Source: Catenuloplanes niger (GTDB lineage: Bacteria; Actinomycetota; Actinomycetes; Mycobacteriales; Micromonosporaceae). From it: a DNA stretch of 64,000 nucleotides. Under the pieces are notes generated by a model. That model searched no databases and had not been told where the DNA came from. It saw only the letters and a program-made list of their open reading frames with translations. The translations under genes were made by a program, and so were the position numbers. Below are positions 1 to 64,000 of this stretch, piece by piece (positions within the stretch are counted from its first letter, which is position 1; each line of letters opens with the position of its first letter). Location of the stretch: contig NZ_JAVDYC010000001.1 in the NCBI RefSeq assembly GCF_031458255.1, positions 7,860,501 to 7,924,500 on the forward strand, in the 5' to 3' direction.

Positions 1-662
1 GCCACGTTCCACGCGCCGGTGGACAGGTAGAACACCGGCGCGCCCGGGTGCGCGGTGCGCAGCCGCTCGTAGAGCACGGCCATGCCGGGCACGGACGCGC
101 GGGCGTGCTCGTCCAGCACGAACGTGTTCCACGCGGCCAGCATCGGCCGGGGCAGCGCGGTCACCATGACCGTGTCGTCGATGTCGGAGACGATGCCGAA
201 CGTGACGGCCGGGTCGATGATCTGCACCGGCGCCTCGACCGGCTCGCCGTCGCCGCTCTGGATCGTGACGGTCTGCCAGCCGGGTTGCAGGCTCGCCGGG
301 ACCACCGCGTCCACGAAGCCGCCGCGGTCGCCGACCGCCTCGTGCCGCACCCCGCCGGCCGTGATCGTCACCGGCGCGTTCATCTGGCTCACCGTGGCGA
401 AGCTGCGCCAGCCGCGCACGCTCTTCGGCTTCGAGGAGGAGGCGCGCCGGGCCAGCCAGCCGGTCTTCGGTGCCGGACGGCTGAGCAGCACGCGCGCCAT
501 CACCCGCACCCACTCGGTCGTGCCGTAACCCGCATACGCGATGATGCTCGGCTCCCAGCCGCGCTTCACCAGCCGCCGCTCGACGACCTCGTGCACCGCG
601 TCCTCGAGCCGGGCGGCGCGATGCAGGCGGGGTCCGGTTTCTCCCACGGGGATAAGCGCCAC
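1..662 (-). CDS. App1-family (DUF2183) phosphatase-like protein, partial at window edge
   Basis: The minus strand carries an open frame that runs off the left edge. It contains SDIDDTVM (around 170-190), the DxDxT phosphatase signature of the App1/DUF2183 family, followed by conserved family sequence such as RPMLAAWNTFV and FYLSTGAWN. App1 proteins are HAD-like phosphatases; the yeast member is a phosphatidate phosphatase, while the substrate of actinobacterial members is not established. The N-terminal stretch (RAARLEDAVHEVVERRL, then a GY/WVRV segment) also matches the family. I place the start at GTG 662 because AAGGTG lies just upstream; other in-frame GTGs at 668, 680, 683 and 698 are possible, and the frame is closed by a stop near 728. 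No signal peptide is visible. The C-terminal part is missing. Confidence 0.8.
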   Translation of the reverse strand, partial: MALIPVGETGPRLHRAARLEDAVHEVVERRLVKRGWEPSIIAYAGYGTTEWVRVMARVLLSRPAPKTGWLARRASSSKPKSVRGWRSFATVSQMNAPVTITAGGVRHEAVGDRGGFVDAVVPASLQPGWQTVTIQSGDGEPVEAPVQIIDPAVTFGIVSDIDDTVMVTALPRPMLAAWNTFVLDEHARASVPGMAVLYERLRTAHPGAPVFYLSTGAWNV

Positions 663-787
663 CGTCACACCTTGCCACACCACGATCGGTCCGGCCACGC
701 ATGGTCCGATCTTGCGGGCCGGGATTCAACCACCAAGATCAAATTCCCGCGAGGGTACGGCGCACCCGCGCGACGGCCCGGCGGAGA

Positions 788-1684
788 TCACCCGACGGCC
801 GTCCGGGACCGGGCGATCACCACGTCGCCGCCGAGCCGGCCGTGCTCCGGATCGCGGGTCACGGCCGCGGAGTCCAGCAGCCCGTGGAGCGCGCGGACCG
901 TGTCCGCCGGGCGGTAGACCGTACCGGTCATGGTGAAGTGCTTCAGCTCCGTCACCGTGCGCGGGCCCTGCGCGGCCAGGTGGTCCAGCAGCTCGCGACG
1001 CAGCGGTGCCGGGTTCGGTGTGAGCGAGATGTCCAGCAGCCGCCGGTCCGGGTCGTGCGGGTCACGCAGCCGGACCCCGGCGTACTCGTCCACCGCCCAC
1101 AGCTCGTTCTTGAACGCCTCGAGGCTCTTCGCCGACGGCGTGCCCAGGCAGACCAGCACCGCCCGCCCGGCGTCGTCCACCAGCTCCACGGCCGCGTCCA
1201 GACCGAACCCGGCGTCCCGCAGGTCGCGCCCGTCCGCCGAGACGGTCAGCAGCTCGCCCGGCTTGCCGGCCCGGACCGCGCGCAGCGTCGCGTCGTCCGC
1301 GTCGCCGTCCAGCGCGACCAGCAGCGGCGCGCCCGCGGCCCGCGCCGCCGTCAGCCCGGCCGGCAGCAGCGCCGCGTCCGGGAGCGTGTGGACGGTGAGC
1401 GCGGCCGGGGTCCGCAGCTCCGCCTGCACCGCCGCCAGCCGCTCCCGGACCGCGTCCGCGTCCGGCGCCGCCACGATCATGGTCAGCTGCCGGCCGCGCA
1501 GCCGGTCCGCGAACTCCGCGAACACGCGCAGCGCCGCCTCCGCCGCGGGCACGCTCGACGGTGCGCGCGACACCAGCGCGAAGGTGGCCCGCCGCGCGCC
1601 GTGCAGCGCGCCCGGCGCCCACGTGTCGAGGTAGCGGACGAGCAGCTCGCGGGTCACATCGGTGAGGGACACCCGCTCATTCAA
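788..1684 (-). CDS. Uncharacterised 298-aa protein coupled to the diguanylate cyclase
   Basis: I do not recognise this family. The protein is soluble, acidic and Ala/Leu/Asp-rich, with no signal peptide and no obvious catalytic motif. Its middle part (residues about 40-190) reads like alternating beta strands and helices. The last 60 residues (PLRRELLDHLAAQGPRTVTELKHFT and on to a TAVTRDPEHGRL-like segment) resemble a winged-helix fold. The start codon overlaps the stop of the upstream diguanylate cyclase gene by four bases (ATGA at 1681-1684), so the two are translated together. That coupling is the only functional hint; a role linked to c-di-GMP signalling is inference. Confidence 0.6.
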   Translation of the reverse strand: MNERVSLTDVTRELLVRYLDTWAPGALHGARRATFALVSRAPSSVPAAEAALRVFAEFADRLRGRQLTMIVAAPDADAVRERLAAVQAELRTPAALTVHTLPDAALLPAGLTAARAAGAPLLVALDGDADDATLRAVRAGKPGELLTVSADGRDLRDAGFGLDAAVELVDDAGRAVLVCLGTPSAKSLEAFKNELWAVDEYAGVRLRDPHDPDRRLLDISLTPNPAPLRRELLDHLAAQGPRTVTELKHFTMTGTVYRPADTVRALHGLLDSAAVTRDPEHGRLGGDVVIARSRTAVG

Positions 1685-3102
1685 CCGGATGCGCCGATCT
1701 CCGCCGCCCGCACCACCCGGCCCCGGCCCGCCTCCTTGGCCGCGTAGAGCGCCCGGTCCGCGCGGCGCAGCAGCTCGTCCGGCGGTTCCGTGCCGTCCCA
1801 GAGCGCCAGTCCGGCGGAGAACGACTGGAGGTCCGGCGTGGCGATCCGCAGCCGGTCCAGCAGCCGGGCCGCGTCGTCCTCGGTGCGGCCCGGCATCAGC
1901 AGCACGAACTCCTCGCCGCCGTAGCGCGCCAGGGTGTCACCGTCCCGCAGCAGCAGGCTCCAGGACATCCCGGCCCCGGCCAGCAGGTCGTCGCCGGCCT
2001 GGTGCCCGCGCGTGTCGTTGTAGTGCTTGAAGTGGTCCAGGTCGAGGATCGCCACCGGGAGCGGGCGGTGACCGGCCCGGGTCGCGGCCATGTCCCGGAC
2101 CAGCTGGGCGTCGAGCGTGCGCCGGTTCGGCAGCCCGGTCAGCGAGTCCGTGCGCGCCAGCTCGTCGAGGAGGCGGGCCTGGTCCGCGAGCTGTCCGGCC
2201 TGCTCCTCCAGCCGCCGGACCATGCCCGCCATCCGCGTCACCACCAGCACGAAGAGCGCGGCGGAGGTGAGCGCGACCGCCCACGTGCTCGGTTCCAGCC
2301 CGGCGACCAACTGCACGATCAGGATGCCGGGGGAGAGCAGCACCGCGCCGGTGAGCGCGGCCAGCCGGAGGCGGGTGAGCACCTGTGGACGGGGCGCCGG
2401 GTCGCCGATCGTGCCGGCCGACGGCAGCAGCGCGCCCACGCCCCAGAGCAGGTAGGAGGCGAGGAACGCCATCGTGCCCAGCGTGGTGTCCTCCGCGAAC
2501 GTGAACGTCACGTCCGCGATCAGCAGCGTCAGCACGGCCGCGGTGACCAGCCGGAACGAGGGGTTGCGGGCGCCGGAGACGACCAGCAGCCGGACCACGC
2601 CGCCGAGCAGCAGCACGTCGCCGAGCGGGTAGCCGAGCGCGATCAGCGTGCCGAGCGTGGAGTCGCCGCTCTGCAGCGCCGGCGCGATCAGCAGCACCCA
2701 GTACGGCAGCGCCAGCCCGGCCACCAGCATCGTGCTGTCCAGCCGGGCGAGGTGGTCGTCCGCGGTGCGGTGCCGCCGGGAGAGCAGCAGCAGGGCCGCG
2801 GTCAGCAGCGGGTACTCGGCCAGGTAGAAGCCGTCCGCGGGGGACGGGAACGGGTCGATGAACGCGATGTTCTCGTAGTAGATCCAGAGCAGGTCACCGA
2901 CGACGGCGCAGGCCTGGCCGGCCGCGAACAGCGCCCACGGCCAGGAGCGCCAGTGCCGGGCCGCGACCGCGTTCGCGGCGACGCTGAGCGCGCCGACACC
3001 GACGTAGAGCGCGTTGCGCTCGAGACCGGCGGGCAGCAGGAACCACACGCCGATCAACAGGGGACCGCCGACCAGCAGGAGCCGGCGGAACTGGGTGATC
3101 AC
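1681..3102 (-). CDS. Membrane-anchored GGDEF diguanylate cyclase
   Basis: The N-terminal 300 or so residues hold about nine to ten hydrophobic helices. A short coiled linker (RRLEEQAGQLADQARLLDEL) follows, then a GGDEF domain beginning at DSLTGLPNRR. The active-site loop is intact (RYGGEEF), as is the metal-binding LDLDHFKHYND segment. An RxxD inhibitory site (RDGD) sits exactly five residues before GGEEF, so product inhibition by c-di-GMP is likely. There is no EAL domain. The protein should make c-di-GMP at the inner face of the membrane, with the membrane part acting as a sensor or anchor of unknown ligand. It starts at GTG 3102 and its stop overlaps the start of the next gene (1684). Confidence 0.9.
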   Translation of the reverse strand: MITQFRRLLLVGGPLLIGVWFLLPAGLERNALYVGVGALSVAANAVAARHWRSWPWALFAAGQACAVVGDLLWIYYENIAFIDPFPSPADGFYLAEYPLLTAALLLLSRRHRTADDHLARLDSTMLVAGLALPYWVLLIAPALQSGDSTLGTLIALGYPLGDVLLLGGVVRLLVVSGARNPSFRLVTAAVLTLLIADVTFTFAEDTTLGTMAFLASYLLWGVGALLPSAGTIGDPAPRPQVLTRLRLAALTGAVLLSPGILIVQLVAGLEPSTWAVALTSAALFVLVVTRMAGMVRRLEEQAGQLADQARLLDELARTDSLTGLPNRRTLDAQLVRDMAATRAGHRPLPVAILDLDHFKHYNDTRGHQAGDDLLAGAGMSWSLLLRDGDTLARYGGEEFVLLMPGRTEDDAARLLDRLRIATPDLQSFSAGLALWDGTEPPDELLRRADRALYAAKEAGRGRVVRAAEIGASG

Positions 3103-3153
3103 GGCCTACCATCGGCCCCGGGTGCGCCGCCGTGAGCGGCTGTGAGCGGTTAC

Positions 3154-4074
3154 TCACGCGTAGTCAACATCCAGCCGGTCGAAGCCGTGCGCACGGAACC
3201 GGTCCATCGGGCCGCGCAGCGCCCGCCCGCAGTTGACCATGGTGAGCGACCGCAGCCGGGGCGCGCCGAGCAGCGCGGTCACGTTCGTCAGGCGCTTGCT
3301 GCTGAGCACGGTCAGCTCCCGCAGCCCCGGCATCGCGGCGATCTCGGCGCAGTCGAGCTCCGTGTGCACGCCGTTGAGCCGCAGCGTGGTCACCGTCTCC
3401 AGCGTCCGCAGCCGGCCGGCCGGGAAGCCGCGCCGCACCCCACCGAGCGCGAGCGCCTCGATCGGCGCCGGGATCGGCGGCAGGTCGGCGAGCCGGATCA
3501 GTTCCAGGTGCCGCAGCTCGGCCAGGCCCGCGATCAGCGTGTCCACGCCCGGCCGCAACTGCGTGGACAGGAAGCGCAGGCCCGGCGCGGCCGAGACGAG
3601 CGCGGGCAGCGCCGGCGGCTCCAGGTGCAGCAGGCCCCGCGCGCCGTCCGGCAGCGCGACCGGCGCGTGGGTTCCCCGGCCGCCCGCGCGGGTGGTGGGC
3701 GTGGCCGGGCCGGGGGTGATCACGAGCATCGGCGGCGTGACCACGGTCAGCGCGGCGGCCAGCAGCGGCGCCGGCACGGCCAGCGTGCGGAGGTGCGGCA
3801 GCGCGCCCAGGTAGGGCGGCGGCACGCCGTTGCGCAGCTGCGCGTCGCTCGGGCGCAGGTCCAGCCGCGCGATGCCGGCCAGCACGGCCGGGTCCGGCGG
3901 GGTGGCCCACGGGACGCGGATCTCGCCGTCCGCGGTGTCGGCCACGCCGGGATTCCCGGCTACGTGCGTCTCCGGGAGAGCCACCACCCAGCGGTGGCGG
4001 CTCTCCGCGAAGAGGTCGGGGACCGCCGGACCGACCTCGTGGTCGCGGCGCTCCGCGAGCGGGGCGTCAGGCAC
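3154..4074 (-). CDS. Leucine-rich repeat-like protein coupled to the MmpL transporter
   Basis: The C-terminal two thirds show irregular leucine-rich units of the LxxLxxLxLxx(N/C) type, for example around LAELRHLELIRLADLP, LRTLETVTTLRLNGVH, MPGLRELTVLSSKRL and LRSLTMVNCGRAL. Such folds are usually interaction surfaces; no enzymatic motif is visible. No signal peptide or membrane segment is seen. I chose GTG 4074 as start: it overlaps the last codons of the upstream transporter gene by eight bases, and the longer frame up to 4188 would lie entirely inside that gene and read as Arg/Pro-rich shadow sequence. The overlap indicates translational coupling to the transporter. The partner and role are unknown. 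Confidence 0.65.
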   Translation of the reverse strand: MPDAPLAERRDHEVGPAVPDLFAESRHRWVVALPETHVAGNPGVADTADGEIRVPWATPPDPAVLAGIARLDLRPSDAQLRNGVPPPYLGALPHLRTLAVPAPLLAAALTVVTPPMLVITPGPATPTTRAGGRGTHAPVALPDGARGLLHLEPPALPALVSAAPGLRFLSTQLRPGVDTLIAGLAELRHLELIRLADLPPIPAPIEALALGGVRRGFPAGRLRTLETVTTLRLNGVHTELDCAEIAAMPGLRELTVLSSKRLTNVTALLGAPRLRSLTMVNCGRALRGPMDRFRAHGFDRLDVDYA

Positions 4075-6325
4075 CCGTCCGGACCAGCCCGGCGCCCTCG
4101 CCCTCCTCCTCGATCTCGTCCGTCTCGGCCAGCCCGGCCCGCTCCTGCAGCCGGCGCAGCGGCCCCGGCGCCCACCAGGCGGCGTCACCCATCAGCCGGA
4201 TCACGGCCGGGACCAGCAGCATGCGGACCACGGTCGCGTCCAGCACCAGCGCCAGGATCATGCCGACGCCGATGAACCGCATCATGGTCAGCGAGGAGAG
4301 CGCGAACGCGCCGGTCACCACGACCAGCAGGATCGCGGCCGCGCTGATCACCCGGCCGGTGCGGACGATGCCGGTGACCACCGCGTCGGCCGTGGACGCG
4401 CCCCTGGTGCGCGCCTCCACCATCCGGGACAGCAGGAACACCTCGTAGTCGGTGGAGAGGCCGAACACCACCGCGGCCATCAGCACCACGATGCCGATCT
4501 CCAGCGGTGCCGGGGTCACGTCGAGCAGGCCGGCGCCGTGCCCCTCCTGGAACACGAAGACCAGCACGCCGAACGTGGCGGTGAGGCTGAGCGCGCTCAT
4601 CACCACCGCCTTGACCGGCAGCAGCATCGAACCGAACGCCAGGAACATCAGCACCAGCGTGGCGCCGGCCAGCAGCAGCACCATCCGCGGCAGCTGCGCG
4701 TAGGTCGCGTCGATGCTGTCCACGTTCCGCGCGGTGAAGCCGCCGACCAGCACCTCCGCGCCGGCCGGTGCGTCCAGCGCGCGGATCCGCTCGACCGCGT
4801 CGGTGGACGCCGTGCCGAGCGCGTCCTCGGACTCCAGCGCCGCGGTGATCTCGGTGACGCCGTTCTGCGAACCGCTGACCGTGGCCTCGCCGATGCCGGG
4901 CACGTTCGCCACCTCGGCCGCGAACGGCTGCGCGGCCGCCGCGTCCGCGCCGCGGAGCACGACCTGGACGCCGGTGCCGCTCATCGCCGGGAACTCCGCC
5001 TTCAGCTCCGCGAGGGCCTCGCGGGCCGGGTCGCCGGACGGCAGCACGCGCTCGTCGATCTCGCCGAACCGCACATCCTTGATCGGGACGGCCAGGAAGA
5101 CCAGCAGCGCCAGGATCGGCAGCGCGACCAGCACCGGCCGCTTCATCACGAACCGGGCCAGGCGCTCCCATCCCGTACCGACGACCGGCTTCTCACCCTC
5201 GATCTGCTTCTTGCGGCGCGGCAGCGCGAGCTTGTCCACGCGCGGGCCGAGCAGGCCGAGCATGGCCGGCAGCAGCGTGAGCGAGGTGAACGCGGCCAGC
5301 GCCACCGCGGACATGCCGCCGTAGGACAGCGACTTGAGGAAGCCCTGCGGGAACAGCATCAGGCCGGCCAGCGCGATGATCAGCAGCGTGGCGGAGAACG
5401 CGACGGTCCGGCCGGCGGTGGCCACCGTGTTCCGCACCGCGGCGGCGGTGCTGCGCCCGGCGGCCAGCTCCTCCCGGAACCGGCCCACCATGAACAGGCC
5501 GTAGTCGATCGCCATGCCCAGGCCGAGCAGGCTGGCCACGTTCACCGCGAACGAGTTGACCTCGGTGGTCAGCGCGATCACGTGCAGCACGCCGAGCGCG
5601 CCGAGCACGGCCAGGCCGCCGACCAGCACCGGCAGCGCGGCCGCGACCAGCGAACCGAAGATCAGGACCAGCAGCACGAGTACGACCGGGAGCGACACGC
5701 CCTCGGCCAGCGTCAGGTCCGACTTGGAACGCTCGGACGTGGAGTGCTGGAGCGCGGCCGCGCCGCCGACCTTCGTCTCGACGCCGTCGACCGTGAAGTC
5801 GTCCTTGATCTCGCGGTAGTTCTCCAGCTTCTCGGTCTCGTCCGCGCCGGCCAGCGTGACCAGCGCGATCGCGCTGCGCTTGTCGGGCGTGACGAACTGC
5901 GCGGCCTGCGCGGCGGCCTGGGCGGCCCGCGCGGCGGCCTGCGGGTCGGCCGGCTGCTGGCCCTGCGGCTGCCCGGCGGCGGCCTGCGCGGCGGCCGCGA
6001 GCTGCCAGTAGGAGGTGGCGGACTCGACCCGGTCGGCCGGCAGGGCCGCCAGATCCGCGGTGATCGCTCGGGCCGCGGCCGGGTCGTCGACGTTCCCGCC
6101 GTCCGGCGTGTAGATGACGATCACGTCGCCGCCCTGCGCGCCGAGCGCCTCCTCGGCGACCTCGGCGGCCTGCGCCGACTCGCTGCCGGGATCGATGTAG
6201 CCGCCCTCGGAGAGCTGACCGAAGACGCCGAGGCCCCACACGCCGGAGGCGATGGAGGCGGCCACGACCACGATCACCGTGGTCCAGCGCAGGCGGTGCA
6301 TGAGTGAACCCCATGACGCGAACAT
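4067..6325 (-). CDS. MmpL/RND-family membrane transporter
   Basis: This 752-residue protein has the MmpL layout: one N-terminal helix (RWTTVIVVVAAS), a periplasmic loop of about 160 residues, a block of five to six helices, a second extracytoplasmic loop (residues about 390-510) and a second helix block. Family landmarks include GLGMAIDYGLFMV and GIVVLMAAVVFGLSTDYEVFLLSR, the Asp-Tyr pairs in the proton-relay helices of MmpL/HpnN proteins. Such proteins export lipids or hydrophobic compounds. The first loop holds an unusual Ala/Gln/Pro-rich tract (around QPQGQQPADPQAAARAAQ). The ATG at 6325 follows GGAGGG at good spacing. A leucine-rich protein gene is coupled downstream; a histidine kinase is divergent. 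Confidence 0.9.
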   Translation of the reverse strand: MFASWGSLMHRLRWTTVIVVVAASIASGVWGLGVFGQLSEGGYIDPGSESAQAAEVAEEALGAQGGDVIVIYTPDGGNVDDPAAARAITADLAALPADRVESATSYWQLAAAAQAAAGQPQGQQPADPQAAARAAQAAAQAAQFVTPDKRSAIALVTLAGADETEKLENYREIKDDFTVDGVETKVGGAAALQHSTSERSKSDLTLAEGVSLPVVLVLLVLIFGSLVAAALPVLVGGLAVLGALGVLHVIALTTEVNSFAVNVASLLGLGMAIDYGLFMVGRFREELAAGRSTAAAVRNTVATAGRTVAFSATLLIIALAGLMLFPQGFLKSLSYGGMSAVALAAFTSLTLLPAMLGLLGPRVDKLALPRRKKQIEGEKPVVGTGWERLARFVMKRPVLVALPILALLVFLAVPIKDVRFGEIDERVLPSGDPAREALAELKAEFPAMSGTGVQVVLRGADAAAAQPFAAEVANVPGIGEATVSGSQNGVTEITAALESEDALGTASTDAVERIRALDAPAGAEVLVGGFTARNVDSIDATYAQLPRMVLLLAGATLVLMFLAFGSMLLPVKAVVMSALSLTATFGVLVFVFQEGHGAGLLDVTPAPLEIGIVVLMAAVVFGLSTDYEVFLLSRMVEARTRGASTADAVVTGIVRTGRVISAAAILLVVVTGAFALSSLTMMRFIGVGMILALVLDATVVRMLLVPAVIRLMGDAAWWAPGPLRRLQERAGLAETDEIEEEGEGAGLVRTGA

Positions 6326-6526
6326 CGAGTTCGTACCCTCCGGTGCCGTTGTTTTTCGGGAAGCTCCAAAAAGTAAACACGTTTCACGCCCGGTCGCACG
6401 GGCCGGGGGTTGCTTACCCGCTTTTCCCGAATCGACCCGCGAACCGCCTCCCGCGCGTTAGCGTTGCTTTGTCGTGTTTTTCGTAAAATCTCATGACCCG
6501 TTGTGCGCACGGGAGGTGGTAGGCCC
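6326..6526. promoter_or_regulatory. Divergent intergenic region, MmpL transporter / histidine kinase
   Basis: This 200-bp stretch is clearly more AT-rich than its surroundings and must carry both divergent promoters. On the plus strand TAAAAT at 6484-6489 is a good -10 candidate, though the best upstream hexamer (TTGCTT, 6464-6469) is only 14 bases away. AAAC-AC-GTTT at 6375-6384 is a small perfect palindrome on the transporter side and could be a repressor site. Both readings are by eye. Confidence 0.35.
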
Positions 6527-8590
6527 GTGGTGTCCCGGCCTCGATCGGCACCGGTGCCGGACCCGGAGGTGGCCGCGCTGGCCGACCTGCCCGTGCTCTC
6601 CGACATGTCCGTGCTCTCCGCGGACCTCGTGCGCGCCGACGAGATCGCCGAGGCGATCGGGCTGCGCCGGGTGCTGGAGACCACCACCGAGGCGTTCGTC
6701 TCGATGGACTCCGACGGCCGCATCCGCGCCTGGAACCCGGCCGCGGAACGCCTGCTCGGCTGGCACGCGGCCGAGGTGATCGGCCGGGTGCTGGCCGACA
6801 CGATCATCCCGGAGCCGCTGCGCGACGCGCACGCCGGCGGCATGCGGCGGTACATGGCCACCGGCGAGGCCCGGGTCGCCGGGGAACGGCTCGCACTGCC
6901 CGCGCTGCACCGTGATGGCCACGTGGTCACGGTCGAGGTGGTCATCTGGCCGAACCAGGTCGAGGGCGTCTGGTGGTTCCACGCGTTCCTGCACGACATC
7001 AGCGACCGGGTCGCGGCCGAGGAACGGCTGCGCCGCGAACGGATGTTCCTCGCCACGGTGCTGGACAGCCTCTCCGACGGCGTCGTCGCCTGCGACGCGG
7101 ACGCGGTGATCACCACGGTCAACCCGGCGGCCCGGCAGCTGCACGCGCAGGTCGCGCCCACCGTACCGATGGAGCAGCTCTTCGCCCGGCTCGGCCCGTG
7201 CCACCCGGACGGCCGGCCGATGTCCTACGACGAGCTGCCGCTGATCCGCGCGCTGCGCGGCGAGGTCGTGGTGGACGCGGAGGTGGTGGTCGGCGACCAG
7301 CGCCTGGTCTGCGCCGCCCGGCAGTTGCGCGACGCGACCGGTGCGGTCTCCGGTGCGGTCGTCGCGGCCCGGGACGTCACCGCGGAACGCGCGGCCGAGT
7401 CGCACAACGCGCTGCTGGCCGCGCGGCTGCGGCAGACGATCGCGGTGCAGCGCGAGGTGATCGAGGCGGCCGCGGACCGCACCGCGACGCTGCGGCTGGT
7501 CGCGGACCGGGCACTGGAGATGTTCCCGCAGGCGGACGGCGCCGCCGTGGAGATGCTCGACGGTGACGAGATGGTCTACACCGCGGTCTCCGGCTCGATG
7601 ACGCCGTTCGCCGGACTGCGGCTGTCCGTCCACACGTCGCTGAGCGGGCACGCGGTCCGCGAGGCGGCCACCATGCGCTGCGACGACCCGGCCGACGACG
7701 AGCGGGTGGACCGGGACGCGTGCCGGCGCATCGGGATCGGCTCGATGCTGATCACCCCGCTGCTCTCCGAGGACCACGTGATCGGCGTGCTGAAGTTGAC
7801 CAGCTCCCGGACCGGCGCGTTCGACGAGGGCGACACCCAGCACCTGGAACTGCTCGGGCACAGCCTGAGCGGCGGGCTGCGGCACGCCGACGACTACGCG
7901 GAGATCAACCGGCTGCTGGCCGAGCGCACCGCCGCGCTGTCCGAGGTGGAGGCCGCGAACGCGCTGAAGCTCGACCTGATCGGCATGCTCGGCCACGAGA
8001 TCGCCACGCCGCTGATGTCCATCCTGGCGACCGTGGAGATGGCCGACGAGCCCTCCGTGGAGCTGCAGCTGATCGGGCGGCAGGCGACCCGGCTGGACAC
8101 GCTGGTCCGCGAGGTGCTGACCCAGGTGGCGCTGGACGCCGGGCGGCTGCACGCGGACCGCGAACCGGTCCCGCTCGCCGCCGCGATCGCGGCCGCGACC
8201 GACCTGGCCGCGGCCGGCGCGGTGCCGGTGCACGGCGACGCGTCCGTCTCCGTCCTCGTCAACCGGGGCCACCTGCAGCAGATGCTGGTCAATTATCTGA
8301 CCAACGCGGCCAAGTACGGCGGCGGCGCGGTCGCGGTCGAGGTCACCCGTACGGCTGAAAACACGGTCCGGGTCGGGGTCCGCGACGCCGGGGACGGCGT
8401 GCCGGAAGGGTTCCGGGACCAGCTCTTCTCGCAATTCAGCCGGGCCCGCCGGACCGCGGCCAGCAAGCCCGGAACCGGGCTCGGGCTCTACATCGTCCGA
8501 GGTCTCGCGCGTGCGAACGGGGGCGATGCCGGATATCTCCCGGGCGCACCGCATGGGTCGATCTTCTATCTCGACCTGGAAACGGCGTGA
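6527..8590 (+). CDS. PAS-PAS-GAF sensor histidine kinase
   Basis: The 687-residue product has, in order: a PAS domain (about 35-150, with RIRAWNPAAERLLGW), a second PAS-like domain (about 170-290), a GAF domain (about 310-460, ending in LLSEDHVIGVLKL), a HisKA region with the phospho-acceptor in LIGMLGHEIATPL, and a HATPase domain with an N box (YLTNAAKYG), a DAGDGVPE G1 box and a GTGLGLYIVRG G2 box. There is no membrane segment, so it is a cytosolic sensor. The GTG at 6527 follows GGGAGGTGG; upstream in-frame sequence to 6503 lacks such a site. No response regulator is adjacent, so the partner is unknown. Confidence 0.9.
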   Translation: MVSRPRSAPVPDPEVAALADLPVLSDMSVLSADLVRADEIAEAIGLRRVLETTTEAFVSMDSDGRIRAWNPAAERLLGWHAAEVIGRVLADTIIPEPLRDAHAGGMRRYMATGEARVAGERLALPALHRDGHVVTVEVVIWPNQVEGVWWFHAFLHDISDRVAAEERLRRERMFLATVLDSLSDGVVACDADAVITTVNPAARQLHAQVAPTVPMEQLFARLGPCHPDGRPMSYDELPLIRALRGEVVVDAEVVVGDQRLVCAARQLRDATGAVSGAVVAARDVTAERAAESHNALLAARLRQTIAVQREVIEAAADRTATLRLVADRALEMFPQADGAAVEMLDGDEMVYTAVSGSMTPFAGLRLSVHTSLSGHAVREAATMRCDDPADDERVDRDACRRIGIGSMLITPLLSEDHVIGVLKLTSSRTGAFDEGDTQHLELLGHSLSGGLRHADDYAEINRLLAERTAALSEVEAANALKLDLIGMLGHEIATPLMSILATVEMADEPSVELQLIGRQATRLDTLVREVLTQVALDAGRLHADREPVPLAAAIAAATDLAAAGAVPVHGDASVSVLVNRGHLQQMLVNYLTNAAKYGGGAVAVEVTRTAENTVRVGVRDAGDGVPEGFRDQLFSQFSRARRTAASKPGTGLGLYIVRGLARANGGDAGYLPGAPHGSIFYLDLETA

Positions 8591-8647
8591 TGTCCCGATC
8601 GTCCCGGTCGTGGCGGGTTGCCACCGGCGCTTTGCCAGACTGACGCC

Positions 8648-9178
8648 GTGCGAACCCGGCCAGCGACCGTCGACGATGCCTCCGTGCTCGCGGACGTGCA
8701 CGTGCGCACCTGGCAGGCCACCTACCGCGGGTTCGTCCCCGACTCGTACCTGGGCGCGCTCGACCCGGTGCGCTGGCGCCCGTTCTGGCAGGACCGGCTG
8801 CGGGAGCCGGAGGGCCGGGCCGGCGTGCTGGTGCTGCTGCCGGCGGACGGCGAACGGCCGGTCGGCTTCGTCAGCTTCGGCCCGTCGCGGGACCCGGCGG
8901 ACGGGCCCGGCACCGGCGAGGCCGTCGGCGAGATCTTCGCGATCTACGTGCTGCCCGCGTACCAGGGTGGCGGCGGAGGACGGTTGCTGATCACCGAGGC
9001 GCTGCGGGCGCTCGCCGCGGACGGCTGCCACCGCGCGACGCTGTGGGTGCTGGACGGCAACACCGCCGCCCGCCGCTTCTACGAACGCGGCGGCTGGCGA
9101 CCGGACGGGCACACCAAACGCGACGACTCCCGCGGGTTCCCGCTCGACGAGGTCCGGTACGCCCGCGGTCTTCCGTGA
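8648..9178 (+). CDS. GNAT-family N-acetyltransferase
   Basis: This is a single GNAT domain of 176 residues. It begins with the usual RPATVDDASVLADVHVRTW N-terminus, has a beta4 segment (GEIFAIYVLPAYQGGGGG) leading into the acetyl-CoA pyrophosphate loop, and the common C-terminal pattern ATLWVLDGNTAARRFYERGGW seen in RimI-like enzymes. The substrate cannot be told. The GTG at 8648 gives a family-typical N-terminus; translation from 8618 would add sequence that does not fit. It lies 57 bases after the histidine kinase and is followed by a strong terminator. Confidence 0.88.
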   Translation: MRTRPATVDDASVLADVHVRTWQATYRGFVPDSYLGALDPVRWRPFWQDRLREPEGRAGVLVLLPADGERPVGFVSFGPSRDPADGPGTGEAVGEIFAIYVLPAYQGGGGGRLLITEALRALAADGCHRATLWVLDGNTAARRFYERGGWRPDGHTKRDDSRGFPLDEVRYARGLP

Positions 9179-9204
9179 CCGCCCGGTGGCCCGGGCGGTC
9201 ACGG
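9173..9204. terminator. Hairpin between convergent GNAT and aroA genes
   Basis: A perfect 14-bp stem (9173-9186 with 9191-9204, loop of four) ends the acetyltransferase gene and includes its stop codon. It lies between two convergent genes and can serve both. No U-tract follows. Confidence 0.65.
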
Positions 9205-9220
9205 GTGAGGACGGAACCGG

Positions 9221-10456
9221 TCAGAGATCCCACTGGGCGCGGAGCGCGCCGAAGACGTCGTGGAACTCGGGGAACGTCTTCTTCACGCACGCCGGGTCGT
9301 CGAGCGTGATGTGCGGGACGCGCAGCGAGGTCACCGAGAAGCTCATCGCGATGCGGTGGTCGCGCCGGGTGCCGATCCGGGCCGGGACCGGGACGCCGGG
9401 CTGGATCTCGATCCAGTCCTCGCCGGTCTCGACCAGGATGCCGAGGCGGCGCAGGTTGTCCGCGCACGCGTCGAGGCGGTCGCACTCCTTGACCCGGGTG
9501 TTGTAGACGTCCTCGATCCGGACCGGGCCGTCCGCGAACGGCGCGATGGCCGCGAGCGTCGGCATCGTGTCGGAGATGTCGCGCATGTTGGTGGTGATGC
9601 CGGTCAGCCGGCCGGTGCCGCGGACCGTGGTCGCGTCCGCGCCGATCGTCACCTCCGCGCCCATCCGGCCCAGCACCTCGACGAAGCCGAGGTCGCCCTG
9701 GAGCGCGCCGGCGCCGAGACCGGGCACGGTCACCTCCTGGCCGGTGATCGCGGCGGCGGCGAAGAAGTAGCTGGCGGTGGACGCGTCCGGCTCGATCGGG
9801 TACGACGTGGCCCGGTAACCGCCCGGCGGCACCCGCAGCGTGTTGCCGTCGCGGGCCACGGTCACGCCGAAGCGGCGCATCATGGCGAGCGTGATCTCCA
9901 CGTAGGGCGCGCTGACCAGGCCGGTCACCGTGATGTTCAGACCCTCCCGGGTCAGCGGGCCGGCCAGCAGCATCGCGGTCAGGAACTGCGACGACAGGCT
10001 CGCGTCCAGCTCCAGGTCACCGCCCTTGACGCCGTCCGCGACCACGGTCAGCGGCAGGTGACCCTCCCGCTCGGTGTGCCGGACGTCGACGCCGAGCGCG
10101 CGGAGCGCGGCGGTCAGCGGCGCGACCGGGCGGCGGCGCATCTGCTCCGAGGCGTCGAACCGGAACGTGCCGTGCCCGGCCGCGACCAGGCCGGGCAGGA
10201 ACCGGGCGGCGGTGGCCGCGTCCCGGCAGTAGACGTCGGCGTCGTCGACGGCCGGTCCCTCGGGACGGCCGGTGATCGTCCAGTCCGCGGTGCCGCGGTC
10301 GACCCGGTAACCGAGCGCGGCCAGACCGTCCGCGAACGCCTCCGTGTCGTCGGAGAGCAACGGGCGGCCGAGCACCGTGGTGCCGTCCGCGGCGGCCGCC
10401 AGGAACAGCGCCCGCGCGGTGATCGACTTCGATCCCGGAATCGCCACCACAGACAC
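9221..10456 (-). CDS. aroA: 3-phosphoshikimate 1-carboxyvinyltransferase (EPSP synthase)
   Basis: EPSP synthase joins phosphoenolpyruvate and shikimate 3-phosphate in the shikimate pathway. The 411-residue product shows the N-terminal substrate site PGSKSITARAL, the Ser-Ser-Gln segment (SLSSQFLTAML), PDASTASYF, the NTRVKECDRLDA motif and C-terminal DHRIAMSF and KKTFPEF segments. The phosphoenolpyruvate loop is atypical: residues 75-88 read VYCRDAATAARFLP where most enzymes have LGNAGTAMRPL, so the glycine equivalent to E. coli Gly96 is Ala (codon 10214-10216). The GTG at 10456 follows GGGGGT. The protein is shorter than typical 430-450-residue enzymes. It stands alone, away from other shikimate genes. 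Confidence 0.88.
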   Translation of the reverse strand: MSVVAIPGSKSITARALFLAAAADGTTVLGRPLLSDDTEAFADGLAALGYRVDRGTADWTITGRPEGPAVDDADVYCRDAATAARFLPGLVAAGHGTFRFDASEQMRRRPVAPLTAALRALGVDVRHTEREGHLPLTVVADGVKGGDLELDASLSSQFLTAMLLAGPLTREGLNITVTGLVSAPYVEITLAMMRRFGVTVARDGNTLRVPPGGYRATSYPIEPDASTASYFFAAAAITGQEVTVPGLGAGALQGDLGFVEVLGRMGAEVTIGADATTVRGTGRLTGITTNMRDISDTMPTLAAIAPFADGPVRIEDVYNTRVKECDRLDACADNLRRLGILVETGEDWIEIQPGVPVPARIGTRRDHRIAMSFSVTSLRVPHITLDDPACVKKTFPEFHDVFGALRAQWDL

Positions 10457-10564
10457 CCGAATTACCCCCTGCGCTCGCGTGGATTCGCTGCCACAGATCG
10501 TAACGGGCCACGCGCCGCCGGCTGACGGACTCCGTGCCCGTCCCGTCCGTCGGGAGCGGAAACG

Positions 10565-10599
10565 GGTACGGCCCGGAAGCGCTGCTTCCGGGCCGTACC
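10565..10599 (-). terminator. Hairpin downstream of tex
   Basis: A perfect 16-bp stem (10565-10580 with 10584-10599) with a three-base loop lies ten bases past the stop of tex and about 110 bases before aroA on the same strand. It probably separates the two transcription units. Confidence 0.7.
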
Positions 10600-10608
10600 G
10601 CGAACAGG

Positions 10609-13314
10609 TCAACGACGCTTGGCGTCGCGCGAGTCGCCGCCGGAGGACAGGCCCTTGTCGAGACCGGCCCGCTTCAGCGCGTCCGCCATCGCGGAGTTGG
10701 CGAAGTCCGGCCGGCCGCCGCGCTGGGCGCCGCCGGACCGGTTGTCCCGGCCGCCGCCGCGCCGGTCCTGGCCGCCACGGCCGCCGCTCTGACCGCCGCC
10801 ACCGCTCTGACCGCCACCGCTCTGACCGCCACCGCCGTGACCGCCGCCGCTCTGGCCGGCCTGGCCGCCACGGCCGGCGCCGGCCTGGCCGCGCTCGCCG
10901 CCGCTCCGGCCCCGGTCGCCGCCCCGGTCGCCGCCGCGGTTGCCGCCGCCGCCCGGTGCGCCGCGCTCGCCGCGCGGGCCGCCACGCTCGCCGCGCGGCC
11001 GGTCGCCGCGCGGCGCGCCGCCCTCGGCGTCGTCCTCCAGGCGCAGCGTCAGCGAGATGCGCTTGCGCGGAATGTCCACGTCGAGCACCTTGACCGTGAC
11101 GATGTCGCCCGGCTTGACCACCTCGCGCGGGTCCTTGACGAACGTCTTGGACAGCGCGGACACGTGCACCAGACCGTCCTGGTGCACGCCGATGTCGACG
11201 AACGCGCCGAACGCGGCCACGTTCGTGACCACGCCCTCCAGCTTCATGCCCGGCGTCAGGTCGGAGAGCTTCTCCACACCGTCCGCGAACGCCGCGGTCT
11301 TGAACGCCGGCCGCGGGTCACGGCCGGGCTTCTCCAGCTCCGCGATGATGTCGGTGACCGTGGGCAGACCGAACTGCTCGTCCACGAACTGCGCGGGGGA
11401 GAGACGGCGCAGCGCGCCGCCGTTGCCGATCAGCGACTTCAGGTCGCCGCCGGTCGCCTCCACGATCCGGCGGACCACCGGGTACGCCTCCGGGTGCACG
11501 CCGGACGCGTCCAGCGGGTCGTCGCCGGCCGGGATGCGCAGGAAGCCCGCGCACTGCTCGAACGCCTTCGGGCCGAGGCGCGGCACCTGCTTGAGCGCGG
11601 CCCGGGACCGGAACGGCCCGTTCGCGTCGCGGTGCAGCACGATGTTCTCCGCGAGGCCGGCGCCGATGCCGGACACCCGGGTGAGCAGCGGGGCGGACGC
11701 GGTGTTCACGTCCACGCCGACGCCGTTCACACAGTCCTCGACGACCGCGTCGAGCGAACGGGACAGCTTCACCTCGGACAGGTCGTGCTGGTACTGCCCG
11801 ACACCGATCGAGCGCGGATCGATCTTCACCAGCTCGGCCAGCGGGTCCTGCAGGCGGCGTGCGATGGAGACGGCGCCACGCAGCGACACGTCCAGGCCGG
11901 GCAGCTCCTCCGACGCGTACGCCGAGGCGGAGTAGACGGACGCGCCGGCCTCGGACACCACGATCTTCGTCATGCCGAGCCCGGGGAACGCCTTGATCAG
12001 GTCACCGGCCAGCTTGTCCGTCTCGCGGGACGCGGTGCCGTTGCCGATCGCGATCAGGTCGACGTTGTGCTTGGTGGCCAGCGCCGCGAGCGTGGCGATC
12101 GACTCGTCCCACTTCCGGCGCGGCTCGTGCGGGTAGATCGTCGCGGTGTCGACGACCTTGCCGGTCGCGTCCACCACCGCGACCTTCACGCCGGTGCGCA
12201 GGCCCGGGTCCAGGCCCATGGTGACGCGGGTGCCGGCCGGCGCGGCCAACAGCAGGTCGCGCAGGTTCGCCGCGAAGACGCGGACCGCCTCCTCCTCCGC
12301 CTCCTGCCACAGCCGGGACCGCAGGTTGATCTCCAGGTGCACCAGGATGCGGGTGCGCCAGGCCCACCGGACCGTGTCCTTGAGCCAGCGGTCGGCCGGC
12401 CGGCCCTGGTCCTCGATGTTGAAGCGGGCCGCGATCGCGGCCTCGTAGGTGGTCGGGCCCTCGACCTCGGTCGCGTCCGGCGACAGGGAGAGCTCCAGCA
12501 CCTCCTCCTTCTCGCCGCGGAACATGGCGAGGATCCGGTGCGACGGCAGCTTGGTCAGCGGCTCGGAGAAGTCGAAGTAGTCCTTGAACTTCGCGCCCGC
12601 CTCCTCCTTGCCCTCGCGCACCTTTGCCGCCAGCACGCCGCGGCTCCACACCTGCTCGCGCAGCGTGCCGATCAGGTCCGCGTCCTCGGAGAAGCGCTCG
12701 ACCAGGATCGCGCGCGCGCCGTCCAGCGCGGCCTGCGGCGTGGCGACGCCCTTCGCCTCGTCGACGTAGCCGGCCGCGGTCGCCTGCGGGTCGTGCGTGG
12801 GGTCGCCGATCAGCGCGTCGGCGAGCGGCTCCAGGCCGGCCTCGCGGGCGATCTGCGCCTTGGTCCGCCGCTTCGGCTTGAACGGCAGGTAGATGTCCTC
12901 CAGCCGGGCCTTCGACTCGGCCGCCAGGATCTGCGCCTGCAGCTCCTCGGTCAGCTTGCCCTGCCCGTGGATCGACTCCAGGATCGCGGCGCGCCGCTCC
13001 TCGAGGTCGCGCAGGTAACGCAGCCGCTCCTCCAGCGCGCGCAGCTGCGCGTCGTCGAGCGTGCCGGTCACCTCCTTGCGGTATCGCGCGATGAACGGCA
13101 CGGTCGACCCGCCGTCCAGCAGCTCCACCGCGGCGGCCACCTGCCGCTCCCGCACGCCGAGCTCCTCGGCGATGCGCTGGTTGATGGCGCCGGCGCTCGC
13201 CGCCACGAACGCCGCGGTGGTCGCGGTCGGCGTCACCGCGACCGGCTCGGCCGCCGCGAGCACCTCGGGCTGAGCCTCGGCCGGGGGCAGTGCTGGGTCC
13301 ACAGACGTAGTCAC
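10609..13314 (-). CDS. tex: Tex-family S1 RNA-binding transcription accessory protein with RGG-rich tail
   Basis: Tex proteins are conserved nucleic-acid-binding factors thought to act on transcription or RNA. The frame shows the Tex N-terminal helical part ([17 protein letters not shown]), the RNase H-like YqgF domain ([18 protein letters not shown]), the helix-hairpin-helix region ([18 protein letters not shown]) and an S1 domain ([21 protein letters not shown]). After S1 comes a long Gly/Arg/Ser/Gln low-complexity segment (roughly 10690-11030) with repeated RGG, GERGG and GGGQSGG units, then a conserved-looking end ([16 protein letters not shown]). I chose GTG 13314, which has AAGGTGG seven bases upstream; ATG 13338 is an alternative. 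The dGTPase-like gene is divergent. Confidence 0.93.
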
Positions 13315-13588
13315 GCTTGATCCACCTTCTGATGTCATCTCGGCCGCCATTCTGCCCGCACCCACCGACACTTGTCGCGCCACCCCGTGCCGCACGGCGT
13401 GCCGCCGCGGACCCGGCGAACCGATGTTCGCGCTTCCGGCGCAGGGGCGGCGTGCCTCCGGCGGCAGGGACTCCCGCGGGCACCGGTCGCCGCCGGGGTT
13501 CCTCCCGACGGGTGCCGTCGCCGGTGGCGTCGCACCCCACCCCGTACCGTCCGGGGGCAAATGATCATCAGGCTGTTAGCGTGGCGGG

Positions 13589-15109
13589 ATGGCTGATTCC
13601 GAGGACCCCCGTGCGCAGCGGCTCTCCGGTGCCGGGCGGGCGCCCGGCGATCTGGCCGGGTCGCCGTTCCGGGCGGACCGGGACCGGATCGTGTCGTCCA
13701 CGTTCTTCGCCCGGCTGGGCGGCGTCACCCAGGTGATCAGTCCCGGCGGCTCCGGCCTGCTGGTGCACAACCGGCTGACGCACAGCCTCAAGGTCGCCCA
13801 GGTCGGCCGCGCGATCGCGGAACGCCTGCTGGGCGACGCCGGGCACCGCGACCTGCTGGACAAGCTCGGCGGGTGCGACCCGGACGTGGTGGAGGCCGCG
13901 TCACTGGCGCACGACCTCGGGCATCCACCGTTCGGGCACCTCGGCGAGCGGGTGCTGGACCGGCTCGCGCGGGAGCGGCTCGGGCTCGCGGACGGATTCG
14001 AGGGAAACGCCCAGTCGTACCGGATCGTGACCAGCACCGAGATCCGCGGCGAGGCGCGCGGCGAGACGATCATCGGGCTGGACCTGACCGCGGCCGTCCG
14101 CGCCGCGATGCTGAAGTATCCGTGGACCCGCCGGGGCTACCCGGCGCCGCACCCGTCCACGCTCAGCCCGGCGCCGCGCGGCGCGACCGTGCCGGCCGCG
14201 GAGCCGGACAGTGGTTCGCTGAAGTTCGGCGCGTACGGCACCGAGGTGCGTGACATGCGCCAGGCCCGCGCGCCGTTCGAGGGCCGGATCGCGGACTGGC
14301 AGCAGACCGCGGAGGCGTCCATCATGGACACCGCGGACGACATCGCGTACGCGATCCACGACGTGGAGGACTTCTACCGGGTCGGCGTGCTCCGCCAGGG
14401 CGAGGTCGCGGCCGAACTCTCCGCCTGGCAGCGGCACGCGGGCGAGCTGGCGATCGAGTCGGACGCGGCGCTGGAGCTGAACGCGCGCCGGCCCGGCCGG
14501 TCGATCGAGCGGCTGCGGCGCACGTTGCACCGCAAGGACTCCTGGGTCAGCGACGACGAGGCGTTCGCCACCGCGGTCGCGCACGTGCGCCGCGAGCTGG
14601 TCGACGGGCTGCTGTCCGCGCCGTTCGACGGCTCGGTCGAGGCGGAGCACGCGGTCTCCCGGTTCTCCGACACCTGGACGCGCGGCCTGGTCGACGCGAT
14701 CACGGTGACCGACCGGCCGTCGGTGCGGTCCGGGCACGTGCTGCTCTCCCCGGTGCAGTGGCACGAGGTGCAGGTGCTCAAGTTCGTGCACCACCGGTTC
14801 GTGCTGGAACGGCCGGACCTGGCACTGCACCAGCGCGGCCAGGCCCGGCTGCTCGGCACGCTGGTCGAGGCGCTGCTCGCCTGGATCGACGACCCGGACG
14901 AGACCACCCGCCTGCCGCGCCGGCTGCACGACCTGGTCGAGCTGGCCGAGGCGGAGCTGGACCCGGCCACGCCGCACCGGTCCGCGCAGGCCCGCGGGCG
15001 CGCGATCGTGGACTTCGTGGCGTCGCTGACGGACAGCCAGGCGGTCGCGATGCTGGACGCGCTCTCCGGGCGCTCCGGTCAACTGTGGACGGACGCGTTC
15101 GTGCTCTGA
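13589..15109 (+). CDS. dgt: Deoxyguanosinetriphosphate triphosphohydrolase-like HD protein
   Basis: dGTPases cut dNTPs to deoxynucleoside and triphosphate and help balance nucleotide pools. The 506-residue sequence has the expected N-terminus (PFRADRDRIVSSTFFARL), the substrate-binding NRLTHSLKVAQVGRAI segment and the HD metal motif (SLAHDLGHPPFGHLGE). A second helical region follows (DTADDIAYAIHDVEDFYRVG), with the Asp that completes the HD site. Length and motif order match the bacterial dGTPase-like family. It starts at ATG 13589 and is transcribed alone, divergent from tex. Confidence 0.9.
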   Translation: MADSEDPRAQRLSGAGRAPGDLAGSPFRADRDRIVSSTFFARLGGVTQVISPGGSGLLVHNRLTHSLKVAQVGRAIAERLLGDAGHRDLLDKLGGCDPDVVEAASLAHDLGHPPFGHLGERVLDRLARERLGLADGFEGNAQSYRIVTSTEIRGEARGETIIGLDLTAAVRAAMLKYPWTRRGYPAPHPSTLSPAPRGATVPAAEPDSGSLKFGAYGTEVRDMRQARAPFEGRIADWQQTAEASIMDTADDIAYAIHDVEDFYRVGVLRQGEVAAELSAWQRHAGELAIESDAALELNARRPGRSIERLRRTLHRKDSWVSDDEAFATAVAHVRRELVDGLLSAPFDGSVEAEHAVSRFSDTWTRGLVDAITVTDRPSVRSGHVLLSPVQWHEVQVLKFVHHRFVLERPDLALHQRGQARLLGTLVEALLAWIDDPDETTRLPRRLHDLVELAEAELDPATPHRSAQARGRAIVDFVASLTDSQAVAMLDALSGRSGQLWTDAFVL

Positions 15110-15165
15110 CCGGCACCGGCGATATCGGGGTGTCGCGCTGGTGATCATTTCGGTAGCGTGCGCGC

Positions 15166-16923
15166 GTGCAATCACCCACCCCCGATCCCGCCGAGCGGCC
15201 GGCCGCGGCCACCGGCGACACCGCCGCGCCGTCGCCCGCCGCATCGCCGGCGTCCGCCGAGCCGGCCTCCTCGCCCGTTCCGGCTTCCTCGCCCGTTTCG
15301 GCTTCCTCGCCCGTTCCGGCTTCCTCGCCCGTTCCGGCTTCCTCGCCCGTTCCGGCTTCCTCGCCCGTTCCGGCTTCGTCGCCCGCTCCGGAGAGCCGGC
15401 CCGCATACCCGCCCGCGGTCCTGGACGCGCCGGTTCTCCCACCCGTCGCGGGCACCGAGGTGCCCGCGCCACGCGCTGCCGAGGCCTCGCCGGCGTCCGC
15501 CGCCGGTTCCCTGCCCGCCGGCCCGGCCCAGCAGGCGGCCGCCCAGCCGGCCGCCCCGGTCGCGTCGGCTTCCCCGGCCACTCCGGTCGCGTCGGCTTCC
15601 CCGGCCGCCCCGATCACGTCGGGTTCCCCGGCTGAGCCGATCACGTCGGTTTCTCCGGCCACCGTGATCGCGCCGGCTTCGCCGGTCGCGTCGGCTGGTC
15701 AGGCCGCGTCGGACGTTCCGGCGTCGGCTGTTCCAGCCGCTGTGGCCGACGGCGGTCCGGTCCCGGCCGGTGGCCCGGTTGCCGCCGGTGGCCCGGTTGC
15801 CGCCGGTGGACCGGCGGATCCCGGCTGTGGACCGGCGGTCGAGGCGCAACTGCGGCAGCAGCCGCCGGTCCTGCCGCCGCCGGTCCTGCTGCCGCCGGCG
15901 CCGTCGGCGGACGTGCGCGGGCCCCGGCCCGGCACCGTGACCGTCGCGGTGATCCTGCAGTACGTGGTGGTCGCGCTGCTGGTGGCGATGGCCGGGCTGC
16001 TGGTCTGGGAGGGCGTCACCTACGGCCTGCTGATCGACGAGGCCGCGGACACCCCCGGTGCCTCGCAGTTCGACGCGGCCGCGGAGCGCGTCGCGAACTG
16101 GTCGATGAACGGCGTGGCCATCGCGCTGCTGGTGCTGCTGGCCGGCTGGCTGGTGACCAACACGCTGCTCACCGCGCGCGGCAACAACGTGACCCGGATC
16201 CTCAACGTGGCCGGTCTCGGCGCCGCGCTCGGCCTGGTCGTGCTCGGCGCCTGCAGCGGCGGCCTGATCGGCGCGCTCCCGTTCTCCACGACCGGCTACG
16301 GCGCGAGCGAACCGTTCGCGGAGTACCCGCTCGAGGAGGATCCGTTCCTCGAGGAGCCGCCGTCGTCCGGTGGCTACTACCACGAGAACGCGTTCTACGA
16401 CCGGCTCGCCGACCTGGTGTCCGAGCGGAACTCGGTCGCCTTCGACGTCGGCATGCCGCTGCTCGGCGTGGTCGCGGTCTTCCTGGCGGTCGCCGTGATG
16501 GTGCTTCTGCTGGTGCCGTCCGCGAACCGCTGGTTCCACCCCGGCCGTCCGGCCGCCGGCCCGCGCCCGGGCCCGCAGCCGTGGCCGCCGCACGCCGCGC
16601 CGCCGATGGTCGCGCCGTTCACCGCGCCGCCGTTCGCGCCGCAGCCGTTCACGGTGCCGCACTTCGGGCCGCAGCCGAACCCGTACGTCCCGGCCCCGCA
16701 GTACCCGGTGCAGTCGCAGACGGTCCCGGTGCCGCCGAACTTCCCGGTGCCGCAACCGTCGCCGGTGCCGCAGTTCCCGGCGCCGCACCAACCGCAGTTC
16801 GCGGTGCCGCAACACCCGCAGTACCCGGTGCCGCAGCACCCGCAGCACCCGCAGTTCCCGGTGCAGCCGCCGCCGTACGCCCCCGGGCAGCGGCCGTACC
16901 CGGGTGACGTCCCACCGCAGTGA
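15166..16923 (+). CDS. Pro/Ala-rich four-helix membrane protein with repeat-built N-terminus
   Basis: I do not recognise a family. Residues 1-250 are an Ala/Ser/Pro/Val-rich disordered region made partly of tandem repeats: seven six-residue ASSPVP units (15265-15390) and about five nine-residue PVASASPAT-like units (15559-15690). Four membrane helices follow (around 15940-16020, 16110-16170, 16200-16280 and 16450-16520), with an acidic loop between the third and fourth. The tail is rich in Pro, Gln, His and Phe (PQHPQYPVPQHPQH and similar). This layout of disordered ends around a small membrane core is common in actinobacterial surface proteins of unknown role. The GTG at 15166 has no clear ribosome binding site, so the start is uncertain. 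Confidence 0.7.
   Translation: MQSPTPDPAERPAAATGDTAAPSPAASPASAEPASSPVPASSPVSASSPVPASSPVPASSPVPASSPVPASSPAPESRPAYPPAVLDAPVLPPVAGTEVPAPRAAEASPASAAGSLPAGPAQQAAAQPAAPVASASPATPVASASPAAPITSGSPAEPITSVSPATVIAPASPVASAGQAASDVPASAVPAAVADGGPVPAGGPVAAGGPVAAGGPADPGCGPAVEAQLRQQPPVLPPPVLLPPAPSADVRGPRPGTVTVAVILQYVVVALLVAMAGLLVWEGVTYGLLIDEAADTPGASQFDAAAERVANWSMNGVAIALLVLLAGWLVTNTLLTARGNNVTRILNVAGLGAALGLVVLGACSGGLIGALPFSTTGYGASEPFAEYPLEEDPFLEEPPSSGGYYHENAFYDRLADLVSERNSVAFDVGMPLLGVVAVFLAVAVMVLLLVPSANRWFHPGRPAAGPRPGPQPWPPHAAPPMVAPFTAPPFAPQPFTVPHFGPQPNPYVPAPQYPVQSQTVPVPPNFPVPQPSPVPQFPAPHQPQFAVPQHPQYPVPQHPQHPQFPVQPPPYAPGQRPYPGDVPPQ
15265..15390 (+). repeat. Seven tandem 18-bp repeats inside the Pro/Ala-rich gene
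   Basis: Units of the form gcttcctcgcccgttccg lie head to tail at 15265, 15283, 15301, 15319, 15337, 15355 and 15373. The middle units are almost identical at the DNA level and the outer ones have diverged. Each unit encodes ASSPVP. The identity suggests recent slippage and copy-number variation. Confidence 0.9.
15559..15690 (+). repeat. About five degenerate 27-bp repeats in the same gene
   Basis: Units start at 15559, 15586, 15613, 15640 and 15667 and encode PVASASPAT, PVASASPAA, PITSGSPAE, PITSVSPAT and a diverged copy, counted from the preceding Pro codon. They are older than the 18-bp array because more positions differ. Confidence 0.75.
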
Positions 16924-16929
16924 GCGTGC

Positions 16930-16962
16930 CGGGGGTACGGACGGGCCCCGTCCGTACCCCCG
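16930..16962. terminator. Bidirectional terminator hairpin
   Basis: A near-perfect inverted repeat with 16 pairable bases per arm around a central C at 16946 lies between two convergent genes (ends 16923 and 16970). Confidence 0.75.
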
Positions 16963-16969
16963 GACGGTT

Positions 16970-17443
16970 TCAGGCCGTCAGCTCGCGCAGCAGCGCGTCG
17001 AGCGCCAGGTAGGACCGCTGGGCACCGTCCGACATGCCGGACGCGACCATGCCGTCGAGGTCCTCCTTCGAGGTGAACCGGGACGTCGTGGTGAGTACGG
17101 TGCGCCCGTCCTCCTCCGTCAGGACCAGCGAGTCGGTGGCGACGTGCCCGGGCATGCCCTCGAACTCGAACGTCTGCACCAGCCGGTGCGGCGCCTCGAT
17201 CTCCAGGAACTCGCCCCGGAACGCGTAGGAGTTCCCGTCGTCCGCGTGCTCGACGTACCGGTACCGGCCGCCGACCCGGAAGTCGATCTCGACGTCCAGC
17301 GGGTTGCCACGCCCCCACCAGCGGCGCAGGTGCTCCTCCTGGGTGTGGCAGGCCCACACCAGTTCGCGTGGCGCGTCCACCACGCGGGTCATGACGATCT
17401 CGGTGTCGGAGATCCGGTCCACGGTGAGCTGTTCGGTCGTCAT
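16970..17443 (-). CDS. AHSA1/START-like SRPBCC domain protein
   Basis: The 157-residue product is a single SRPBCC (Aha1-type) domain. It opens with IVMTRVVDAPRELVWACHTQEEHLRRWWG, the family signature in which a helix and paired Trp residues follow the first strand, and continues with GGRYRYV and a beta-rich core to the long C-terminal helix. Such proteins bind hydrophobic ligands; most members next to ArsR regulators are uncharacterised. The ATG at 17443 follows GGAG. It overlaps the ArsR stop by four bases, giving a classic ArsR-AHSA1 two-gene operon. Confidence 0.9.
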   Translation of the reverse strand: MTTEQLTVDRISDTEIVMTRVVDAPRELVWACHTQEEHLRRWWGRGNPLDVEIDFRVGGRYRYVEHADDGNSYAFRGEFLEIEAPHRLVQTFEFEGMPGHVATDSLVLTEEDGRTVLTTTSRFTSKEDLDGMVASGMSDGAQRSYLALDALLRELTA

Positions 17444-17778
17444 GCTGTCTCCTCGTCGTGTGCTTGCAGGTCCCGCAGGTAGTCGTCGAGCGTCGCGTAG
17501 CGCTCGTCCCAGAACCGCCGGTACTGCTCCATCCACGTCGCGACCTCGCGCAACGGTTCCGGGTCGAGCCGGCACGGGCGCCACTGCGCGTCCCGGCCGC
17601 GAGCTATCAGCCCGGCGCGCTCCAGGACCTTCAGGTGCTTGGAGATCGCCTGCAGGCTGACCGGGAACGGTGCGGCCAGCTCGTTCACGCTGGCCTCGCC
17701 CTCGGTGAGCCGGGCCAGGATCGCCCGCCGCGTCGGGTCGGCCAGTGCCGCGAAGACCTCGCTGAGTCTGTCTGCCAT
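17440..17778 (-). CDS. ArsR-family winged-helix repressor
   Basis: This 112-residue regulator has a textbook ArsR core: ALADPTRRAILARLTEG, then the recognition region VNELAAPFPVSLQAISKHLKVLERAGLI and the beta wing. No Cys metal-sensing motif (ELCVCDL type) is present, so it probably senses something other than a thiophilic metal, as is usual for ArsR proteins paired with AHSA1 domains. A concentric palindrome immediately upstream (17784-17817) is the likely autoregulatory operator. Its stop overlaps the start of the AHSA1 gene. Confidence 0.9.
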   Translation of the reverse strand: MADRLSEVFAALADPTRRAILARLTEGEASVNELAAPFPVSLQAISKHLKVLERAGLIARGRDAQWRPCRLDPEPLREVATWMEQYRRFWDERYATLDDYLRDLQAHDEETA

Positions 17779-17783
17779 CGTTC

Positions 17784-17817
17784 CTCAACCACCTGGTTAA
17801 TTAACCGATGGGTTGAG
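17784..17817. promoter_or_regulatory. Likely ArsR operator: concentric double palindrome
   Basis: CTCAACC (17784-17790) pairs with GGTTGAG (17811-17817), and a perfect 12-bp palindrome GGTTAATTAACC (17795-17806) sits at exactly the same centre. It starts six bases upstream of the ArsR start codon. A related element, TCAAC-N6-GTTGA, follows at 17840-17855 and may be a second half of the control region facing the divergent DUF3626 gene. Confidence 0.6.
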
Positions 17818-17904
17818 CTTAGCGTGCCGACCACCCTTGTCAACCGGAAAGTTGAATACCGAAAATCGCTCGCCGGACCGGCGGCGTCGAGTGACCATCT
17901 GCGG

Positions 17905-18726
17905 ATGTCCACGGAGGAGATCTGGCGGCGCGCGGTCGCGCACGTCGCCGCGCTGGCCACCGGTGAGCCACTCGGTGACGGCTTCGCCGTCGCGCTGCAC
18001 TTCCACCCGGACCGGCTGACCCGGTCCGGCGAGCCGATCCTGGACGCGATGCGCCGGGACAACCGCTACCGGTCGCAGTTCGAGACCGGCACCGGCAACG
18101 GCGGGCTCACCGCGTTTCCCGGCGGCGACCGGTGGCGGTGGGAGAGCCGGCTGTTCGGCGGCGTCTACGACGAGGCCGAGTTCCGGCACCGCCCGGTCTA
18201 CGGCTCGCTGTACCACGCCGGCCGGCCGGCCGGCGGCTCGCCGCGCTTCGGCTCGTCGTACTTCCGGCTGGCCGCGCACGCGCTCGACCGGACCACGTTC
18301 TGCTTCCCGGACAGCGTGCTGGATCCCACGCTCTTCGGCGTGCGGGCCCGGATGTCGGTGACCGAACCGGGGCGCAGCGACGATCCGCTGGACGACTACG
18401 TCGAGGCACACGTGCACGGGCCGGTGCTGCTCGACCGCGACGTGGACGCGCTGGTCCTCGACCCGAGCTACCGCGGCACCCCGGTGGAGGCGGCGGCCGC
18501 CGCGCTGCCCTGCCCGGTCGAGTGGCACCCCGGCTTCCGGGTGACCGCGGCCGAGCTGCGCCGGCACCCCGGCTACCGGCCGGACCCGGGCCGCGAGTGC
18601 GCGGAGCGCCTGGCCGGGGACGGATACCTGGTGCCGCGCCTGATCGGGGACGCGGCCCGCGAGCCGGGGCACGATCCGCAGTTGCTCAAGTGGGCCTGGC
18701 ACTATCTGGCGCGGTACGGCGGATAG
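17905..18726 (+). CDS. DUF3626 family protein
   Basis: The 273-residue sequence matches my recollection of DUF3626: an early ALHFHPDR segment, RYRSQFETGTGNGGLTA, then VYGSLYHAGRPAGGSPRFGSSYFRL followed by DRTTFCFPDS. The many conserved His, Arg and Asp residues look enzymatic, and the pattern is loosely like NAD-dependent transferase folds, but no function is established. The ATG at 17905 begins the conserved part. The frame upstream runs through the operator region and back over the ArsR gene, so a longer protein is unlikely. Confidence 0.75.
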   Translation: MSTEEIWRRAVAHVAALATGEPLGDGFAVALHFHPDRLTRSGEPILDAMRRDNRYRSQFETGTGNGGLTAFPGGDRWRWESRLFGGVYDEAEFRHRPVYGSLYHAGRPAGGSPRFGSSYFRLAAHALDRTTFCFPDSVLDPTLFGVRARMSVTEPGRSDDPLDDYVEAHVHGPVLLDRDVDALVLDPSYRGTPVEAAAAALPCPVEWHPGFRVTAAELRRHPGYRPDPGRECAERLAGDGYLVPRLIGDAAREPGHDPQLLKWAWHYLARYGG

Positions 18727-18774
18727 ACCATTTCTCCTATCGTTTCCATAGGTGATGCGGCTCGTTGAGCGGGC

Positions 18775-19983
18775 ATGACTGTCGCGATCATCGGGGCCGG
18801 CGCGAGCGGCATCCTGGCCGCCCGCGCGCTCCACCGCCGATGTCCGGACCGGGATCTGGTCATGATCGATCCGGCGCCGCCGGGCGGGCCGGCCTATCGC
18901 GCGCCGGAACCGTGGCACCTGCTCAACTCGCGCGCCGCCGCGATGGGGGACGGCTTCGTGCGCTGGGCCGGGCCGGCCGACCCGGACGCGTTCCTGCCGC
19001 GCCGGCGCTACGGCGACTACCTGCGCGCGATCCTCGGCGGTCTGCCGGTCGACCTGCGCGCCGACCGGGCGGTCCGGATCACCCGGGGCCCGGCCGGGCT
19101 GACCGTGCACCTCGCGGGCGGGCTGCCGGTGCGGGCGGCCGACGTGGTGCTGGCGCTCGGGCCGCCCCGGCCGGTGGTGCCCGCGTTCGCCGCCGGGCGG
19201 CCGGGCCTGGTGCCGGACCCGTGGGCGCCGGGCGCGCTGGACGTGATCGACCCGGCGTGGCCGGTCGTCGTCGCGGGCACCGGGCTGACCGCGGTCGACG
19301 TGGCGCTCACGCTGCTGCGCCGCGGCCGGTCCGCACCGGTCACGCTGGTGTCCCGCCGCGGCCTGCTGCCCCGCACCCATCAGGACCACCCGGGGGTACG
19401 GCCGGACGCCGCGCTCGTCGGCGCACTGGTCGCCCGGGGCCGCTCGCTGCGGTCGCTCGTCCGCGCGGTCCGGGAGCTCGCGGCGGATCACCCCGGCGGC
19501 TGGCAGCCGGTGATCGACGCGGTCCGGCCGCACGCGAACACGCTGTGGGCCGCCGCGAGCGAGGCGGACCGGTCGCGGTTCCTGCGGCACTGCGCCCGGC
19601 ACTGGGACGTGCACCGGCACCGGATGGCCGGCCCGGTCGCGGCCGAACTCGGCCGGCACCTGGCGAGCACGGCCGTCCGGGTGCGCTGTTCATCCGTACC
19701 GCTGCAAGATTTTGATCTCGGGTCGGTCCAGGTGGTGAACGCGGCCGGGCCGGGCCGGCTGCCGTGGGCGGCGGATCCGCTGACGGCCGCGCTGATCGCG
19801 GACGGGCTGGCCCGGGTCGGCCCGCACGGGCTGGGCCTGGACGTGTGCGCGCCGCTGTGGCTGCTCGGTCCGCTGCGTCGCGGGCGGCTCTGGGAGACCA
19901 CCGCGATCCCGGAGATCCGCGCGCAGGCGGACGCGCTGGCGACCGCGCTCAGCCGCACGGATGTATCGGACGTCGCCGCCTGA
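18775..19983 (+). CDS. FAD/NAD(P)-binding protein (NAD_binding_9 type)
   Basis: The N-terminus holds an intact dinucleotide fold (VAIIGAGASGILAARAL) followed by the PPGGPAYRAPEPWHLLNSRA segment typical of the family of flavoprotein monooxygenase-like proteins that includes YdhS. A second nucleotide-binding region (VVVAGTGLTAVDVALTLL) and a C-terminal NAAGPGRLP loop complete the fold. The substrate is unknown. The gene lies 48 bases after DUF3626 and just before an acyl-CoA dehydrogenase on the same strand, but there is no overlap that proves an operon. Confidence 0.82.
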   Translation: MTVAIIGAGASGILAARALHRRCPDRDLVMIDPAPPGGPAYRAPEPWHLLNSRAAAMGDGFVRWAGPADPDAFLPRRRYGDYLRAILGGLPVDLRADRAVRITRGPAGLTVHLAGGLPVRAADVVLALGPPRPVVPAFAAGRPGLVPDPWAPGALDVIDPAWPVVVAGTGLTAVDVALTLLRRGRSAPVTLVSRRGLLPRTHQDHPGVRPDAALVGALVARGRSLRSLVRAVRELAADHPGGWQPVIDAVRPHANTLWAAASEADRSRFLRHCARHWDVHRHRMAGPVAAELGRHLASTAVRVRCSSVPLQDFDLGSVQVVNAAGPGRLPWAADPLTAALIADGLARVGPHGLGLDVCAPLWLLGPLRRGRLWETTAIPEIRAQADALATALSRTDVSDVAA

Positions 19984-20015
19984 TTTTGGCATATCGGATT
20001 CGATACGTTGGTGGC

Positions 20016-21032
20016 ATGACTGATGCGGCGACCATGCGTTCGCGGGCGGAACAGATCACGGAGGAGATGTTCCTGCCGGCGGCGGCCGAGGTGGACCGGG
20101 CCGGCCGGGTGCCGCGATCACACCTCGACATGCTGCGGCGGTTCGGCTTCTACGGCGTGGCGGCCCCGGCCGAGCACGGCGGGCTGGGCATGGCGGACAT
20201 CGCCACCGCCGCGTATCTGCTGGAGGTGCTCGCCAGCGGCTGCCTGACCACCACGCTGGTCTGGATGCAGCACCACGGTGTGGTGCTCGGCGCGGCCGCC
20301 AGCCGGACGCCCGGCATGCGCGAGTCGTGGCTGCCCCGGCTGGCCGCCGGCGACGTGCGCGGCGGGGTCGCGCTGGCCGGGCTGCGACCCGGCGGCGAGG
20401 GCATGCGGGCCCGGCGGGTGGACGGCGGGTTCGTGCTGGACGGCGAGGTGCCCTGGGTCAGCGGCTGGGACATGATCGACGTGGTCCAGGTGGGTGCCCG
20501 CGACGACGCCGGCAACGCCATGTTCCTGCTGGTCGACGCGGTGCCGTCGGACACGCTGACCGCCACCGTGCAGGACCTGGCCGCGCTGCGGGCGAGCCGG
20601 ACCGCGGTGCTGCGCTTCACCGGGCACCCGGTGCCGGCCGACCGGCTGATGCACGCGCTGCCGCTCGACTCGTGGACGCGCACCGAGGCCGGCGGCTCCG
20701 CGCTCAACGGCTTCCTGGCGCTGGGCGTGGTGCGCCGCTGCTGCGCGCTGCTCGGCCCGTCGTCGCTGGACGCGGAACTGGAGACGGCCCGGGCCGCGCT
20801 GCTCGCCGCGGACGCGGAGAAGACGCCGGCCGCCCGCGCGACCGCGTCGGAACTGGCGGTCCGGGCCGCGGCCACACTGATCGTGCACTCCGGCTCGGTG
20901 GCCGGGCTGCGTGGCGGCCACCCGGAGCGGTTGCTGCGCGAGGCCGGCATGCTCCTGGTGTACGGGACCCGGCCGCTGATCCGCGACGAGCTGCTGGACC
21001 GCTACTCGTTCCGGCCGGCCGGCGGGGCGTGA
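20016..21032 (+). CDS. Acyl-CoA dehydrogenase-like flavoprotein
   Basis: The 338-residue protein follows the acyl-CoA dehydrogenase order: helical N-terminus (VDRAGRVPRSHLDMLRRFGFYGVAAPAEHGGLG), middle beta domain with GVALAGLRPG and GGFVLDGEVPWVSGWDMIDVVQVG, and a helical C-terminus. It is shorter than the usual 380-400 residues, and I do not see the catalytic Glu in its canonical C-terminal context, so it may be an oxidoreductase or hydroxylase-type relative. A small inverted repeat, TATCG-GATT-CGATA, lies about 15 bases before the start and could be an operator. Confidence 0.78.
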   Translation: MTDAATMRSRAEQITEEMFLPAAAEVDRAGRVPRSHLDMLRRFGFYGVAAPAEHGGLGMADIATAAYLLEVLASGCLTTTLVWMQHHGVVLGAAASRTPGMRESWLPRLAAGDVRGGVALAGLRPGGEGMRARRVDGGFVLDGEVPWVSGWDMIDVVQVGARDDAGNAMFLLVDAVPSDTLTATVQDLAALRASRTAVLRFTGHPVPADRLMHALPLDSWTRTEAGGSALNGFLALGVVRRCCALLGPSSLDAELETARAALLAADAEKTPAARATASELAVRAAATLIVHSGSVAGLRGGHPERLLREAGMLLVYGTRPLIRDELLDRYSFRPAGGA

Positions 21033-21072
21033 CGCCGCCCGGCCCGACTCGGCGGGGCTTCCGCGGTGGCCG

Positions 21073-21897
21073 TCACGACGTGACGATCCGGTCGTGGAGC
21101 GGGGTGGCGCCGCTGATGAAGGCGGGCATGTCGGCGCCGCCGACCGCGCGTCCCGGCTCCTGGTCGCGGGCCGCGAGCGCGTTCAGCCGCTGCACCGGGA
21201 TCCGGCCCGCGGACAGGCCGGCGACCAGCACCGTGTTGCCCCACTTCCGGCCGCGCAGCATGCCGTTCTCGGCGATCACGCACACGTCCGGCAGCACTGC
21301 GCCGAGCGTCGCCGCCATCACCCGGGACCGGGCCAGCGGCGGTACGTCCACCACGTTCACCGCGAGCAGCCCGTCCGGCCGCAGCAGCCGGGCCGCGGCC
21401 CGCACGAACCCGGTGCTGGTGATGCTCCGCGGCATCTGCGCCGCCTGGTACACGTCCGCGACGACCAGGTCGAACTCGCCGGCGGGCAGCTCCTCCAGCG
21501 TCTCCCGCGCGTCGCCGAGCAGCATCGTTACGCCCGCGTCCGCGGGCAGCGGCAGCCGGTCCCAGATCAGCGCCATCAGCAGCGTGTCCCGGTCGACCAC
21601 GGTCTGCACCGAACCGGGCCGGGTGGCCGCGACGTAGCGCGGCAGGCTCAGCGCGCCACCGCCGAGGTGCAGCACGCGCAGCGGCACGCCCGGCTCGGCC
21701 ACCGTGTCCACCACGGTGACCAGCCGCCGCATGTAGTCGAACTTCATCCGGGTCGGGTCGCCGACGTCGACGTACGACTGCGGCACGCCGTCGACCTGCA
21801 GCGTCCACGCGCCCGGCGCCGTCGCGTCCGGAACCAGCTCGGCGAGGCCGAAACCGGTCGGCATCGCCACCCCCGCAACGGGTTCAGGGAGATTCAC
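21073..21897 (-). CDS. Spermidine synthase-like methyltransferase-fold protein
   Basis: The 274-residue product has a Rossmann S-adenosyl-type fold: VLHLGGGALSLPRYVA (glycine-rich loop), an acidic strand end (TVVDRDTLLMALIWDRL), MLLGDARETLEELPAGEFDLVVADVY and FVRAAARLLRPDGLLAVNVVD. This is the spermidine synthase-like family common in actinobacteria, often without polyamine activity. The catalytic region DVYQAAQMPRSITS lacks the usual polyamine-site DSSDP motif, so true aminopropyl transfer is doubtful. The start ATG is at 21897. Confidence 0.8.
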   Translation of the reverse strand: MNLPEPVAGVAMPTGFGLAELVPDATAPGAWTLQVDGVPQSYVDVGDPTRMKFDYMRRLVTVVDTVAEPGVPLRVLHLGGGALSLPRYVAATRPGSVQTVVDRDTLLMALIWDRLPLPADAGVTMLLGDARETLEELPAGEFDLVVADVYQAAQMPRSITSTGFVRAAARLLRPDGLLAVNVVDVPPLARSRVMAATLGAVLPDVCVIAENGMLRGRKWGNTVLVAGLSAGRIPVQRLNALAARDQEPGRAVGGADMPAFISGATPLHDRIVTS

Positions 21898-21920
21898 GCA
21901 CCCAACGTACGCCCACGAGA

Positions 21921-21949
21921 AAAGGGCCGGCGAGGTCCACCGGCCCTTT
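21921..21949 (-). terminator. Intrinsic terminator of the 65-aa protein gene
   Basis: On the minus strand a 10-bp stem (arms 21921-21930 and 21940-21949) is followed by a short T run, which is rare in this GC-rich window. It lies 16 bases past the stop of the small gene. Confidence 0.75.
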
Positions 21950-21964
21950 CCGTCACGCTGCCGG

Positions 21965-22162
21965 TTACTCCGACGGCTGCGGCACGTCGCAGTCCACCTT
22001 CGGGTTCAGACCCACGTAGTTCAGCGGCCCCGCCACGATCGTGACCGCGGTGGTGGAGATCTCCGCACAGTTCTCCGGGTCGTTGGCGAAGTAGCCACGC
22101 TGTCCCGCCGCCAGTGCGCCGATGATCAGCCAAATGACGATGACGACCGCTCCGATACGCAC
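21965..22162 (-). CDS. Small single-helix membrane protein (65 aa)
   Basis: The product starts with one hydrophobic helix (IGAVVIVIWLIIGALAAGQRGYF) followed by a short extracytoplasmic tail with two Cys residues (ENCAEIS and VDCDVP) that could form a disulfide. I recall similar small proteins in many actinobacteria, of unknown role. The GTG at 22162 has a near-ideal AGGAGG five bases upstream, and a T-tailed terminator follows, so it is very probably a real monocistronic gene. Confidence 0.8.
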   Translation of the reverse strand: MRIGAVVIVIWLIIGALAAGQRGYFANDPENCAEISTTAVTIVAGPLNYVGLNPKVDCDVPQPSE

Positions 22163-22519
22163 GCCAGCCTCCTATATAGAGCGTGTGACATATTCGCCCG
22201 CACGCTGCCCATCGTGTGGTATCAGCTCTCTACCCAACCGCGCTCCGCGCTACACGGCCGGTCGGACGGGCGCGCGCACGGCCGCGCCGGCGCCGGACGG
22301 CCATCGCGGCGAAATCACACCAGCCTCCTAGGATGCGATACGCGGTGTGACGACGGCAGCACGCGGCGGCGAACCTGCCGGGAAGTTGAGCGAACGTGGT
22401 CCGGGCCGGGTGGCGGCGGGGGCGCGGGATCGGGCGGAGACCGTCCCGGGCGGCGCCGGCCACCCGGTGACCGCGCGTTGCTCGCGCGGCTTCGCGCGTT
22501 ACCCGAGCGGCTTCGCGCG
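22163..22519. other. Intergenic region without a convincing gene
   Basis: The left end carries the ribosome binding site and promoter of the 65-aa gene (CTATATAGAG at 22171-22180 is unusually AT-rich). The rest is GC-rich with no family-like frame. A second AGGAGG-type site on the minus strand (22324-22330) is followed by a GTG and an immediate stop, so it does not start a gene. Confidence 0.5.
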
Positions 22520-22529
22520 TTACCCGAGC
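22488..22529 (-). repeat. Tandem duplication of 21 bp at the end of a GNAT gene
   Basis: The 21-bp unit ggcttcgcgcgttacccgagc occurs twice back to back (22488-22508 and 22509-22529). It abuts and slightly overlaps the 3' end of the acetyltransferase gene, so slippage here could have altered the gene's terminus. Confidence 0.85.
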
Positions 22530-22930
22530 GGCTTGTGGAAGTGGTGTTTGCCGGTGCCGCCGGGCATGCCGGGGGTGTAGCCGACCTCGCGGTAGCCGTG
22601 CCGCAGGTAGAAGCCGGGCGCGTGGAACGACATGGTGGCGACCACGACGCGGTCGCAGCCGCGCCGGCGGATCTCGTCCTCGGCGGCGGCCAGCAGCCGG
22701 GCGCCGTGGCCCCGCCCGCGGTGCTCCGCGCGCAGCCACAGCGAGGAGATGCCGCCGCAGCCGCCCCAGGTGTAGCCGGTGAGGCCACCGATCAGCGTGC
22801 CGTCGTCGTCGGTCAGCCGGATGGCCAGGTTCCGGTGGTCGTCGGCACCGACCGCCGCCTCGTTGATCGCGTCCAGTTCGTCGGACAGGCGCTTCTCGAG
22901 GTCCGGGTCGTCGTCGCGAAGATCGAGCAT
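22520..22930 (-). CDS. GNAT-family N-acetyltransferase
   Basis: A 136-residue GNAT domain. The acetyl-CoA loop is GISSLWLRAEHRGRGHGARLLAAAEDE, preceded by TLIGGLTGYTWGG and followed by VVVATMSFHAPGFYLRHGYREVGYTPG. The Cys/Gly-rich TWGGCGG segment and the GTGKHHFHKPLG end resemble acetyltransferases that act on small amines, but the substrate cannot be fixed. The start is ATG 22930. Confidence 0.87.
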   Translation of the reverse strand: MLDLRDDDPDLEKRLSDELDAINEAAVGADDHRNLAIRLTDDDGTLIGGLTGYTWGGCGGISSLWLRAEHRGRGHGARLLAAAEDEIRRRGCDRVVVATMSFHAPGFYLRHGYREVGYTPGMPGGTGKHHFHKPLG

Positions 22931-23080
22931 GGACGCGAGTCTCTCCGATGATCAGGGCGCCCGCACCCGGATCATGCCGCCCCACGATGTGCTCGGTCTG
23001 CTACGTCGTGCCGCGTGCGGCCCCGCACGGGCGATCGGGTGGCGCCCGGGCCACGCCGTACCGGCCCGTCGATACCGCCC

Positions 23081-23452
23081 TCAGCCGGTCAGGCGGTCGG
23101 CGGCGGCGGTGAGGAGCGGGCGGACGGCGTCGGCCTCGGCGCGGAGCGCGGTGACGGCCGCGGGTGCCGGCGGGCGGCCGGCGCGGATCTCGTCCTCGAC
23201 CGCGCCGGCGAGCAGGGCGAGGCCGTCGGCGCCGATGTTGGACGCGGAGCCGCGCAGCGCGTGGGCGGCGGTGCGGGCCTCGGCCGGGTCGTCCGCGGCC
23301 AGCGTGAACTCCAGGTGGTCCAGCATGGCCGGGACCTTGCGGAGGAAGTTCTCGATCAGCCGCACCATCAGCGCGCGTTCGGCGGGCGACGGGTCCGGGC
23401 CGGCGATGTCCAGCAGCCGCTCGTCCAGGGCGGCGGCGCGGGCGTCGGTCAT
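23081..23452 (-). CDS. Stand-alone histidine phosphotransfer (HPt) protein
   Basis: The 123-residue product is one HPt four-helix bundle. The phospho-acceptor His64 sits in TAAHALRGSASNIGADGLALLAG, a close match to the HPt consensus AHxLKGSSxNxGA. HPt proteins relay phosphate between a hybrid kinase and a response regulator. No kinase or regulator is adjacent, so the partners must lie outside the immediate neighbourhood; free HPt proteins are uncommon in actinobacteria. It starts at ATG 23452. Confidence 0.85.
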   Translation of the reverse strand: MTDARAAALDERLLDIAGPDPSPAERALMVRLIENFLRKVPAMLDHLEFTLAADDPAEARTAAHALRGSASNIGADGLALLAGAVEDEIRAGRPPAPAAVTALRAEADAVRPLLTAAADRLTG

Positions 23453-23572
23453 GACGGCTGCCGCCGGCCGTCCGGCGCGGTGGGTGCGCCGATCTGAGCG
23501 CGCGCGGGGTCGTCGCGCGGCACCCCGGGGCGTTCGGCCATGCGTGCCCCATCGGATCGGCGCGCGCCCGGA

Positions 23573-24082
23573 TTAGGAATCCCGGCTCATCGCCACGCGC
23601 GGCCACCGGTCGAGCCCGCGGGCGGCCTCGGCGGCGCGGATCGCGGCCAGGCCGGGCGTCAGCGCCCGCGCCGGTACGACCGTGAAACCGAGCCGCTCGT
23701 AGTAGGGCGCGTTCCACGGCACGTCGGCGAACGTGGTGAGCGTGGTCCGCCGGGCTCCCCAGGACCGTCCCCAGGCCGCGCACCGGTCGATGAGCGCGGC
23801 GCCGATCCGCTGCCCGGCGTGGTCCGGGTGTACGGTGACCTGCTCGACGTGCGCGGCGCCGTCGACCCGTGCGGCCAGCAGATAGCCGGCCGGCACGGCG
23901 TCGCGGAGCGCCACCCAGGCCCGCCCGTCACGCTGGTAGCGGGCCAGTTCGTCCGGGCCGGGCGGCGCGTCGGCCGCGATTTCCCACATGTTCACAGCTG
24001 TGAACGCGGCCCCCGCGGCGACCTCGATCGGCGGCAGGAACGGCAGGTCGGACGCGGTGGCGAGGCGGATCGAGAGCGGCAC
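23573..24082 (-). CDS. GNAT-family N-acetyltransferase
   Basis: A 169-residue GNAT protein: N-terminal RLATASDLPFLPPIEVAAGAAF, then beta4 and the acetyl-CoA loop HVEQVTVHPDHAGQRIGAALIDRC, and the C-terminal TTFADVPWNAPYYERLGF block. This last pattern is seen in acetyltransferases next to or resembling phosphinothricin and antibiotic acetyltransferases, but it is widespread and does not fix a substrate. It is divergent from the secreted protease gene. Confidence 0.87.
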   Translation of the reverse strand: MPLSIRLATASDLPFLPPIEVAAGAAFTAVNMWEIAADAPPGPDELARYQRDGRAWVALRDAVPAGYLLAARVDGAAHVEQVTVHPDHAGQRIGAALIDRCAAWGRSWGARRTTLTTFADVPWNAPYYERLGFTVVPARALTPGLAAIRAAEAARGLDRWPRVAMSRDS

Positions 24083-24177
24083 GGCGGCAGACTAGCGACC
24101 GGAACGGGACTGCGTACATCGAATACTCCCGCCTAGGCTGTCGCTCGGCACAGTGTCCAGCGTCTATGGGAGGCGTC

Positions 24178-26160
24178 GTGAACGTACGCACAACCCTGCG
24201 CAGAACCGCACCGTCGCTCCTCGTGGTGGCCCTCGCCGTGACGGTCGGGGCGCCCGCTCCGGCCCAGGCCGAGGCGCCCGTTGCGGCTCGGGCCGAGGCA
24301 CCCGATCGGGCGAAGCTGAAGGGCCTGACCGCGACCGGGGCGAACCCGTACCTGTCGTTCGGCGCTCCGGACGCGCCCGGTGCCCGCGGCGCGGCGCCCG
24401 GCATGACGTTCGGCCTCGACGGCCGGCTGACCACCACGCGGATCGCCGCCTGGCAGCGCGCGGCGGCCACCGGCGCGGAGGCGGCGGCCACCCGCTCGGG
24501 CGGCGGCGCCGGCTCGTCCTACGCCGAGCGCGAACCGGCCACGGTGCGCGGCCGCAACGACACCCGGCCGGAGTTCATCCGCGGCGTCGGCTCGGGCCGG
24601 CACGAGTCCGGCTCGTTCACCGTCACCGGCACGCTCGCGTCCGAGGCGCCGGTGGCCGAGCCGCTGGCCCCGCCGGCCGAGGACGACGGCGCGATCCCGC
24701 TGGCCACCGAGACCGGCATCTCCGCGGCGCGGCGCGCGGTCACCACCAGCGGCACGATCGGCGACGGCCCGCACGGCTCGGCCGGGACCGGCACCGGTGA
24801 CTTCGACTTCTACGAGCTGACCGGCCGCGCCGGCGAGGTGGTCACGGTGGACGTGGACACCCCGGGCGCGGTGCTGGACAGCTTCGCGGCGCTGTACGCG
24901 GCGGACGGCACGCTGCTCGGCGGCAACGACGACCAGGCGCCGCCGGCGGACTGGAGCAGCCGGTTCTCGATCGAGCTGCCCGCGGACGGGACGTACTACG
25001 TGGCGATCGGCGGCTGGACCGGGCCGCTGCTGCCGGCCGACCCGAACGACCCGGCCAGTGGGCCCGGCGCCGGCTCGGAGGGGCCGTACACGGTGCTGTT
25101 GCAGGTCGCGGCGGAGGACCACGACTCGTTCGCGGTCGACCTGGACAAGGGTGACGTGCTCGGGCTGAACGTGTCCGGTGGCGCGGCCCGGCTGGAGATC
25201 TACGACCCGAGCGGCACGCAGGTGTTCGGTTCGGTCGTGGACCTGTCGTTCATCGTGCCGCCGTCGTCGCCGCTGCCGAAGGGCGGCAACGCGGTCGCGG
25301 ACCACATCGCGGCGGTGTCCGGCCGGCACCGGATCGTGATCGAGCGCGGCGCCGGGGCGTACACGGCGAACGCCGTGATCTCCCGCCCGGCGGCGGAGTC
25401 CGAGCCGCGGGGCACGAAGCAGACGCTGCTGATCGACACGAACGGCGCCACGATCGACCCGGCCATCTTCGACGCGGGCGCGACGCCGGGGGAGCGGCCG
25501 GTGACCGGCCTTCCCGCGTTCCTGCCGAACTGGGGGCTGACCGAGGCGGACCTGCCGCGGCTGCTCGACGTGGTCAAGCGCACGGTGAACGCGCAGCTGA
25601 ACCAGGCCCGCCGGGACGCGCGGGTGGACGAGCTGGCGGTGCGCGTGGTGACGGACGCGGACGGCCCGGAGACCTGGGGCAGCCCGGACACCAGCCGGGT
25701 GATCATCGGCGGCACGATCGAGGAGCTGGAGATCCCCACGGTCGGGATCGCGCAGTCGATCGACCCGGGCAACTTCGCCCGGGAGGAGACCGCGATCGTG
25801 CTGCTGGACCTGCTCAGCGGCCCGGCCGGCGACCCGGTCTCGCTGAACACGTACCTCACGCCGGCCAGTGACCGGGTCGCGTTCGTCGGCCGGGTGCTGG
25901 GCACGCTGATCAGCCACGAGGCCGGGCACTACCTGGGCAACTGGCACCTGACCAGCGTCGACGACCAGCTGAACATCATGGACGAGGGCGGCGCCGACCC
26001 GGCGTTCTTCTTCGGCGTCGGCCCGGACAACGTCGGGGGCACCGCGGACGATGTCTTCGCCCGCTTCGGCCCCGGCCCGCTCAGCACGTTCGAGGGCTTC
26101 GACGGCACCGAGAACACCGCGGTGCGTACGGCCTGGGCGTTGGTCAAGCCCGGGCGGTGA
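24178..26160 (+). CDS. Secreted metzincin-like zinc metalloprotease
   Basis: A 660-residue exported protein. It begins with a signal peptide (RTTLRRTAPSLLVVALAVTVGAPAPAQA). A long variable region follows, then a beta-sandwich of the bacterial pre-peptidase type (about residues 200-310, with FDFYELTGRAGEVVTVDVDTPG and LPADGTYYVAIGGW). The C-terminal region holds HEAGHYLGNWH at residues 580-590, the HExxHxxGxxH zinc motif of metzincins, and a candidate Met-turn about 11 residues on (NIMDEGG, Met at 601). The spacing from zinc site to Met-turn is short, as in minimal gluzincin/archaemetzincin-like families, so the exact family is open. GTG 24178 follows GGGAGG; ATG 24166 is an alternative. Confidence 0.82.
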   Translation: MNVRTTLRRTAPSLLVVALAVTVGAPAPAQAEAPVAARAEAPDRAKLKGLTATGANPYLSFGAPDAPGARGAAPGMTFGLDGRLTTTRIAAWQRAAATGAEAAATRSGGGAGSSYAEREPATVRGRNDTRPEFIRGVGSGRHESGSFTVTGTLASEAPVAEPLAPPAEDDGAIPLATETGISAARRAVTTSGTIGDGPHGSAGTGTGDFDFYELTGRAGEVVTVDVDTPGAVLDSFAALYAADGTLLGGNDDQAPPADWSSRFSIELPADGTYYVAIGGWTGPLLPADPNDPASGPGAGSEGPYTVLLQVAAEDHDSFAVDLDKGDVLGLNVSGGAARLEIYDPSGTQVFGSVVDLSFIVPPSSPLPKGGNAVADHIAAVSGRHRIVIERGAGAYTANAVISRPAAESEPRGTKQTLLIDTNGATIDPAIFDAGATPGERPVTGLPAFLPNWGLTEADLPRLLDVVKRTVNAQLNQARRDARVDELAVRVVTDADGPETWGSPDTSRVIIGGTIEELEIPTVGIAQSIDPGNFAREETAIVLLDLLSGPAGDPVSLNTYLTPASDRVAFVGRVLGTLISHEAGHYLGNWHLTSVDDQLNIMDEGGADPAFFFGVGPDNVGGTADDVFARFGPGPLSTFEGFDGTENTAVRTAWALVKPGR

Positions 26161-26162
26161 AA

Positions 26163-26207
26163 GACCGCGCGGGGGTACGGGTTGCCGCCCGTACCCCCGC
26201 TGCGGTC
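26163..26207. terminator. Extended hairpin between convergent protease and rtcB genes
   Basis: A 13-bp perfect stem (26169-26181 with 26188-26200) is extended by a further six base pairs (26163-26168 with 26202-26207) across a one-base bulge. It lies between the protease stop and the rtcB stop. Confidence 0.75.
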
Positions 26208-27699
26208 AGCCCTTGACCGTCAGCAGCGGCCGTAGCTCCACCACCGGGGACGCGACGCCCGCGCCGCGCAGGCTGTCGACCACCGGTGCCACGTCCTTGT
26301 AGGCCCAGGGCGCCTCCTGCTTCAGGTCGCGGCGCCACGCGTCGATGATGTCTCGCCGCGCCAGCACCGCCGGGTCGCGGTGGTCGAGCGGCGTGACCAC
26401 CCGGAAGTCGCGCAGGAACGCGTCGAGGTCCGCGTCGCTGCCCCGGGCCGCGGCGCCACGCGGCACCCGGCGGCCGGCTCCGTGGGCGGCGCTGCCGAGC
26501 GCACGTGGTTCGCCGAGCCCGCGCAGCAGATAGCTGGGCGCGCCCATCGAGCCCGGCACGATCACCGGTTCGCCCCACAACCGGTCCGGGTCGCCGGTGG
26601 GGCCGCCGGCCGGCGTGGCGCCCTTGCGGTGCAGCACGGTGCCGTCCGCGGCCGGGCGGAGCAGGTTGTGCGGCGCGTCGTAGATCAGCCGGGCGCCGAC
26701 CTCACCGGCGACGTCGGCCAGCCCGGCGCGCAGCATCATGGCGAGGAAGAACCGGTTGCCGATCGCGAAGTTCGCCGCGTTCGCGAACGCGGTCAGGTAA
26801 CGCGCCGGGTCGAGCAGCGGCAGGATCCCGTTGCGCGGCATCGGCACGCCGCGCGGCCAGGCGGCCCGTGCCGCGTCCCGGCCGATGGCGCCGGCCTGGT
26901 GGCCGAGCGACAGCGAGCCGCTGTGCACCATCAGCACCACCCGGCCCGGCGCGAGACCCCACGCGTGCGCGGCCGCCCCGTCGTGCACGGCGGAGACGTA
27001 CTGGAGTTCCGCGAAGTGGTTCCCGCCGCCGACGCTGCCGATGATGCTGTCGTAGCTGACGCCGCCGCCACTGGAGATCCAGTCCTCGAACCCGGCCGCG
27101 GACGCCACCGGGAACCCGGTCGCGTGCAGCCGCCCGTCGAGCCCGGTCGTGTCGTCCGGCCGGACCTGCGCCCACGCCCCGCCGGGCGAGTCGGGAACGC
27201 CGTCGCCGAGGAGCCCGGGCAGCCCGTACCGCAGCAGTCCCGCGCGCTGTCCGGCGGTCAGGCCGATGCGCCGCCCGCCCTCGAAGAACAGGTGCCGCAG
27301 ACGGCGTTCCAGCGCGTCCAGGTGCGGGCGGACCCGGTCGACGGTCAGCGCGGTCGCCTCGACGCGCATGCCGCAGTTGATGTCGTTGCCGACGGCCTGC
27401 GGCAGGAGCGCGCCGGCGGTCTGGATCACGGTGCCGATCGGGATGCCGGCGCCCTTGTGGAAGTCCGGTGTGCAGACCACCCGCTCGATCCGCGGTGCGG
27501 TCCCGGCGCCTGCCGTGGTCAGCGCGCGCAGCGTGCCGGCGGTCTCCAGCACGGTGAGCAGCTCGTCCACGGCCGCGGTCTCCAGCGGCACGTCGGGGCC
27601 GGCGCAGATCTCCACCGGCACGTCGTACGGGTTGGGCAGCGAGAGCCAGTTGTCGTCGAGCCGGACCAGTCGGGGGTCCGGCCGATGCACGAGGGGCAT
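26206..27699 (-). CDS. rtcB: RtcB-family RNA ligase
   Basis: RtcB joins RNA 2',3'-cyclic phosphate and 5'-OH ends using Mn2+ and GTP in RNA repair. The 497-residue frame has all landmark segments: VVCTPDFHKGAGIPIGTV, QAVGNDINCGMR (metal Asp and Cys), SVGGGNHFAEL (metal His), MVHSGSLSLGH (metal His), VIVPGSMGAPSYLL and AAHGAGRRVPRG, which holds the His that takes GMP. The ATG at 27699 follows AAAGG. No RtcA or RtcR partner is nearby; single rtcB genes are common in actinobacteria. Confidence 0.93.
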   Translation of the reverse strand: MPLVHRPDPRLVRLDDNWLSLPNPYDVPVEICAGPDVPLETAAVDELLTVLETAGTLRALTTAGAGTAPRIERVVCTPDFHKGAGIPIGTVIQTAGALLPQAVGNDINCGMRVEATALTVDRVRPHLDALERRLRHLFFEGGRRIGLTAGQRAGLLRYGLPGLLGDGVPDSPGGAWAQVRPDDTTGLDGRLHATGFPVASAAGFEDWISSGGGVSYDSIIGSVGGGNHFAELQYVSAVHDGAAAHAWGLAPGRVVLMVHSGSLSLGHQAGAIGRDAARAAWPRGVPMPRNGILPLLDPARYLTAFANAANFAIGNRFFLAMMLRAGLADVAGEVGARLIYDAPHNLLRPAADGTVLHRKGATPAGGPTGDPDRLWGEPVIVPGSMGAPSYLLRGLGEPRALGSAAHGAGRRVPRGAAARGSDADLDAFLRDFRVVTPLDHRDPAVLARRDIIDAWRRDLKQEAPWAYKDVAPVVDSLRGAGVASPVVELRPLLTVKG

Positions 27700-27844
27700 C
27701 GAGAAACCTTTCGCAGAACTGCTGACACGTGGGTACGGGGCATCGGCGCACGATGTCGGCCGTGCGCCGGTGCGTGGTGGTGCCTGACGGTTCAGCAGCC
27801 GCGAGGTCTTACGACCAGCATAGGAAAGGTGATCAAGTGATTTG

Positions 27845-27876
27845 TGACGCGGAAGCCGGGCCTCGGCTCCCGCGTC
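27845..27876 (-). terminator. Imperfect hairpin after the DUF4331 cluster
   Basis: The arms GACGCGGAAGCCGGGC and CCTCGGCTCCCGCGTC pair at 13 of 16 positions. It lies ten bases past the stop of the 109-aa gene and probably ends the minus-strand cluster. Confidence 0.6.
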
Positions 27877-27886
27877 GAGCACGACG

Positions 27887-28216
27887 TCAGTTGGCGGGCC
27901 AGGAGAACTCGGCGACCCGGGAGGCGGCGATGGTGACCGTGCCGGCCTGCTCGGACTCGCCGCGCCAGACCGCGTAGCGGCCGGCCGGGAGGCTGGGGTA
28001 GACCGCGCAGTAGAGCTTGCCGTGGTTGATCAGGCGCTCGCGGACGGCCACGTGGGTGCGGGCCGCGGTGAGCGTGTCCAGCGGGCTGATCTCGATCTCC
28101 AGTCCCTGCTGCTCCGGTCCGGTGTAGATGACCAGCGCGCCGGTGTCCCGGCCGATGTCCAGCATGACGCTGCCGGTCTCGGAGGTGCCGTAGTTGTGGT
28201 GGTGGTGCGTGTGCAT
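27887..28216 (-). CDS. Unknown 109-aa protein of the DUF4331 cluster
   Basis: I do not recognise a family. The sequence starts MHTHHHHNYG, a natural His cluster that might bind metal, and then reads as a small beta-rich domain (GSVMLDIGRDTGALVIYTG, GKLYCAVYPSLPAGRYAVWRG, GTVTIAASRVAEFSW). The last pattern looks like an immunoglobulin-type or carbohydrate-binding beta sandwich. It lies 12 bases after the DUF4331 gene on the same strand and is almost certainly cotranscribed with it. No signal peptide is present. Confidence 0.7.
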   Translation of the reverse strand: MHTHHHHNYGTSETGSVMLDIGRDTGALVIYTGPEQQGLEIEISPLDTLTAARTHVAVRERLINHGKLYCAVYPSLPAGRYAVWRGESEQAGTVTIAASRVAEFSWPAN

Positions 28217-28228
28217 GGCGAGCGCTCC

Positions 28229-29617
28229 TCAGGACGGGTTGTTGAAGCCGTCGTACGGCAGACCGAGGTAGGGGAAGTGGCCGAGGAACCCGGCGGTGAC
28301 GTCGGCCGCGGTGATGCCCTGCTCCAGCAGCGCGGTCGCCTCGTCCGGCGTGAAGTCCTTGTCGATCAGCGGGAACGTGGCGCCCGCGACCGCCCGCAGC
28401 GCGATGCCGACCACGTCGTCCTCGGGGCGGCGACCGTTCGGCCAGCCGGCCGCGTCGCCGGCGACCAGGCCGAACGCGTTCGGCTCCGCGGCCGGCGGGA
28501 TCGCGGTGTTGAGGCGCAGCAGGTCGGCCTGGGTCTCGCCGGTGAAGTTCTGGAAGCCGTCGATGATGCCCTCCGGGATGCCGGTGAGCAGGATCGCGAG
28601 CAGGTCCGCCCGGTCGGTCTTGTCCGCGACCAGCTTCTCCAGGTTCGGGAAGACGTCCGGGTAGAGCACCGGCAGCAGCGTCGCCAGTTCGGGCCGGGCC
28701 ACGAACTCGGCGAACCGCTTGTCCTCCTTCGGCTCCAGCGCGTTGAACTGGTCCTTCTGCGCCATCGGCACGATGACCTCGTTGAACAGCGGGTTGCCGA
28801 GCCGGGAGACCTGCACGGTCGGGCCGAGGTCCAGGTCGTTGCCCTTGTTGCCGTGCAGCACCCGGACCTGGCGGCGGCTGGCCGTGGTCCACACGCCGAT
28901 CGTCGCCTCGGCGTCGGTGTACTCGTACTTCTTGCCGCCCTTGGTCACCGACGTGATCGGCAGCTGCAGCGCGATGCTGTGCACGTTCGTCTTGTCGAGC
29001 GTGTTCACGCCGTCGCCGGCCGCGTCGAAGATGTTCTTGCCGGTCACGTGCAGGTTCTGGAACGGCCGCAGCGTGCCCAGGTCGAAGATCGCGCCGAGGT
29101 CGACGAAGAAGCCGTCCGCGCGCTGCCCGGCGAAGACGCGTGCGCCGCCCTCGAGCTTGTAGACCGCGTCCTTGGCGAGCTTGGCGTAGTCCGGCGTGGA
29201 CGACGGGCCGATGTTGCACGGCGGGCACGGGATGTCCTTGCCCAGCACGGTGGCCTTGCCGTGCATGTCGACGCAGGTGACCGTGTAGAACTGCTGGCGG
29301 TTCCAGTCCGGGTCGTCCAGCGACTCGATCGGCCCGGTGTTGTAGAGGAACGTCTTGTCGTTGTTGATGACGGTCCGGAACCGGAACTGATAGGTGAGGT
29401 CCGCCTGCGCGTCACCGTTGTTGTCGATGTGAATCTCGTAGAGCACGTCGTCGCCGAACTCGAAGAAGTTCGGTCCGCCGGACGGGACCTGGAGCGGCAG
29501 ATAGTTCGCGATGATCGTCACGGTGTCCGGCTTGTCCGGGCTGACGAACGCGTAAAGGTCGGTGCTGTCGGCGACCGGGTCCTTCGAGATCTCGGGGGCC
29601 TCGCGGTGCGAAGACAT
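28229..29617 (-). CDS. DUF4331 domain-containing protein
   Basis: The 462-residue sequence begins SSHREAPEISKDPVADSTDLYAFVSPDKPDTVTIIANY, the highly conserved opening of DUF4331, and continues with repeated strands typical of the family (DDVLYEIHIDNNGDAQADLTYQFRF, NIFDAAGDGVNTLDKTNVHSIALQLP). The function of DUF4331 is unknown; members are often exported or linked to envelope clusters, but no signal peptide is present here. A CPPC motif (IPCPPCNIGPSS) could be redox-active or metal-binding. The ATG is at 29617. It lies between a Tat-exported small protein and the 109-aa His-rich protein. Confidence 0.88.
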   Translation of the reverse strand: MSSHREAPEISKDPVADSTDLYAFVSPDKPDTVTIIANYLPLQVPSGGPNFFEFGDDVLYEIHIDNNGDAQADLTYQFRFRTVINNDKTFLYNTGPIESLDDPDWNRQQFYTVTCVDMHGKATVLGKDIPCPPCNIGPSSTPDYAKLAKDAVYKLEGGARVFAGQRADGFFVDLGAIFDLGTLRPFQNLHVTGKNIFDAAGDGVNTLDKTNVHSIALQLPITSVTKGGKKYEYTDAEATIGVWTTASRRQVRVLHGNKGNDLDLGPTVQVSRLGNPLFNEVIVPMAQKDQFNALEPKEDKRFAEFVARPELATLLPVLYPDVFPNLEKLVADKTDRADLLAILLTGIPEGIIDGFQNFTGETQADLLRLNTAIPPAAEPNAFGLVAGDAAGWPNGRRPEDDVVGIALRAVAGATFPLIDKDFTPDEATALLEQGITAADVTAGFLGHFPYLGLPYDGFNNPS

Positions 29618-29662
29618 GCTGGTTACCTCTTCGAGTCGGGAGAAGGGCGAGGGAAGGGAGAG

Positions 29663-29929
29663 CTACTGCTTTTTCTTGGCCGCGTTGACCAGGTCGGACG
29701 CGAGACCCTTGTCCTTGACCTCGATCACCCGCTCGCCGACGAAGATGCTGAGCAGTCCTTCGCGCGCATTGACCACCTGGACGACGATCGCGTCGTCGGA
29801 CTCGGCGCCGTTCCCCTGCGCGGCGGCGAATCCGGCCACGGCGGCCGTACCGATTCCGACCGTCGCGGTGCCGGCACCGATGAGCACCTTGCGGCGCGAC
29901 ACCGCGGGCCGCGAGCTGTTTCGAAACAT
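29663..29929 (-). CDS. Small Tat-signal protein of the DUF4331 cluster (88 aa)
   Basis: The N-terminus carries a twin-arginine signal (SRRKVLIGAGTATVGIGTAAVAGFAAAQG). The mature part is only about 55 residues and reads as a small alpha/beta unit (DAIVVQVVNAREGLLSIFVGERVIEVKDKGLASDLVNAAKK). Tat export suggests it folds, perhaps with a cofactor, before secretion. I chose ATG 29929, six bases after AAGGA; an ATG at 29935 is too close to that site. It is the first gene of a three-gene minus-strand cluster with DUF4331. Function unknown. Confidence 0.75.
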   Translation of the reverse strand: MFRNSSRPAVSRRKVLIGAGTATVGIGTAAVAGFAAAQGNGAESDDAIVVQVVNAREGLLSIFVGERVIEVKDKGLASDLVNAAKKKQ

Positions 29930-29935
29930 CGTCAT

Positions 29936-30254
29936 TCCTTCTTTCCGCCGCCGCCTTCCGGAAAGGAGCGGCGGTGTGTCGGGTGATTCAGCGAGGCGCC
30001 CATGAGTACGCGACCGGGAGCCGCGATGGTTCGACCGGTTTTCGGCGTGATCCACATACGCACAGCTCACGCACAGTTTGTGACCTATGTCACGTGTAAT
30101 TGCGGGTGAACGGACCCATCCACGCCGCCCGCGGCTCCGGATGTCCCTGTGTGGAAGTCTCTGCCCGGGTGCCGGAACGGCCCGGGAATCCACCCGCCGG
30201 ACGAGAGGAACTCCGGTCTACCCGCGCCGGGGGCGGCATGGCAAGGTAACCGGG
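29936..30254. other. Divergent intergenic region with a CRP-like site
   Basis: About 320 bp between the Tat-signal gene (minus) and the CPCC gene (plus), with no gene. It holds the CRP-like palindrome described separately, in an AT-richer stretch (30040-30110). No other clear structure is seen. Confidence 0.6.
30079..30094. promoter_or_regulatory. CRP/FNR-family binding site candidate
   Basis: TGTGA-CCTATG-TCACG matches the CRP consensus TGTGA-N6-TCACA at nine of ten fixed positions. It is about 150 bases upstream of the DUF4331 cluster and about 160 upstream of the CPCC gene, so it could serve either. Actinobacteria encode CRP/GlxR-type regulators with this recognition sequence. Confidence 0.55.
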
Positions 30255-30494
30255 GTGGAGCAGTTTGTAGTCAGCCGGTGTGCGTGTTGCGGGTACCGAA
30301 CCGGGGGCGGTACGTGCCCGGTGTGTTTCTGGACCGAGGACGGATCGAGCGACCGGGACGCGAAGGTCGCCAAGGGTGGTCCGAACGGAGATCTCAGCCT
30401 CGACGAGGCACGACTCAACTTCGCGATCTACGGCGCGAGTCACCGTCGGTACCTGGACGTGGTGCGCAAACCGCGCGAGGACGAGATGCCGTGA
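30255..30494 (+). CDS. CPCC-family cysteine-rich protein
   Basis: The 79-residue product opens with FVVSRCACCGYRTGGGTCPVCFWTEDG, a close match to the Cys-rich CPCC domain (two CxxC pairs likely to bind zinc), followed by GGPNGDLSLDEARLNFAIYGAS. The function is not known; such proteins often appear near contact-dependent toxin loci, which I do not see here. The GTG at 30255 has AAGG upstream. Confidence 0.85.
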   Translation: MEQFVVSRCACCGYRTGGGTCPVCFWTEDGSSDRDAKVAKGGPNGDLSLDEARLNFAIYGASHRRYLDVVRKPREDEMP

Positions 30495-30598
30495 ACGACC
30501 GGCCTCACGTGGCGGCCACAGTGGACGTGAGGTCGCGTTCACCGGAGCTTGTCGCCCCCGAAACCCCCGCGATATAGGTCACCGTCGAAGATTCTGGG

Positions 30599-31426
30599 AT
30601 GGCCGCGCCCCCGCGCCCCCGCTTCTACGACCTCTGCACCGCCGACGGTACGGCGTACCACCGGATCGCCCGCATGCCCGAGGCCGGACTCGTCACGTCC
30701 ACGGTCGTGCAGACGTGCGTGCGCTACGCCGAGCCGGACCGCTGCCGGTTCTGCGCGATCGAGGAGCCGTTGCGGGAGCCGGACGGCACGCTGCCGGTCA
30801 AGCGGCCCGCGCAGCTCGCCGAGGTGATGCGGGCGGCCGTGCGGCTGGACGGCGTCCGCCGGGTGTCGCTGACCACCGGCACCGGGCCCGGGCCGGACCG
30901 GGGCGCGCGGTACCTGGCCCGGTGCGTGCGCGCGATCCGCGCCGCGATCGGCCCGGCCGTGCCCGTGCAGGTCACCTGCGAACCCCCGGCCGACCTGGCC
31001 GCGCTCGGGCTGCTGCGGGCGGCCGGCGTCACCGCGATCGGCATGAACGTGGAGACGCTCGACGACCGGCTGCGCCGCCGGTGGCTGCCCGGCAAGGCCC
31101 GGATCCCGCTCGCCCAGTACGAGGCCGCGTGGGAGCACGCCGTGCGGGTGTTCGGCCGCGACCACGTCTCCACCTGCCTGCTGATCGGGCTCGGCGAACG
31201 CCCGGAGGACCTGATCGACGGCGCCCGGCGGCTGGTCGCGCGCGGCATCCACCCGTTCGTCGTGCCGCTGCGGCCCCTGCCCGGCACGCTCGCGCACCGC
31301 GACGGCCGGACCGGGCCGCCGCCCGAGCGGGTCGCGATGATCACCGCGGCCGTGGACGCGCTGCTGGCCGCGCACGGGCTGGCCGGTGGCGCGGGCATGC
31401 CCCGCCGCGCGGCCGCGATCGGTTGA
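30599..31426 (+). CDS. Radical SAM protein of the MSMEG_0568 family, short at the N-terminus
   Basis: The [4Fe-4S] site is C-x8-C-x2-C (TCVRYAEPDRCRFCAIE), not the canonical Cx3Cx2C. Together with PRPRFYDLCTADGTAYHRIA, TTGTGPGPDRGARYL, VQVTCEPPADL and STCLLIGLGERPEDL, this identifies the MSMEG_0568 (TIGR04043) family as I remember it. Those proteins are normally about 350 residues and sit in a cluster with a nitrilase and several partner genes. Here the protein is 275 residues and begins at the family's first conserved core segment, so about 70-80 N-terminal residues are absent, and none of the usual partner genes is nearby. The reaction is unknown. Confidence 0.78.
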   Translation: MAAPPRPRFYDLCTADGTAYHRIARMPEAGLVTSTVVQTCVRYAEPDRCRFCAIEEPLREPDGTLPVKRPAQLAEVMRAAVRLDGVRRVSLTTGTGPGPDRGARYLARCVRAIRAAIGPAVPVQVTCEPPADLAALGLLRAAGVTAIGMNVETLDDRLRRRWLPGKARIPLAQYEAAWEHAVRVFGRDHVSTCLLIGLGERPEDLIDGARRLVARGIHPFVVPLRPLPGTLAHRDGRTGPPPERVAMITAAVDALLAAHGLAGGAGMPRRAAAIG

Positions 31427-31488
31427 GCGGGCGCACCGCGCACCGGCCCGGCCGGTCCCGCACCCGGCGCGCCGGGCCGGGCCGGACC

Positions 31489-32322
31489 TCAGCGTGCGCG
31501 CAGGTGGTCGAGCACCAGCGGGTCGATCCGCGCCGGGACCAGGCGCTCCTCCAGGTTCTCGATCCCGGCCCAGCTCGCCAGCGCGTCGTCCAGCGTGGTG
31601 GTGACCGGGTGGCCGAGCTCCGTCAGCCGCGCCGTCACCTCGGCGGCCAGGTCGCCGGTGAGGTCCAGCAGGGTGGCCGGGTCCGGCTTCTCGAACAGCA
31701 TGGTGTGGATGCCGAGCAGCCGGAACAGTTCCGTCACCGGGTCCGGGTGATCGTCGGCGCGCAGGTCGACCAGGACGTCCCCGGTGCCGCCGTAACCGCC
31801 GCCCTTGCACACCACGTAGAGTCCCGCGCTCTGCCGGCCGCGCCGGTCACCGCCGGCCCGGTCGCCCGCGGCCAGCGCGCGCAGCAGCCGTTCGGCGAAT
31901 CGCCCGGCCGCGGCCGCGGGGTCGAGCCAGGCGTCCCGCACCGCCTCCAGCACCCGCGGGCCGGCCAGGATGTTGCCCTGGATCGCGTAGCCGTCGCCGG
32001 TCAGGTGCCCGGCCCAGTCGTGGCAGGCCGCACCGGTGAACGCGGCGCCGTCGCCGGCCGGGCCGACCACGCCCACCTGCCGATGGTCCCGCTCACCGTC
32101 GCCGGAGACCAGCGCCGCCACCGTCTCCGCCGCGGAACGGCCCTCCCGCAGCAGGTCCAGGCCCCGCGGCCGGTATGACAGGTTCAGATGCGCCTGCGTC
32201 GCCACCGCGCCCAGCGAGGCCTCCGCGGCCGGCACCAGCGCGCCCGCCGCCAGGAACTTGCTCGCCACCGCCACACCGTGCAGTCGCCCGTCGGCCGACC
32301 GCCCCACGATCGAGAACGTCAC
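31489..32322 (-). CDS. DUF1028 family protein (Ntn-hydrolase-like fold)
   Basis: The sequence starts MTFSIVGRSADGRLHGVAVASKFLAAGALVPAAEA and continues with AVATQAHLNLSYRPRGLDLLREG, RQVGVVGPAGDGAAFTGAACHDWAGHLTGDGYAIQGNIL and YGGTGDVLVDLRADDH, all typical of DUF1028. The fold is thought to be Ntn-hydrolase-like; a hydrolase role is suspected but unproved. The C-terminal extension after about residue 200 varies between members. It is divergent from the flavodoxin-like gene. Confidence 0.88.
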   Translation of the reverse strand: MTFSIVGRSADGRLHGVAVASKFLAAGALVPAAEASLGAVATQAHLNLSYRPRGLDLLREGRSAAETVAALVSGDGERDHRQVGVVGPAGDGAAFTGAACHDWAGHLTGDGYAIQGNILAGPRVLEAVRDAWLDPAAAAGRFAERLLRALAAGDRAGGDRRGRQSAGLYVVCKGGGYGGTGDVLVDLRADDHPDPVTELFRLLGIHTMLFEKPDPATLLDLTGDLAAEVTARLTELGHPVTTTLDDALASWAGIENLEERLVPARIDPLVLDHLRAR

Positions 32323-32403
32323 CGCGCGAACCTACCCCCGGTTTGTGCGTTCCCGCGACGGGTAAGCCGCGGTCAGGCGCCCGCCGAACCGGAAGGGAAA
32401 CAC

Positions 32404-33012
32404 ATGACGTTGCGCGCGATCGTTCTCGGCTGCTCGCTCAAGTCCTCCGACGAACCGTCCAGCTCGGAGCTGCTCGGCCGCGAGGTGCTCACCGCGCTCG
32501 CGGACCACGACGTGGACGGCGAGTTCGTCCGCGTCGCCGACCACGACGTCAAGTTCGGCGTCACCACGGACGAGGGCGACGGCGACGCGTGGCCCGCGAT
32601 CCGCGCGAAGATCATGGACGCGCAGATCCTGGTCATCGCCACGCCGATCTGGCTGGGCCAGCCGTCCAGCGTCTGCAAGATGGTCCTGGAGCGCCTCGAC
32701 GCGGAGCTGTCCGAGACCGACGAACAGGGCCGCATGCGTACGTTCGGCAAGGTCGCGGCCGTGGCCGTGGTCGGCAACGAGGACGGTGCCCACCACGTGG
32801 TCGCGGAGGTGCTGCAGGCGCTCAACGACGTCGGCTTCACCGCGGCCGCGGCCGGCTCGACCTACTGGGTGGGCGAGGCGATGGGCGGCGTGGACTACCG
32901 GGACGCCGGGCCGAAGCCGGACACCACCGGCAGCGCCACCAAGACGCTCGCGGCCAACACCGCGCACCTGGCCCACCTGCTGGCGAAGGAGCCGTACCCT
33001 CCGGCAGGCTGA
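32404..33012 (+). CDS. Flavodoxin-like NAD(P)H-dependent oxidoreductase
   Basis: A 202-residue flavodoxin-fold protein of the NADPH-dependent FMN reductase type. It has the phosphate-binding start (LRAIVLGCSLKSSDEPSSSELLGREVL), the ILVIATPIWLGQPSSVCKMVLERLD segment that binds the flavin ring, and KVAAVAVVGNEDGAHHVVAEVLQALND. The ATG at 32404 follows GGAAGGG. The substrate is unknown. Confidence 0.85.
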   Translation: MTLRAIVLGCSLKSSDEPSSSELLGREVLTALADHDVDGEFVRVADHDVKFGVTTDEGDGDAWPAIRAKIMDAQILVIATPIWLGQPSSVCKMVLERLDAELSETDEQGRMRTFGKVAAVAVVGNEDGAHHVVAEVLQALNDVGFTAAAAGSTYWVGEAMGGVDYRDAGPKPDTTGSATKTLAANTAHLAHLLAKEPYPPAG

Positions 33013-33036
33013 GATCGCGGGGCGTAACCTGGCCCG

Positions 33037-34305
33037 GTGCTGAGCGATCTTGCGGAACGGCGCGGTCTCCTGCGGCTGCTGCTGCCGCTCGGGGTCATCT
33101 GCGTCGCGGCCGGGCTGTCCGGTGCGGTGTTCTCGCCGCTGCTGTCGCTGTTCCTCAGCACCGACGTCGCGGCCGGCCCGGCCCAGATCACGCTGTTCCT
33201 GGTCGCGTCGCCGCTGGCGGCGGTGGCCGTGTCCACGGTCGCCGGCCGGCTCTCCGACCGGTACCCGATCCGGCGCGCGCTGCTGGTCGCCACCGGCGTG
33301 GCCGGCGTCACGGGCATGGTCGCGGCCGCGTACGTCCGGGACTTCTGGGTGCTGCTCGCGCTCGCGGTCACGGTCACCGCGTTCGCGCAGACCACGTTCC
33401 CGCAGTCGTTCGCGTACGCGCGGCAGGCGCTCGCGCGCGTCGACGCCGGCCGGTCCGCGATGGCGATCAGCACGCTGCGCATGCTCTACTCCGCGGCCTG
33501 GGTCGGTGGCCCGCCGATCGCGGCCGTGGTGCAGTCCGCCGGCGGTTTCCGGTACGTCTACCTGCTCGCGGCCGCCGCGTTCGCGGTCGCCGTGCTGGTC
33601 GCGCTCGCCTGGCTGGCCGAGCCGCCACCGGTCCCGGCCGCGGTGCCGCAGCACGCCGGCGGCCCGCAGCACGCCGGCGGCCCGCCGCCGCCCGCCGGAC
33701 CGGACGCGTTGCCGCCCACCGGGCCGGCCGGCTCGTTCCCGCAACGGCCGAACGCGCCCGGCTGGGTGCTGGCCGTGACGGTCGCCGGGTTCACGCTGCT
33801 GCAGACGCCGCTCACGCTCGGCATCCAGGCGCTGCCGCTGTTCGTCACCCAGGACCTGGGCGGCGAGACCAGCGCGTCCGGTCTGATCCTCGGGCTGTGC
33901 GCGGCGCTGGAGATCCCGCTGATGCTCGGCTCCGGCGCGCTCGCCACCCGGCTGCCGCTGCGCGGGCTGATCCTCGGCGGCGCGGTGCTCGGCACCGCCT
34001 ACTACGGGCTCGCCGGGCTGGCCACCGAGGTGTGGATGCTGCTGGCCGGGCAGCTGCTCAACGCCGGCTACATCGCGGCGGTCACCGGGCTGGGCATCTC
34101 CTACGTCCAGGACATGCTGCCGCGTGAGCCGGGCCGGGCGACCACGCTGTACAGCAACACCTACACGATCGGTGCGATGCTGGCCGGCCCGCTGTTCGGC
34201 GTCGCGCAGACGCTCGGCATCCGCTGGGCGTACCCGTTCGCCGCCGTCCTCTGCGCCGCCGGCCTGGTGCTGCTCCTGATCACCCGCCGCGCCTACCCGC
34301 GGTGA
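33037..34305 (+). CDS. MFS transporter, sugar-efflux (SetA)-like
   Basis: The 422-residue protein has twelve hydrophobic helices in two blocks of six, with the motif-A-like loop GRLSDRYPIRRALLVATG between helices 2 and 3. The central loop is Pro/His/Gly-rich and contains a small repeat (two QHAGGP units near 33650-33690). The layout and the VICVAAGLSGAVFSPLLSLFLSTD start resemble the sugar efflux transporters SetA/SotA. The substrate is not certain. It begins at GTG 33037, 24 bases after the flavodoxin-like gene, and may be cotranscribed. Confidence 0.82.
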   Translation: MLSDLAERRGLLRLLLPLGVICVAAGLSGAVFSPLLSLFLSTDVAAGPAQITLFLVASPLAAVAVSTVAGRLSDRYPIRRALLVATGVAGVTGMVAAAYVRDFWVLLALAVTVTAFAQTTFPQSFAYARQALARVDAGRSAMAISTLRMLYSAAWVGGPPIAAVVQSAGGFRYVYLLAAAAFAVAVLVALAWLAEPPPVPAAVPQHAGGPQHAGGPPPPAGPDALPPTGPAGSFPQRPNAPGWVLAVTVAGFTLLQTPLTLGIQALPLFVTQDLGGETSASGLILGLCAALEIPLMLGSGALATRLPLRGLILGGAVLGTAYYGLAGLATEVWMLLAGQLLNAGYIAAVTGLGISYVQDMLPREPGRATTLYSNTYTIGAMLAGPLFGVAQTLGIRWAYPFAAVLCAAGLVLLLITRRAYPR

Positions 34306-34319
34306 CCGGTCACCGCGGG
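34296..34319. terminator. 24-bp perfect palindrome holding both convergent stop codons
   Basis: CCCGCGGTGACC and its exact complement meet at 34307/34308. The stop of the MFS gene (34303-34305) and that of the STAS gene (34310-34312) both lie inside the palindrome, which probably ends transcription in both directions. Confidence 0.6.
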
Positions 34320-34633
34320 CTCTCCGCCAGGTCGATCAGGGTGTCGATGCCGGCCAGGGACATCACGCGGCGCAGGCGTGGGCTCGGGTGCAGCGTCAGC
34401 GGCACGCCGGCGGCACCGGCCGCGCGCCACGCCGCGATCAGCGCGGCCAGCCCGCGCGAGTCACAGAACGAGACCTCGGCACCGTCGATCAGCAGGTGCC
34501 GGGGTGCGGTCGCGACCGCGTCCAGCAGCGCGCGTTGCAGCGCCGGCGCGGTCGCGCCGTCGATCTCGCCGCCCACATGGACGGTCAGGCCACCGTCCGG
34601 GCGGTCGTCGCGTCGCAGCATCAGGTCCGTCAT
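34310..34633 (-). CDS. STAS-domain anti-sigma factor antagonist
   Basis: A 107-residue STAS domain (GLTVHVGGEIDGATAPALQRALL) with the switch segment LLIDGAEVSFCDSRGLAALI. The phosphorylatable Ser in CDSRGL is where anti-sigma kinases act. The ATG at 34633 sits six bases after GAGGG, which overlaps the end of the upstream phosphatase gene; the longer frame to 35341 is antisense-type shadow of that gene. It forms a phosphatase-antagonist pair with the PP2C gene. No RsbW-like kinase is next to it. Confidence 0.87.
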   Translation of the reverse strand: MTDLMLRRDDRPDGGLTVHVGGEIDGATAPALQRALLDAVATAPRHLLIDGAEVSFCDSRGLAALIAAWRAAGAAGVPLTLHPSPRLRRVMSLAGIDTLIDLAESPR

Positions 34634-34635
34634 CT

Positions 34636-35781
34636 CTACCCTCGGTCGTCTCCCCGGCCCGGCGGTGTCCAGTCCAGGCAGACCGCGACCGCGTCGTCGA
34701 TCGACTCGCCGCCGATGAACGCGCGGAGGTCGCCGATCACCGAGCGGACCGCGGCGAGCGGGGACAGCGCGCCGCTGCGGGCCAGGAACCGGTCCAGCAG
34801 GCTGTCGCCGTACCGGGTGCCGCGCGCGGTGGCCTCCACGATCCCGTCGCTGACCACGAACAGCCGGTCGCCGGGCTCCAGCGTGAACGTCTGCGTGGTG
34901 TACATCGTGCCGTCGAACATGCCGAGCGGGTCCTGGGCCTCCAGCGTGACCGCGCTGATCTCGCCGTCGCGCAGCCGCAGCAGCCGCGGTGAGCCCGCGT
35001 CGACCGCGGTGACCACGCCGGTGTTCAGGTCCAGGTCCAGCAGCAGTGCGTCTATGTGCTGCGCACCCCGGTGGTAGGAGTAGATCGCCTGGTCCGCGAG
35101 CGTGGCCTGGTCCGCCACGTCCAGCCCGGCCCGGCGCGCGTTGCGCAGCGCGTTCATCGCCAGGCAGGTCAGGGTGGCCGCGGCCACCCCCTCGCCGTGC
35201 CCGTTTATCACCACGACCTGCAGCCGGTCCGGGTCGTCCGACCAGTCGAACGTGTCGCCGCGCACCGCGTACGCCGGCTCCAGCTGCCCGGCCAGCGCGA
35301 ACGCGGGCCCGGTGCGGCCCCGACCGGGAAGCAGCCCCCACTGCATCTCGGCCGCGAGCGTGAGCCGTTTCGTACGCGCGGCCACCGCGTACCGGTCGGT
35401 GCCCTCGCGCGCCGCGACCAGCGCGTGACCGAGCAGGTCCGCGACCTCGGCCAGCTCCGCGCGCAGGTGCGGGTCGTCCGGCGTGGGCGTGACCCGGATG
35501 ACGCCGAGCCGGTCACCGCGGACCGAGACGGGCAGCCACAGCGCCGCGCCGTCCACCACCTCGGCCAGGTGGTCGAAGGCGCGCCAGGCCGGTGCGCCGG
35601 GGTGGGTGACGGCCGGGCCGCCGTCCAGCGGCACCAGCTCGCTGAGCCGGTAGTCGATCTGGAACAGGTCCAGCGCGGCGATCGCGTACTGCTTCGTCAG
35701 GTATTCCGACAGGTGTTCCACGATCTGGTGGGCCGGTGCCGACATCAGCGTCCGCTGGGCGCCGATCAGACGATCGTGCAT
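34636..35781 (-). CDS. PP2C/SpoIIE-type phosphatase with an altered metal site
   Basis: The 381-residue protein has an N-terminal GAF-like sensor part (residues about 15-140) and a C-terminal PP2C/SpoIIE domain. Two metal-site segments are present: AVRGDTFDW and VVSDGIVEA, with a final SIDDAVAV Asp. The segment that is normally DxxGHG reads VINGHGEG, so the Asp three residues before GHG is Val. Loss of this ligand may weaken catalysis or mark a subfamily using a different metal set. The gene ends two bases before the start of the STAS gene, and the two form one unit. Confidence 0.85.
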   Translation of the reverse strand: MHDRLIGAQRTLMSAPAHQIVEHLSEYLTKQYAIAALDLFQIDYRLSELVPLDGGPAVTHPGAPAWRAFDHLAEVVDGAALWLPVSVRGDRLGVIRVTPTPDDPHLRAELAEVADLLGHALVAAREGTDRYAVAARTKRLTLAAEMQWGLLPGRGRTGPAFALAGQLEPAYAVRGDTFDWSDDPDRLQVVVINGHGEGVAAATLTCLAMNALRNARRAGLDVADQATLADQAIYSYHRGAQHIDALLLDLDLNTGVVTAVDAGSPRLLRLRDGEISAVTLEAQDPLGMFDGTMYTTQTFTLEPGDRLFVVSDGIVEATARGTRYGDSLLDRFLARSGALSPLAAVRSVIGDLRAFIGGESIDDAVAVCLDWTPPGRGDDRG

Positions 35782-35822
35782 CGTGCCTCCCGCGGGCGAA
35801 CGAGGATAGTCTTGCCTGCACC

Positions 35823-36251
35823 ATGGCTTCCGACGGTGATCCGGACGTCGCCGCCGCCGCCGTCGACGCGGCGGCGGACGGGCTGCTGACCGCGTTCGAC
35901 GACGACCTGCCCCAGTCGCTGTCCGCGTCGCAGTTGCGCGCGGTGCTGACGCTGGAGTCGCTGCCCGCCGGGGTCAACCTGCGGGGCCTCGCCGACCGCC
36001 TCGGTGTGGTGCTCTCCTCCGCCAGCCGGCTCAGCGACCGGCTGGTCGCGGCCGGGCTGCTGGACCGCCGGCAGTCCGACGCGGACCGGCGTGAGGTGCT
36101 GGTGCGCCTGTCGCCGTCCGGCCGCCGGTTCCTGGCCGAGATGCGGGCCCGGCGGCGGGAGCGGCTGGCCAGGGTGCTGGCCCGGATGACGCCCGACGAC
36201 CGCGCGGCGCTGCGCCGCGGCCTCGAGGCGTTCCGTGAGGCCGCTGACTAG
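35823..36251 (+). CDS. MarR-family transcriptional regulator
   Basis: The 142-residue protein has the MarR winged-helix core: SASQLRAVLTLESLPAGVNLRGLADRLGVVLSSASRLSDRLVAAGLLDRRQSDADRREVLVRLSPSGRR, with the DxRxxxxxLT-type wing. The ends form the dimerisation helices. It is divergent from the PP2C gene, 41 bases away. A palindrome 46 bases downstream of its stop (36298-36319) is the right size for a MarR site in front of the next gene. Confidence 0.88.
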   Translation: MASDGDPDVAAAAVDAAADGLLTAFDDDLPQSLSASQLRAVLTLESLPAGVNLRGLADRLGVVLSSASRLSDRLVAAGLLDRRQSDADRREVLVRLSPSGRRFLAEMRARRRERLARVLARMTPDDRAALRRGLEAFREAAD

Positions 36252-36297
36252 AGCGGCCCGGTGTTCGCGCACGAATCATCCCCTCCCGCGCAGAAAG

Positions 36298-36319
36298 ATA
36301 CTTGCTGGACGGCAACTAT
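36298..36319. promoter_or_regulatory. Operator-like palindrome between marR-type gene and secreted protein gene
   Basis: ATACTTGC (36298-36305) and GCAACTAT (36312-36319) are inverted copies with seven of eight positions paired, six bases apart. It lies in AT-richer DNA about 85 bases before the next start codon. The MarR protein encoded just upstream is the natural candidate to bind it. Confidence 0.5.
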
Positions 36320-36404
36320 TCAACGCCGGGCGGCGTGGCGTGGCTTTTGTGCAACAACCCTCGGGTAAAAGGTGCATATCGGGCGGAGCAACGGGGGTTC
36401 TCCA

Positions 36405-37715
36405 ATGGTGACAGTCGGTGGGCGGCGGCTGCTGCTCAAAGCGGCCGCGGGCGGCCTGGTCGGGGCCGCGCTGCCGGCCGGGACCGCGGGGGCGGCCGTG
36501 CCGTGGGTGCAGGCGGCCCGGTTCCTGGACGCGATGACGGACGCGTACGACCCGGCCGGCCCGCGGCTGCCGCAGTCCTACTCCGACCAGGTCGGACTGA
36601 TGGGTACGGCCTTCACCTACGACGCGGCGCTGACGATCCTCGCGTACCTCGCGCTCGGCGACGTCAAACGCGCCGTTTCGATCGGCGACGGGCTGCTGCA
36701 CGCGCGCACCCACGACCCGGAGTGGGGGACCGGCCCGCTGCGCCAGGCGTACGCGGTCGCGCCCTACCGGCGCGGTGACCGCTCCTGGACGCACCGGTTC
36801 ACCGCGCCGGACGGCACCGTCGACGCGGGCGGCCCGTTCCGGTTCACCGCCGCGTTCACCGGCGACCAGGCCTGGGCCGGGCTCGCGCTGCTGGCCCTGC
36901 ACCGGCGCACCCGGGACCGGCGCTGTCTCGACGCCGCGACCGCGCTGGCCGGGTGGGTACGCGACGAGGCCCGCTCGGCCGGCCGGCTCGGCGGCTACAC
37001 GCTCGGCCGGAACCGGCAGGGCACGCCGATCACCGCGCAGTCCACCGTCCACAACGCGGACCTCTACACGCTCTTCTCCCGGCTGGGCTGGAAGGCGGAG
37101 CAGGACCGCGCCCGGCGCTTCGTCGAACGGGCCTGGATCGTCGGCGAGGAGGAGTGCTGCTTCTCGGCCGGCTCGCCGGACGGTGACACGCTCGACGACG
37201 GCGCCCGCACGCTCGAGGCGCAGACCCATCCGTGGCTGGCGCTGCGCGACGAGCGGCACCGCGGCGCGCTGGCCTTCGTCGACCGCCGGCTGCGCGTCAT
37301 CGACACGCCGGACGCGCCGAACAGCGAGCTGACCGGCCGGCAGCGCTACCGCGGGATCACGGTCAGCACGCTCAGCCCGGCGTCCGACCCGGCCCGGCCG
37401 ATCGAGGAGGGACTGCCGCGGCCCGACCCGCAGGCGGTCTGGTTCGAGGGCACCGCGCAGTACGCGGTGGCGCTGCGCGCGGCCGGTGAGCCGCGCGACG
37501 CGCTGCGCGAACGCGACCCGGTCACCGACGCGCAGGCCGAGCTGGGCCGCGGGCAGACCGTCGGCGGCCGGCCGCTGCCGGAGAAGGCCGGCGTGGTGGC
37601 CGCGTCCAGCCCGCTGCACGTGGGCTTCGCCGACTCCGGCTACTACCCGAGCCGGCACCTGGCCGCGACCGCCTGGTACGTCCTGGCGATCAAGGGAGTG
37701 AACCCGCTGTCCTGA
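36405..37715 (+). CDS. Exported alpha/alpha-barrel-like protein of unknown activity
   Basis: The 436-residue product has a Tat- or Sec-type signal (GGRRLLLKAAAGGLVGAALPAGTAGA). The mature part is helical with repeated Trp, Tyr and Asp-rich segments (FTYDAALTILAYLALGD, GPFRFTAAFTGDQAWAGLALLALHRRT, TVHNADLYTLF, AVWFEGTAQYAVALRAAG), which reads like an (alpha/alpha)6 toroid as in glycoside hydrolases and terpene cyclases. No known catalytic motif is clear, so I do not assign a substrate. The ATG at 36405 follows a GGGGG site. The upstream palindrome suggests MarR-type control. Confidence 0.72.
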   Translation: MVTVGGRRLLLKAAAGGLVGAALPAGTAGAAVPWVQAARFLDAMTDAYDPAGPRLPQSYSDQVGLMGTAFTYDAALTILAYLALGDVKRAVSIGDGLLHARTHDPEWGTGPLRQAYAVAPYRRGDRSWTHRFTAPDGTVDAGGPFRFTAAFTGDQAWAGLALLALHRRTRDRRCLDAATALAGWVRDEARSAGRLGGYTLGRNRQGTPITAQSTVHNADLYTLFSRLGWKAEQDRARRFVERAWIVGEEECCFSAGSPDGDTLDDGARTLEAQTHPWLALRDERHRGALAFVDRRLRVIDTPDAPNSELTGRQRYRGITVSTLSPASDPARPIEEGLPRPDPQAVWFEGTAQYAVALRAAGEPRDALRERDPVTDAQAELGRGQTVGGRPLPEKAGVVAASSPLHVGFADSGYYPSRHLAATAWYVLAIKGVNPLS

Positions 37716-37761
37716 CCGGCCCCTCAGTCGTTGAGGGAACAGGACGACGACGGGGGTACGC

Positions 37762-40722
37762 ATGAGAGCAGCCGTGGTGCTCGCGCTGGCTGTCACGATC
37801 GGCACGGCCGGGCCCGCCCGCGCGGACGCCGGGACCGACCAGCTCGAGGTGTGGACCGGCACGGTCACGGCGGTCCAGGCCGACCGCATGCGCGCGGCCG
37901 GCCTGGAGGTGACGGGCCCGGGCGCGGTCGAGGCGGTGCTGACCCGGCGGCAGGCCGACCGGCTCGCCGCGCGGGGCGTCCGGCTCACGCCCCGGACCGT
38001 GCGCGGCGAGCGGGCCTCGGACGCGCTGCGCGCCCAGGCGCGGGCCGGGTGGACCGCGTACCGCTCGTACAGCGAGCCGGGCGGGCTCCGGGACGAGCTG
38101 ACCGCGACCGCGGCCCGCTTCCCGGACCTGACGAAGGTCGAGACGATCGGCCGTACCGTGCGGGGCAAGCCGATCCTTGCGGTGAAGGTCACCGCGGGCG
38201 CGCGCCGCGTGCCGGACGGGAAACGGCCGGCCGTGCTCTACGCGGGCGCCCAGCACGCCCGGGAGTGGATCACGCCGGAGATGATCCGGCGGCTCTACCA
38301 CCACGTGCTCGACGGCTACGGCACCGATCCGGAGATCACCCGGCTGCTGGACACGACCGAGCTGTGGTTCCTGCCGGTCGCGAACCCGGACGGCTACGAC
38401 CACACGTTCACCGAGGGCAACCGGCTCTGGCGCAAGAACCTGCGGGACAACGACGGCGACGGCCGGATCGGGCCCGGCGACGGCGTGGACCTCAACCGCA
38501 ACTTCGGCTACCGCTGGGGGTACGACGACGAGGGCTCGTCCGGTGACCCGGCCGCGGAGACGTACCGGGGGACCGCGGCCGGCTCCGAGCCGGAGACGCG
38601 CGCGCTGGACGGACTGTTCGCGCGGGTCGGGTTCGAGTTCTTCGTCAACTACCACTCGGCCGCGCAACTGCTGCTCTACGGCGTCGGCTGGCAGGTCGCC
38701 ACGCCCTCGCCGGACGACGTGATCCATCAGGCGCTGGCCGGCGACGACGCGCACCCGGCCGTGCCCGGCTACGACCCGGACCTGTCCGCGGAGCTCTACA
38801 CCACGAACGGCGACACCGACACGCACGCGGCCGAGCGCCACGGCACGCTCGGGTTCACGCCGGAGATGTCCACCTGCGCGGTCGCGGCCGACTCCGTACC
38901 CGACGACCGGTGGCGGGCCGAGGACTGCGCGAGCGACTTCATCTTCCCGGACGACGAGAAGCTGATCTCGGCGGAGGTCGCGAAGAACGTGCCGTTCGCG
39001 CTGGCGGTCGCCGCGTCCGCGAAGGACCCGTCGCTGACGCACACCACGCCGGACTTCGTCGCCGACCCGTTCGCGGTCTCCTACGGCACCGACCAGCCGG
39101 TCGCCACGATCGCCCGGCGCGCGTTGCGGCACGTCCGGCTGCACTACCGGATCAACGGGGGTACGCCGGCGGCCGCGCCCGTCCGGCGGTGGACCGGCGG
39201 CGAACGCTACGGCACGGACGGCACCCGCTACTTCGCGGAGCTGCGCGGCACCGTGCCCGGCCAGCGGCCCGGCGACCGGGTCGAGGTGTGGTTCAGCGGC
39301 GAGAAGGACGGCGTGACGGTCACCGGCGGGCGGTTCGGCTACACCGTCGCCGACGACATCGGCGGTGACGTGCTCGTGCTCGCGGCCGAGGACGTCACCG
39401 GCAGCAGCCCGGAGCAGGCCGGCACGTCCGCCCGCCACGTCGCGGCGCACACCGGGTCACTCGGCCGGGCCGGCTTCGACACCGACGTCTACGACGTCGA
39501 CGCGCGTGGCCGGACCGCGCCGCACCACCTCGGCGTGCTGTCCCACTACCGGGCCGTGGTCTGGGAGACCGGCGACGACGTGATCCCGCGGGACCGGGGC
39601 CAGCCGAACGGCACCACCACCCGCGCCGCGGCCGCGACCGAGCTGGCGGTCCGCGACTACCTCAACGAGGGCGGCCGGCTGCTGGCCGGCGGGCAGCACG
39701 CGTTCTACCCGCAGTCGCTCAACGGCGGCCTGGTCCACCACCAGACCGGGCCGGGGGAGTGCACCGACGCCGCGTCGGCCGCGTGCGTCGGGCTGTCCAA
39801 CGACTTCCTGCAGTACTGGCTGGGCGTGCACACCTACGCCGGCGGCGTGCAGCGGCACCCGCTGTCCGGCACCGGCGGCGCGTTCCGCGGCTGGACCGGC
39901 ACGCTCGACGACACCCAGCGGCACACCGCCACGTTCCTGAGCACGCCCGGCTCCTCGCACGTGCCGGTCGCGTGGGAGCGGCGAGGCGCCGCGCCGTTCG
40001 GCCCGGCCACCGGCGAGCGCTACGTGTGGAGCGGCCGGCGCGACGCGGCCTACCAGCGCCTCAGCCACCGCGTGACGGTGCCGGCCGGCAAGCACGCGTC
40101 GCTGCGGTTCGCCACGTCGTACGACATCGAGAAGAACTGGGACTTCCTGGTCGTCGAGGCGCGGCGGGCCGGGACCGACGAGTGGACCACGCTGCCCGAG
40201 GCCGGTGGCCGGACCGGCACCGCGCCCGGCGAGAGCTGCCCGGTCGACCTGCACCCGGCGCTGAGCCGCTACCTGACCAAGGACGGCGCCACGTGCGCCT
40301 CGACCGGACGCTGGAACGCGGCGACCGGTGCGTCCGGCGGCTGGCAGCGGTGGAGCGTGGACCTGTCCGGATACGCCGGGTCCGAGGTCGAGGTGGCCGT
40401 CACGTACGTCACCGACTGGGCCACCACCGGCCTCGGCGTCTTCGTCGACGACGCCACCGTCGTCGACGACGCCACCGTCGTCGTCGACGGCACCGCGGTG
40501 TCGGCCACGTCGTTCGAGGACGGCCTCGGCGGCTGGACCGCGCCGGCCGGCTGGACCGCCACGACGCGGGTGTTCGAGGACGGCGCGGTGATCACCACGC
40601 CGGACACGGTGCTGCTCGGTTTCGGCCTGGAGGGGCTGGCCCCGGCCGCGCGCGACGACCTGGTCCGGCGCGCCATGACCCACCTGAAGATCAAGCCCAA
40701 GACCCGTTCGGGGGTACGGTGA
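37762..40722 (+). CDS. Secreted M14 zinc carboxypeptidase
   Basis: The 986-residue exported protein opens with a signal peptide (MRAAVVLALAVTIGTAGPARA) and a propeptide-like region. The M14 domain follows (about 95-430): the HxxE zinc pair His165 and Glu168 in AGAQHAREWIT, substrate-binding NPDGYDHTF and DLNRNFGYRWG segments, zinc ligand His298 in FVNYHSAA, and catalytic Glu368 in FTPEMST. It should remove C-terminal residues from peptides outside the cell. The region beyond about 430 holds beta-rich domains, including a GATase/immune-inhibitor-A-like segment and a jelly-roll near the end. An 18-bp unit is duplicated at 40444-40479 (VDDATV twice). Confidence 0.9.
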   Translation: MRAAVVLALAVTIGTAGPARADAGTDQLEVWTGTVTAVQADRMRAAGLEVTGPGAVEAVLTRRQADRLAARGVRLTPRTVRGERASDALRAQARAGWTAYRSYSEPGGLRDELTATAARFPDLTKVETIGRTVRGKPILAVKVTAGARRVPDGKRPAVLYAGAQHAREWITPEMIRRLYHHVLDGYGTDPEITRLLDTTELWFLPVANPDGYDHTFTEGNRLWRKNLRDNDGDGRIGPGDGVDLNRNFGYRWGYDDEGSSGDPAAETYRGTAAGSEPETRALDGLFARVGFEFFVNYHSAAQLLLYGVGWQVATPSPDDVIHQALAGDDAHPAVPGYDPDLSAELYTTNGDTDTHAAERHGTLGFTPEMSTCAVAADSVPDDRWRAEDCASDFIFPDDEKLISAEVAKNVPFALAVAASAKDPSLTHTTPDFVADPFAVSYGTDQPVATIARRALRHVRLHYRINGGTPAAAPVRRWTGGERYGTDGTRYFAELRGTVPGQRPGDRVEVWFSGEKDGVTVTGGRFGYTVADDIGGDVLVLAAEDVTGSSPEQAGTSARHVAAHTGSLGRAGFDTDVYDVDARGRTAPHHLGVLSHYRAVVWETGDDVIPRDRGQPNGTTTRAAAATELAVRDYLNEGGRLLAGGQHAFYPQSLNGGLVHHQTGPGECTDAASAACVGLSNDFLQYWLGVHTYAGGVQRHPLSGTGGAFRGWTGTLDDTQRHTATFLSTPGSSHVPVAWERRGAAPFGPATGERYVWSGRRDAAYQRLSHRVTVPAGKHASLRFATSYDIEKNWDFLVVEARRAGTDEWTTLPEAGGRTGTAPGESCPVDLHPALSRYLTKDGATCASTGRWNAATGASGGWQRWSVDLSGYAGSEVEVAVTYVTDWATTGLGVFVDDATVVDDATVVVDGTAVSATSFEDGLGGWTAPAGWTATTRVFEDGAVITTPDTVLLGFGLEGLAPAARDDLVRRAMTHLKIKPKTRSGVR

Positions 40723-40853
40723 CCGCGCACACCTTAGAACTTTGTCGGCATTCTGGCTGTTTTCCGCGGCATCGGTAGCCGGTCCGGGTGCAGTTGGTTG
40801 TCATTCAGTTACCCATCTACCACTCAGCGTGTTTACTGCCTAACGTTCACGGC

Positions 40854-41240
40854 ATGAACAACGACATCCCCGCGGTGACCGCCCAGGGCCTCGACGCCGA
40901 GCTCCTGCTCAACGCCGACCTGCTCTTCCTGGACGAGGTCATGGCCCGGGTGGGCGTCGACGGCATCACGGCCGCCTACGCCAACGCCGGCCTGCTCGCG
41001 GCGGTGGATCAGCACGCGGCCGCGGTCCGCGAGTCGCTGCGCGACGCCGGCCGGCCGGTCGACGCGACCGGGCTCGCGGCCTACGGCCGGTCGATCGCGG
41101 CGGCCGCGCGCCGGGCCGGGCGCTTCCTGCCCGACCCGGGCGGCGCGCACGTGGCGCCGCTGGACTGGCTGACCGCGGAGTGGCACCTGCTCCGGCTGGT
41201 CGCGGTCTGCATGCTCGCGGAGGACGCCGCGGTGCTCTGA
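40854..41240 (+). CDS. Small helical protein, possibly DUF6401
   Basis: The 128-residue sequence is helical, Ala/Leu/Asp-rich and soluble (LLNADLLFLDEVMARVGVDGITAAYANAGLLAAVDQHAAAVRESL). It resembles what I remember of the actinobacterial DUF6401 proteins, loosely linked to natural-product loci, but I am not certain. No natural-product genes are nearby. A strong hairpin follows. Confidence 0.6.
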   Translation: MNNDIPAVTAQGLDAELLLNADLLFLDEVMARVGVDGITAAYANAGLLAAVDQHAAAVRESLRDAGRPVDATGLAAYGRSIAAAARRAGRFLPDPGGAHVAPLDWLTAEWHLLRLVAVCMLAEDAAVL

Positions 41241-41251
41241 CGCTGTTCGGC

Positions 41252-41327
41252 CGGCACCCCGGTCCGGCTCCGGCCGGGCCGGGTGCCGCGTTCCGGGCCC
41301 GGTGACGCCCCGCTCCGGCGGGGCGTC
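41252..41327 (+). terminator. Two successive hairpins after the 128-aa gene
   Basis: A GGCACCC/GGGTGCC-bounded stem (about 41252-41287) is followed by a perfect 10-bp stem (41304-41313 with 41318-41327, loop TCCG). Together they look like a terminator. Confidence 0.6.
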
Positions 41328-41423
41328 CCGCGTTTACGGCGTACCACTCGGATCTGATTTATCGTCCTTTTGTGCACGGCACGGTTGCTTTGCCATCAAA
41401 CCGGACGAAACTACTCTGCCCGC

Positions 41424-42170
41424 ATGAAGGTTCCCACCATGTTGCTGGCCGCGGCCGCGTTCGCGCTGCTGCCGGCCACCACGGCGACCGCCGCTCCGGC
41501 CGCGCCCGCCGCACCCGCGGCCGGCGCGTCGACGATCGTCGCGAAGTACACGTTCGACAGCGCCGCCAGCACCGTCAACGACGCCTCCGGGCGCGGCCTG
41601 CCGCTGAAGATGCGCGCGGCCGACGGCGGCGCGGTCCGCTACGTCACCAAGGGCTCCGGGCGTGCGCTCGCGTTCCCGGTCCGCTGCGTCCAGAACGCCG
41701 CCAAGTGCCCGCGCGTGCTCCTCGAGGGCGGCGACGACGCCGATCTCGACCCGGGCACCAAGCCGTTCACGTACGGCGTGACGCTCGCCGCCACCGCGGC
41801 CGCGGTCGGCAGCGAGTCGAACATCCTGCAGAAGGGCGTCGCGGACGCGCAGGGGCAGTGGAAACTGCAGATCGGTGGCAAGAAGAAGCTGCCGTCCTGC
41901 GTGATCGCCGGTGCCGGCAAGGGCGCGAAGCGCTACATCGCGAAGTCCTCGGCCGGCGTGCTGGACAACAAGTGGCACACCATCAGCTGCCAGCGGACCG
42001 CCACCCAGCTGATCATCTGGGTGGACGGCCAGAACCGCGGCTCGGTCGCGGTCCCGTCCACGGTCGGCATCAGCAACAACCTGCCGCTGCGCGTCGGCGC
42101 CCAGAACCTGAACGCCAAGCAGACCGCGTTCGGCGGCGCCATCGACGACGTCGTCGTCTCGGTCGGCTGA
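41424..42170 (+). CDS. Secreted LamG-like (concanavalin-fold) protein
   Basis: The 248-residue product has a signal peptide (MKVPTMLLAAAAFALLPATTATA) and a LamG/concanavalin-type beta sandwich: YTFDSAASTVNDASGRGLPLKMR, KPFTYGVTLAATAAAVGSESNILQKG, GVLDNKWHTISCQRTATQLIIWVDGQNRGSV and FGGAIDDVVVSVG. Such domains bind sugars or proteins and are common among actinobacterial surface or secreted proteins. A likely disulfide joins Cys residues near 41690-41720 and 41900-41990. No enzymatic domain is attached. Confidence 0.83.
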   Translation: MKVPTMLLAAAAFALLPATTATAAPAAPAAPAAGASTIVAKYTFDSAASTVNDASGRGLPLKMRAADGGAVRYVTKGSGRALAFPVRCVQNAAKCPRVLLEGGDDADLDPGTKPFTYGVTLAATAAAVGSESNILQKGVADAQGQWKLQIGGKKKLPSCVIAGAGKGAKRYIAKSSAGVLDNKWHTISCQRTATQLIIWVDGQNRGSVAVPSTVGISNNLPLRVGAQNLNAKQTAFGGAIDDVVVSVG

Positions 42171-42516
42171 ACTCCCGGCTGGTTCCCGGCTGGTTCCCGG
42201 CAGATCCGGTCGTGACGCGGGCCCGGCACCTCGGTGCCGGGCCCGCGCCGTCACGCCCGCGGAGCGGCCGGGCCGCCGCCGGTGGGCGCGCCCCTTCGGT
42301 CGGCCGGGTCACCGCTGTCGCCCGGCATCGGATACCGGCGGGAGCGGTTGTGCCCGCGCGGCGGCCGCCCGGCCACTGTGGCCCGGCACGGGACACCGGC
42401 GGGAGCGGCCGTGCCCAGGGCGGTCGGTCCGTCGCTGCGGCCGGGCATTCGATGCCGTAGGAGGTGCGGTCCACCACCGCCGGTGCGAGCCGGCCCGCCG
42501 GTGTGGTGCGGGCCCG
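42171..42516. other. Intergenic region with degenerate repeats
   Basis: No gene is seen between the LamG protein and the histidine kinase. The left end has a small tandem repeat (ctggttcccgg, about 42179-42200), and the right two thirds are built from the degenerate ~60-bp repeats listed separately. Confidence 0.55.
42317..42455 (+). repeat. Degenerate tandem repeat, period about 60 bp
   Basis: Three related units start near 42317, 42378 and 42437. They share gtcgcccggca, then a variable base run, then accggcgggagcgg and gtgcccg. Spacings are 61 and 59 bases, and the third copy is truncated. Confidence 0.55.
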
Positions 42517-43821
42517 TCACGCGGGTGGGAGCAGCACGCGGAACGTCGCGCCCGCGCCCGGCGCGGTGACCAGCTCCACCCGGCCGCCGTGCGCGGCGAC
42601 CAGCGAGTGGACGATCGACAGGCCCAGGCCGGCGCTGCCCGGGGTCACCCGGTAGAAGCGGTCGAAGACCCGGGCGGCCCGGTCCGGCGTCAGGCCGGGA
42701 CCGTCGTCGGCCACCTCGACGACCGCCTCGCCGCCGGCCGTGCCCACGCCGATGCGCACCGCGGTGCCCGCGGGCGTGTGCGCGACCGCGTTGCCGACCA
42801 GGTTCGTCACCACCTGCCGCAGCCGGGCCTCGTCGCCCGCGACCGGCGCGCTGCCCGGCGGCCCGGTGCCGCCCGGCCCGGTCAGCGTGACCGGCCGCGA
42901 CGCGTCCAGCCCGCGCACCGAGAGGTACGCGTCCGCCGCCACCGTGCGCAGGTCCATCGGCGACACCTGCAGCACGCCCGGCTCGTCCAGCCGCGCCAGC
43001 AGCAGCAGGTCCTCCGCGAGCGCGGCCAGCCGCCCGGACTCGCGCGCGATGTGCGCCATCGTCCGGTCCACGTCCGCGCGGTCCGGCAGCCCGCCCATCC
43101 GGTACAGCTCGGTGAACCCGCGGATGGCGAACAGCGGCGTGCGCAGTTCGTGGCTGACGTCGCCGAGGAACGCGCGCATGCGTTCCGCGGACCGTTCCCG
43201 AGCGGCGAACGCGGCCGCGAGCTGCTCCAGCATGGCGTTCAGCGACGCGGACAACCGGCCCACCTCGGTGCGCGGCCGCGCGCCGACCGGCACCCGGTGC
43301 GCCAGGTCGCCGCCCGCGATCGCCGCCGCGGTCGCCTCGATCCGGCGCAGCGGCCGCAGCCCGGCCTGCACCGCGAACCACCCGGCCACGGTGAGCACGG
43401 TCAGCAGGACCGCCGCGGTGCCGCCGGTGACCAGCCACATCCGGTGCACGGTCGCGTCGACCTCGGTGAGCCGGACGCCGACCGCCACGCCGCCGGTGCC
43501 GTCCGGGCGCGGCGACCACAGCACCCGCCAGCCGCGCGACTCGTACGGCCGGTCCGCGTGCCGCAGGTCGAACGGCGCGCCGGGCGTGCCTGGCGCGGCG
43601 ACGTACAGCTCCGGGACCATGTCCAGCCGCTCGGCCAGCAGCTCCTGGCCGGCCGGGGAGACCGGCACCGCGCGGGCGATCCCGGCCAGCATCCGCAGCT
43701 GTGTGTCGACCCGGTCGACCAGGTGCCGGCGCAGGTAGCCGATCGCCACCGCGTCCGACACCAGCAGCCCGGCGGCCAGCAGCACCAGGCAGATCGCGAG
43801 CAGCCGTCCCCGGAGACTCAT
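42517..43821 (-). CDS. Membrane sensor histidine kinase of the ABC-linked two-component system
   Basis: The 434-residue kinase has a first membrane helix (LLAICLVLLAAGLLVSDAVAIGYL), a sensor loop of about 125 residues, a second helix (TGGTAAVLLTVLTVAGWFAV), a HAMP domain, HisKA with FLGDVSHELRTPLFAIRGF and a HATPase domain with NLVGNAVAHTP, DDGPGLTPDRA and SAGLGLSIVHS. It starts at ATG 43821, overlapping the stop of the response regulator by four bases; frames extending to 45225 are shadows. It senses an envelope or external signal and pairs with the adjacent regulator. Confidence 0.92.
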   Translation of the reverse strand: MSLRGRLLAICLVLLAAGLLVSDAVAIGYLRRHLVDRVDTQLRMLAGIARAVPVSPAGQELLAERLDMVPELYVAAPGTPGAPFDLRHADRPYESRGWRVLWSPRPDGTGGVAVGVRLTEVDATVHRMWLVTGGTAAVLLTVLTVAGWFAVQAGLRPLRRIEATAAAIAGGDLAHRVPVGARPRTEVGRLSASLNAMLEQLAAAFAARERSAERMRAFLGDVSHELRTPLFAIRGFTELYRMGGLPDRADVDRTMAHIARESGRLAALAEDLLLLARLDEPGVLQVSPMDLRTVAADAYLSVRGLDASRPVTLTGPGGTGPPGSAPVAGDEARLRQVVTNLVGNAVAHTPAGTAVRIGVGTAGGEAVVEVADDGPGLTPDRAARVFDRFYRVTPGSAGLGLSIVHSLVAAHGGRVELVTAPGAGATFRVLLPPA

Positions 43822-44492
43822 CGCGGCCGCCGCAGCACGAAGCCGACGCCGTGCACGGTGTGGATCAGCTTCGGGTCGCCGGTGTCGATCTTGCGGCGGA
43901 GGTAGCTGATGTACGTGTCGACGATGCTGGTCTCGCCGCCGAAGTCGTACCGCCACACGTCGGTCAGGATGTCGGCCTTGGTGAGCACCCGCCCCGCGTG
44001 CCGCATCAGGTGATGCAGCAGCCGGAACTCGGTCGGGGACAGCCGCACCGGCGCGCCGCGCAGCGTCACCGTCATCCCGGCCGGGTCCAGTTCCAGCTCG
44101 CCGACGGTCAGCGTGTCGGCCGCGGACCCGCCGGTGCGGCGCAGCACCGCGCGGATCCGGGCCAGCAGCTCCTGCAGGTCGAACGGCTTCGTCACGTAGT
44201 CGTCGCCGCCCAGCGTCAGCCCGTGCACCTTGTCGGCCGGCGCGTCCCGGGCGGTCAGGAACAGCACCGGCACCCGGGTCCCGCCGTCCCGCAGCCGCCG
44301 GACCACCTCGAACCCGTCCAGGTCCGGCAGCATCACGTCCAGCAGCACCAGGTCCGGCGGCTCGCGGCGGGCCGCGTCCAGCGCCTCCGCCGCGGTCGCC
44401 GCGGACGACACCGAGAAACCGGCGAATCGCAGCGTGGCGGCCAGCAACTCGCGCACGGTCGGCTCGTCGTCGACCACCAGCAGGCTCTCCAT
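43818..44492 (-). CDS. OmpR-family response regulator
   Basis: Receiver domain with acidic pocket (LLVVDDEPTVREL) and phospho-acceptor Asp in LVLLDVMLPDLDGFEV, the conserved Lys in YVTKPFDLQELL, and a C-terminal winged-helix DNA-binding domain (VRLSPTEFRLLHHLMRHAGRVLTKADILTDVW). It overlaps the downstream kinase gene by four bases and follows the ABC permease gene with a three-base gap. It probably controls the ABC genes with which it is cotranscribed. Confidence 0.93.
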   Translation of the reverse strand: MESLLVVDDEPTVRELLAATLRFAGFSVSSAATAAEALDAARREPPDLVLLDVMLPDLDGFEVVRRLRDGGTRVPVLFLTARDAPADKVHGLTLGGDDYVTKPFDLQELLARIRAVLRRTGGSAADTLTVGELELDPAGMTVTLRGAPVRLSPTEFRLLHHLMRHAGRVLTKADILTDVWRYDFGGETSIVDTYISYLRRKIDTGDPKLIHTVHGVGFVLRRPR

Positions 44493-44495
44493 CCG

Positions 44496-45248
44496 TCAAG
44501 CATCCCGCGTGCGGAACACCCCGTAGGACAGTGCCAGCAGCACCGCGATCGTCGCGTACATCAGGCCGAGCCCCTGGTACGGCCCGAGCAGCGCGGGGTC
44601 CGGCACGGTCGACGCGATCTGCTGCCCGGCCATCGTCGGCCACCACTTGGCGAACCACGGCGGCAGCGCACCGGCCAGCAGCGGCGCGACCAGCACCATC
44701 GCCACCAGCGCGGCGAACCCGCCCGCGGTCGCCCGGAACAGCGCGCCGAACGCCACGCCGCACAGCGCCACCCCGGCCAGCCACACCGCGGTGCCGGCGA
44801 TCGCCCGCAGCACGCCCGGGTCGGTCAGCGCGGCCTGCGGCGCCCCGGCCCCGCCGAGCTGCGCCTGGCCGGCCACGAACGTGCCGAGCGCCATCACCGC
44901 GCCGATCGCCAGCCCGGCGAGCCCGGTCACGGCGGCCTTCGCGGCCAGCAGCCGGCCCCGCCGCGGCACCGCCCACAGGCTGGTGCGGATCATGCCGCTG
45001 GCGTACTCGGACGTCACCGACAGCACGCCGAGCGCGCCGACCGCGAGCGGCGCCAGGATGAACAGGCCGAACAGGCTGGACGCGACCGGGTCGAAGCCGT
45101 CCGCCGGCGCGTCCGCCCAGACCGTGCCGAAGCGGCGGGCGACCAGCGTGCCGAGCCCGACCGCGAGGAGGACCGCGACCACCACGGTCGCGGGCGTGGA
45201 CCGCAGACTGCGCATCTTCGTCCACTCGGAACGCAGCGTGCCGATCAT
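44496..45248 (-). CDS. ABC-2-type transporter permease
   Basis: The 250-residue protein begins IGTLRSEWTKMRSLRSTPATVVVAVLLAVGLGTL, the usual start of ABC-2 permeases in which a cytosolic helix leads into the first membrane segment. Six hydrophobic helices follow. SVTSEYASGMIRTSLWAVPRRGRLLAAKA is the conserved cytosolic coupling loop. It overlaps the end of the ATPase gene by four bases (ATGA at 45245-45248). Confidence 0.9.
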   Translation of the reverse strand: MIGTLRSEWTKMRSLRSTPATVVVAVLLAVGLGTLVARRFGTVWADAPADGFDPVASSLFGLFILAPLAVGALGVLSVTSEYASGMIRTSLWAVPRRGRLLAAKAAVTGLAGLAIGAVMALGTFVAGQAQLGGAGAPQAALTDPGVLRAIAGTAVWLAGVALCGVAFGALFRATAGGFAALVAMVLVAPLLAGALPPWFAKWWPTMAGQQIASTVPDPALLGPYQGLGLMYATIAVLLALSYGVFRTRDA

Positions 45249-46147
45249 GCGGTGAACTCCAGACTTCCGGCGGTCAGGTTCATGAACGCGTCCTCCAGCG
45301 AGACCCGGCGCGGGCTCAGCTCGGCCAGCGCGACGCCGTGCCGGGCCGCGACCGCACCGACCGCGGCCGCGTCCGTCCCGTGCACGATCAGCGCGCCGTC
45401 CGGGGCCGTCTCCACGCTCGCGGCGCCGAGCAGCGCGGCCAGCCGCTCCGGCTCGGCCGTGCGGACCAGCACGCCGGGCGCGGCCGCGTCGCGCAGGAAG
45501 TCGTCGAGCGGGCGGTCCGCGATCAGCCGGCCGCGGCCGATCACGATCAGGTGGTCCGCGGTCAGCGCCATCTCGCTCATCAGGTGGCTGGAGACGAGCA
45601 CGGTGCGGCCCTCCGCGGCGTACCCGCGCATCAGGGTCCGGATCCAGCGGATCCCCTCCGGGTCCAGGCCGTTCACCGGCTCGTCGAAGATCAGCACGGG
45701 TGGGTCGCCGAGCAGCGCGGCCGCGACGCCGAGGCGCTGGCTCATGCCGAGCGACATGCCACCGGCCCGGCGCCGGCTCGCGCCGGCCAGACCCACCAGT
45801 TCCAGCACCTCGTCCACGCGGCGGGCCGGCAGGTGGTTGCTCTCCGCGAGACAGAGCAGGTGGTGGTACGCCGTGCGCCCCGGGTGCGCGGCCCGGGCGT
45901 CGAGGAGCGCGCCCACCGTACCCATCGGCGCGGTGTGGTCCCGGAAGGGTTTTCCGCCGACGGTCACGGTGCCGGACGACGGCGCGTCCAGCCCGAGCAT
46001 CATCCGCATCGTGGTGGTCTTGCCGGCGCCGTTCGGCCCCAGGAAGCCGGTCACCCGGCCCGGTTCGACGGTGAACGTCAGATCGTCGACGGCGTGGATC
46101 GCGCCGTACCGCTTGGTGAGGCCGTTTGCCTCGATCCGCAGGCTCAT
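45245..46147 (-). CDS. ABC transporter ATP-binding protein
   Basis: The 300-residue ATPase has Walker A (GFLGPNGAGKTTT), a Q-loop region, a signature segment MSLGMSQRLGVAAALL (MSQR in place of LSGGQ, as in the bacitracin/lantibiotic type), Walker B (PPVLIFDEPVNGLDPEG) and the H-loop (LVSSHLMSEM). The C-terminal extension is the usual one for drug or peptide export ATPases. I chose ATG 46147. It is the first gene of a four-gene operon: ATPase, permease, response regulator, kinase. That order suggests export or detoxification of a membrane-active compound under control of the two-component pair. Confidence 0.92.
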   Translation of the reverse strand: MSLRIEANGLTKRYGAIHAVDDLTFTVEPGRVTGFLGPNGAGKTTTMRMMLGLDAPSSGTVTVGGKPFRDHTAPMGTVGALLDARAAHPGRTAYHHLLCLAESNHLPARRVDEVLELVGLAGASRRRAGGMSLGMSQRLGVAAALLGDPPVLIFDEPVNGLDPEGIRWIRTLMRGYAAEGRTVLVSSHLMSEMALTADHLIVIGRGRLIADRPLDDFLRDAAAPGVLVRTAEPERLAALLGAASVETAPDGALIVHGTDAAAVGAVAARHGVALAELSPRRVSLEDAFMNLTAGSLEFTA

Positions 46148-46318
46148 GCCGATCACCCTGACAGCGCGACCTGGCGCTTCCGTCCGAGCTTCTGTGCGAA
46201 CTCTGTGCGTGCGCCCGCCGGGACGCCGCGGTCGGGCCGCTGCCACGCGACCCTGAGGGGCGGCGCCAGGGAACTCCCCGATGGTGCCGGTCCCGGCGGC
46301 TGCCTACCGTCGATGGGC

Positions 46319-47323
46319 ATGAAGGCCATCGTGCAGCAGCGGTACGGAGCGGCTCCGGCCGTGCTGGAGGTCGGTGAGGTCGCGAAGCCCGTGGCCGGAC
46401 CCGGCGACGTTCTCGTCCGTGTCCACGCGGCCGCCGTCAACGCGGCGGACTGGCACATCATGCGCGGCGACCCGTGGATCGCCCGGCTGGCAGCCCCGGA
46501 GATCTTCGGCCGGCGCGGGCCGAAGCAGCCGATCCGCGGCCGGGACATCGCGGGCGTGGTCGAGGCGGTCGGACCCGGCGTGGAGCGGTTCACGCCCGGC
46601 GACGCGGTCCACGGCGACCTCGGCGACGCCGGTGGCGCGTTCGCGGAGTACGCGGTCGCGCCGTCGACCAGTCTCGCGGCCACGCCGGCCAACCTGACGT
46701 TCACCGAGGCCGCGGCCGTGCCACTGGCCGGCAGCACCGCGCTGTACGCGCTGCGCGACCTGGCCGGCGTCCGGCCGGGACAGCGGGTGCTGGTCAACGG
46801 CGCGTCCGGCGGCGTCGGCACGTTCGCGGTGCAGATCGCGGCCGCGATCGGCGCGGAGGTCACCGGCGTGTGCAGCGGCCGGAACACGGAACTGGTCGCG
46901 TCGCTCGGCGCGACGGACGTCATCGACTACACCCGCACCGACTTCGCGGCGCTCGGCCGGCGCTGGGACGTCGTCTTCGACCTGACCGGCCGCCGGAGCC
47001 TGACGGACTGCCGGCGCGCGCTCACCCCGGCCGGCACGCTGCTGCTGGCCGGCGGCGGCGTCTTCGAGGGCGGCAGCCTGTTCGGGCCGATGGCCGTCCA
47101 GGTCCGCGGTCGGCTGCTGGCCCGGGCCGCGCGCCCGCAGCGGCTGATCCCGGTGCAGATCCGGCCGCGCGCGGCGTACCTGGACGCGTTGCGCGACCTG
47201 ATCGAGTCCGGTGCGGTCCGCCCGGTGATCGAGAAGACGTACCCGCTGACCGCCGCCGCGGAGGCGGTCCACCACCTGGAGCAGGAGCACGCGCGGGCCA
47301 AGCTGGTGCTCGCCGTGGTGTGA
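46319..47323 (+). CDS. Quinone oxidoreductase-like, NAD(P)-dependent alcohol dehydrogenase family
   Basis: A 334-residue medium-chain dehydrogenase/reductase without the structural zinc loop. It has the GroES-like N-terminus (GPGDVLVRVHAAAVNAADWHIMRG), GRDIAGVVEAVGPGVERF, the nucleotide-binding VLVNGASGGVGTFAVQIAAAIGAEVTGVCSG and the C-terminal TAAAEAVHHLEQEHARAKLVLAV. The form is that of NADPH:quinone reductases. The ATG at 46319 is preferred over ATG 46313. Confidence 0.9.
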   Translation: MKAIVQQRYGAAPAVLEVGEVAKPVAGPGDVLVRVHAAAVNAADWHIMRGDPWIARLAAPEIFGRRGPKQPIRGRDIAGVVEAVGPGVERFTPGDAVHGDLGDAGGAFAEYAVAPSTSLAATPANLTFTEAAAVPLAGSTALYALRDLAGVRPGQRVLVNGASGGVGTFAVQIAAAIGAEVTGVCSGRNTELVASLGATDVIDYTRTDFAALGRRWDVVFDLTGRRSLTDCRRALTPAGTLLLAGGGVFEGGSLFGPMAVQVRGRLLARAARPQRLIPVQIRPRAAYLDALRDLIESGAVRPVIEKTYPLTAAAEAVHHLEQEHARAKLVLAVV

Positions 47324-47392
47324 CTTCCTCAGCATCGCGCCGATCACGCCGAATTGAGGGAAAAGTACCGGCGTGAGGTAGAGGTGACTGGG

Positions 47393-48970
47393 ATGCGGTC
47401 CCTGAATATGCGCACCAGCCTGCTGGCCACGGCCGCGGTCGGGCTGGTCGTGGCTCTGGTGGTCGGTGGGCTGAGCGTGGTGCGGATGTCCGCGATCGCG
47501 GACCGCGCCGAGGCCGTCTACGACGAGGCGCTGCGGCCGCTGAGCGTGGTCCAGGACATCGAGCAGCTGATCTGGCACTCCCGGTGGGCCAGCCTGTCGA
47601 ACCTGACCGGCACCGACCCGGTGAAGGTCAAGGCCTACGCCGAGGAGACCTCGGCGATGCTCGAGCAGGTGTCGGTACGCATCGAGGAGTACGCCGGCCT
47701 GACCGTGACCGACGCGGAGCGCGCCGCGATGGCGACGTTCTCCGACGACTGGGCCGTCTACCTCGACCTGCGCCAGCAGTCCGCCGCGCTGAAGCAGGCC
47801 GGGAAGGTCGAGGAGTGGCAGGCGTTCCGCAGCAGCACGCTGAACCCGTCCATCGTCACCGCGATGGAGGACCTGACCGCGCTGAAGGAGCTGTCCCAGG
47901 CGCACGCCACCGAGACCGCCGCGGCCGCCCGGCGCACCGCCGACCAGGCACGCAACGTGATCATCATCGTGCTGGTCGCCGGCGTGGCCCTCGCCGCCGC
48001 GGTGTCGCTGCTGGTGGCGCGCGGCCTGGTCCGGCGGCTGTCCGGGCTGGAGTCGGTGCTGGCCGCGATGGCGGCCGGTGACCTGACCGAGCGCCCGGCC
48101 GACACCGCCGGTGACGAGATCGGGCGGATGTCCCGGGCCGTGCACCAGGCGAACGCGCAGATGCGCGCGGCCGTCCGCACGCTCGCGGAGGCCAGCGCCG
48201 GACTGGCCGAGCGGTCCACCGAGCTGCAGCGCGCCAGCGGCACGCTGTCCAGCAACACGGACGAGGCGTCCGGCCGGGTCAGCTCGATCGACGAGGCCGC
48301 CGGTGAGGTGACCGCCGGGGTCAGCGCGGTCGCCAGCGGCGCCGAGGAGATGGGCGCGGCGATCCGCGAGATCGCGGTCAGCGCCACCGAGGCCGCACAG
48401 GTCGCGGCGGACGCGGTCCGGGTCGCGTCGCAGGCCGAGGAGCTGATGACGAAGCTGGACACGTCCTCCGCGGAGATCGACAGCGTGGTCAAGGTGATCA
48501 CCGCGATCGCCGGTCAGACGAACCTGCTCGCGCTGAACGCCACGATCGAGGCCGCCCGCGCCGGTGAGTCCGGCAAGGGCTTCGCGGTGGTGGCCGGCGA
48601 GGTCAAGGACCTGGCGCAGGAGACCGCGAAGGCCACCGAGGAGATCAGCCGCCGGATCGAGGCGATCCAGGTGGACACGCGCACGGCGGTCGAGTCGATC
48701 TCCGGGATCGGGCAGATCATCGGCCGGATCAACGACTACCAGAACACCATCGCATCCGCCGTGGAGGAGCAGAGCGCCACCACGAACGGCATGACGTCCG
48801 ACCTGAACCGGGCCGCCGGCGGCACCTCCCAGATCAGCAGCCAGATCGGCGAGGTCGTGCAGGTGACGGCCGCGACCCGGGAGGCCGCGCACGCCACCGA
48901 GACCGCGGCCGGCGACCTGGCGCGCATCTCCGGCGAGCTGCGCACCGCCGTGGCGGGCTTCCGCTACTGA
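47393..48970 (+). CDS. Methyl-accepting chemotaxis protein
   Basis: The 525-residue receptor has an N-terminal helix ([21 protein letters not shown]), an extracytoplasmic four-helix-type sensor domain of about 150 residues, a second helix ([22 protein letters not shown]), HAMP, and a long coiled-coil signalling domain with the hairpin tip [54 protein letters not shown]. No other chemotaxis gene is close by, so it must couple to a remote Che system; motile spores of the Actinoplanes group would fit. The ATG at 47393 has GAGGTG upstream. A strong hairpin follows. Confidence 0.95.
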
Positions 48971-48997
48971 CCCCGCCGGCCACGAGGCCGGTCGTGC

Positions 48998-49035
48998 GGC
49001 GTCATGCCCGTCGTCGCGGCGACGGGCATGACGCC
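48998..49035 (+). terminator. Perfect 16-bp hairpin after the chemoreceptor gene
   Basis: GGCGTCATGCCCGTCG (48998-49013) and its exact complement (49020-49035) flank a six-base loop. It lies 28 bases past the stop. There is no U-tract, as is common for strong actinobacterial terminators. Confidence 0.75.
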
Positions 49036-49065
49036 CCGCTGTTTCCGGGGACGGTCGGCGGTCCT

Positions 49066-49131
49066 TGCGGCCTCGGTGCGTGCAGGGAGGCCGGCCAACG
49101 GCCGACCGTTGCCCGCGGGAGCGTGCGGAGG
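49066..49131 (+). repeat. Dispersed 66-bp intergenic repeat, copy A
   Basis: This stretch matches the complement of 60471-60536 at about 59 of 66 positions. The most conserved part is a 22-base block at 49084-49105 containing the self-complementary ggccggccaacggcc. Both copies are intergenic. Confidence 0.8.
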
Positions 49132-49173
49132 CCGACCCGCCGGGACGGGGTGCCGCCGCCCGTGATGTTCATG

Positions 49174-49270
49174 AAGGGACCTTCGGCGCTGGCGCTCATG
49201 AAGGGACCTCCGGCGCTGCGCTCATGAAGGGACCTTCGGCGCTGCGCTCATGAAAGGACCTTCGGCCCTG
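49174..49270. promoter_or_regulatory. Array of four DosR/DevR-like boxes
   Basis: Four near-identical elements of the form GGGACCTTCGGCGC lie at 49176-49189, 49203-49216, 49229-49242 and 49255-49268 (the last AGGACCTTCGGCCC). Each is preceded by TGAA or TCATGAA. The mycobacterial DosR palindrome is TTSGGGACTWWAGTCCCSAA, and the left half and centre agree well. Centre-to-centre spacing is 26-27 bases. The array ends 35 bases before the dosR-like start, which suggests autoregulation. Confidence 0.7.
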
Positions 49271-49303
49271 TGGTCAACCGGCGGGAGGCGGTAGAAAGGA
49301 GGG

Positions 49304-49945
49304 GTGATTCGTGTGTTCCTGCTTGACGACCACGAGGTCGTGCGTCGTGGCATCGCCGACCTGCTCGGCGCCGCCGGTGACATCGAGATCGTCGGGGAGT
49401 CCGGGCTGGCCCAGGAGGCCGCCCGGCGCATCCCCGCGCTGCGGCCCGACGTGATGATCCTCGACGGGCGGCTGCCGGACGGCAGCGGCATCGACGTGTG
49501 CCGGGACGTGCGCGCGGTCGACTCGTCGATCAAGGGCCTGATCCTGACGTCGTACGAGGACGACGAGGCGCTGTTCGCCGCGATCATGGCGGGCGCGTCC
49601 GGCTACGTGCTCAAGCAGATCCGCGGCAACGACCTGGTCGACGCGGTCCGCCGGGTGGCCCAGGGGCAGTCGCTGCTCGACCCGGCCGTCACCCAGCGCG
49701 TCCTGGAGCGCATCCGCACCGGCGTCGAGGAGCCGCACGAGCTGCGCTCGCTGACCGAACAGGAACGCCGGATCCTGGAGTACGTCGCGGAGGGCCTCAC
49801 CAACCGGGAGATCGCCGGCAAGATGTTCCTGGCGGAGAAGACCGTCAAGAACTACGTCTCCAGCGTCCTGGCCAAGCTCGGCCTGGAGCGCCGCACCCAG
49901 GCCGCCGTCCTCGCCACCCGCCTGCTGGGCGAGCACAAGCCCTGA
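49304..49945 (+). CDS. devR: DosR/DevR-like NarL-family response regulator
   Basis: The 213-residue regulator tracks mycobacterial DosR along its length: VFLLDDHEVVRRGIADLLGA, phospho-acceptor Asp54 in MILDGRLPDGSGIDVCRD, LILTSYEDDEALFAAIMAGASGYVLKQIRG and the LuxR-type DNA-binding helix in LTNREIAGKMFLAEKTVKNYVSSVLAKLGLERRTQAAVLAT, which is nearly identical to DosR. In mycobacteria DosR switches on a dormancy regulon under hypoxia, NO or CO through the haem kinases DosS and DosT. The start is GTG 49304 by family comparison, although AAAGGAGG is only one base away; GTG 49313 has better spacing. A DevS-like kinase is partly visible at the right edge of the window. Confidence 0.92.
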   Translation: MIRVFLLDDHEVVRRGIADLLGAAGDIEIVGESGLAQEAARRIPALRPDVMILDGRLPDGSGIDVCRDVRAVDSSIKGLILTSYEDDEALFAAIMAGASGYVLKQIRGNDLVDAVRRVAQGQSLLDPAVTQRVLERIRTGVEEPHELRSLTEQERRILEYVAEGLTNREIAGKMFLAEKTVKNYVSSVLAKLGLERRTQAAVLATRLLGEHKP

Positions 49946-49975
49946 GCCGCCCGCCGTTCGCCGTCCGGGACCGGT

Positions 49976-50497
49976 TCAGTCCAGGAAACGGCCGGTGAAC
50001 GCGGCGAAACGCTCGCCGTACTCCGCCTGCGCCGCCGCCACGATCGGGGCCGCGTCCGTGACCGCCGGCTCGCCGAGCCAGGCCACGAACGCCTCGTGGG
50101 AGTCCCGGTGGTCGTCGTCCTCGGCCCGGTAGTAGGTCACCCCGTCCCAGTCGACCATCGGCTCGGCGTCGAACGTCATGATCCGGAACAGCTCGCGCAG
50201 ATCGCGCGCCACCACGTGCTGGCCGCCCTCGTCGCCGAAGACCACCACCGGCAGCGTGGCGAGATCGTCGCGGTCGTCGATCCGCCACAGCGCGTAGAAC
50301 GAACCGCCACCGGTCGCCCGCGCGAACGGGATCAGCGCGCTCAGGAACTCCGGGTCCTTCGACCAGCCGGCCCGCAGCGCCGACTTGTCGTCCCAGTCGT
50401 CCAGGCCGAACCCGTCGGCGTACTCCTCGTAGCCCACCTCGTCCTGCAGGTCCTTGAGCCGGTTCAGCTCCGGCACCGGGGAATATGCACTGGTCAC
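49976..50497 (-). CDS. SUKH (SMI1/KNR4-like) protein
   Basis: A 173-residue acidic protein with a SUKH-type pattern: N-terminal helix (LNRLKDLQDEVGYEEYADGFGL), then GGGSFYALWRIDDRDDLATLPVVVFGDEGGQHVVARDLREL and a C-terminal helical part (SHEAFVAWLGEPAVTDAAPIVAAAQAEYGERF). SUKH proteins often act as immunity proteins against contact-delivered toxins. No toxin gene is nearby. It starts at GTG 50497. Confidence 0.7.
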   Translation of the reverse strand: MTSAYSPVPELNRLKDLQDEVGYEEYADGFGLDDWDDKSALRAGWSKDPEFLSALIPFARATGGGSFYALWRIDDRDDLATLPVVVFGDEGGQHVVARDLRELFRIMTFDAEPMVDWDGVTYYRAEDDDHRDSHEAFVAWLGEPAVTDAAPIVAAAQAEYGERFAAFTGRFLD

Positions 50498-50634
50498 GAC
50501 GGCCTCTCATCTGGTCGGTGCGCCCGAGCGTACGTCATCGCCCCGGCGCGCCGCGGACGATCAGCCGACCCCGCGCGGGTGGACTCGGCGCGCGCGTGTC
50601 CCGGCGCGCGGCCGCGGGATGCGACCATGGTCCG

Positions 50635-50973
50635 GTGGATCCATTGAGTCTGATCGAGACCGAACCCGGCGCCTACTCGCTGATCCTGCACGCCGGCAGC
50701 ACGCCGGTCGACGAGGTCATCGAGGAGCTCGGTCACGAGCCGAACGGCTACTTCTGGGAGGGCGTCGCCCAGCTCGTCGTCCGCGCCGACGCCCCGCACC
50801 TGGAGGGCCGGTTCCGCTACGACCCGGAGGCCGGCATGTTCTGCGCCTACGGCGCCGACCGGGCCGCGCTGGAGGAACTGGCCACCCACCTGGCCCCGGT
50901 CGCCACCGACGCGGTCCGCGCCCGCCTGCTGGTCACCGGCGCGGAGGCGCAGGGCTTCGAGTTCGACGACTGA
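50635..50973 (+). CDS. Imm51-family immunity protein
   Basis: The 112-residue protein reads GAYSLILHAGSTPVDEVIEELGHEPNGYFWEGVAQLVV early on, which matches my recollection of the Imm51 immunity family (polymorphic toxin systems), and ends with a helical ALEELATHLAPVATDAVRARLLVTG. GTG 50635 gives the family-like N-terminus. It is divergent from the SUKH gene; the two form a pair of immunity-like genes without a visible toxin. Confidence 0.72.
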   Translation: MDPLSLIETEPGAYSLILHAGSTPVDEVIEELGHEPNGYFWEGVAQLVVRADAPHLEGRFRYDPEAGMFCAYGADRAALEELATHLAPVATDAVRARLLVTGAEAQGFEFDD

Positions 50974-50988
50974 CGCCGGCGCCCGGGG

Positions 50989-51960
50989 TCAGGCCGCGAC
51001 CAGGAACTCGTGCCGGCGGGCCGGGGTCGCGGCGGTGACGGTCCAGGCGAAGCGGACGGCGGCGCCGGGCTTGAGGCAGGTGTCGCTGCGCCACTCGAAG
51101 CGGTCCAGGTCGCCGAGCGGGGTGACCGTGGCGGGCGGGTCGAGCGGGCGGTCGCCGCTCATCGAGGAGAACTCGCCGGCGACGTGCATGGCCAGGTGGC
51201 GGGGGAACTCGAGGCGCACCACCAGCTGCTTGGTGAGCCAGCGGATCTCGCGCTCGAACCAGTCGCCCCAGTGGGTCTCCGGCAGGCGGTAGCCGTACTC
51301 GACCGTGGCCCGCTCGCCCGGGTAGATCGGCTCGTGCAGCCCGAAGCGCCGGAACCGGATCGCGATGTCGCGGCGCCACTCGCTGACGCGCTCGACCTCC
51401 CAGGTGACCGGGCGGCCGTTGTACCGCGCGTAGAAGCCGAGGTCACGGTCGCTGATCGGCTGCGCGGTGTAGAGCCGCTTCGCGGCCTGGTAGTCGTCGG
51501 GGGACGCGTCCGGCGCGACGTGCGCGGGGAACCAGGTGACGGGCGCGGCCGTGCGGTTCAGCAGGTGCCGGCGGATCGAGATCTGGTAGCGCCGGTACGC
51601 CTCGTCGTAGCGGACCGAGGCCTCCTCGCGCTCCACGATCAGCTCGGACGTGCCCGGTGCCGGCAGCTCGGCCTCGCGGGCGACGATCGCGCGCCGGCCC
51701 GGGTCGGCGGGCTCGCCGTGCCGCGCCTTCGCGCAGAGCTTGAGCAGCTCACCGTCCGCACCGAGCACGGCGTCCGCGCGCATCGCGAAGTTCGGCGTGG
51801 GCGCGCAGCGACCGCTCACGATGTGGCTGACGTATGACGGGTGGAACTGCATGGCCGCGGCGAGGTCCTTGTTACTCAGGCCGCGCTTTTCTTGTAGCGT
51901 TTTGAGCGTGCTGCGGAATTCTCTTTCGTCCGCTGCCTCTCGCCACCCAAGATCAGTCAT
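50989..51960 (-). CDS. XRE-family HTH regulator with a large C-terminal domain
   Basis: The N-terminus holds an XRE-type helix-turn-helix (FRSTLKTLQEKRGLSNKDLAAAMQFHPSYVSHIVSGRCAP). The remaining 230 residues form an unidentified domain (with RRYQISIRRHLLNRTAAPVTWFPAHVAP and HWGDWFEREIRWLTKQLVVRLEFP) that may sense a ligand. It is a common actinobacterial layout. ATG 51960 has AGGAGGTGG eight bases upstream. The target is unknown. Confidence 0.8.
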   Translation of the reverse strand: MTDLGWREAADEREFRSTLKTLQEKRGLSNKDLAAAMQFHPSYVSHIVSGRCAPTPNFAMRADAVLGADGELLKLCAKARHGEPADPGRRAIVAREAELPAPGTSELIVEREEASVRYDEAYRRYQISIRRHLLNRTAAPVTWFPAHVAPDASPDDYQAAKRLYTAQPISDRDLGFYARYNGRPVTWEVERVSEWRRDIAIRFRRFGLHEPIYPGERATVEYGYRLPETHWGDWFEREIRWLTKQLVVRLEFPRHLAMHVAGEFSSMSGDRPLDPPATVTPLGDLDRFEWRSDTCLKPGAAVRFAWTVTAATPARRHEFLVAA

Positions 51961-52199
51961 GACTACGCCCACCTCCTGCTCAGACAACGAGTATTGCCAC
52001 GATTACAGGTGGGGCGCAACCCTCTGTCTGAGGTACGGTTCAGGCGGTTCCGGATCAAGCGTTCTAGCTGGGAAAACGGGGGTGTGCGGTGCCGCGATCA
52101 GCCAGGTGGCAGATTGCTGGTGAGCACAACGGATAATCGCTTTGAGGCGTCTGGCGGACGACCACCACGCAAATTGATATGCAATTAATCGCCCTTTTC

Positions 52200-52544
52200 T
52201 TATTCGATCGGCGCGCCGCCGTACCCGATTTCGTTGCCCTCCGGGTCGACATAGGTGATCTTTCGGACACCGTTGTCGTAGGTCTCCCGCTTCACCGGCT
52301 CCAGGCCCCGCGACGAGATTCCCGCGACGGTCGCGTCGAGGTCGTCCACGAACAGCGTGTGCGCCGCCCGCCCGGCCCGCTCCGGGAGCAGCTCCACGTA
52401 GACGAACCGGTGCTCGGCCAGCTCCCACACCGCCTCGGTGTCGTTCGGGAAGAACTGGGGCGGTGTACCGAAGAGTCGCTCGTACCAGTCGAGCGCCACG
52501 GGGAGGTCACGGACGAAGACACCGGCGAACAGATCAAGGGCCAT
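52200..52544 (-). CDS. VOC-family (glyoxalase/bleomycin-resistance-like) protein
   Basis: A 114-residue vicinal oxygen chelate domain: LFAGVFVRDLPVALDWYERLFGTPPQFFPNDTEAVWEL, HTLFVDDLDATVAGISSRGLEP and the last strand ITYVDPEGNEIGYGGAP with the metal-site Glu. Such proteins range from dioxygenases to drug-binding proteins, and the function here cannot be told. I prefer ATG 52544; a GTG at 52550 is also possible. No ribosome binding site is evident, which may mean leaderless translation. Confidence 0.82.
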   Translation of the reverse strand: MALDLFAGVFVRDLPVALDWYERLFGTPPQFFPNDTEAVWELAEHRFVYVELLPERAGRAAHTLFVDDLDATVAGISSRGLEPVKRETYDNGVRKITYVDPEGNEIGYGGAPIE

Positions 52545-52602
52545 CGGCACAGGTTAATGGGGAGCGGCCGCCCGGGCGAGGACCGCACGCGCCGCGTCGG
52601 TG

Positions 52603-52706
52603 CGGCCCGGCGGCCCGGCGGCCCGGCGGCTCTGCGGCCCGGCGGCCCGGCGGCTCTGCGGCCCGGCGGCTCTGCGGCCCCGCGGCTCGGCGGCCCGGCC
52701 GGCTCG
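52603..52706 (+). repeat. GC-only simple repeat (cggcccggcggctctg-like units)
   Basis: The stretch is built of 10-bp cggcccggcg and 16-bp cggcggctctgcggcc variants. It contains almost no A and lies between a VOC gene and a serine hydrolase gene. It encodes nothing convincing in either direction. Confidence 0.7.
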
Positions 52707-52748
52707 CGCCGGTGCGGGCGGGTGGCTCGCGCCGGTGACGATGGCGGT

Positions 52749-53645
52749 ATGCGGAGCGACATCGAGGAGGCGTGCCGGCGGATCGGTGCGCACGTCCGGC
52801 GGGATTCCCGCTACGCGCACACCAGCCACCTACGGGTCCTGGCCGGCGGGGCGGTGGTCTGGGACGAGCACTTCGGCGGGCCGCGGGTGGCGGACGTCTT
52901 CTCGGTGACGAAGACGGTGGTCGCCACGGTCGCGGGCCTCGCGGCACGCGCCGGCCGGCTGCCCGACCTCGATTCCGCCGTGCGCGACGTGCTGCCCCCG
53001 GTCCCGGCCGGGCAGACCTGGCGCCACCTGCTGAGCATGACGCGCGGCGCGGCCACGACACCGCCCTGGGACGAGGACACCATCCGGGTGCTCCCCGGCG
53101 GGCAGGTCGCGGCCGCCGCGTCGGCGCCGCGGATCGACCGGCCGGGCCGGACCTTCCGGTACGACAACGCCGGCTACCACCTGCTGTCCGCCGCGCTCGG
53201 GGTCGTGCTGGGCCGGCCGGTCGCGGACTACGCGGCGGACGCGCTGTTCGGGCCGCTCGGGATCGAGGACGCGGTGTGGCCGGCGGACCCGGACGGCGTC
53301 AGTTTCGGATTCGCGCACCTGCGGCTGTCGGCGGTGTCGCTCGGGCGGCTCGGCGAGCTGTGGCGGAACGGGTCCATGACGGACCCGGCGTTCGCGGCCG
53401 CGATGGTCACGCCGCACTCCCCGGCCGCGCTCCCGGAGAACATGGGCTACGGCCTCGGCATCTGGGTCGGCGGGCGCGAGCTGCTCGCGTCCGGGTGGGC
53501 CGGTCAGCACGTCCTGATCCGTCCGGACCTGACCGTGGTGACCACCGGCGACCCGCGCTTCGACCCGGGACCGCCGCCCCGCGACGCGCTCCCGCCGGAC
53601 TGGCGGCCCGCGATCGGCCTGGTGCGCCGCTATCTGCCCCGGTGA
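52749..53645 (+). CDS. Serine hydrolase of the beta-lactamase/class C family
   Basis: The 298-residue protein has the SxxK nucleophile motif (DVFSVTKTVVATVAGL), a YDN tyrosine motif (FRYDNAGYHLLSAALG) and a C-terminal segment (GLGIWVGGRELLASGWAGQHVLIRPDL) around the third motif. No signal peptide is seen, so it is probably a cytosolic esterase or peptidase of the class C fold and not a true beta-lactamase. Start is ATG 52749. Confidence 0.88.
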   Translation: MRSDIEEACRRIGAHVRRDSRYAHTSHLRVLAGGAVVWDEHFGGPRVADVFSVTKTVVATVAGLAARAGRLPDLDSAVRDVLPPVPAGQTWRHLLSMTRGAATTPPWDEDTIRVLPGGQVAAAASAPRIDRPGRTFRYDNAGYHLLSAALGVVLGRPVADYAADALFGPLGIEDAVWPADPDGVSFGFAHLRLSAVSLGRLGELWRNGSMTDPAFAAAMVTPHSPAALPENMGYGLGIWVGGRELLASGWAGQHVLIRPDLTVVTTGDPRFDPGPPPRDALPPDWRPAIGLVRRYLPR

Positions 53646-53803
53646 CGCGGGCGCACGGGACCTGCCGCGGGCGCGCGGGGTGGTAGGAAGTGCGGGTGGC
53701 CGGCGAGACGCGAACCGGCCGAGCGAACGTCTTCCGGACCATGTCGAAAACGCGGCGGCGCCGTTCGACGTAGCGACAGGCACCCACCCGAGGAGAGATT
53801 CCG

Positions 53804-54370
53804 ATGCGCACCCTGATCATCACCGCGTTCGTGTCCCTGGACGGCGTCATGGAGGCGCCCGGCGGCGAGCCCGGCTACCGCAATTCGGGCTGGACGTTCA
53901 AGGGCGTCGAATTCGACCCGGCCGCGTACGAGATCAAGGGGCGTGAGCAGGACGAGGCCGGCGCGCTGCTGGTCGGCCGCCGGTCCTACGAGGCGTTCGC
54001 GCCGATCTGGCCGACCATGACCGAGGACTTCAAGGGCTACAACAGCATGCCGCGGTACGTCGTGAGCACCACGCTGGCCGCGCCGGACGACCGCTGGCCG
54101 GCGACCGTCCTCCGCTCGCTGGACGAGGTGGCCGCGCTGAAGGAGACCGAGGGCGGCCCGATCATCGTGCACGGCAGCGCCACGCTCGGCGCCGCGCTCG
54201 CCGACGCCGGCCTGGTCGACCGGTACCACCTGCTGGTCTTCCCGCTGCTGCTGGGCGCCGGCAAGCGCCTGTTCAGCACGGCCGACCGGGACCTGACGAA
54301 GCTGCGGATCGTCGAGCACGAGGTCTACGGCAACGGCGTCCAGAAGCAGGTCTTCGACGTGGTGCGCTGA
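53804..54370 (+). CDS. Dihydrofolate reductase-like (RibD C-terminal) protein
   Basis: The 188-residue protein has the DHFR/RibD-C pattern: LIITAFVSLDGVMEAPGGEPGYRN, AGALLVGRRSYEAFAPIWP, MPRYVVSTTLAAP, GGPIIVHGSATLGAALADAGLVDRYHLLVFPLLLGAGKRLF. This family of reductases is abundant in actinobacteria and its substrates are mostly unknown. ATG at 53804 follows a GAGGAGAG site. It converges with a dehydrogenase gene. Confidence 0.88.
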   Translation: MRTLIITAFVSLDGVMEAPGGEPGYRNSGWTFKGVEFDPAAYEIKGREQDEAGALLVGRRSYEAFAPIWPTMTEDFKGYNSMPRYVVSTTLAAPDDRWPATVLRSLDEVAALKETEGGPIIVHGSATLGAALADAGLVDRYHLLVFPLLLGAGKRLFSTADRDLTKLRIVEHEVYGNGVQKQVFDVVR

Positions 54371-54377
54371 CGTCAGC
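54366..54377. terminator. Small palindrome carrying both convergent stop codons
   Basis: GCTGACGTCAGC is a perfect 12-bp palindrome. The TGA of the plus gene and the TGA of the minus gene both lie within it. Its stem is short, so terminator function is uncertain. Confidence 0.35.
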
Positions 54378-55284
54378 CGGCGTGCACGGTCTCGCGGATG
54401 GCCGCGTCCAGGGACCGGCCGCTGGCCGGCTCGATGTAGAGGTCGCGCCGCGCCAGCCGGGCGAACTCCGCGATGTCCAGGCCGGTCTCCCGGCCCGTGA
54501 GCGTGGTGAGCGCGGCACCGATCGTGGCCGGCACGGTGACCGCGAGGCCCGGGAGCCGGCGCACCGGCCGGGCCCGGCCGGTCGCGGCGGCCATCCGGGC
54601 GAACAGCTCGCGCCAGGTCAGGTTCTCGTCCGCGACCGGCAGGTCCGCGCCGCTGCCCCGGTCGAGCGCGTCGGCCGCGGTCTCGGCGACGCTGCGCGCG
54701 GAGACCGCGGCGGTGCCGCCGTCCGGCGCGAACAGCGGCGCGCCGGACCGGGCCCAGCGCTCCCACGACCCGGACCAGTTCGGCAGGCGCCCGCCGCCGC
54801 TGCCGAGCACGAACGGCAGCTCGATCACCGCGACCGGCAGCCCCGGGCCGGCCGCCGCGCGTGACTCCGCGGCCTGCTCGACCCGGCTGCGGATGTAGAC
54901 GTGCCGTTCCGGCAGCCGCCAATCGGGGTGCAGCCGGTGGAAGTACGTGTAGTACGAGCCCATCAGCACGCCGCGGGTCAGCCCCTCCTCGCGGGCTGCG
55001 GTGAACAGCCGGACCAGCGGGTCGACCATGTTCGCCCGGAACGCCGGGTGGGCCGGCTTCGGCACCGGCCGCTGCTCGTCCGTCCGCGCCGCGTAGACCA
55101 CGCCGTCGTGCCCGCGCAGCAGCGCCCGCAGGTCCGCGACGGAGGCCGTCTCCGCGTCCAGCATGCGGTGCACGTCCGGCCTGGCGGTGCGCGCCACGGC
55201 CGTCACCTCGTGCCCGCGATCGGACAGCACGCTGACCACGTGCGCCCCGATGAGACCGCTTCCACCGACCACGACAACCTTCAT
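54373..55284 (-). CDS. NAD-dependent epimerase/dehydratase-like protein
   Basis: The 303-residue protein has the Rossmann start MKVVVVGGSGLIGAHVVSVLSDRGHEVTAVAR and continues with DLRALLRGHDGVVYAARTDEQ and GVLMGSYYTYFHR. I do not find a clear YxxxK pair, so this may be an atypical short-chain dehydrogenase/epimerase or isoflavone reductase-like protein. The ATG is at 55284; it is divergent from the nitroreductase gene. Confidence 0.78.
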   Translation of the reverse strand: MKVVVVGGSGLIGAHVVSVLSDRGHEVTAVARTARPDVHRMLDAETASVADLRALLRGHDGVVYAARTDEQRPVPKPAHPAFRANMVDPLVRLFTAAREEGLTRGVLMGSYYTYFHRLHPDWRLPERHVYIRSRVEQAAESRAAAGPGLPVAVIELPFVLGSGGGRLPNWSGSWERWARSGAPLFAPDGGTAAVSARSVAETAADALDRGSGADLPVADENLTWRELFARMAAATGRARPVRRLPGLAVTVPATIGAALTTLTGRETGLDIAEFARLARRDLYIEPASGRSLDAAIRETVHAG

Positions 55285-55366
55285 GGGCACATTGTCCGGA
55301 CCGGACGGGCGCGCCGCCACCCACGGCGGAACGGCTGGCCACCCCGCCGGGACCGCATGAATCATT

Positions 55367-55386
55367 AAAGGTCTTTCGGCCCTGAA
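55367..55386. promoter_or_regulatory. DosR-like box before the Acg-type nitroreductase
   Basis: The element AAAGGTCTTTCGGCCCTGAA (55367-55386) resembles the DosR palindrome: GG(A/T)C(T/C)TT in the left half and GGCCC in the right. It shares the TTCGGCCCTG block with the fourth box of the dosR-like promoter array. It lies 53 bases before the nitroreductase start. Confidence 0.6.
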
Positions 55387-55438
55387 TGGTGCCCGGCTCG
55401 CAGGTCAGAGTGGAGGGAACACGTTCAGGAGGTATGTC

Positions 55439-56443
55439 ATGGTCCGGATCCCGCTGGCGGAGGACGCCGCTGTCCGCACGGCACCGGACGGTTACCTGGC
55501 GGAGGACCTCGCCGCCGCGGTCACCGCGGCCGTGCGGGCGCCCTCGCAGCACAACACGCAGCCGTGGCGGTTCCGGTTGTCCGGCGGCGCGATCGAGATC
55601 AGGTCCGACCCGGCGCGGCGGCTGCCGATCGCGGACCCGACCGGCTGGGCGGTGCGGATCGCCTGCGGGGCCGCGCTGTGCAACGCGCGGCTGGCGCTGG
55701 CCGCGCGCGGGCGGCCGGCCGACGGCGTGATCCGGCCGGTGCCGGCGGAGGCGGACCTGGTGGCGCGGCTGGTCCCGGGCCCGCCCCGGCCGGCCACCCC
55801 GGCCGAGCTGGCGCTGCTCGCGGCCGTACCGAGGCGGCGCAGCACGCGCGCCCGGTTCTCGGCCCGCCCGGTGCCCGCGTCGATCCGGGCCCGGTTGCTG
55901 GACGCGGTGCGCTCCGAGGGCGGCTGGCTGGACCTGATCGTGGGCACGGCGGCCGTGACCGCGGTCGCGGAGATCGCGCACAGCGCGGACCGGGTGCTGC
56001 GGCGCAACGACGACTACCGCGCGGAGATCGAGGCGTGGACCCGCCCGGCGCCGTCGTTCGACGGCGTGCCGCCGGAGGCCGCGGGCCCCACGGCCGACCC
56101 GACGGACGTCCTGCCCCGGCGCGACTTCGGCGGCGCGGTGCCGGAGCGGCCCGGGACCCCGGAGCCGGAGCCGCTCGTCGCGGTGCTGGGTTCCCCGGCG
56201 GACACCGCGGCCGAGCAGATCGCGGCCGGCCGGGCGCTGCAGAAGCTGCTGCTCACGGTCACCGACGCCGGCCTGGCCGCGTCGATGGTGTCGCAGCCGA
56301 TCGAGGTGCCGGCCGCGCGTGAGCAGCTGCGGCTCGCGCTCGGCCGGTTCGGCCCGCCGCAGATGGTGGTCCGGATCGGCTACGCGGCCCCGGGCGCGGT
56401 CACGCCGCGCCGCGCCGCGGAAAGCGTGATCATCCCGGAGTAG
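55439..56443 (+). CDS. Acg-family FMN nitroreductase-like protein
   Basis: The 334-residue sequence matches the Acg/Rv3131 group: APSQHNTQPWRFRLSGGAIEIRSDPARRLPIADPTGWAVRIACGAALCNARLAL near the N-terminus, a helical middle, and VAVLGSPADTAAEQIAAGRALQKLLLTVTDAGLAASMVSQPIEVP near the C-terminus. In mycobacteria Acg (Rv2032) and its relatives Rv3131 and Rv3127 are core members of the DosR regulon; the exact activity is not settled and may involve flavin sequestration. The start follows AGGAGG. The DosR-like box upstream supports the same kind of control here. Confidence 0.9.
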   Translation: MVRIPLAEDAAVRTAPDGYLAEDLAAAVTAAVRAPSQHNTQPWRFRLSGGAIEIRSDPARRLPIADPTGWAVRIACGAALCNARLALAARGRPADGVIRPVPAEADLVARLVPGPPRPATPAELALLAAVPRRRSTRARFSARPVPASIRARLLDAVRSEGGWLDLIVGTAAVTAVAEIAHSADRVLRRNDDYRAEIEAWTRPAPSFDGVPPEAAGPTADPTDVLPRRDFGGAVPERPGTPEPEPLVAVLGSPADTAAEQIAAGRALQKLLLTVTDAGLAASMVSQPIEVPAAREQLRLALGRFGPPQMVVRIGYAAPGAVTPRRAAESVIIPE

Positions 56444-56508
56444 GACGGGCCGCGTTCGCGCGTGTCGGGGCTGGGCGGACGGGGTGACGGCAGGGCAGTG
56501 TAGGCCCC

Positions 56509-57288
56509 ATGCGGCTCGCTACCTGGAACGTCAACTCCGTGAAGGCCCGCCTCCCGAGGCTGCTCGACTGGCTGGAGACCCGGCAGCCGGACGTGCTCTG
56601 CCTGCAGGAGCTCAAGGTTTCGGCCGCGCAGTTCCCGGCCGCGGAGGTGCGCGCGCTCGGCTACGACGCGGCCGTGCACGGCGACGGCCGGTGGAACGGC
56701 GTGGCGGTGCTGTCCCGCGTCGGCCTGGCCGACGTGCGCACCGGCTTCGACGGTGACCCGGGCTTCCCGGACGAGGTCACGCGGGAGACCCGTGCGGTGT
56801 CCGCCACCTGCGGCGGCCTGCGCGTATGGTCGATCTACGTGCCGAACGGGCGGACGCCGGACGATCCGCACTATAATTACAAGCTGCTCTGGCTCGCCCG
56901 CCTGACAGAGGCGCTGGAGCGCGAGCCGACGCCGCTCGCCGTGTGCGGGGACTTCAACGTCGCCCCGACCGACGACGACGTGTGGGACCCCGCGGTCTTC
57001 GTCGGCTCCACCCACGTGACAAAGCCGGAACGGGACGCGTTGACCACTCTCCGTGAGCGGCGCGGGTTGCACGACATCGTGCCACGGCCGCTGAAGGGAG
57101 ATCGTCCGTTCACCTACTGGGACTACCGCGCCGGTATGTTCCACCAGAACAAAGGCATGCGGATCGACCTGGTCTACGCGACCGATCCGGTGCCGTCGCG
57201 GGTGACCGATGCTTACGTCGACCGCGAGGCGCGCAAGGGAAAGGGTCCGTCGGACCACGCGCCGATCGTGGTCGACATCGATCTGTGA
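56509..57288 (+). CDS. xth: Exodeoxyribonuclease III / AP endonuclease
   Basis: The 259-residue protein is a complete exonuclease III: MRLATWNVNSVKARL, CLQELKVSAAQFP (metal Glu), RVWSIYVPNGR, LAVCGDFNVAPTDDD (catalytic Asp/Asn) and GMRIDLVYATDPV ending in KGPSDHAPIVVDIDL (Asp-His). It repairs abasic sites and 3' blocks in DNA. It starts at ATG 56509. It is followed at short distance by the PAS-PP2C operon, from which a 7-bp hairpin and a promoter separate it. Confidence 0.94.
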   Translation: MRLATWNVNSVKARLPRLLDWLETRQPDVLCLQELKVSAAQFPAAEVRALGYDAAVHGDGRWNGVAVLSRVGLADVRTGFDGDPGFPDEVTRETRAVSATCGGLRVWSIYVPNGRTPDDPHYNYKLLWLARLTEALEREPTPLAVCGDFNVAPTDDDVWDPAVFVGSTHVTKPERDALTTLRERRGLHDIVPRPLKGDRPFTYWDYRAGMFHQNKGMRIDLVYATDPVPSRVTDAYVDREARKGKGPSDHAPIVVDIDL

Positions 57289-57292
57289 CCGG

Positions 57293-57360
57293 TTACGGTG
57301 AAAACTGTCACCGTCAGATGCAACAGTTGCTGCCAAGCAAGTAGGGCGTAGGCTGGCTGT
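57293..57360 (+). promoter_or_regulatory. Candidate promoter and palindromes of the PP2C-B12-STAS operon
   Basis: ACGGTGA/TCACCGT (57295-57301 with 57308-57314) is a hairpin or operator past the xth stop. GCAAC-A-GTTGC (57320-57330) is a perfect palindrome that overlaps a -35-like TTGCTG (57327-57332). TAGGCT (57349-57354) follows after 16 bases and is a good actinobacterial -10. The start codon is 58 bases further on. The palindrome over the -35 would suit a repressor. Confidence 0.45.
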
Positions 57361-57411
57361 TGACCGCGCTGAACGACTCAAAACCGACACCCGGAACCGG
57401 AGGAGATTGCC

Positions 57412-59022
57412 GTGACGGGGATACGGAACGTCAGCACGCCACCGCCCACTCATCTATTGCACGCCGTCCTCGACGCCACCGCCGAGGCGGTGCTGCTCTG
57501 CGACGGCCAGGGCGCGGTCCTGCACGCGAACGCCGCCGCCCACCGCCTGCTGCCCGGCCTGCTCACCATCCGGGAGATCACCGACGACCCGGACTCGTTC
57601 GACCGGGAACTGCACGGGCGCCCGCTGCGGGGCCGCCGCCAGCCGGTCGACGACGCGCACGACGTCTGGACCGTGCACGACTGCACGGACGAGGCGACCC
57701 GGGTGGCCGCGATCGCGGAGGAGCGCGAACGCACCGCCTTCCTGGTCGAGGCGAGCCGCCGGCTCTCCGCCTCGCTGCACCGGGGCCGCTGCGTGCGCAC
57801 CACGGTCGAGCTGGCCGCCGCGCACCTGGCGGACGCGGCCGTGGTCGTGCTGCCCCCGTCCCGGCACCGGGTCGAGTGGGTGCGCGCGGTCACCGGCAGC
57901 CGCTTCGAGAGCGGCGTGATGAAGGAACGCGACGCCGAGAGCGTCCCCGGCCTGGCCGAGGCGCTCGCCGGTTTCCCGCCGGTGCCGAGCCGCTGGCTGG
58001 ACCAGACCCAGGTGCCGGCGTCGCTGCTGCCGCCCGGGTTCGGCGAGATCGGCGCGCTGCTGGTCACGCCGCTGCCCGGCAACGGTGTGCCGGCCGGCGC
58101 GCTGATCCTGGCCCGGCGCGCACCCGGCGTCTTCTCCGAGTCCGAGGAACTGCAGGCCCGCATCTTCGCGGCCCGCGCCGGCGGTGCGATCTCCGCGGCC
58201 GTGCTCTACCAGGAGCAGGTGGAGACGACCGCGATCCTGCAGGCCGACCTGCTCCCGCCGGAGCTGCCGCACATCGACGGGCTGGAACTGGCCGGGGCGT
58301 ACCGGCCGGCCAAGGAGGCGTCCCGGATCGGCGGCGACTTCTACGACGCGTACCCGCGCACGGCCTCGCTGGCCCCGTCCGGCACGGACGCGGAGACCAT
58401 GATCGTGCTCGGTGACGTGGTCGGCAAGGGGCCGAAGGCGGCCGTGCTGGCCGGCAAGGTCCGCCAGACGCTGCGCGCGCTGCGCCTGCTGGAGGGCCGC
58501 CCCGAACCGCTGCTGCGGGTGCTCAACCAGGCGTTGATAGACCCGCGCGACCGCACCCGGTTCGTCACCATGGTGCTGGCCTCGATGGTCCGCGACGGCG
58601 ACGGCTGGCGGGTCTCGGCCGCGTCCGGCGGGCACCCGCCACCGCTGGTCCTGCGCGCGCGGGGCGGCATCGAGGCGGTCCCGGCCAGGGGCACGCTGAT
58701 CGGCGTCACCGGCCCGATCCGGGTGGAGACCGCGACGGTCCGGCTCGCCCCCGGCGACCTGCTGCTGCTCTACAGCGACGGCCTGTTCGAGGCGCGCGGC
58801 GGCGTCGGCGGCCGGGAGGCCTACGGTGAGGACCGCCTCGCCGACTCGCTCGCCAGCTGCCGGGACATGCCCGCCGCCGCGGTCGTGGAACGGCTGGAAC
58901 AACTCGTCTCCGACTGGATCAACGGCGCCGGGCACGACGACATCGCGATGCTGGCCGTGCGCGTACCCCCGCGCGTTCCCGAGAACGGGTTCCACCCGGT
59001 GAACCTCCGGCGGGTCCGATGA
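57412..59022 (+). CDS. PAS-GAF-PP2C (SpoIIE-type) protein phosphatase
   Basis: The 536-residue protein has an N-terminal PAS-like domain (about 15-115), a GAF-like domain (about 120-280) and a SpoIIE/RsbU-type PP2C phosphatase (about 290-525). All metal-site segments are present: SRIGGDFYDAYP, VLGDVVGKGPKAAVL, LLLLYSDGLFEARGG and GAGHDDIAMLAV. Such enzymes dephosphorylate STAS anti-sigma-factor antagonists and so release sigma factors. GTG 57412 follows GGAGGAG. Its stop overlaps the next gene by four bases, and that gene overlaps a STAS gene by four, so phosphatase, B12 sensor and likely substrate are made together. Confidence 0.93.
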   Translation: MTGIRNVSTPPPTHLLHAVLDATAEAVLLCDGQGAVLHANAAAHRLLPGLLTIREITDDPDSFDRELHGRPLRGRRQPVDDAHDVWTVHDCTDEATRVAAIAEERERTAFLVEASRRLSASLHRGRCVRTTVELAAAHLADAAVVVLPPSRHRVEWVRAVTGSRFESGVMKERDAESVPGLAEALAGFPPVPSRWLDQTQVPASLLPPGFGEIGALLVTPLPGNGVPAGALILARRAPGVFSESEELQARIFAARAGGAISAAVLYQEQVETTAILQADLLPPELPHIDGLELAGAYRPAKEASRIGGDFYDAYPRTASLAPSGTDAETMIVLGDVVGKGPKAAVLAGKVRQTLRALRLLEGRPEPLLRVLNQALIDPRDRTRFVTMVLASMVRDGDGWRVSAASGGHPPPLVLRARGGIEAVPARGTLIGVTGPIRVETATVRLAPGDLLLLYSDGLFEARGGVGGREAYGEDRLADSLASCRDMPAAAVVERLEQLVSDWINGAGHDDIAMLAVRVPPRVPENGFHPVNLRRVR

Positions 59023-60086
59023 CGACGATCACACCGATCCTTCCCGGCGTCGACGAGCAGTACCTCGAGCTCATCGGCGCCGGTGACGAATGGGGCGCGA
59101 CCGACCTGGTGCTCTCGCTCTGGGAGAACGGCGCCGACCCCGAGCAGCTGCTGCTCGGCCTGATCGCGCCCGCCCAGGTGCGCGTCGGTGAGCTCTGGGC
59201 CGCGAACGAGTGGTCGGTCGCGCGCGAGCACGGCGCCACCGCCACCAGCGAACGCGCGATCGCCGCGCTCGTCGCCCGCGCCGCGCCCCGGCCCACGCTC
59301 GGCCGGATAACCGTCGCCTGCACGGACGGCGAATGGCACGCGCTACCGCCCCGGCTGCTCGGCGAGGTGCTGCGGCTGCGCGGCTGGCGGGTCGACTTCC
59401 TCGGCGCGAACGTGCCCGGTCCGCACCTGGTCACCCACCTGCACCAGACCGGCCCGGACGTGGTCGCGCTCAGCTGCGCGCTGCCGACCCGGCTGCCCCG
59501 CGCCCACGCCACGCTCACCGCGTGCCAGGCCGTCGGCGTACCGGTGCTGGCCGGCGGCCGTGGCTTCGGTGTGGACGGCCGGCACGCCCGCCTGCTCGGC
59601 GCGGACGGCTGGGCCGCGACCGCCACCGAGGCCGCGGACATCCTCGACGCCGGCTGGAACCCGCCGGCCCGCGCCCCGCACGACGACCTGGCCCACCTCG
59701 CGGACGAGGAGTACACCCAGCTCGTCCGGCAGCGCCACAAGATAATCGTCGGCGTGCTGGACCGGCTCCGCGACGCGTACCCGCCGATGCGCGCCTACGA
59801 CGCCCGCCAGGCCGACGCGACCGCCGAGGACGTCACGCACATCGTCGACTTCCTGGCCGCCGCGCTCTACGTCGACGACGCCGCCGTCTTCACCGACTTC
59901 CTCAGCTGGACCGCCGCGGTGCTGGCCGCCCGCGGCGTCCCCCCAGCGGCACTGACGGTCTGCCTCGACCTGCTCAACGCCGACCTCCGCGACTTCCCCC
60001 GCGCGGGGGAACTGTTGAAACTGGGTTTAGCGGAACTGGCCCCGGGTAAGTCTCCGGGCCAGGACAGCACAAGGCCGGAGCGATGA
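59019..60086 (+). CDS. Stand-alone B12-binding sensor with CarH-type light motif
   Basis: The 355-residue protein has a helical B12-binding N-terminal domain (about 10-90) and a Rossmann B12 domain (about 94-215). It carries the W-x9-EH motif of CarH/LitR photoreceptors (Trp60, Glu70, His71 in LWAANEWSVAREHGA) and a candidate lower-ligand His107 in DGEWHALP; the 36-residue gap from His71 to His107 nearly equals the 35 of Thermus CarH (His142 to His177). CarH uses adenosylcobalamin to sense light. No MerR DNA-binding domain is present. A helical C-terminal domain (about 225-340, HIVDFLAAALYVDDAAVFTDFLSW) is of unknown type. Light response is inferred; the gene overlaps neighbours on both sides. 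Confidence 0.87.
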   Translation: MTTITPILPGVDEQYLELIGAGDEWGATDLVLSLWENGADPEQLLLGLIAPAQVRVGELWAANEWSVAREHGATATSERAIAALVARAAPRPTLGRITVACTDGEWHALPPRLLGEVLRLRGWRVDFLGANVPGPHLVTHLHQTGPDVVALSCALPTRLPRAHATLTACQAVGVPVLAGGRGFGVDGRHARLLGADGWAATATEAADILDAGWNPPARAPHDDLAHLADEEYTQLVRQRHKIIVGVLDRLRDAYPPMRAYDARQADATAEDVTHIVDFLAAALYVDDAAVFTDFLSWTAAVLAARGVPPAALTVCLDLLNADLRDFPRAGELLKLGLAELAPGKSPGQDSTRPER

Positions 60087-60439
60087 TCGACGATTCCCCG
60101 TTACGCATCCACACCAGTCACCCCGACAAGGCGACAGTAGTCCTGTCGCTCTTCGGCGACCTCGACTTCGACACCGCCGAAGAGCTCGTCGACCAGGCCA
60201 CCCGCGCCCTCACCCCCGCCATCCGCGCCATCTGCCTCGACCTCTCCGGCCTCTACATCTGCGACTCCTCCGGCCTGAGCGCGCTGATCCACATCAGCCA
60301 GGACGCCCGCGGCACCGGCGCCACCTTCACGATGACCGGCATCACCGCCCAGCTCCGCCGGATCCTCGAGGTCACCGGCCTGGACACGGTGCTGGGCACC
60401 GCGGCGCACGACGACGACCGCGCGGGGGCGCATTCCTGA
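60083..60439 (+). CDS. STAS-domain anti-sigma factor antagonist
   Basis: A 118-residue STAS protein: ATVVLSLFGDLDFDTAEELVDQATRAL and the switch region ICLDLSGLYICDSSGLSALIHISQDARG, with the Ser-Ser pair where anti-sigma kinases phosphorylate. It is the third gene of the coupled operon and the most probable substrate of the PP2C enzyme encoded at 57412-59022. The anti-sigma kinase and sigma factor are not in the window. Confidence 0.9.
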   Translation: MIDDSPLRIHTSHPDKATVVLSLFGDLDFDTAEELVDQATRALTPAIRAICLDLSGLYICDSSGLSALIHISQDARGTGATFTMTGITAQLRRILEVTGLDTVLGTAAHDDDRAGAHS

Positions 60440-60775
60440 GGCATCCATCTACCCCGCCGCCTCACCTCACCCTCCGCATGCTCCCGCGGGCACCGCTCGG
60501 CCGTTGGCCGGCCTCCCTGTCAGAACCGAGGCCGCACGACCGACCCCACCGCCCTCTCCCCGTCCGCCGCGCCGATCCACGGCCTCCGGCGGGCCGCGGG
60601 TTCCGCCGGACTGCGGGTTGCGCGCGAATCCCTGAACCATCGGCGATCCGCACCCGGACAAGGCCACGAACGCCCATTCGCCCGTTCCGCTATATGGCGA
60701 AATTTCGGATAGGGGAGTGGGCGTCTCGCTTTTGCCGGTGCCGACCGGGTGGCTTCGTTCGCGCATTCTCGTCGG
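60440..60775. other. Intergenic region with the second dispersed-repeat copy
   Basis: A 336-bp convergent interval without a gene. It contains copy B of the 66-bp repeat and, further right (60685-60720), an AT-richer segment with a palindromic CGAAATTTCG. Nothing else is recognised. Confidence 0.55.
60471..60536 (-). repeat. Dispersed 66-bp intergenic repeat, copy B
   Basis: Inverted relative to copy A at 49066-49131, with about 59 of 66 bases shared. The differences cluster in one six-base block and three single positions. It starts 31 bases after the STAS stop. Confidence 0.8.
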
Positions 60776-61174
60776 CTATGTCGCTCGGGCAGGGTTCCGT
60801 CGGGTTCCGACGTAGTCCATGTACTCCTCGCCCGCTACCGCGTGGTTGACCCAGCGGCCGGGGTTCGCGTCGGTGAGGCGCTCGGCGAGCGCCATCGCTT
60901 CTTCCGCATCTTCGCTGAGGGTCAGCTCCCGGCCTTCTCCGACGTACGCCTCGTCGACCGGGTCGAGCGAGATGAGGTTGGCCAGGTCACCTACCCGGTC
61001 GTCATCAGGGTCGTGCACGGTGTGAAGTGAGATCCGGTACTGCCCGTTCATGGGGCTGATCGACTCCCATCGAATGGCCGGTTCGCCGCCGATCTTGACG
61101 CCGCCGAGGAACTGTTCGATCCCGTGGCCTCGACGCAATGCACCGATCGCGAACGGTCGGGTGAGATACCGCAT
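60776..61174 (-). CDS. Hypothetical 132-aa protein
   Basis: I do not recognise a family. The protein is acidic with a small alpha/beta look (GYRISLHTVHDPDDDRVGDLANLISLDPVDE and a C-terminal helix with EEAMALAERLTDANPGRWVNHAVAGEEYMDYVG). It is soluble with no signal. It sits in a less GC-rich patch beside a transposase remnant, so it may have arrived by transfer. The start may be ATG 61174. Confidence 0.6.
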   Translation of the reverse strand: MRYLTRPFAIGALRRGHGIEQFLGGVKIGGEPAIRWESISPMNGQYRISLHTVHDPDDDRVGDLANLISLDPVDEAYVGEGRELTLSEDAEEAMALAERLTDANPGRWVNHAVAGEEYMDYVGTRRNPARAT

Positions 61175-61212
61175 CGGGAGAGCGTAGTGCCATCCTGCTC
61201 GATCGCTGATCG

Positions 61213-61365
61213 ACCAGCGAGCGGGACACGCTTGCGCAGCAGGTCGAAGCCGACTCCGCCGTACATCTGGCGTCTGATCGTCTTGATGCGGTTGACGTTG
61301 CCTTCGACCGGTCCGGAGCTGATAAACAGATCACCGCCGGCTTGGCGTGCTCCTGCAGCCAGTCC
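61213..61365 (-). pseudogene. Remnant of an ISL3-family transposase C-terminus
   Basis: The minus strand encodes SGPVEGNVNRIKTIRRQM and then FDLLRKRV, the conserved C-terminal signature of ISL3-type transposases (SG-VEG-VNRIK...RQMFGR..FDLLRKRVL). Only about 50 residues remain, with no start and no catalytic region. Both ends grade into unrelated sequence, and no terminal inverted repeats are visible. Confidence 0.8.
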
Positions 61366-61412
61366 GTCCTTACAAACGGTCAGCGACAGGGAACCGGTCC
61401 ACACTGACTCGC

Positions 61413-61889
61413 GTGACTACCGTAGCCGGATGGATCTTCGAGCAGAACGTCGTCCGTTTCCTTGAGCACTTGAGCCACTATGTCGGCCACCAGTACGATG
61501 CGGCAGACGAAGATGCCCTGGTCGGGGCCCTCGACGGGACCGATGACGAGTCCGACACCGGATGGTTCCAATACCCCCTTCAGGGGGTGCCACCGGTCCT
61601 GGTCTCCCTCGCCCGAGCTGTTGGCGGCAGCGTTGTCAGCGTTCGCATCGACGGAGCCATCGACAGCGTCCTGGAAGCACGGATCAACACCATGCTCGAC
61701 CTGTTGTGGACGGCCATCGAGGGGTGCCGTCCATACTTCGTGCGACAGAACCCGCGAGTCGCGAGCAAATCCACAGTGCGACGCTCCGCTTTCGTGTGTG
61801 CCGCGCGGGCTGTCGCTGTGGTGCTCTGTTTCGTGCGGGCCGCGGTGTCCGGAGCGCCACCCCGCGCATCCGCGCTTTCGGTAATGTGA
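61413..61889 (+). CDS. Hypothetical 158-aa protein, possibly chimeric at its 3' end
   Basis: Residues 1-85 look like a normal acidic actinobacterial hypothetical protein (FEQNVVRFLEHLSHYVGHQYDAAD, WFQYPLQGVPPVLVSLARAVGGSVVSVRIDGAIDSVLEARINTMLDLL), with a pattern I associate with small toxin-immunity or DUF proteins that end near this point. The rest (from about 61700) is Cys/Arg/Val-rich and reads as out-of-family sequence, so the gene may have lost its own stop. The GTG at 61413 is tentative. It begins about 50 bases past the transposase remnant. Confidence 0.45.
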   Translation: MTTVAGWIFEQNVVRFLEHLSHYVGHQYDAADEDALVGALDGTDDESDTGWFQYPLQGVPPVLVSLARAVGGSVVSVRIDGAIDSVLEARINTMLDLLWTAIEGCRPYFVRQNPRVASKSTVRRSAFVCAARAVAVVLCFVRAAVSGAPPRASALSVM

Positions 61890-62337
61890 GATATTTGCGC
61901 GAAACATCCTTATCCTGTGAAAATCATGCCGATTGCACAACTGTGGCTATCGGCGAATTCGCGGGAAGTGCGACATTTCAACTCATGTCGTTTTTCGGTA
62001 CCGCCCAGCGGCTCCGGCGCCGCCTCACAGTGACATTCTGCGACGTGCGCTCCCGCCCGGCCGGCCTCCGCGGTTGCCGGGGGAGCGCGTCCGGACGCGT
62101 CCGCGCCGAGGACGGAGGCGGCCCGCCTGAGTGATTGCTCAGTTAATTACCGTTGCCGCCGGGATGTGGGAGCGGCGGGACTTCGATAGCGTGCGCGGAG
62201 GGTATGACGGTCGGTGCGCTGGTCGTCGCTTAAGTTGATCACCCGTCAGTGTGGTCTCTAGCTGCGGGGCTGGGTCCGTGGGTACCATCCCGGCGGCGCG
62301 GCGGCGCGCCGGCCGGGAACGGGTGGGGGAGACAGCA
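61890..62337. other. AT-richer intergenic region before the Hsp70-like gene
   Basis: Bases 61890-62010 are markedly AT-rich for this window and may hold promoters. An inverted repeat CTGAG-TGATTG-CTCAG (62127-62142) lies near the middle. No gene is seen in the 448 bases. Confidence 0.5.
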
Positions 62338-63591
62338 GTGGAGAGTCCGTCGCAGCTGGCGGTGGATCTGGGCACGACTCACACGGTCGCGGTCGTCGGG
62401 CAGCCCGGTGAGGCGCCTCGTACGCTGCTGTTCGACGGGTACTCGCTCATGGATTCGGGCGTCTACCTGGATGCCGAGGGCAACATCGTGACCGGCCTGG
62501 AGGCGACCCGGCTCGGTGCGAACGACCCGGTCCGGTTCGAGCCGCACCCGAAGCGGCGCGTCGGCGAGGGGTCGATCCCGCTCGGCGGTGTCGAGGTGCC
62601 GGTGGTGCTGCTGCTCAGCGCGGTGCTGTCCCGGGTCGCGTACGAGGCGCGGATGGCCGGGGTGAACCCGGACGGCGCGTTGCTGACCTGCCCGGTCGGG
62701 TGGGGGCGGCAGCACCGGGAGATGCTGACGGACGCGGCGCGCCGGGCCGGCATGGGCGAGGTGCGGCTGCTCGAGGAGCCGGTCGCGGCCGCGGTCTACT
62801 GCACGCAGGTCGAGGGCCACCACGTACCGTTCGGTGGCTCGATCGCGGTGTTCGACTTCGGCGGCGGCACGCTGGACGTCACGGTCGTGCGCCGGGAGAT
62901 CAACGGCTGGCAGGTGGCGAGCACGGGCGGCCTGGCCGACCTCGGCGGCGTCGACATCGATCTGGCGCTGCTCGACCACCTGCGCCGGCACCTGGCCCGC
63001 CGCGACCCGGAGACGTGGAAGCGGCTGTTCCGGCCGCGCACGGCCGCGGAGCTGCGGTCGCGGCAGGACTTCCGGACGGAGGTGCGCGGCGCGAAGGAGG
63101 CGCTGTCCCGGAACTCGGCCGTGACGGTGCGGGTGCCCGGCTGGGACCGGCCGTTGCACCTGACCCGCGACGAGCTGGAGCACGTGGCGGAGCCGCTGGT
63201 CGCCCGCGCGGTCGAGGAGACCCGGCGGGTGGTCGAGGCGGCGGGTGTGTCGTCGTTCCTGCTGAACTCGCTGATGCTGGTCGGCGGGTCGAGCCGGATG
63301 CCGCTGGTGTCCACGCGCCTCTACGCCCGGCTCGGCACCACGCCGTCCGTCCCGGAGCAGCCGGAGCTGCCGGTCGCGGTCGGTGCGCTGGCCTACCACC
63401 GGCTCAGCCGCAACGAGGAGACCGGCGACCTCTCCCAGGTCGTCGCGATCACGCCGGAGTCCGGGCACGTCACGCGCGCCGGTCAGGCCGCGCAGAGTTT
63501 CCGTGTCCCGGTCGCCCAGCCGAAGCTTCGGCACCTGCAGCGGCGCTGGCTCGGCGCGGTCCGCAACGCGTTCAAGACACCGCGGGACTGA
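62338..63591 (+). CDS. Hsp70-like ATPase-domain protein
   Basis: The 417-residue protein matches the actin-fold ATPase half of Hsp70: LAVDLGTTHTVAVVG (phosphate 1), ALLTCPVGWGRQHREML, LLEEPVAAAVYCTQV, SIAVFDFGGGTLDVTVV (phosphate 2) and LMLVGGSSRMPLV (adenosine). The substrate-binding beta domain and lid are absent; only a short basic tail (LRHLQRRWLGAVRNAFKTP) remains. Such short Hsp70 relatives are common in actinobacteria and their roles are unknown. GTG 62338 follows GGGGGAGA; sequence upstream is not family-like. Confidence 0.87.
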   Translation: MESPSQLAVDLGTTHTVAVVGQPGEAPRTLLFDGYSLMDSGVYLDAEGNIVTGLEATRLGANDPVRFEPHPKRRVGEGSIPLGGVEVPVVLLLSAVLSRVAYEARMAGVNPDGALLTCPVGWGRQHREMLTDAARRAGMGEVRLLEEPVAAAVYCTQVEGHHVPFGGSIAVFDFGGGTLDVTVVRREINGWQVASTGGLADLGGVDIDLALLDHLRRHLARRDPETWKRLFRPRTAAELRSRQDFRTEVRGAKEALSRNSAVTVRVPGWDRPLHLTRDELEHVAEPLVARAVEETRRVVEAAGVSSFLLNSLMLVGGSSRMPLVSTRLYARLGTTPSVPEQPELPVAVGALAYHRLSRNEETGDLSQVVAITPESGHVTRAGQAAQSFRVPVAQPKLRHLQRRWLGAVRNAFKTPRD

Positions 63592-63643
63592 CCGCGCCTG
63601 TGCGTGTCGGCGTGCGCGCCGCGGCCGCACGTCGACGCCGGCG

Positions 63644-64000
63644 TCAGATCGGGATGGACCAGGTCAGCAGGGTGCCGGAGGAGTGGGGTGCCGGGGCGGC
63701 GGCGACGTCGAACGTGCCGGCGTGCGTGCCGGCCCGGTCGGCGAGGTTGACCAGGCCGCTGCGGGCCGCGTCGGGTGGGCAGCCGACGCCGTTGTCGAGC
63801 ACGGTCAGCGTGAGGCGGCCGGCCGCGACGCGCACACCCACCTCGACCAGCGTCGCCCGCGCGTGCTTGACCACGTTGGACAGCGCCTCGCGGAGCACGG
63901 CCAGCAGGTCGTCGCGGACGTGGTCGGGGACCGCGCTGTCGACCGGGCCGAAGAGGTCCAGGCGGGGACGGAAACCGAGCGGTGCCGCGGCCGCGTCGAC
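63644..64000 (-). CDS. DevS/NarX-type sensor histidine kinase, C-terminal part
   Basis: The frame enters from the right edge. It contains FGPVDSAVPDHVRDDLLAVLREALSNVVKHARA (N box), LTVLDNGVGCPP (G1) and SGLVNLADRAGTHAGTFDV (G2), ending LLTWSIPI. The wording closely follows the ATPase end of mycobacterial DosS/DosT. The sensor part lies beyond the window, so haem-GAF domains cannot be checked. It is a candidate partner for the dosR-like regulator 14 kb to the left. Confidence 0.85.
   Translation of the reverse strand, partial: VDAAAAPLGFRPRLDLFGPVDSAVPDHVRDDLLAVLREALSNVVKHARATLVEVGVRVAAGRLTLTVLDNGVGCPPDAARSGLVNLADRAGTHAGTFDVAAAPAPHSSGTLLTWSIPI

Follow-up and report, generated by a model that had tools for sequence, protein, structure and literature searches.

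What does a B12-binding protein sense when its gene is held between those of a serine phosphatase and an anti-sigma factor antagonist, and to what output does it report? This question is raised by three forward-strand genes of Catenuloplanes niger, contained in a 64,000-nucleotide stretch of contig NZ_JAVDYC010000001.1 that was analysed as a whole and is called the window here. A preliminary description of these genes had proposed a CarH-like cobalamin sensor, probably for light, built into a PP2C-STAS partner-switching operon. The B12 protein was found to match closely a known light sensor that uses B12 and biliverdin, a photocobilin, and for this reason a protein switch governing gene expression is probably tuned by light. 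A partner switch under photocobilin control is the best explanation of the evidence, and one that we regard as likely. The features are given below in window coordinates, with their basis in brackets.

57399..57404, + strand, GGAGGA ribosome-binding site of the PP2C gene, ahead of its GTG start codon (sequence read)
57412..59022, + strand, PP2C gene, a PAS-GAF-PP2C serine phosphatase of the SpoIIE/RsbU type, 536 aa (Pfam, AlphaFold2, Foldseek, conservation)
57445..57681, + strand, PAS domain, residues about 12-90, with a signalling helix, 92-119, after it (PAS_8 at cut-off, model)
57781..58131, + strand, GAF-like domain, residues about 124-240, from which a helix, 243-278, leads into the phosphatase (GAF below cut-off, model)
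59019..59022, + strand, ATGA overlap of the PP2C stop and the photocobilin start (sequence read)
59019..60086, + strand, photocobilin gene, predicted AdoCbl and biliverdin photoreceptor, 355 aa (phmmer, structure superposition)
59049..59648, + strand, four-helix bundle and Rossmann B12-binding module with W60, E70-H71, and E105-x-H107 (Pfam B12-binding_2 and B12-binding)
59688..60038, + strand, photoglobin domain, predicted to bind biliverdin, with D271 and W297 (phmmer, alignment, model)
60083..60086, + strand, ATGA overlap of the photocobilin stop and the STAS start (sequence read)
60083..60439, + strand, STAS gene, a single-domain anti-sigma factor antagonist, 118 aa (STAS_2, TIGR00377)
60266..60268, + strand, Ser62 codon, expected phosphorylation site in a D-S-S-G motif (Ser in 56 of 58 STAS sequences)

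The three reading frames and the ATGA overlaps at both junctions were present as previously described. The GGAGGA sequence is kept in four of five aligned Catenuloplanes-type sequences (the window included) and is altered in L040, the locus of the closest named relative, Catenuloplanes japonicus (90% protein identity). By consensus, no sigma-70-type promoter was found in positions 57000-60800. Control of the operon by a cobalamin riboswitch was dropped as a candidate, as Rfam gave no match to such a riboswitch at the gathering threshold in positions 54000-62500.

Pfam assigned only B12-binding_2 and B12-binding domains to the B12 protein, and the NCBIfam CarH match was far under its cut-off (41 of 400 bits). 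In a phmmer search of solved structures, the two SasPcob entries, 8j2x (light) and 8j2w (dark), led by a wide margin, at E about 2e-94 over residues 8-339. They were followed by 8j2y (AbPcob, 4e-50), the cobalamin-binding entries 1y80 (about 1e-13) and 8jbs (about 1e-12), and entries of the CarH type (8e-7 to 9e-6). The AlphaFold2 model (mean pLDDT 89) superposed on 8j2w with a TM score of 0.84 (query) or 0.90 (target) at 51% identity, but on CarH over the B12 half only, and residues about 224-340 were modelled as a further all-helical domain, a globin. The protein is colinear with SasPcob over its full length, the C-terminal bilin-binding globin half included. Judged from sequence, it is a full-length photocobilin and a new member of that family. 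No MerR DNA-binding domain was matched by Pfam, and the model begins at the B12 four-helix bundle. The proposal of a CarH-like B12 sensor without a DNA-binding domain is thus upheld as to a B12 photoreceptor-type protein lacking a MerR match, but has to be amended in that the nearest solved relative is SasPcob rather than CarH and in that a biliverdin-type globin half is present too. CarH and LitR themselves have a MerR domain for DNA binding and lack a globin; they share with the window protein a homologous AdoCbl module, with the W-x9-EH motif and the lower-ligand His, and differ from it in both of the other domains.

SasPcob, from Saccharothrix syringae (PDB 8J2W dark, 8J2X light), stands alone like the window protein; it binds AdoCbl and biliverdin, answers green and red light, and is a dimer in the dark and a monomer in the light (PMC10979010, available text). 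This chemistry is demonstrated for SasPcob and predicted here, where, by analogy with this closest characterised relative, the protein should pass from a dark dimer to a light monomer, should respond to red and green light, and should not tetramerise. The prediction is consistent with the chromophore contacts. Once the difference of 5 between the chain index and the literature numbering is allowed for, SasPcob residues Trp61, Glu71, His72, His108, His137, Asp270, and Trp296 correspond to W60, E70, H71, H107, H136, D271, and W297, so that all seven checked AdoCbl and biliverdin contact residues are present, and the alignment places W60, E70, H71, and H107 where they had been located from the window sequence. 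In an alignment of 125 photocobilins (the window and 124 loci; 109 PP2C-linked and 16 unlinked), W60, E70, H71, and H107 were invariant. D271 was kept in 105 of 109 linked and 14 of 16 unlinked sequences, and W297 in all 109 linked and 15 of the 16 unlinked ones. H136, whose SasPcob equivalent meets the biliverdin of the partner chain, was kept in 106 of 109 linked sequences versus 5 of 16 unlinked ones.

The window genome contains two heme oxygenases. Across 81 genomes of the family, with photocobilin presence defined as a match with E below 1e-40, heme oxygenase was found in 25 of 31 genomes with a photocobilin versus 23 of 50 without (Fisher p 0.002, kinship ignored); one of the 25 (G045) has a weak partial match (3.4e-7). 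Six of the 31 have no Pfam heme oxygenase, which argues against a strict requirement for biliverdin made by the cell itself; two of these six were checked and both keep Asp271. The six genomes, together with the poor biliverdin binding of AbDPcob reported in the available text of PMC10979010, would fit a B12 photoreceptor that answers green light only, its globin half here no longer binding biliverdin. Such a loss appears unlikely for a protein that has W297, H136, and D271 (Asp270, missing in AbPcob; the biliverdin Asp is a His in AbDPcob according to the same text) and whose genome encodes two heme oxygenases.

It could also be argued that the protein gauges cobalamin level, with apo and AdoCbl-bound forms rather than dark and light forms setting the phosphatase, for the B12 module is intact and AdoCbl binding itself lowers the enzyme activity of AbDPcob relative to the apo form (PMC10979010, available text). 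This seems improbable given the invariance of the adenosyl-contacting W60 and E70-H71 in all 125 sequences, the retention of D271 (119/125) and W297 (124/125), for which a simple B12 gauge would have no use, and the lack of a cobalamin riboswitch at the gathering threshold in 54000-62500.

If the photocobilin reads light, the gene next to it points to a serine phosphatase as the recipient of the signal. Pfam matched SpoIIE/PP2C at 4.3e-44, with PAS_8 just at the cut-off and GAF below it, and the AlphaFold2 model (mean pLDDT 85, pTM 0.52) gave the order PAS-helix-GAF-helix-PP2C, in support of the PAS-GAF-PP2C phosphatase previously proposed. In Foldseek searches, the modelled phosphatase part resembled RssB, Rv1364c RsbU-RsbW, and SpoIIE, so that the fold relatives of the predicted structure are partner-switch phosphatases. 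Of the metal-binding Asp residues, all 109 PP2C sequences keep Asp309 and Asp335, and each of Asp456 and Asp510 is kept in 108. The third gene was likewise confirmed as a STAS antagonist (STAS_2 at 5.1e-18, TIGR00377 over its cut-off). Its Ser62, conserved in 56 of 58 sequences, is presumably the equivalent of the SpoIIAA/RsbV phosphorylation site.

The three-gene order was sought in relatives by profile searches of six-frame ORFs around each photocobilin. Among the best 80 of 482 relatives from one scan of genome contigs, a selection in which near relatives dominate for that reason, PP2C lay directly upstream of the photocobilin in 79 loci, the exception being L115, and a STAS gene lay directly downstream in 37. 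A STAS neighbour is therefore not obligatory, 43 loci having none adjacent, 36 of which are xth-linked and have the Actinoplanes-type gene order. A start allowing a 4-nt PP2C/photocobilin overlap exists in 54 of the 80, and one allowing a 4-nt photocobilin/STAS overlap in 24 of the 37, counted from whichever in-frame start lies closest to the stop of the preceding gene, a choice that favours overlaps. The xth gene itself, found upstream in 37 of the 80 loci, was set aside as a functional partner and treated as synteny because 36 of those 37 loci share a wider gene order.

Forty further loci were examined, consisting of all 25 listed matches that reach model position 320 at least (the window's own left out) and 15 picked by hand. 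PP2C was next to the photocobilin in 26 of them and missing from the other 14, and STAS was adjacent in 18. PP2C was present in 26 of 26 loci from the window's class (same family, order, or class) and in 0 of 14 sharing only the phylum, two of the latter (L193 and L205) having less than 1.1 kb of upstream sequence, such that a PP2C gene could be cut off. Among the 25 listed matches, the 11 in the class accounted for all 11 with PP2C, and the 14 outside the class had none. Since the whole 9.74 Mb genome gives only 19 SpoIIE matches, the adjacency of PP2C and photocobilin is beyond chance. A mirror-tree comparison gave a correlation of r 0.95 (58 sequences per gene), which does not amount to proof of interaction because shared ancestry alone produces high values.

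These counts bear on which protein the photocobilin would act upon. The STAS protein or the anti-sigma kinase could be the target instead of the phosphatase, in keeping with the STAS gene lying directly downstream and overlapping the photocobilin gene, and with the kinship of photoglobins, placed within the bilin-binding globins, to the RsbR globin that serves as their outgroup (PMC10151467, available text). We give this little credence, as 43 of the 80 loci lack an adjacent STAS gene, whereas 79 have PP2C next to the photocobilin. That a corrinoid protein is merely co-transcribed with an unrelated phosphatase is hardly credible, given that the PP2C link is kept across Actinoplanes relatives, Streptomyces, Streptosporangium, Amycolatopsis, and mycobacteria despite their different groups of outer neighbours.

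The kinase expected of a partner switch was found in relatives. In all four Amycolatopsis loci (L086, L092, L096, and L104), PP2C is immediately preceded, in the same orientation, by a gene for an HATPase_c_2 kinase of the RsbW type. In three of them (L086, L092, and L104), a STAS gene ahead of the kinase gene shares 4 nt with it; L096 showed no STAS on either side, and in L086 the kinase frame extends 8 nt past a possible PP2C start. The order STAS, kinase, PP2C, photocobilin, STAS recurs with wider gaps in Streptomyces L118. Pfam supported the kinase assignment in L086 and L118 and confirmed the STAS of L086. A directly upstream kinase occurs in only 5 of 120 loci, the four from Amycolatopsis and L118. 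On gene content, the Amycolatopsis row of STAS, kinase, PP2C, photocobilin, and STAS appears to be a nearly full cassette. The kinase row of Amycolatopsis and L118 gives the best indication that the photocobilin is part of an anti-sigma partner switch and more than a neighbour of a phosphatase. No kinase or sigma gene is among the three genes of the window operon, and the seven SigBFG factors over cut-off in the window genome do not lie near it. A SigBFG gene near the photocobilin was rejected as a partner and treated as synteny. Among 17 regions of 20 kb of the Actinoplanes type, 15 have it downstream, three having been chosen for showing it; it is absent in the two Catenuloplanes regions and L265.

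The coupling of a B12 photoreceptor-type protein to a PP2C-STAS partner switch, the core of the preliminary description, is borne out by the sequence and by a strongly conserved gene order. In the photocobilin-controlled switch that we favour, the photocobilin would hold adenosylcobalamin and biliverdin as a dimer in the dark, and green light (via B12) or red light (via biliverdin) would break the Co-C bond and convert the dimer to a monomer. The dark and light forms may contact the phosphatase differently, probably at the PAS-GAF domains or the linker helices, and the form present would set the rate at which PP2C dephosphorylates the STAS protein. Unphosphorylated STAS would then capture an RsbW-type anti-sigma kinase and free a SigB/F/G-type sigma factor. 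In this most likely course, the light chemistry and the trans action follow SasPcob by analogy, and PP2C, STAS, and the Amycolatopsis kinase are the grounds for the partner switch; we infer the contact of photocobilin and phosphatase from linkage alone. With both chromophores in place, light most likely activates the phosphatase, by analogy with holo-SasPcob acting in trans on a test enzyme, but this direction is a guess. SasPcob with AdoCbl and without biliverdin acts in the opposite sense, its dark form activating (PMC10979010, available text), so that the sign of the response is not readable from the family.

Several features of this arrangement have counterparts in known systems. AbDPcob (photoreceptor part PDB 8J2Y) has the same photocobilin module at 37% identity and regulates an enzyme, but there the enzyme is a fused GGDEF domain, a diguanylate cyclase activated by light, and here it is a separate PP2C. 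A separate cyclase domain is also activated in trans by AbPcob and holo-SasPcob in their light states, and in the available text of PMC10979010 this one diguanylate cyclase, fused or in trans, is the only enzyme shown to respond to a photocobilin. The RsbU-RsbV-RsbW and SpoIIE-SpoIIAA-SpoIIAB systems share PP2C and STAS with the window operon, and an HATPase_c_2 kinase stands in the same row in Amycolatopsis and L118; the window system differs from them in its sensor, predicted to be a light-type photocobilin.

The sensor type is already published, and the idea of its link to STAS and SpoIIE is not new, since PMC10979010 names STAS, SpoIIE, and PP2C-like phosphatases as potential partners of SasPcob in one sentence based on a STRING network. 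No PP2C assay appears in its available text, where what stand-alone photocobilins do is described as less clear. Many biliverdin-B12 fusions are catalogued in PMC11796333. What is new is the operon-wide evidence, including the kinase and conservation at class level, which is absent from PMC10979010, PMC11796333, and PMC10151467 as far as their available texts extend. In the open-licence literature searched, operons of photocobilin, PP2C, STAS, and kinase are not worked out, and the neighbourhoods in the photoglobin paper (Schneider 2022) may cover more. The conserved PP2C link names an enzyme and a substrate for a large stand-alone group, which makes the signalling output directly testable. 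If the photocobilin-controlled switch is correct, non-photosynthetic soil actinomycetes read visible light via two tetrapyrroles to adjust sigma-factor programmes, and a separable, red-responsive phosphatase switch would be at hand. Belief and doubt are evenly balanced on the wider proposal that stand-alone photocobilins of the class Actinomycetes are dedicated sensor subunits of PP2C partner switches, acting in trans as a two-colour gate (green through B12, red through biliverdin) on alternative sigma factors; we are just as evenly divided on whether, so placed, they fill the role that RsbT or PAS-type sensors have elsewhere.

Natural fusions of PP2C and photocobilin, which would be proof that the two proteins touch, were not found in the ORFs of 84, then 124 loci; one flagged frame among the 124, in L217, joins PP2C and kinase and does not involve the photocobilin. 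The module is also carried by two Streptomyces plasmids, one of which has a STAS gene and a gene for an ATP-binding protein nearby. Of six plasmid records with 80% coverage of the query, four were examined, among them L008, without PP2C, and L009, which is chromosome-sized. One plasmid photocobilin without PP2C lies beside gas-vesicle genes.

In the genome that contains the window, a heme oxygenase gene, a potential source of the biliverdin predicted to serve the photocobilin, lies close to a sigma factor gene:

L242:5718-8437 (G000:C1:5221717-5224436 in contig coordinates), both genes on the same strand, heme oxygenase and a SigB/F/G-type sigma factor, ~1.2 kb apart

A putative LLM-type oxidoreductase ORF, named by reading, sits between the two genes. 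In the tables of genomes, the four genomes of the same genus had the pair again, and by-eye inspection showed none in the remaining genomes of those tables. This pairing may tie biliverdin supply to a sigma regulon. A SigB/F/G-type gene was also present ~10-16 kb downstream of the photocobilin gene in 15 of 17 regions from Actinoplanes-type genomes (L246-L261), three of which had been chosen for showing such a gene, a pattern treated as synteny.

Two further features were recorded in the window:

57326-57356, xth-PP2C intergenic region, GTTGC...GGCGTA...GCTGG pattern
34669-35232 (G000:C1:7895169-7895732), minus strand, second SpoIIE/PP2C domain

The pattern, which might be a promoter, is kept in four of five Catenuloplanes-type sequences. 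Nine loci (L189, L208-L212, and L219-L221), all from g4, a single genus within the family, have one or two extra STAS genes upstream of PP2C in divergent orientation.

Elsewhere in the window genome, the product of L005:817-1887 gave a sub-threshold B12-binding match, has a MerR-like start as read from its sequence, and carries Tyr at the position of the photocobilin Trp; it is perhaps a degenerate relative of CarH/LitR. On a Streptomyces plasmid (L008:5956-9925), where PP2C is absent, gas-vesicle genes lie directly downstream of the photocobilin gene.
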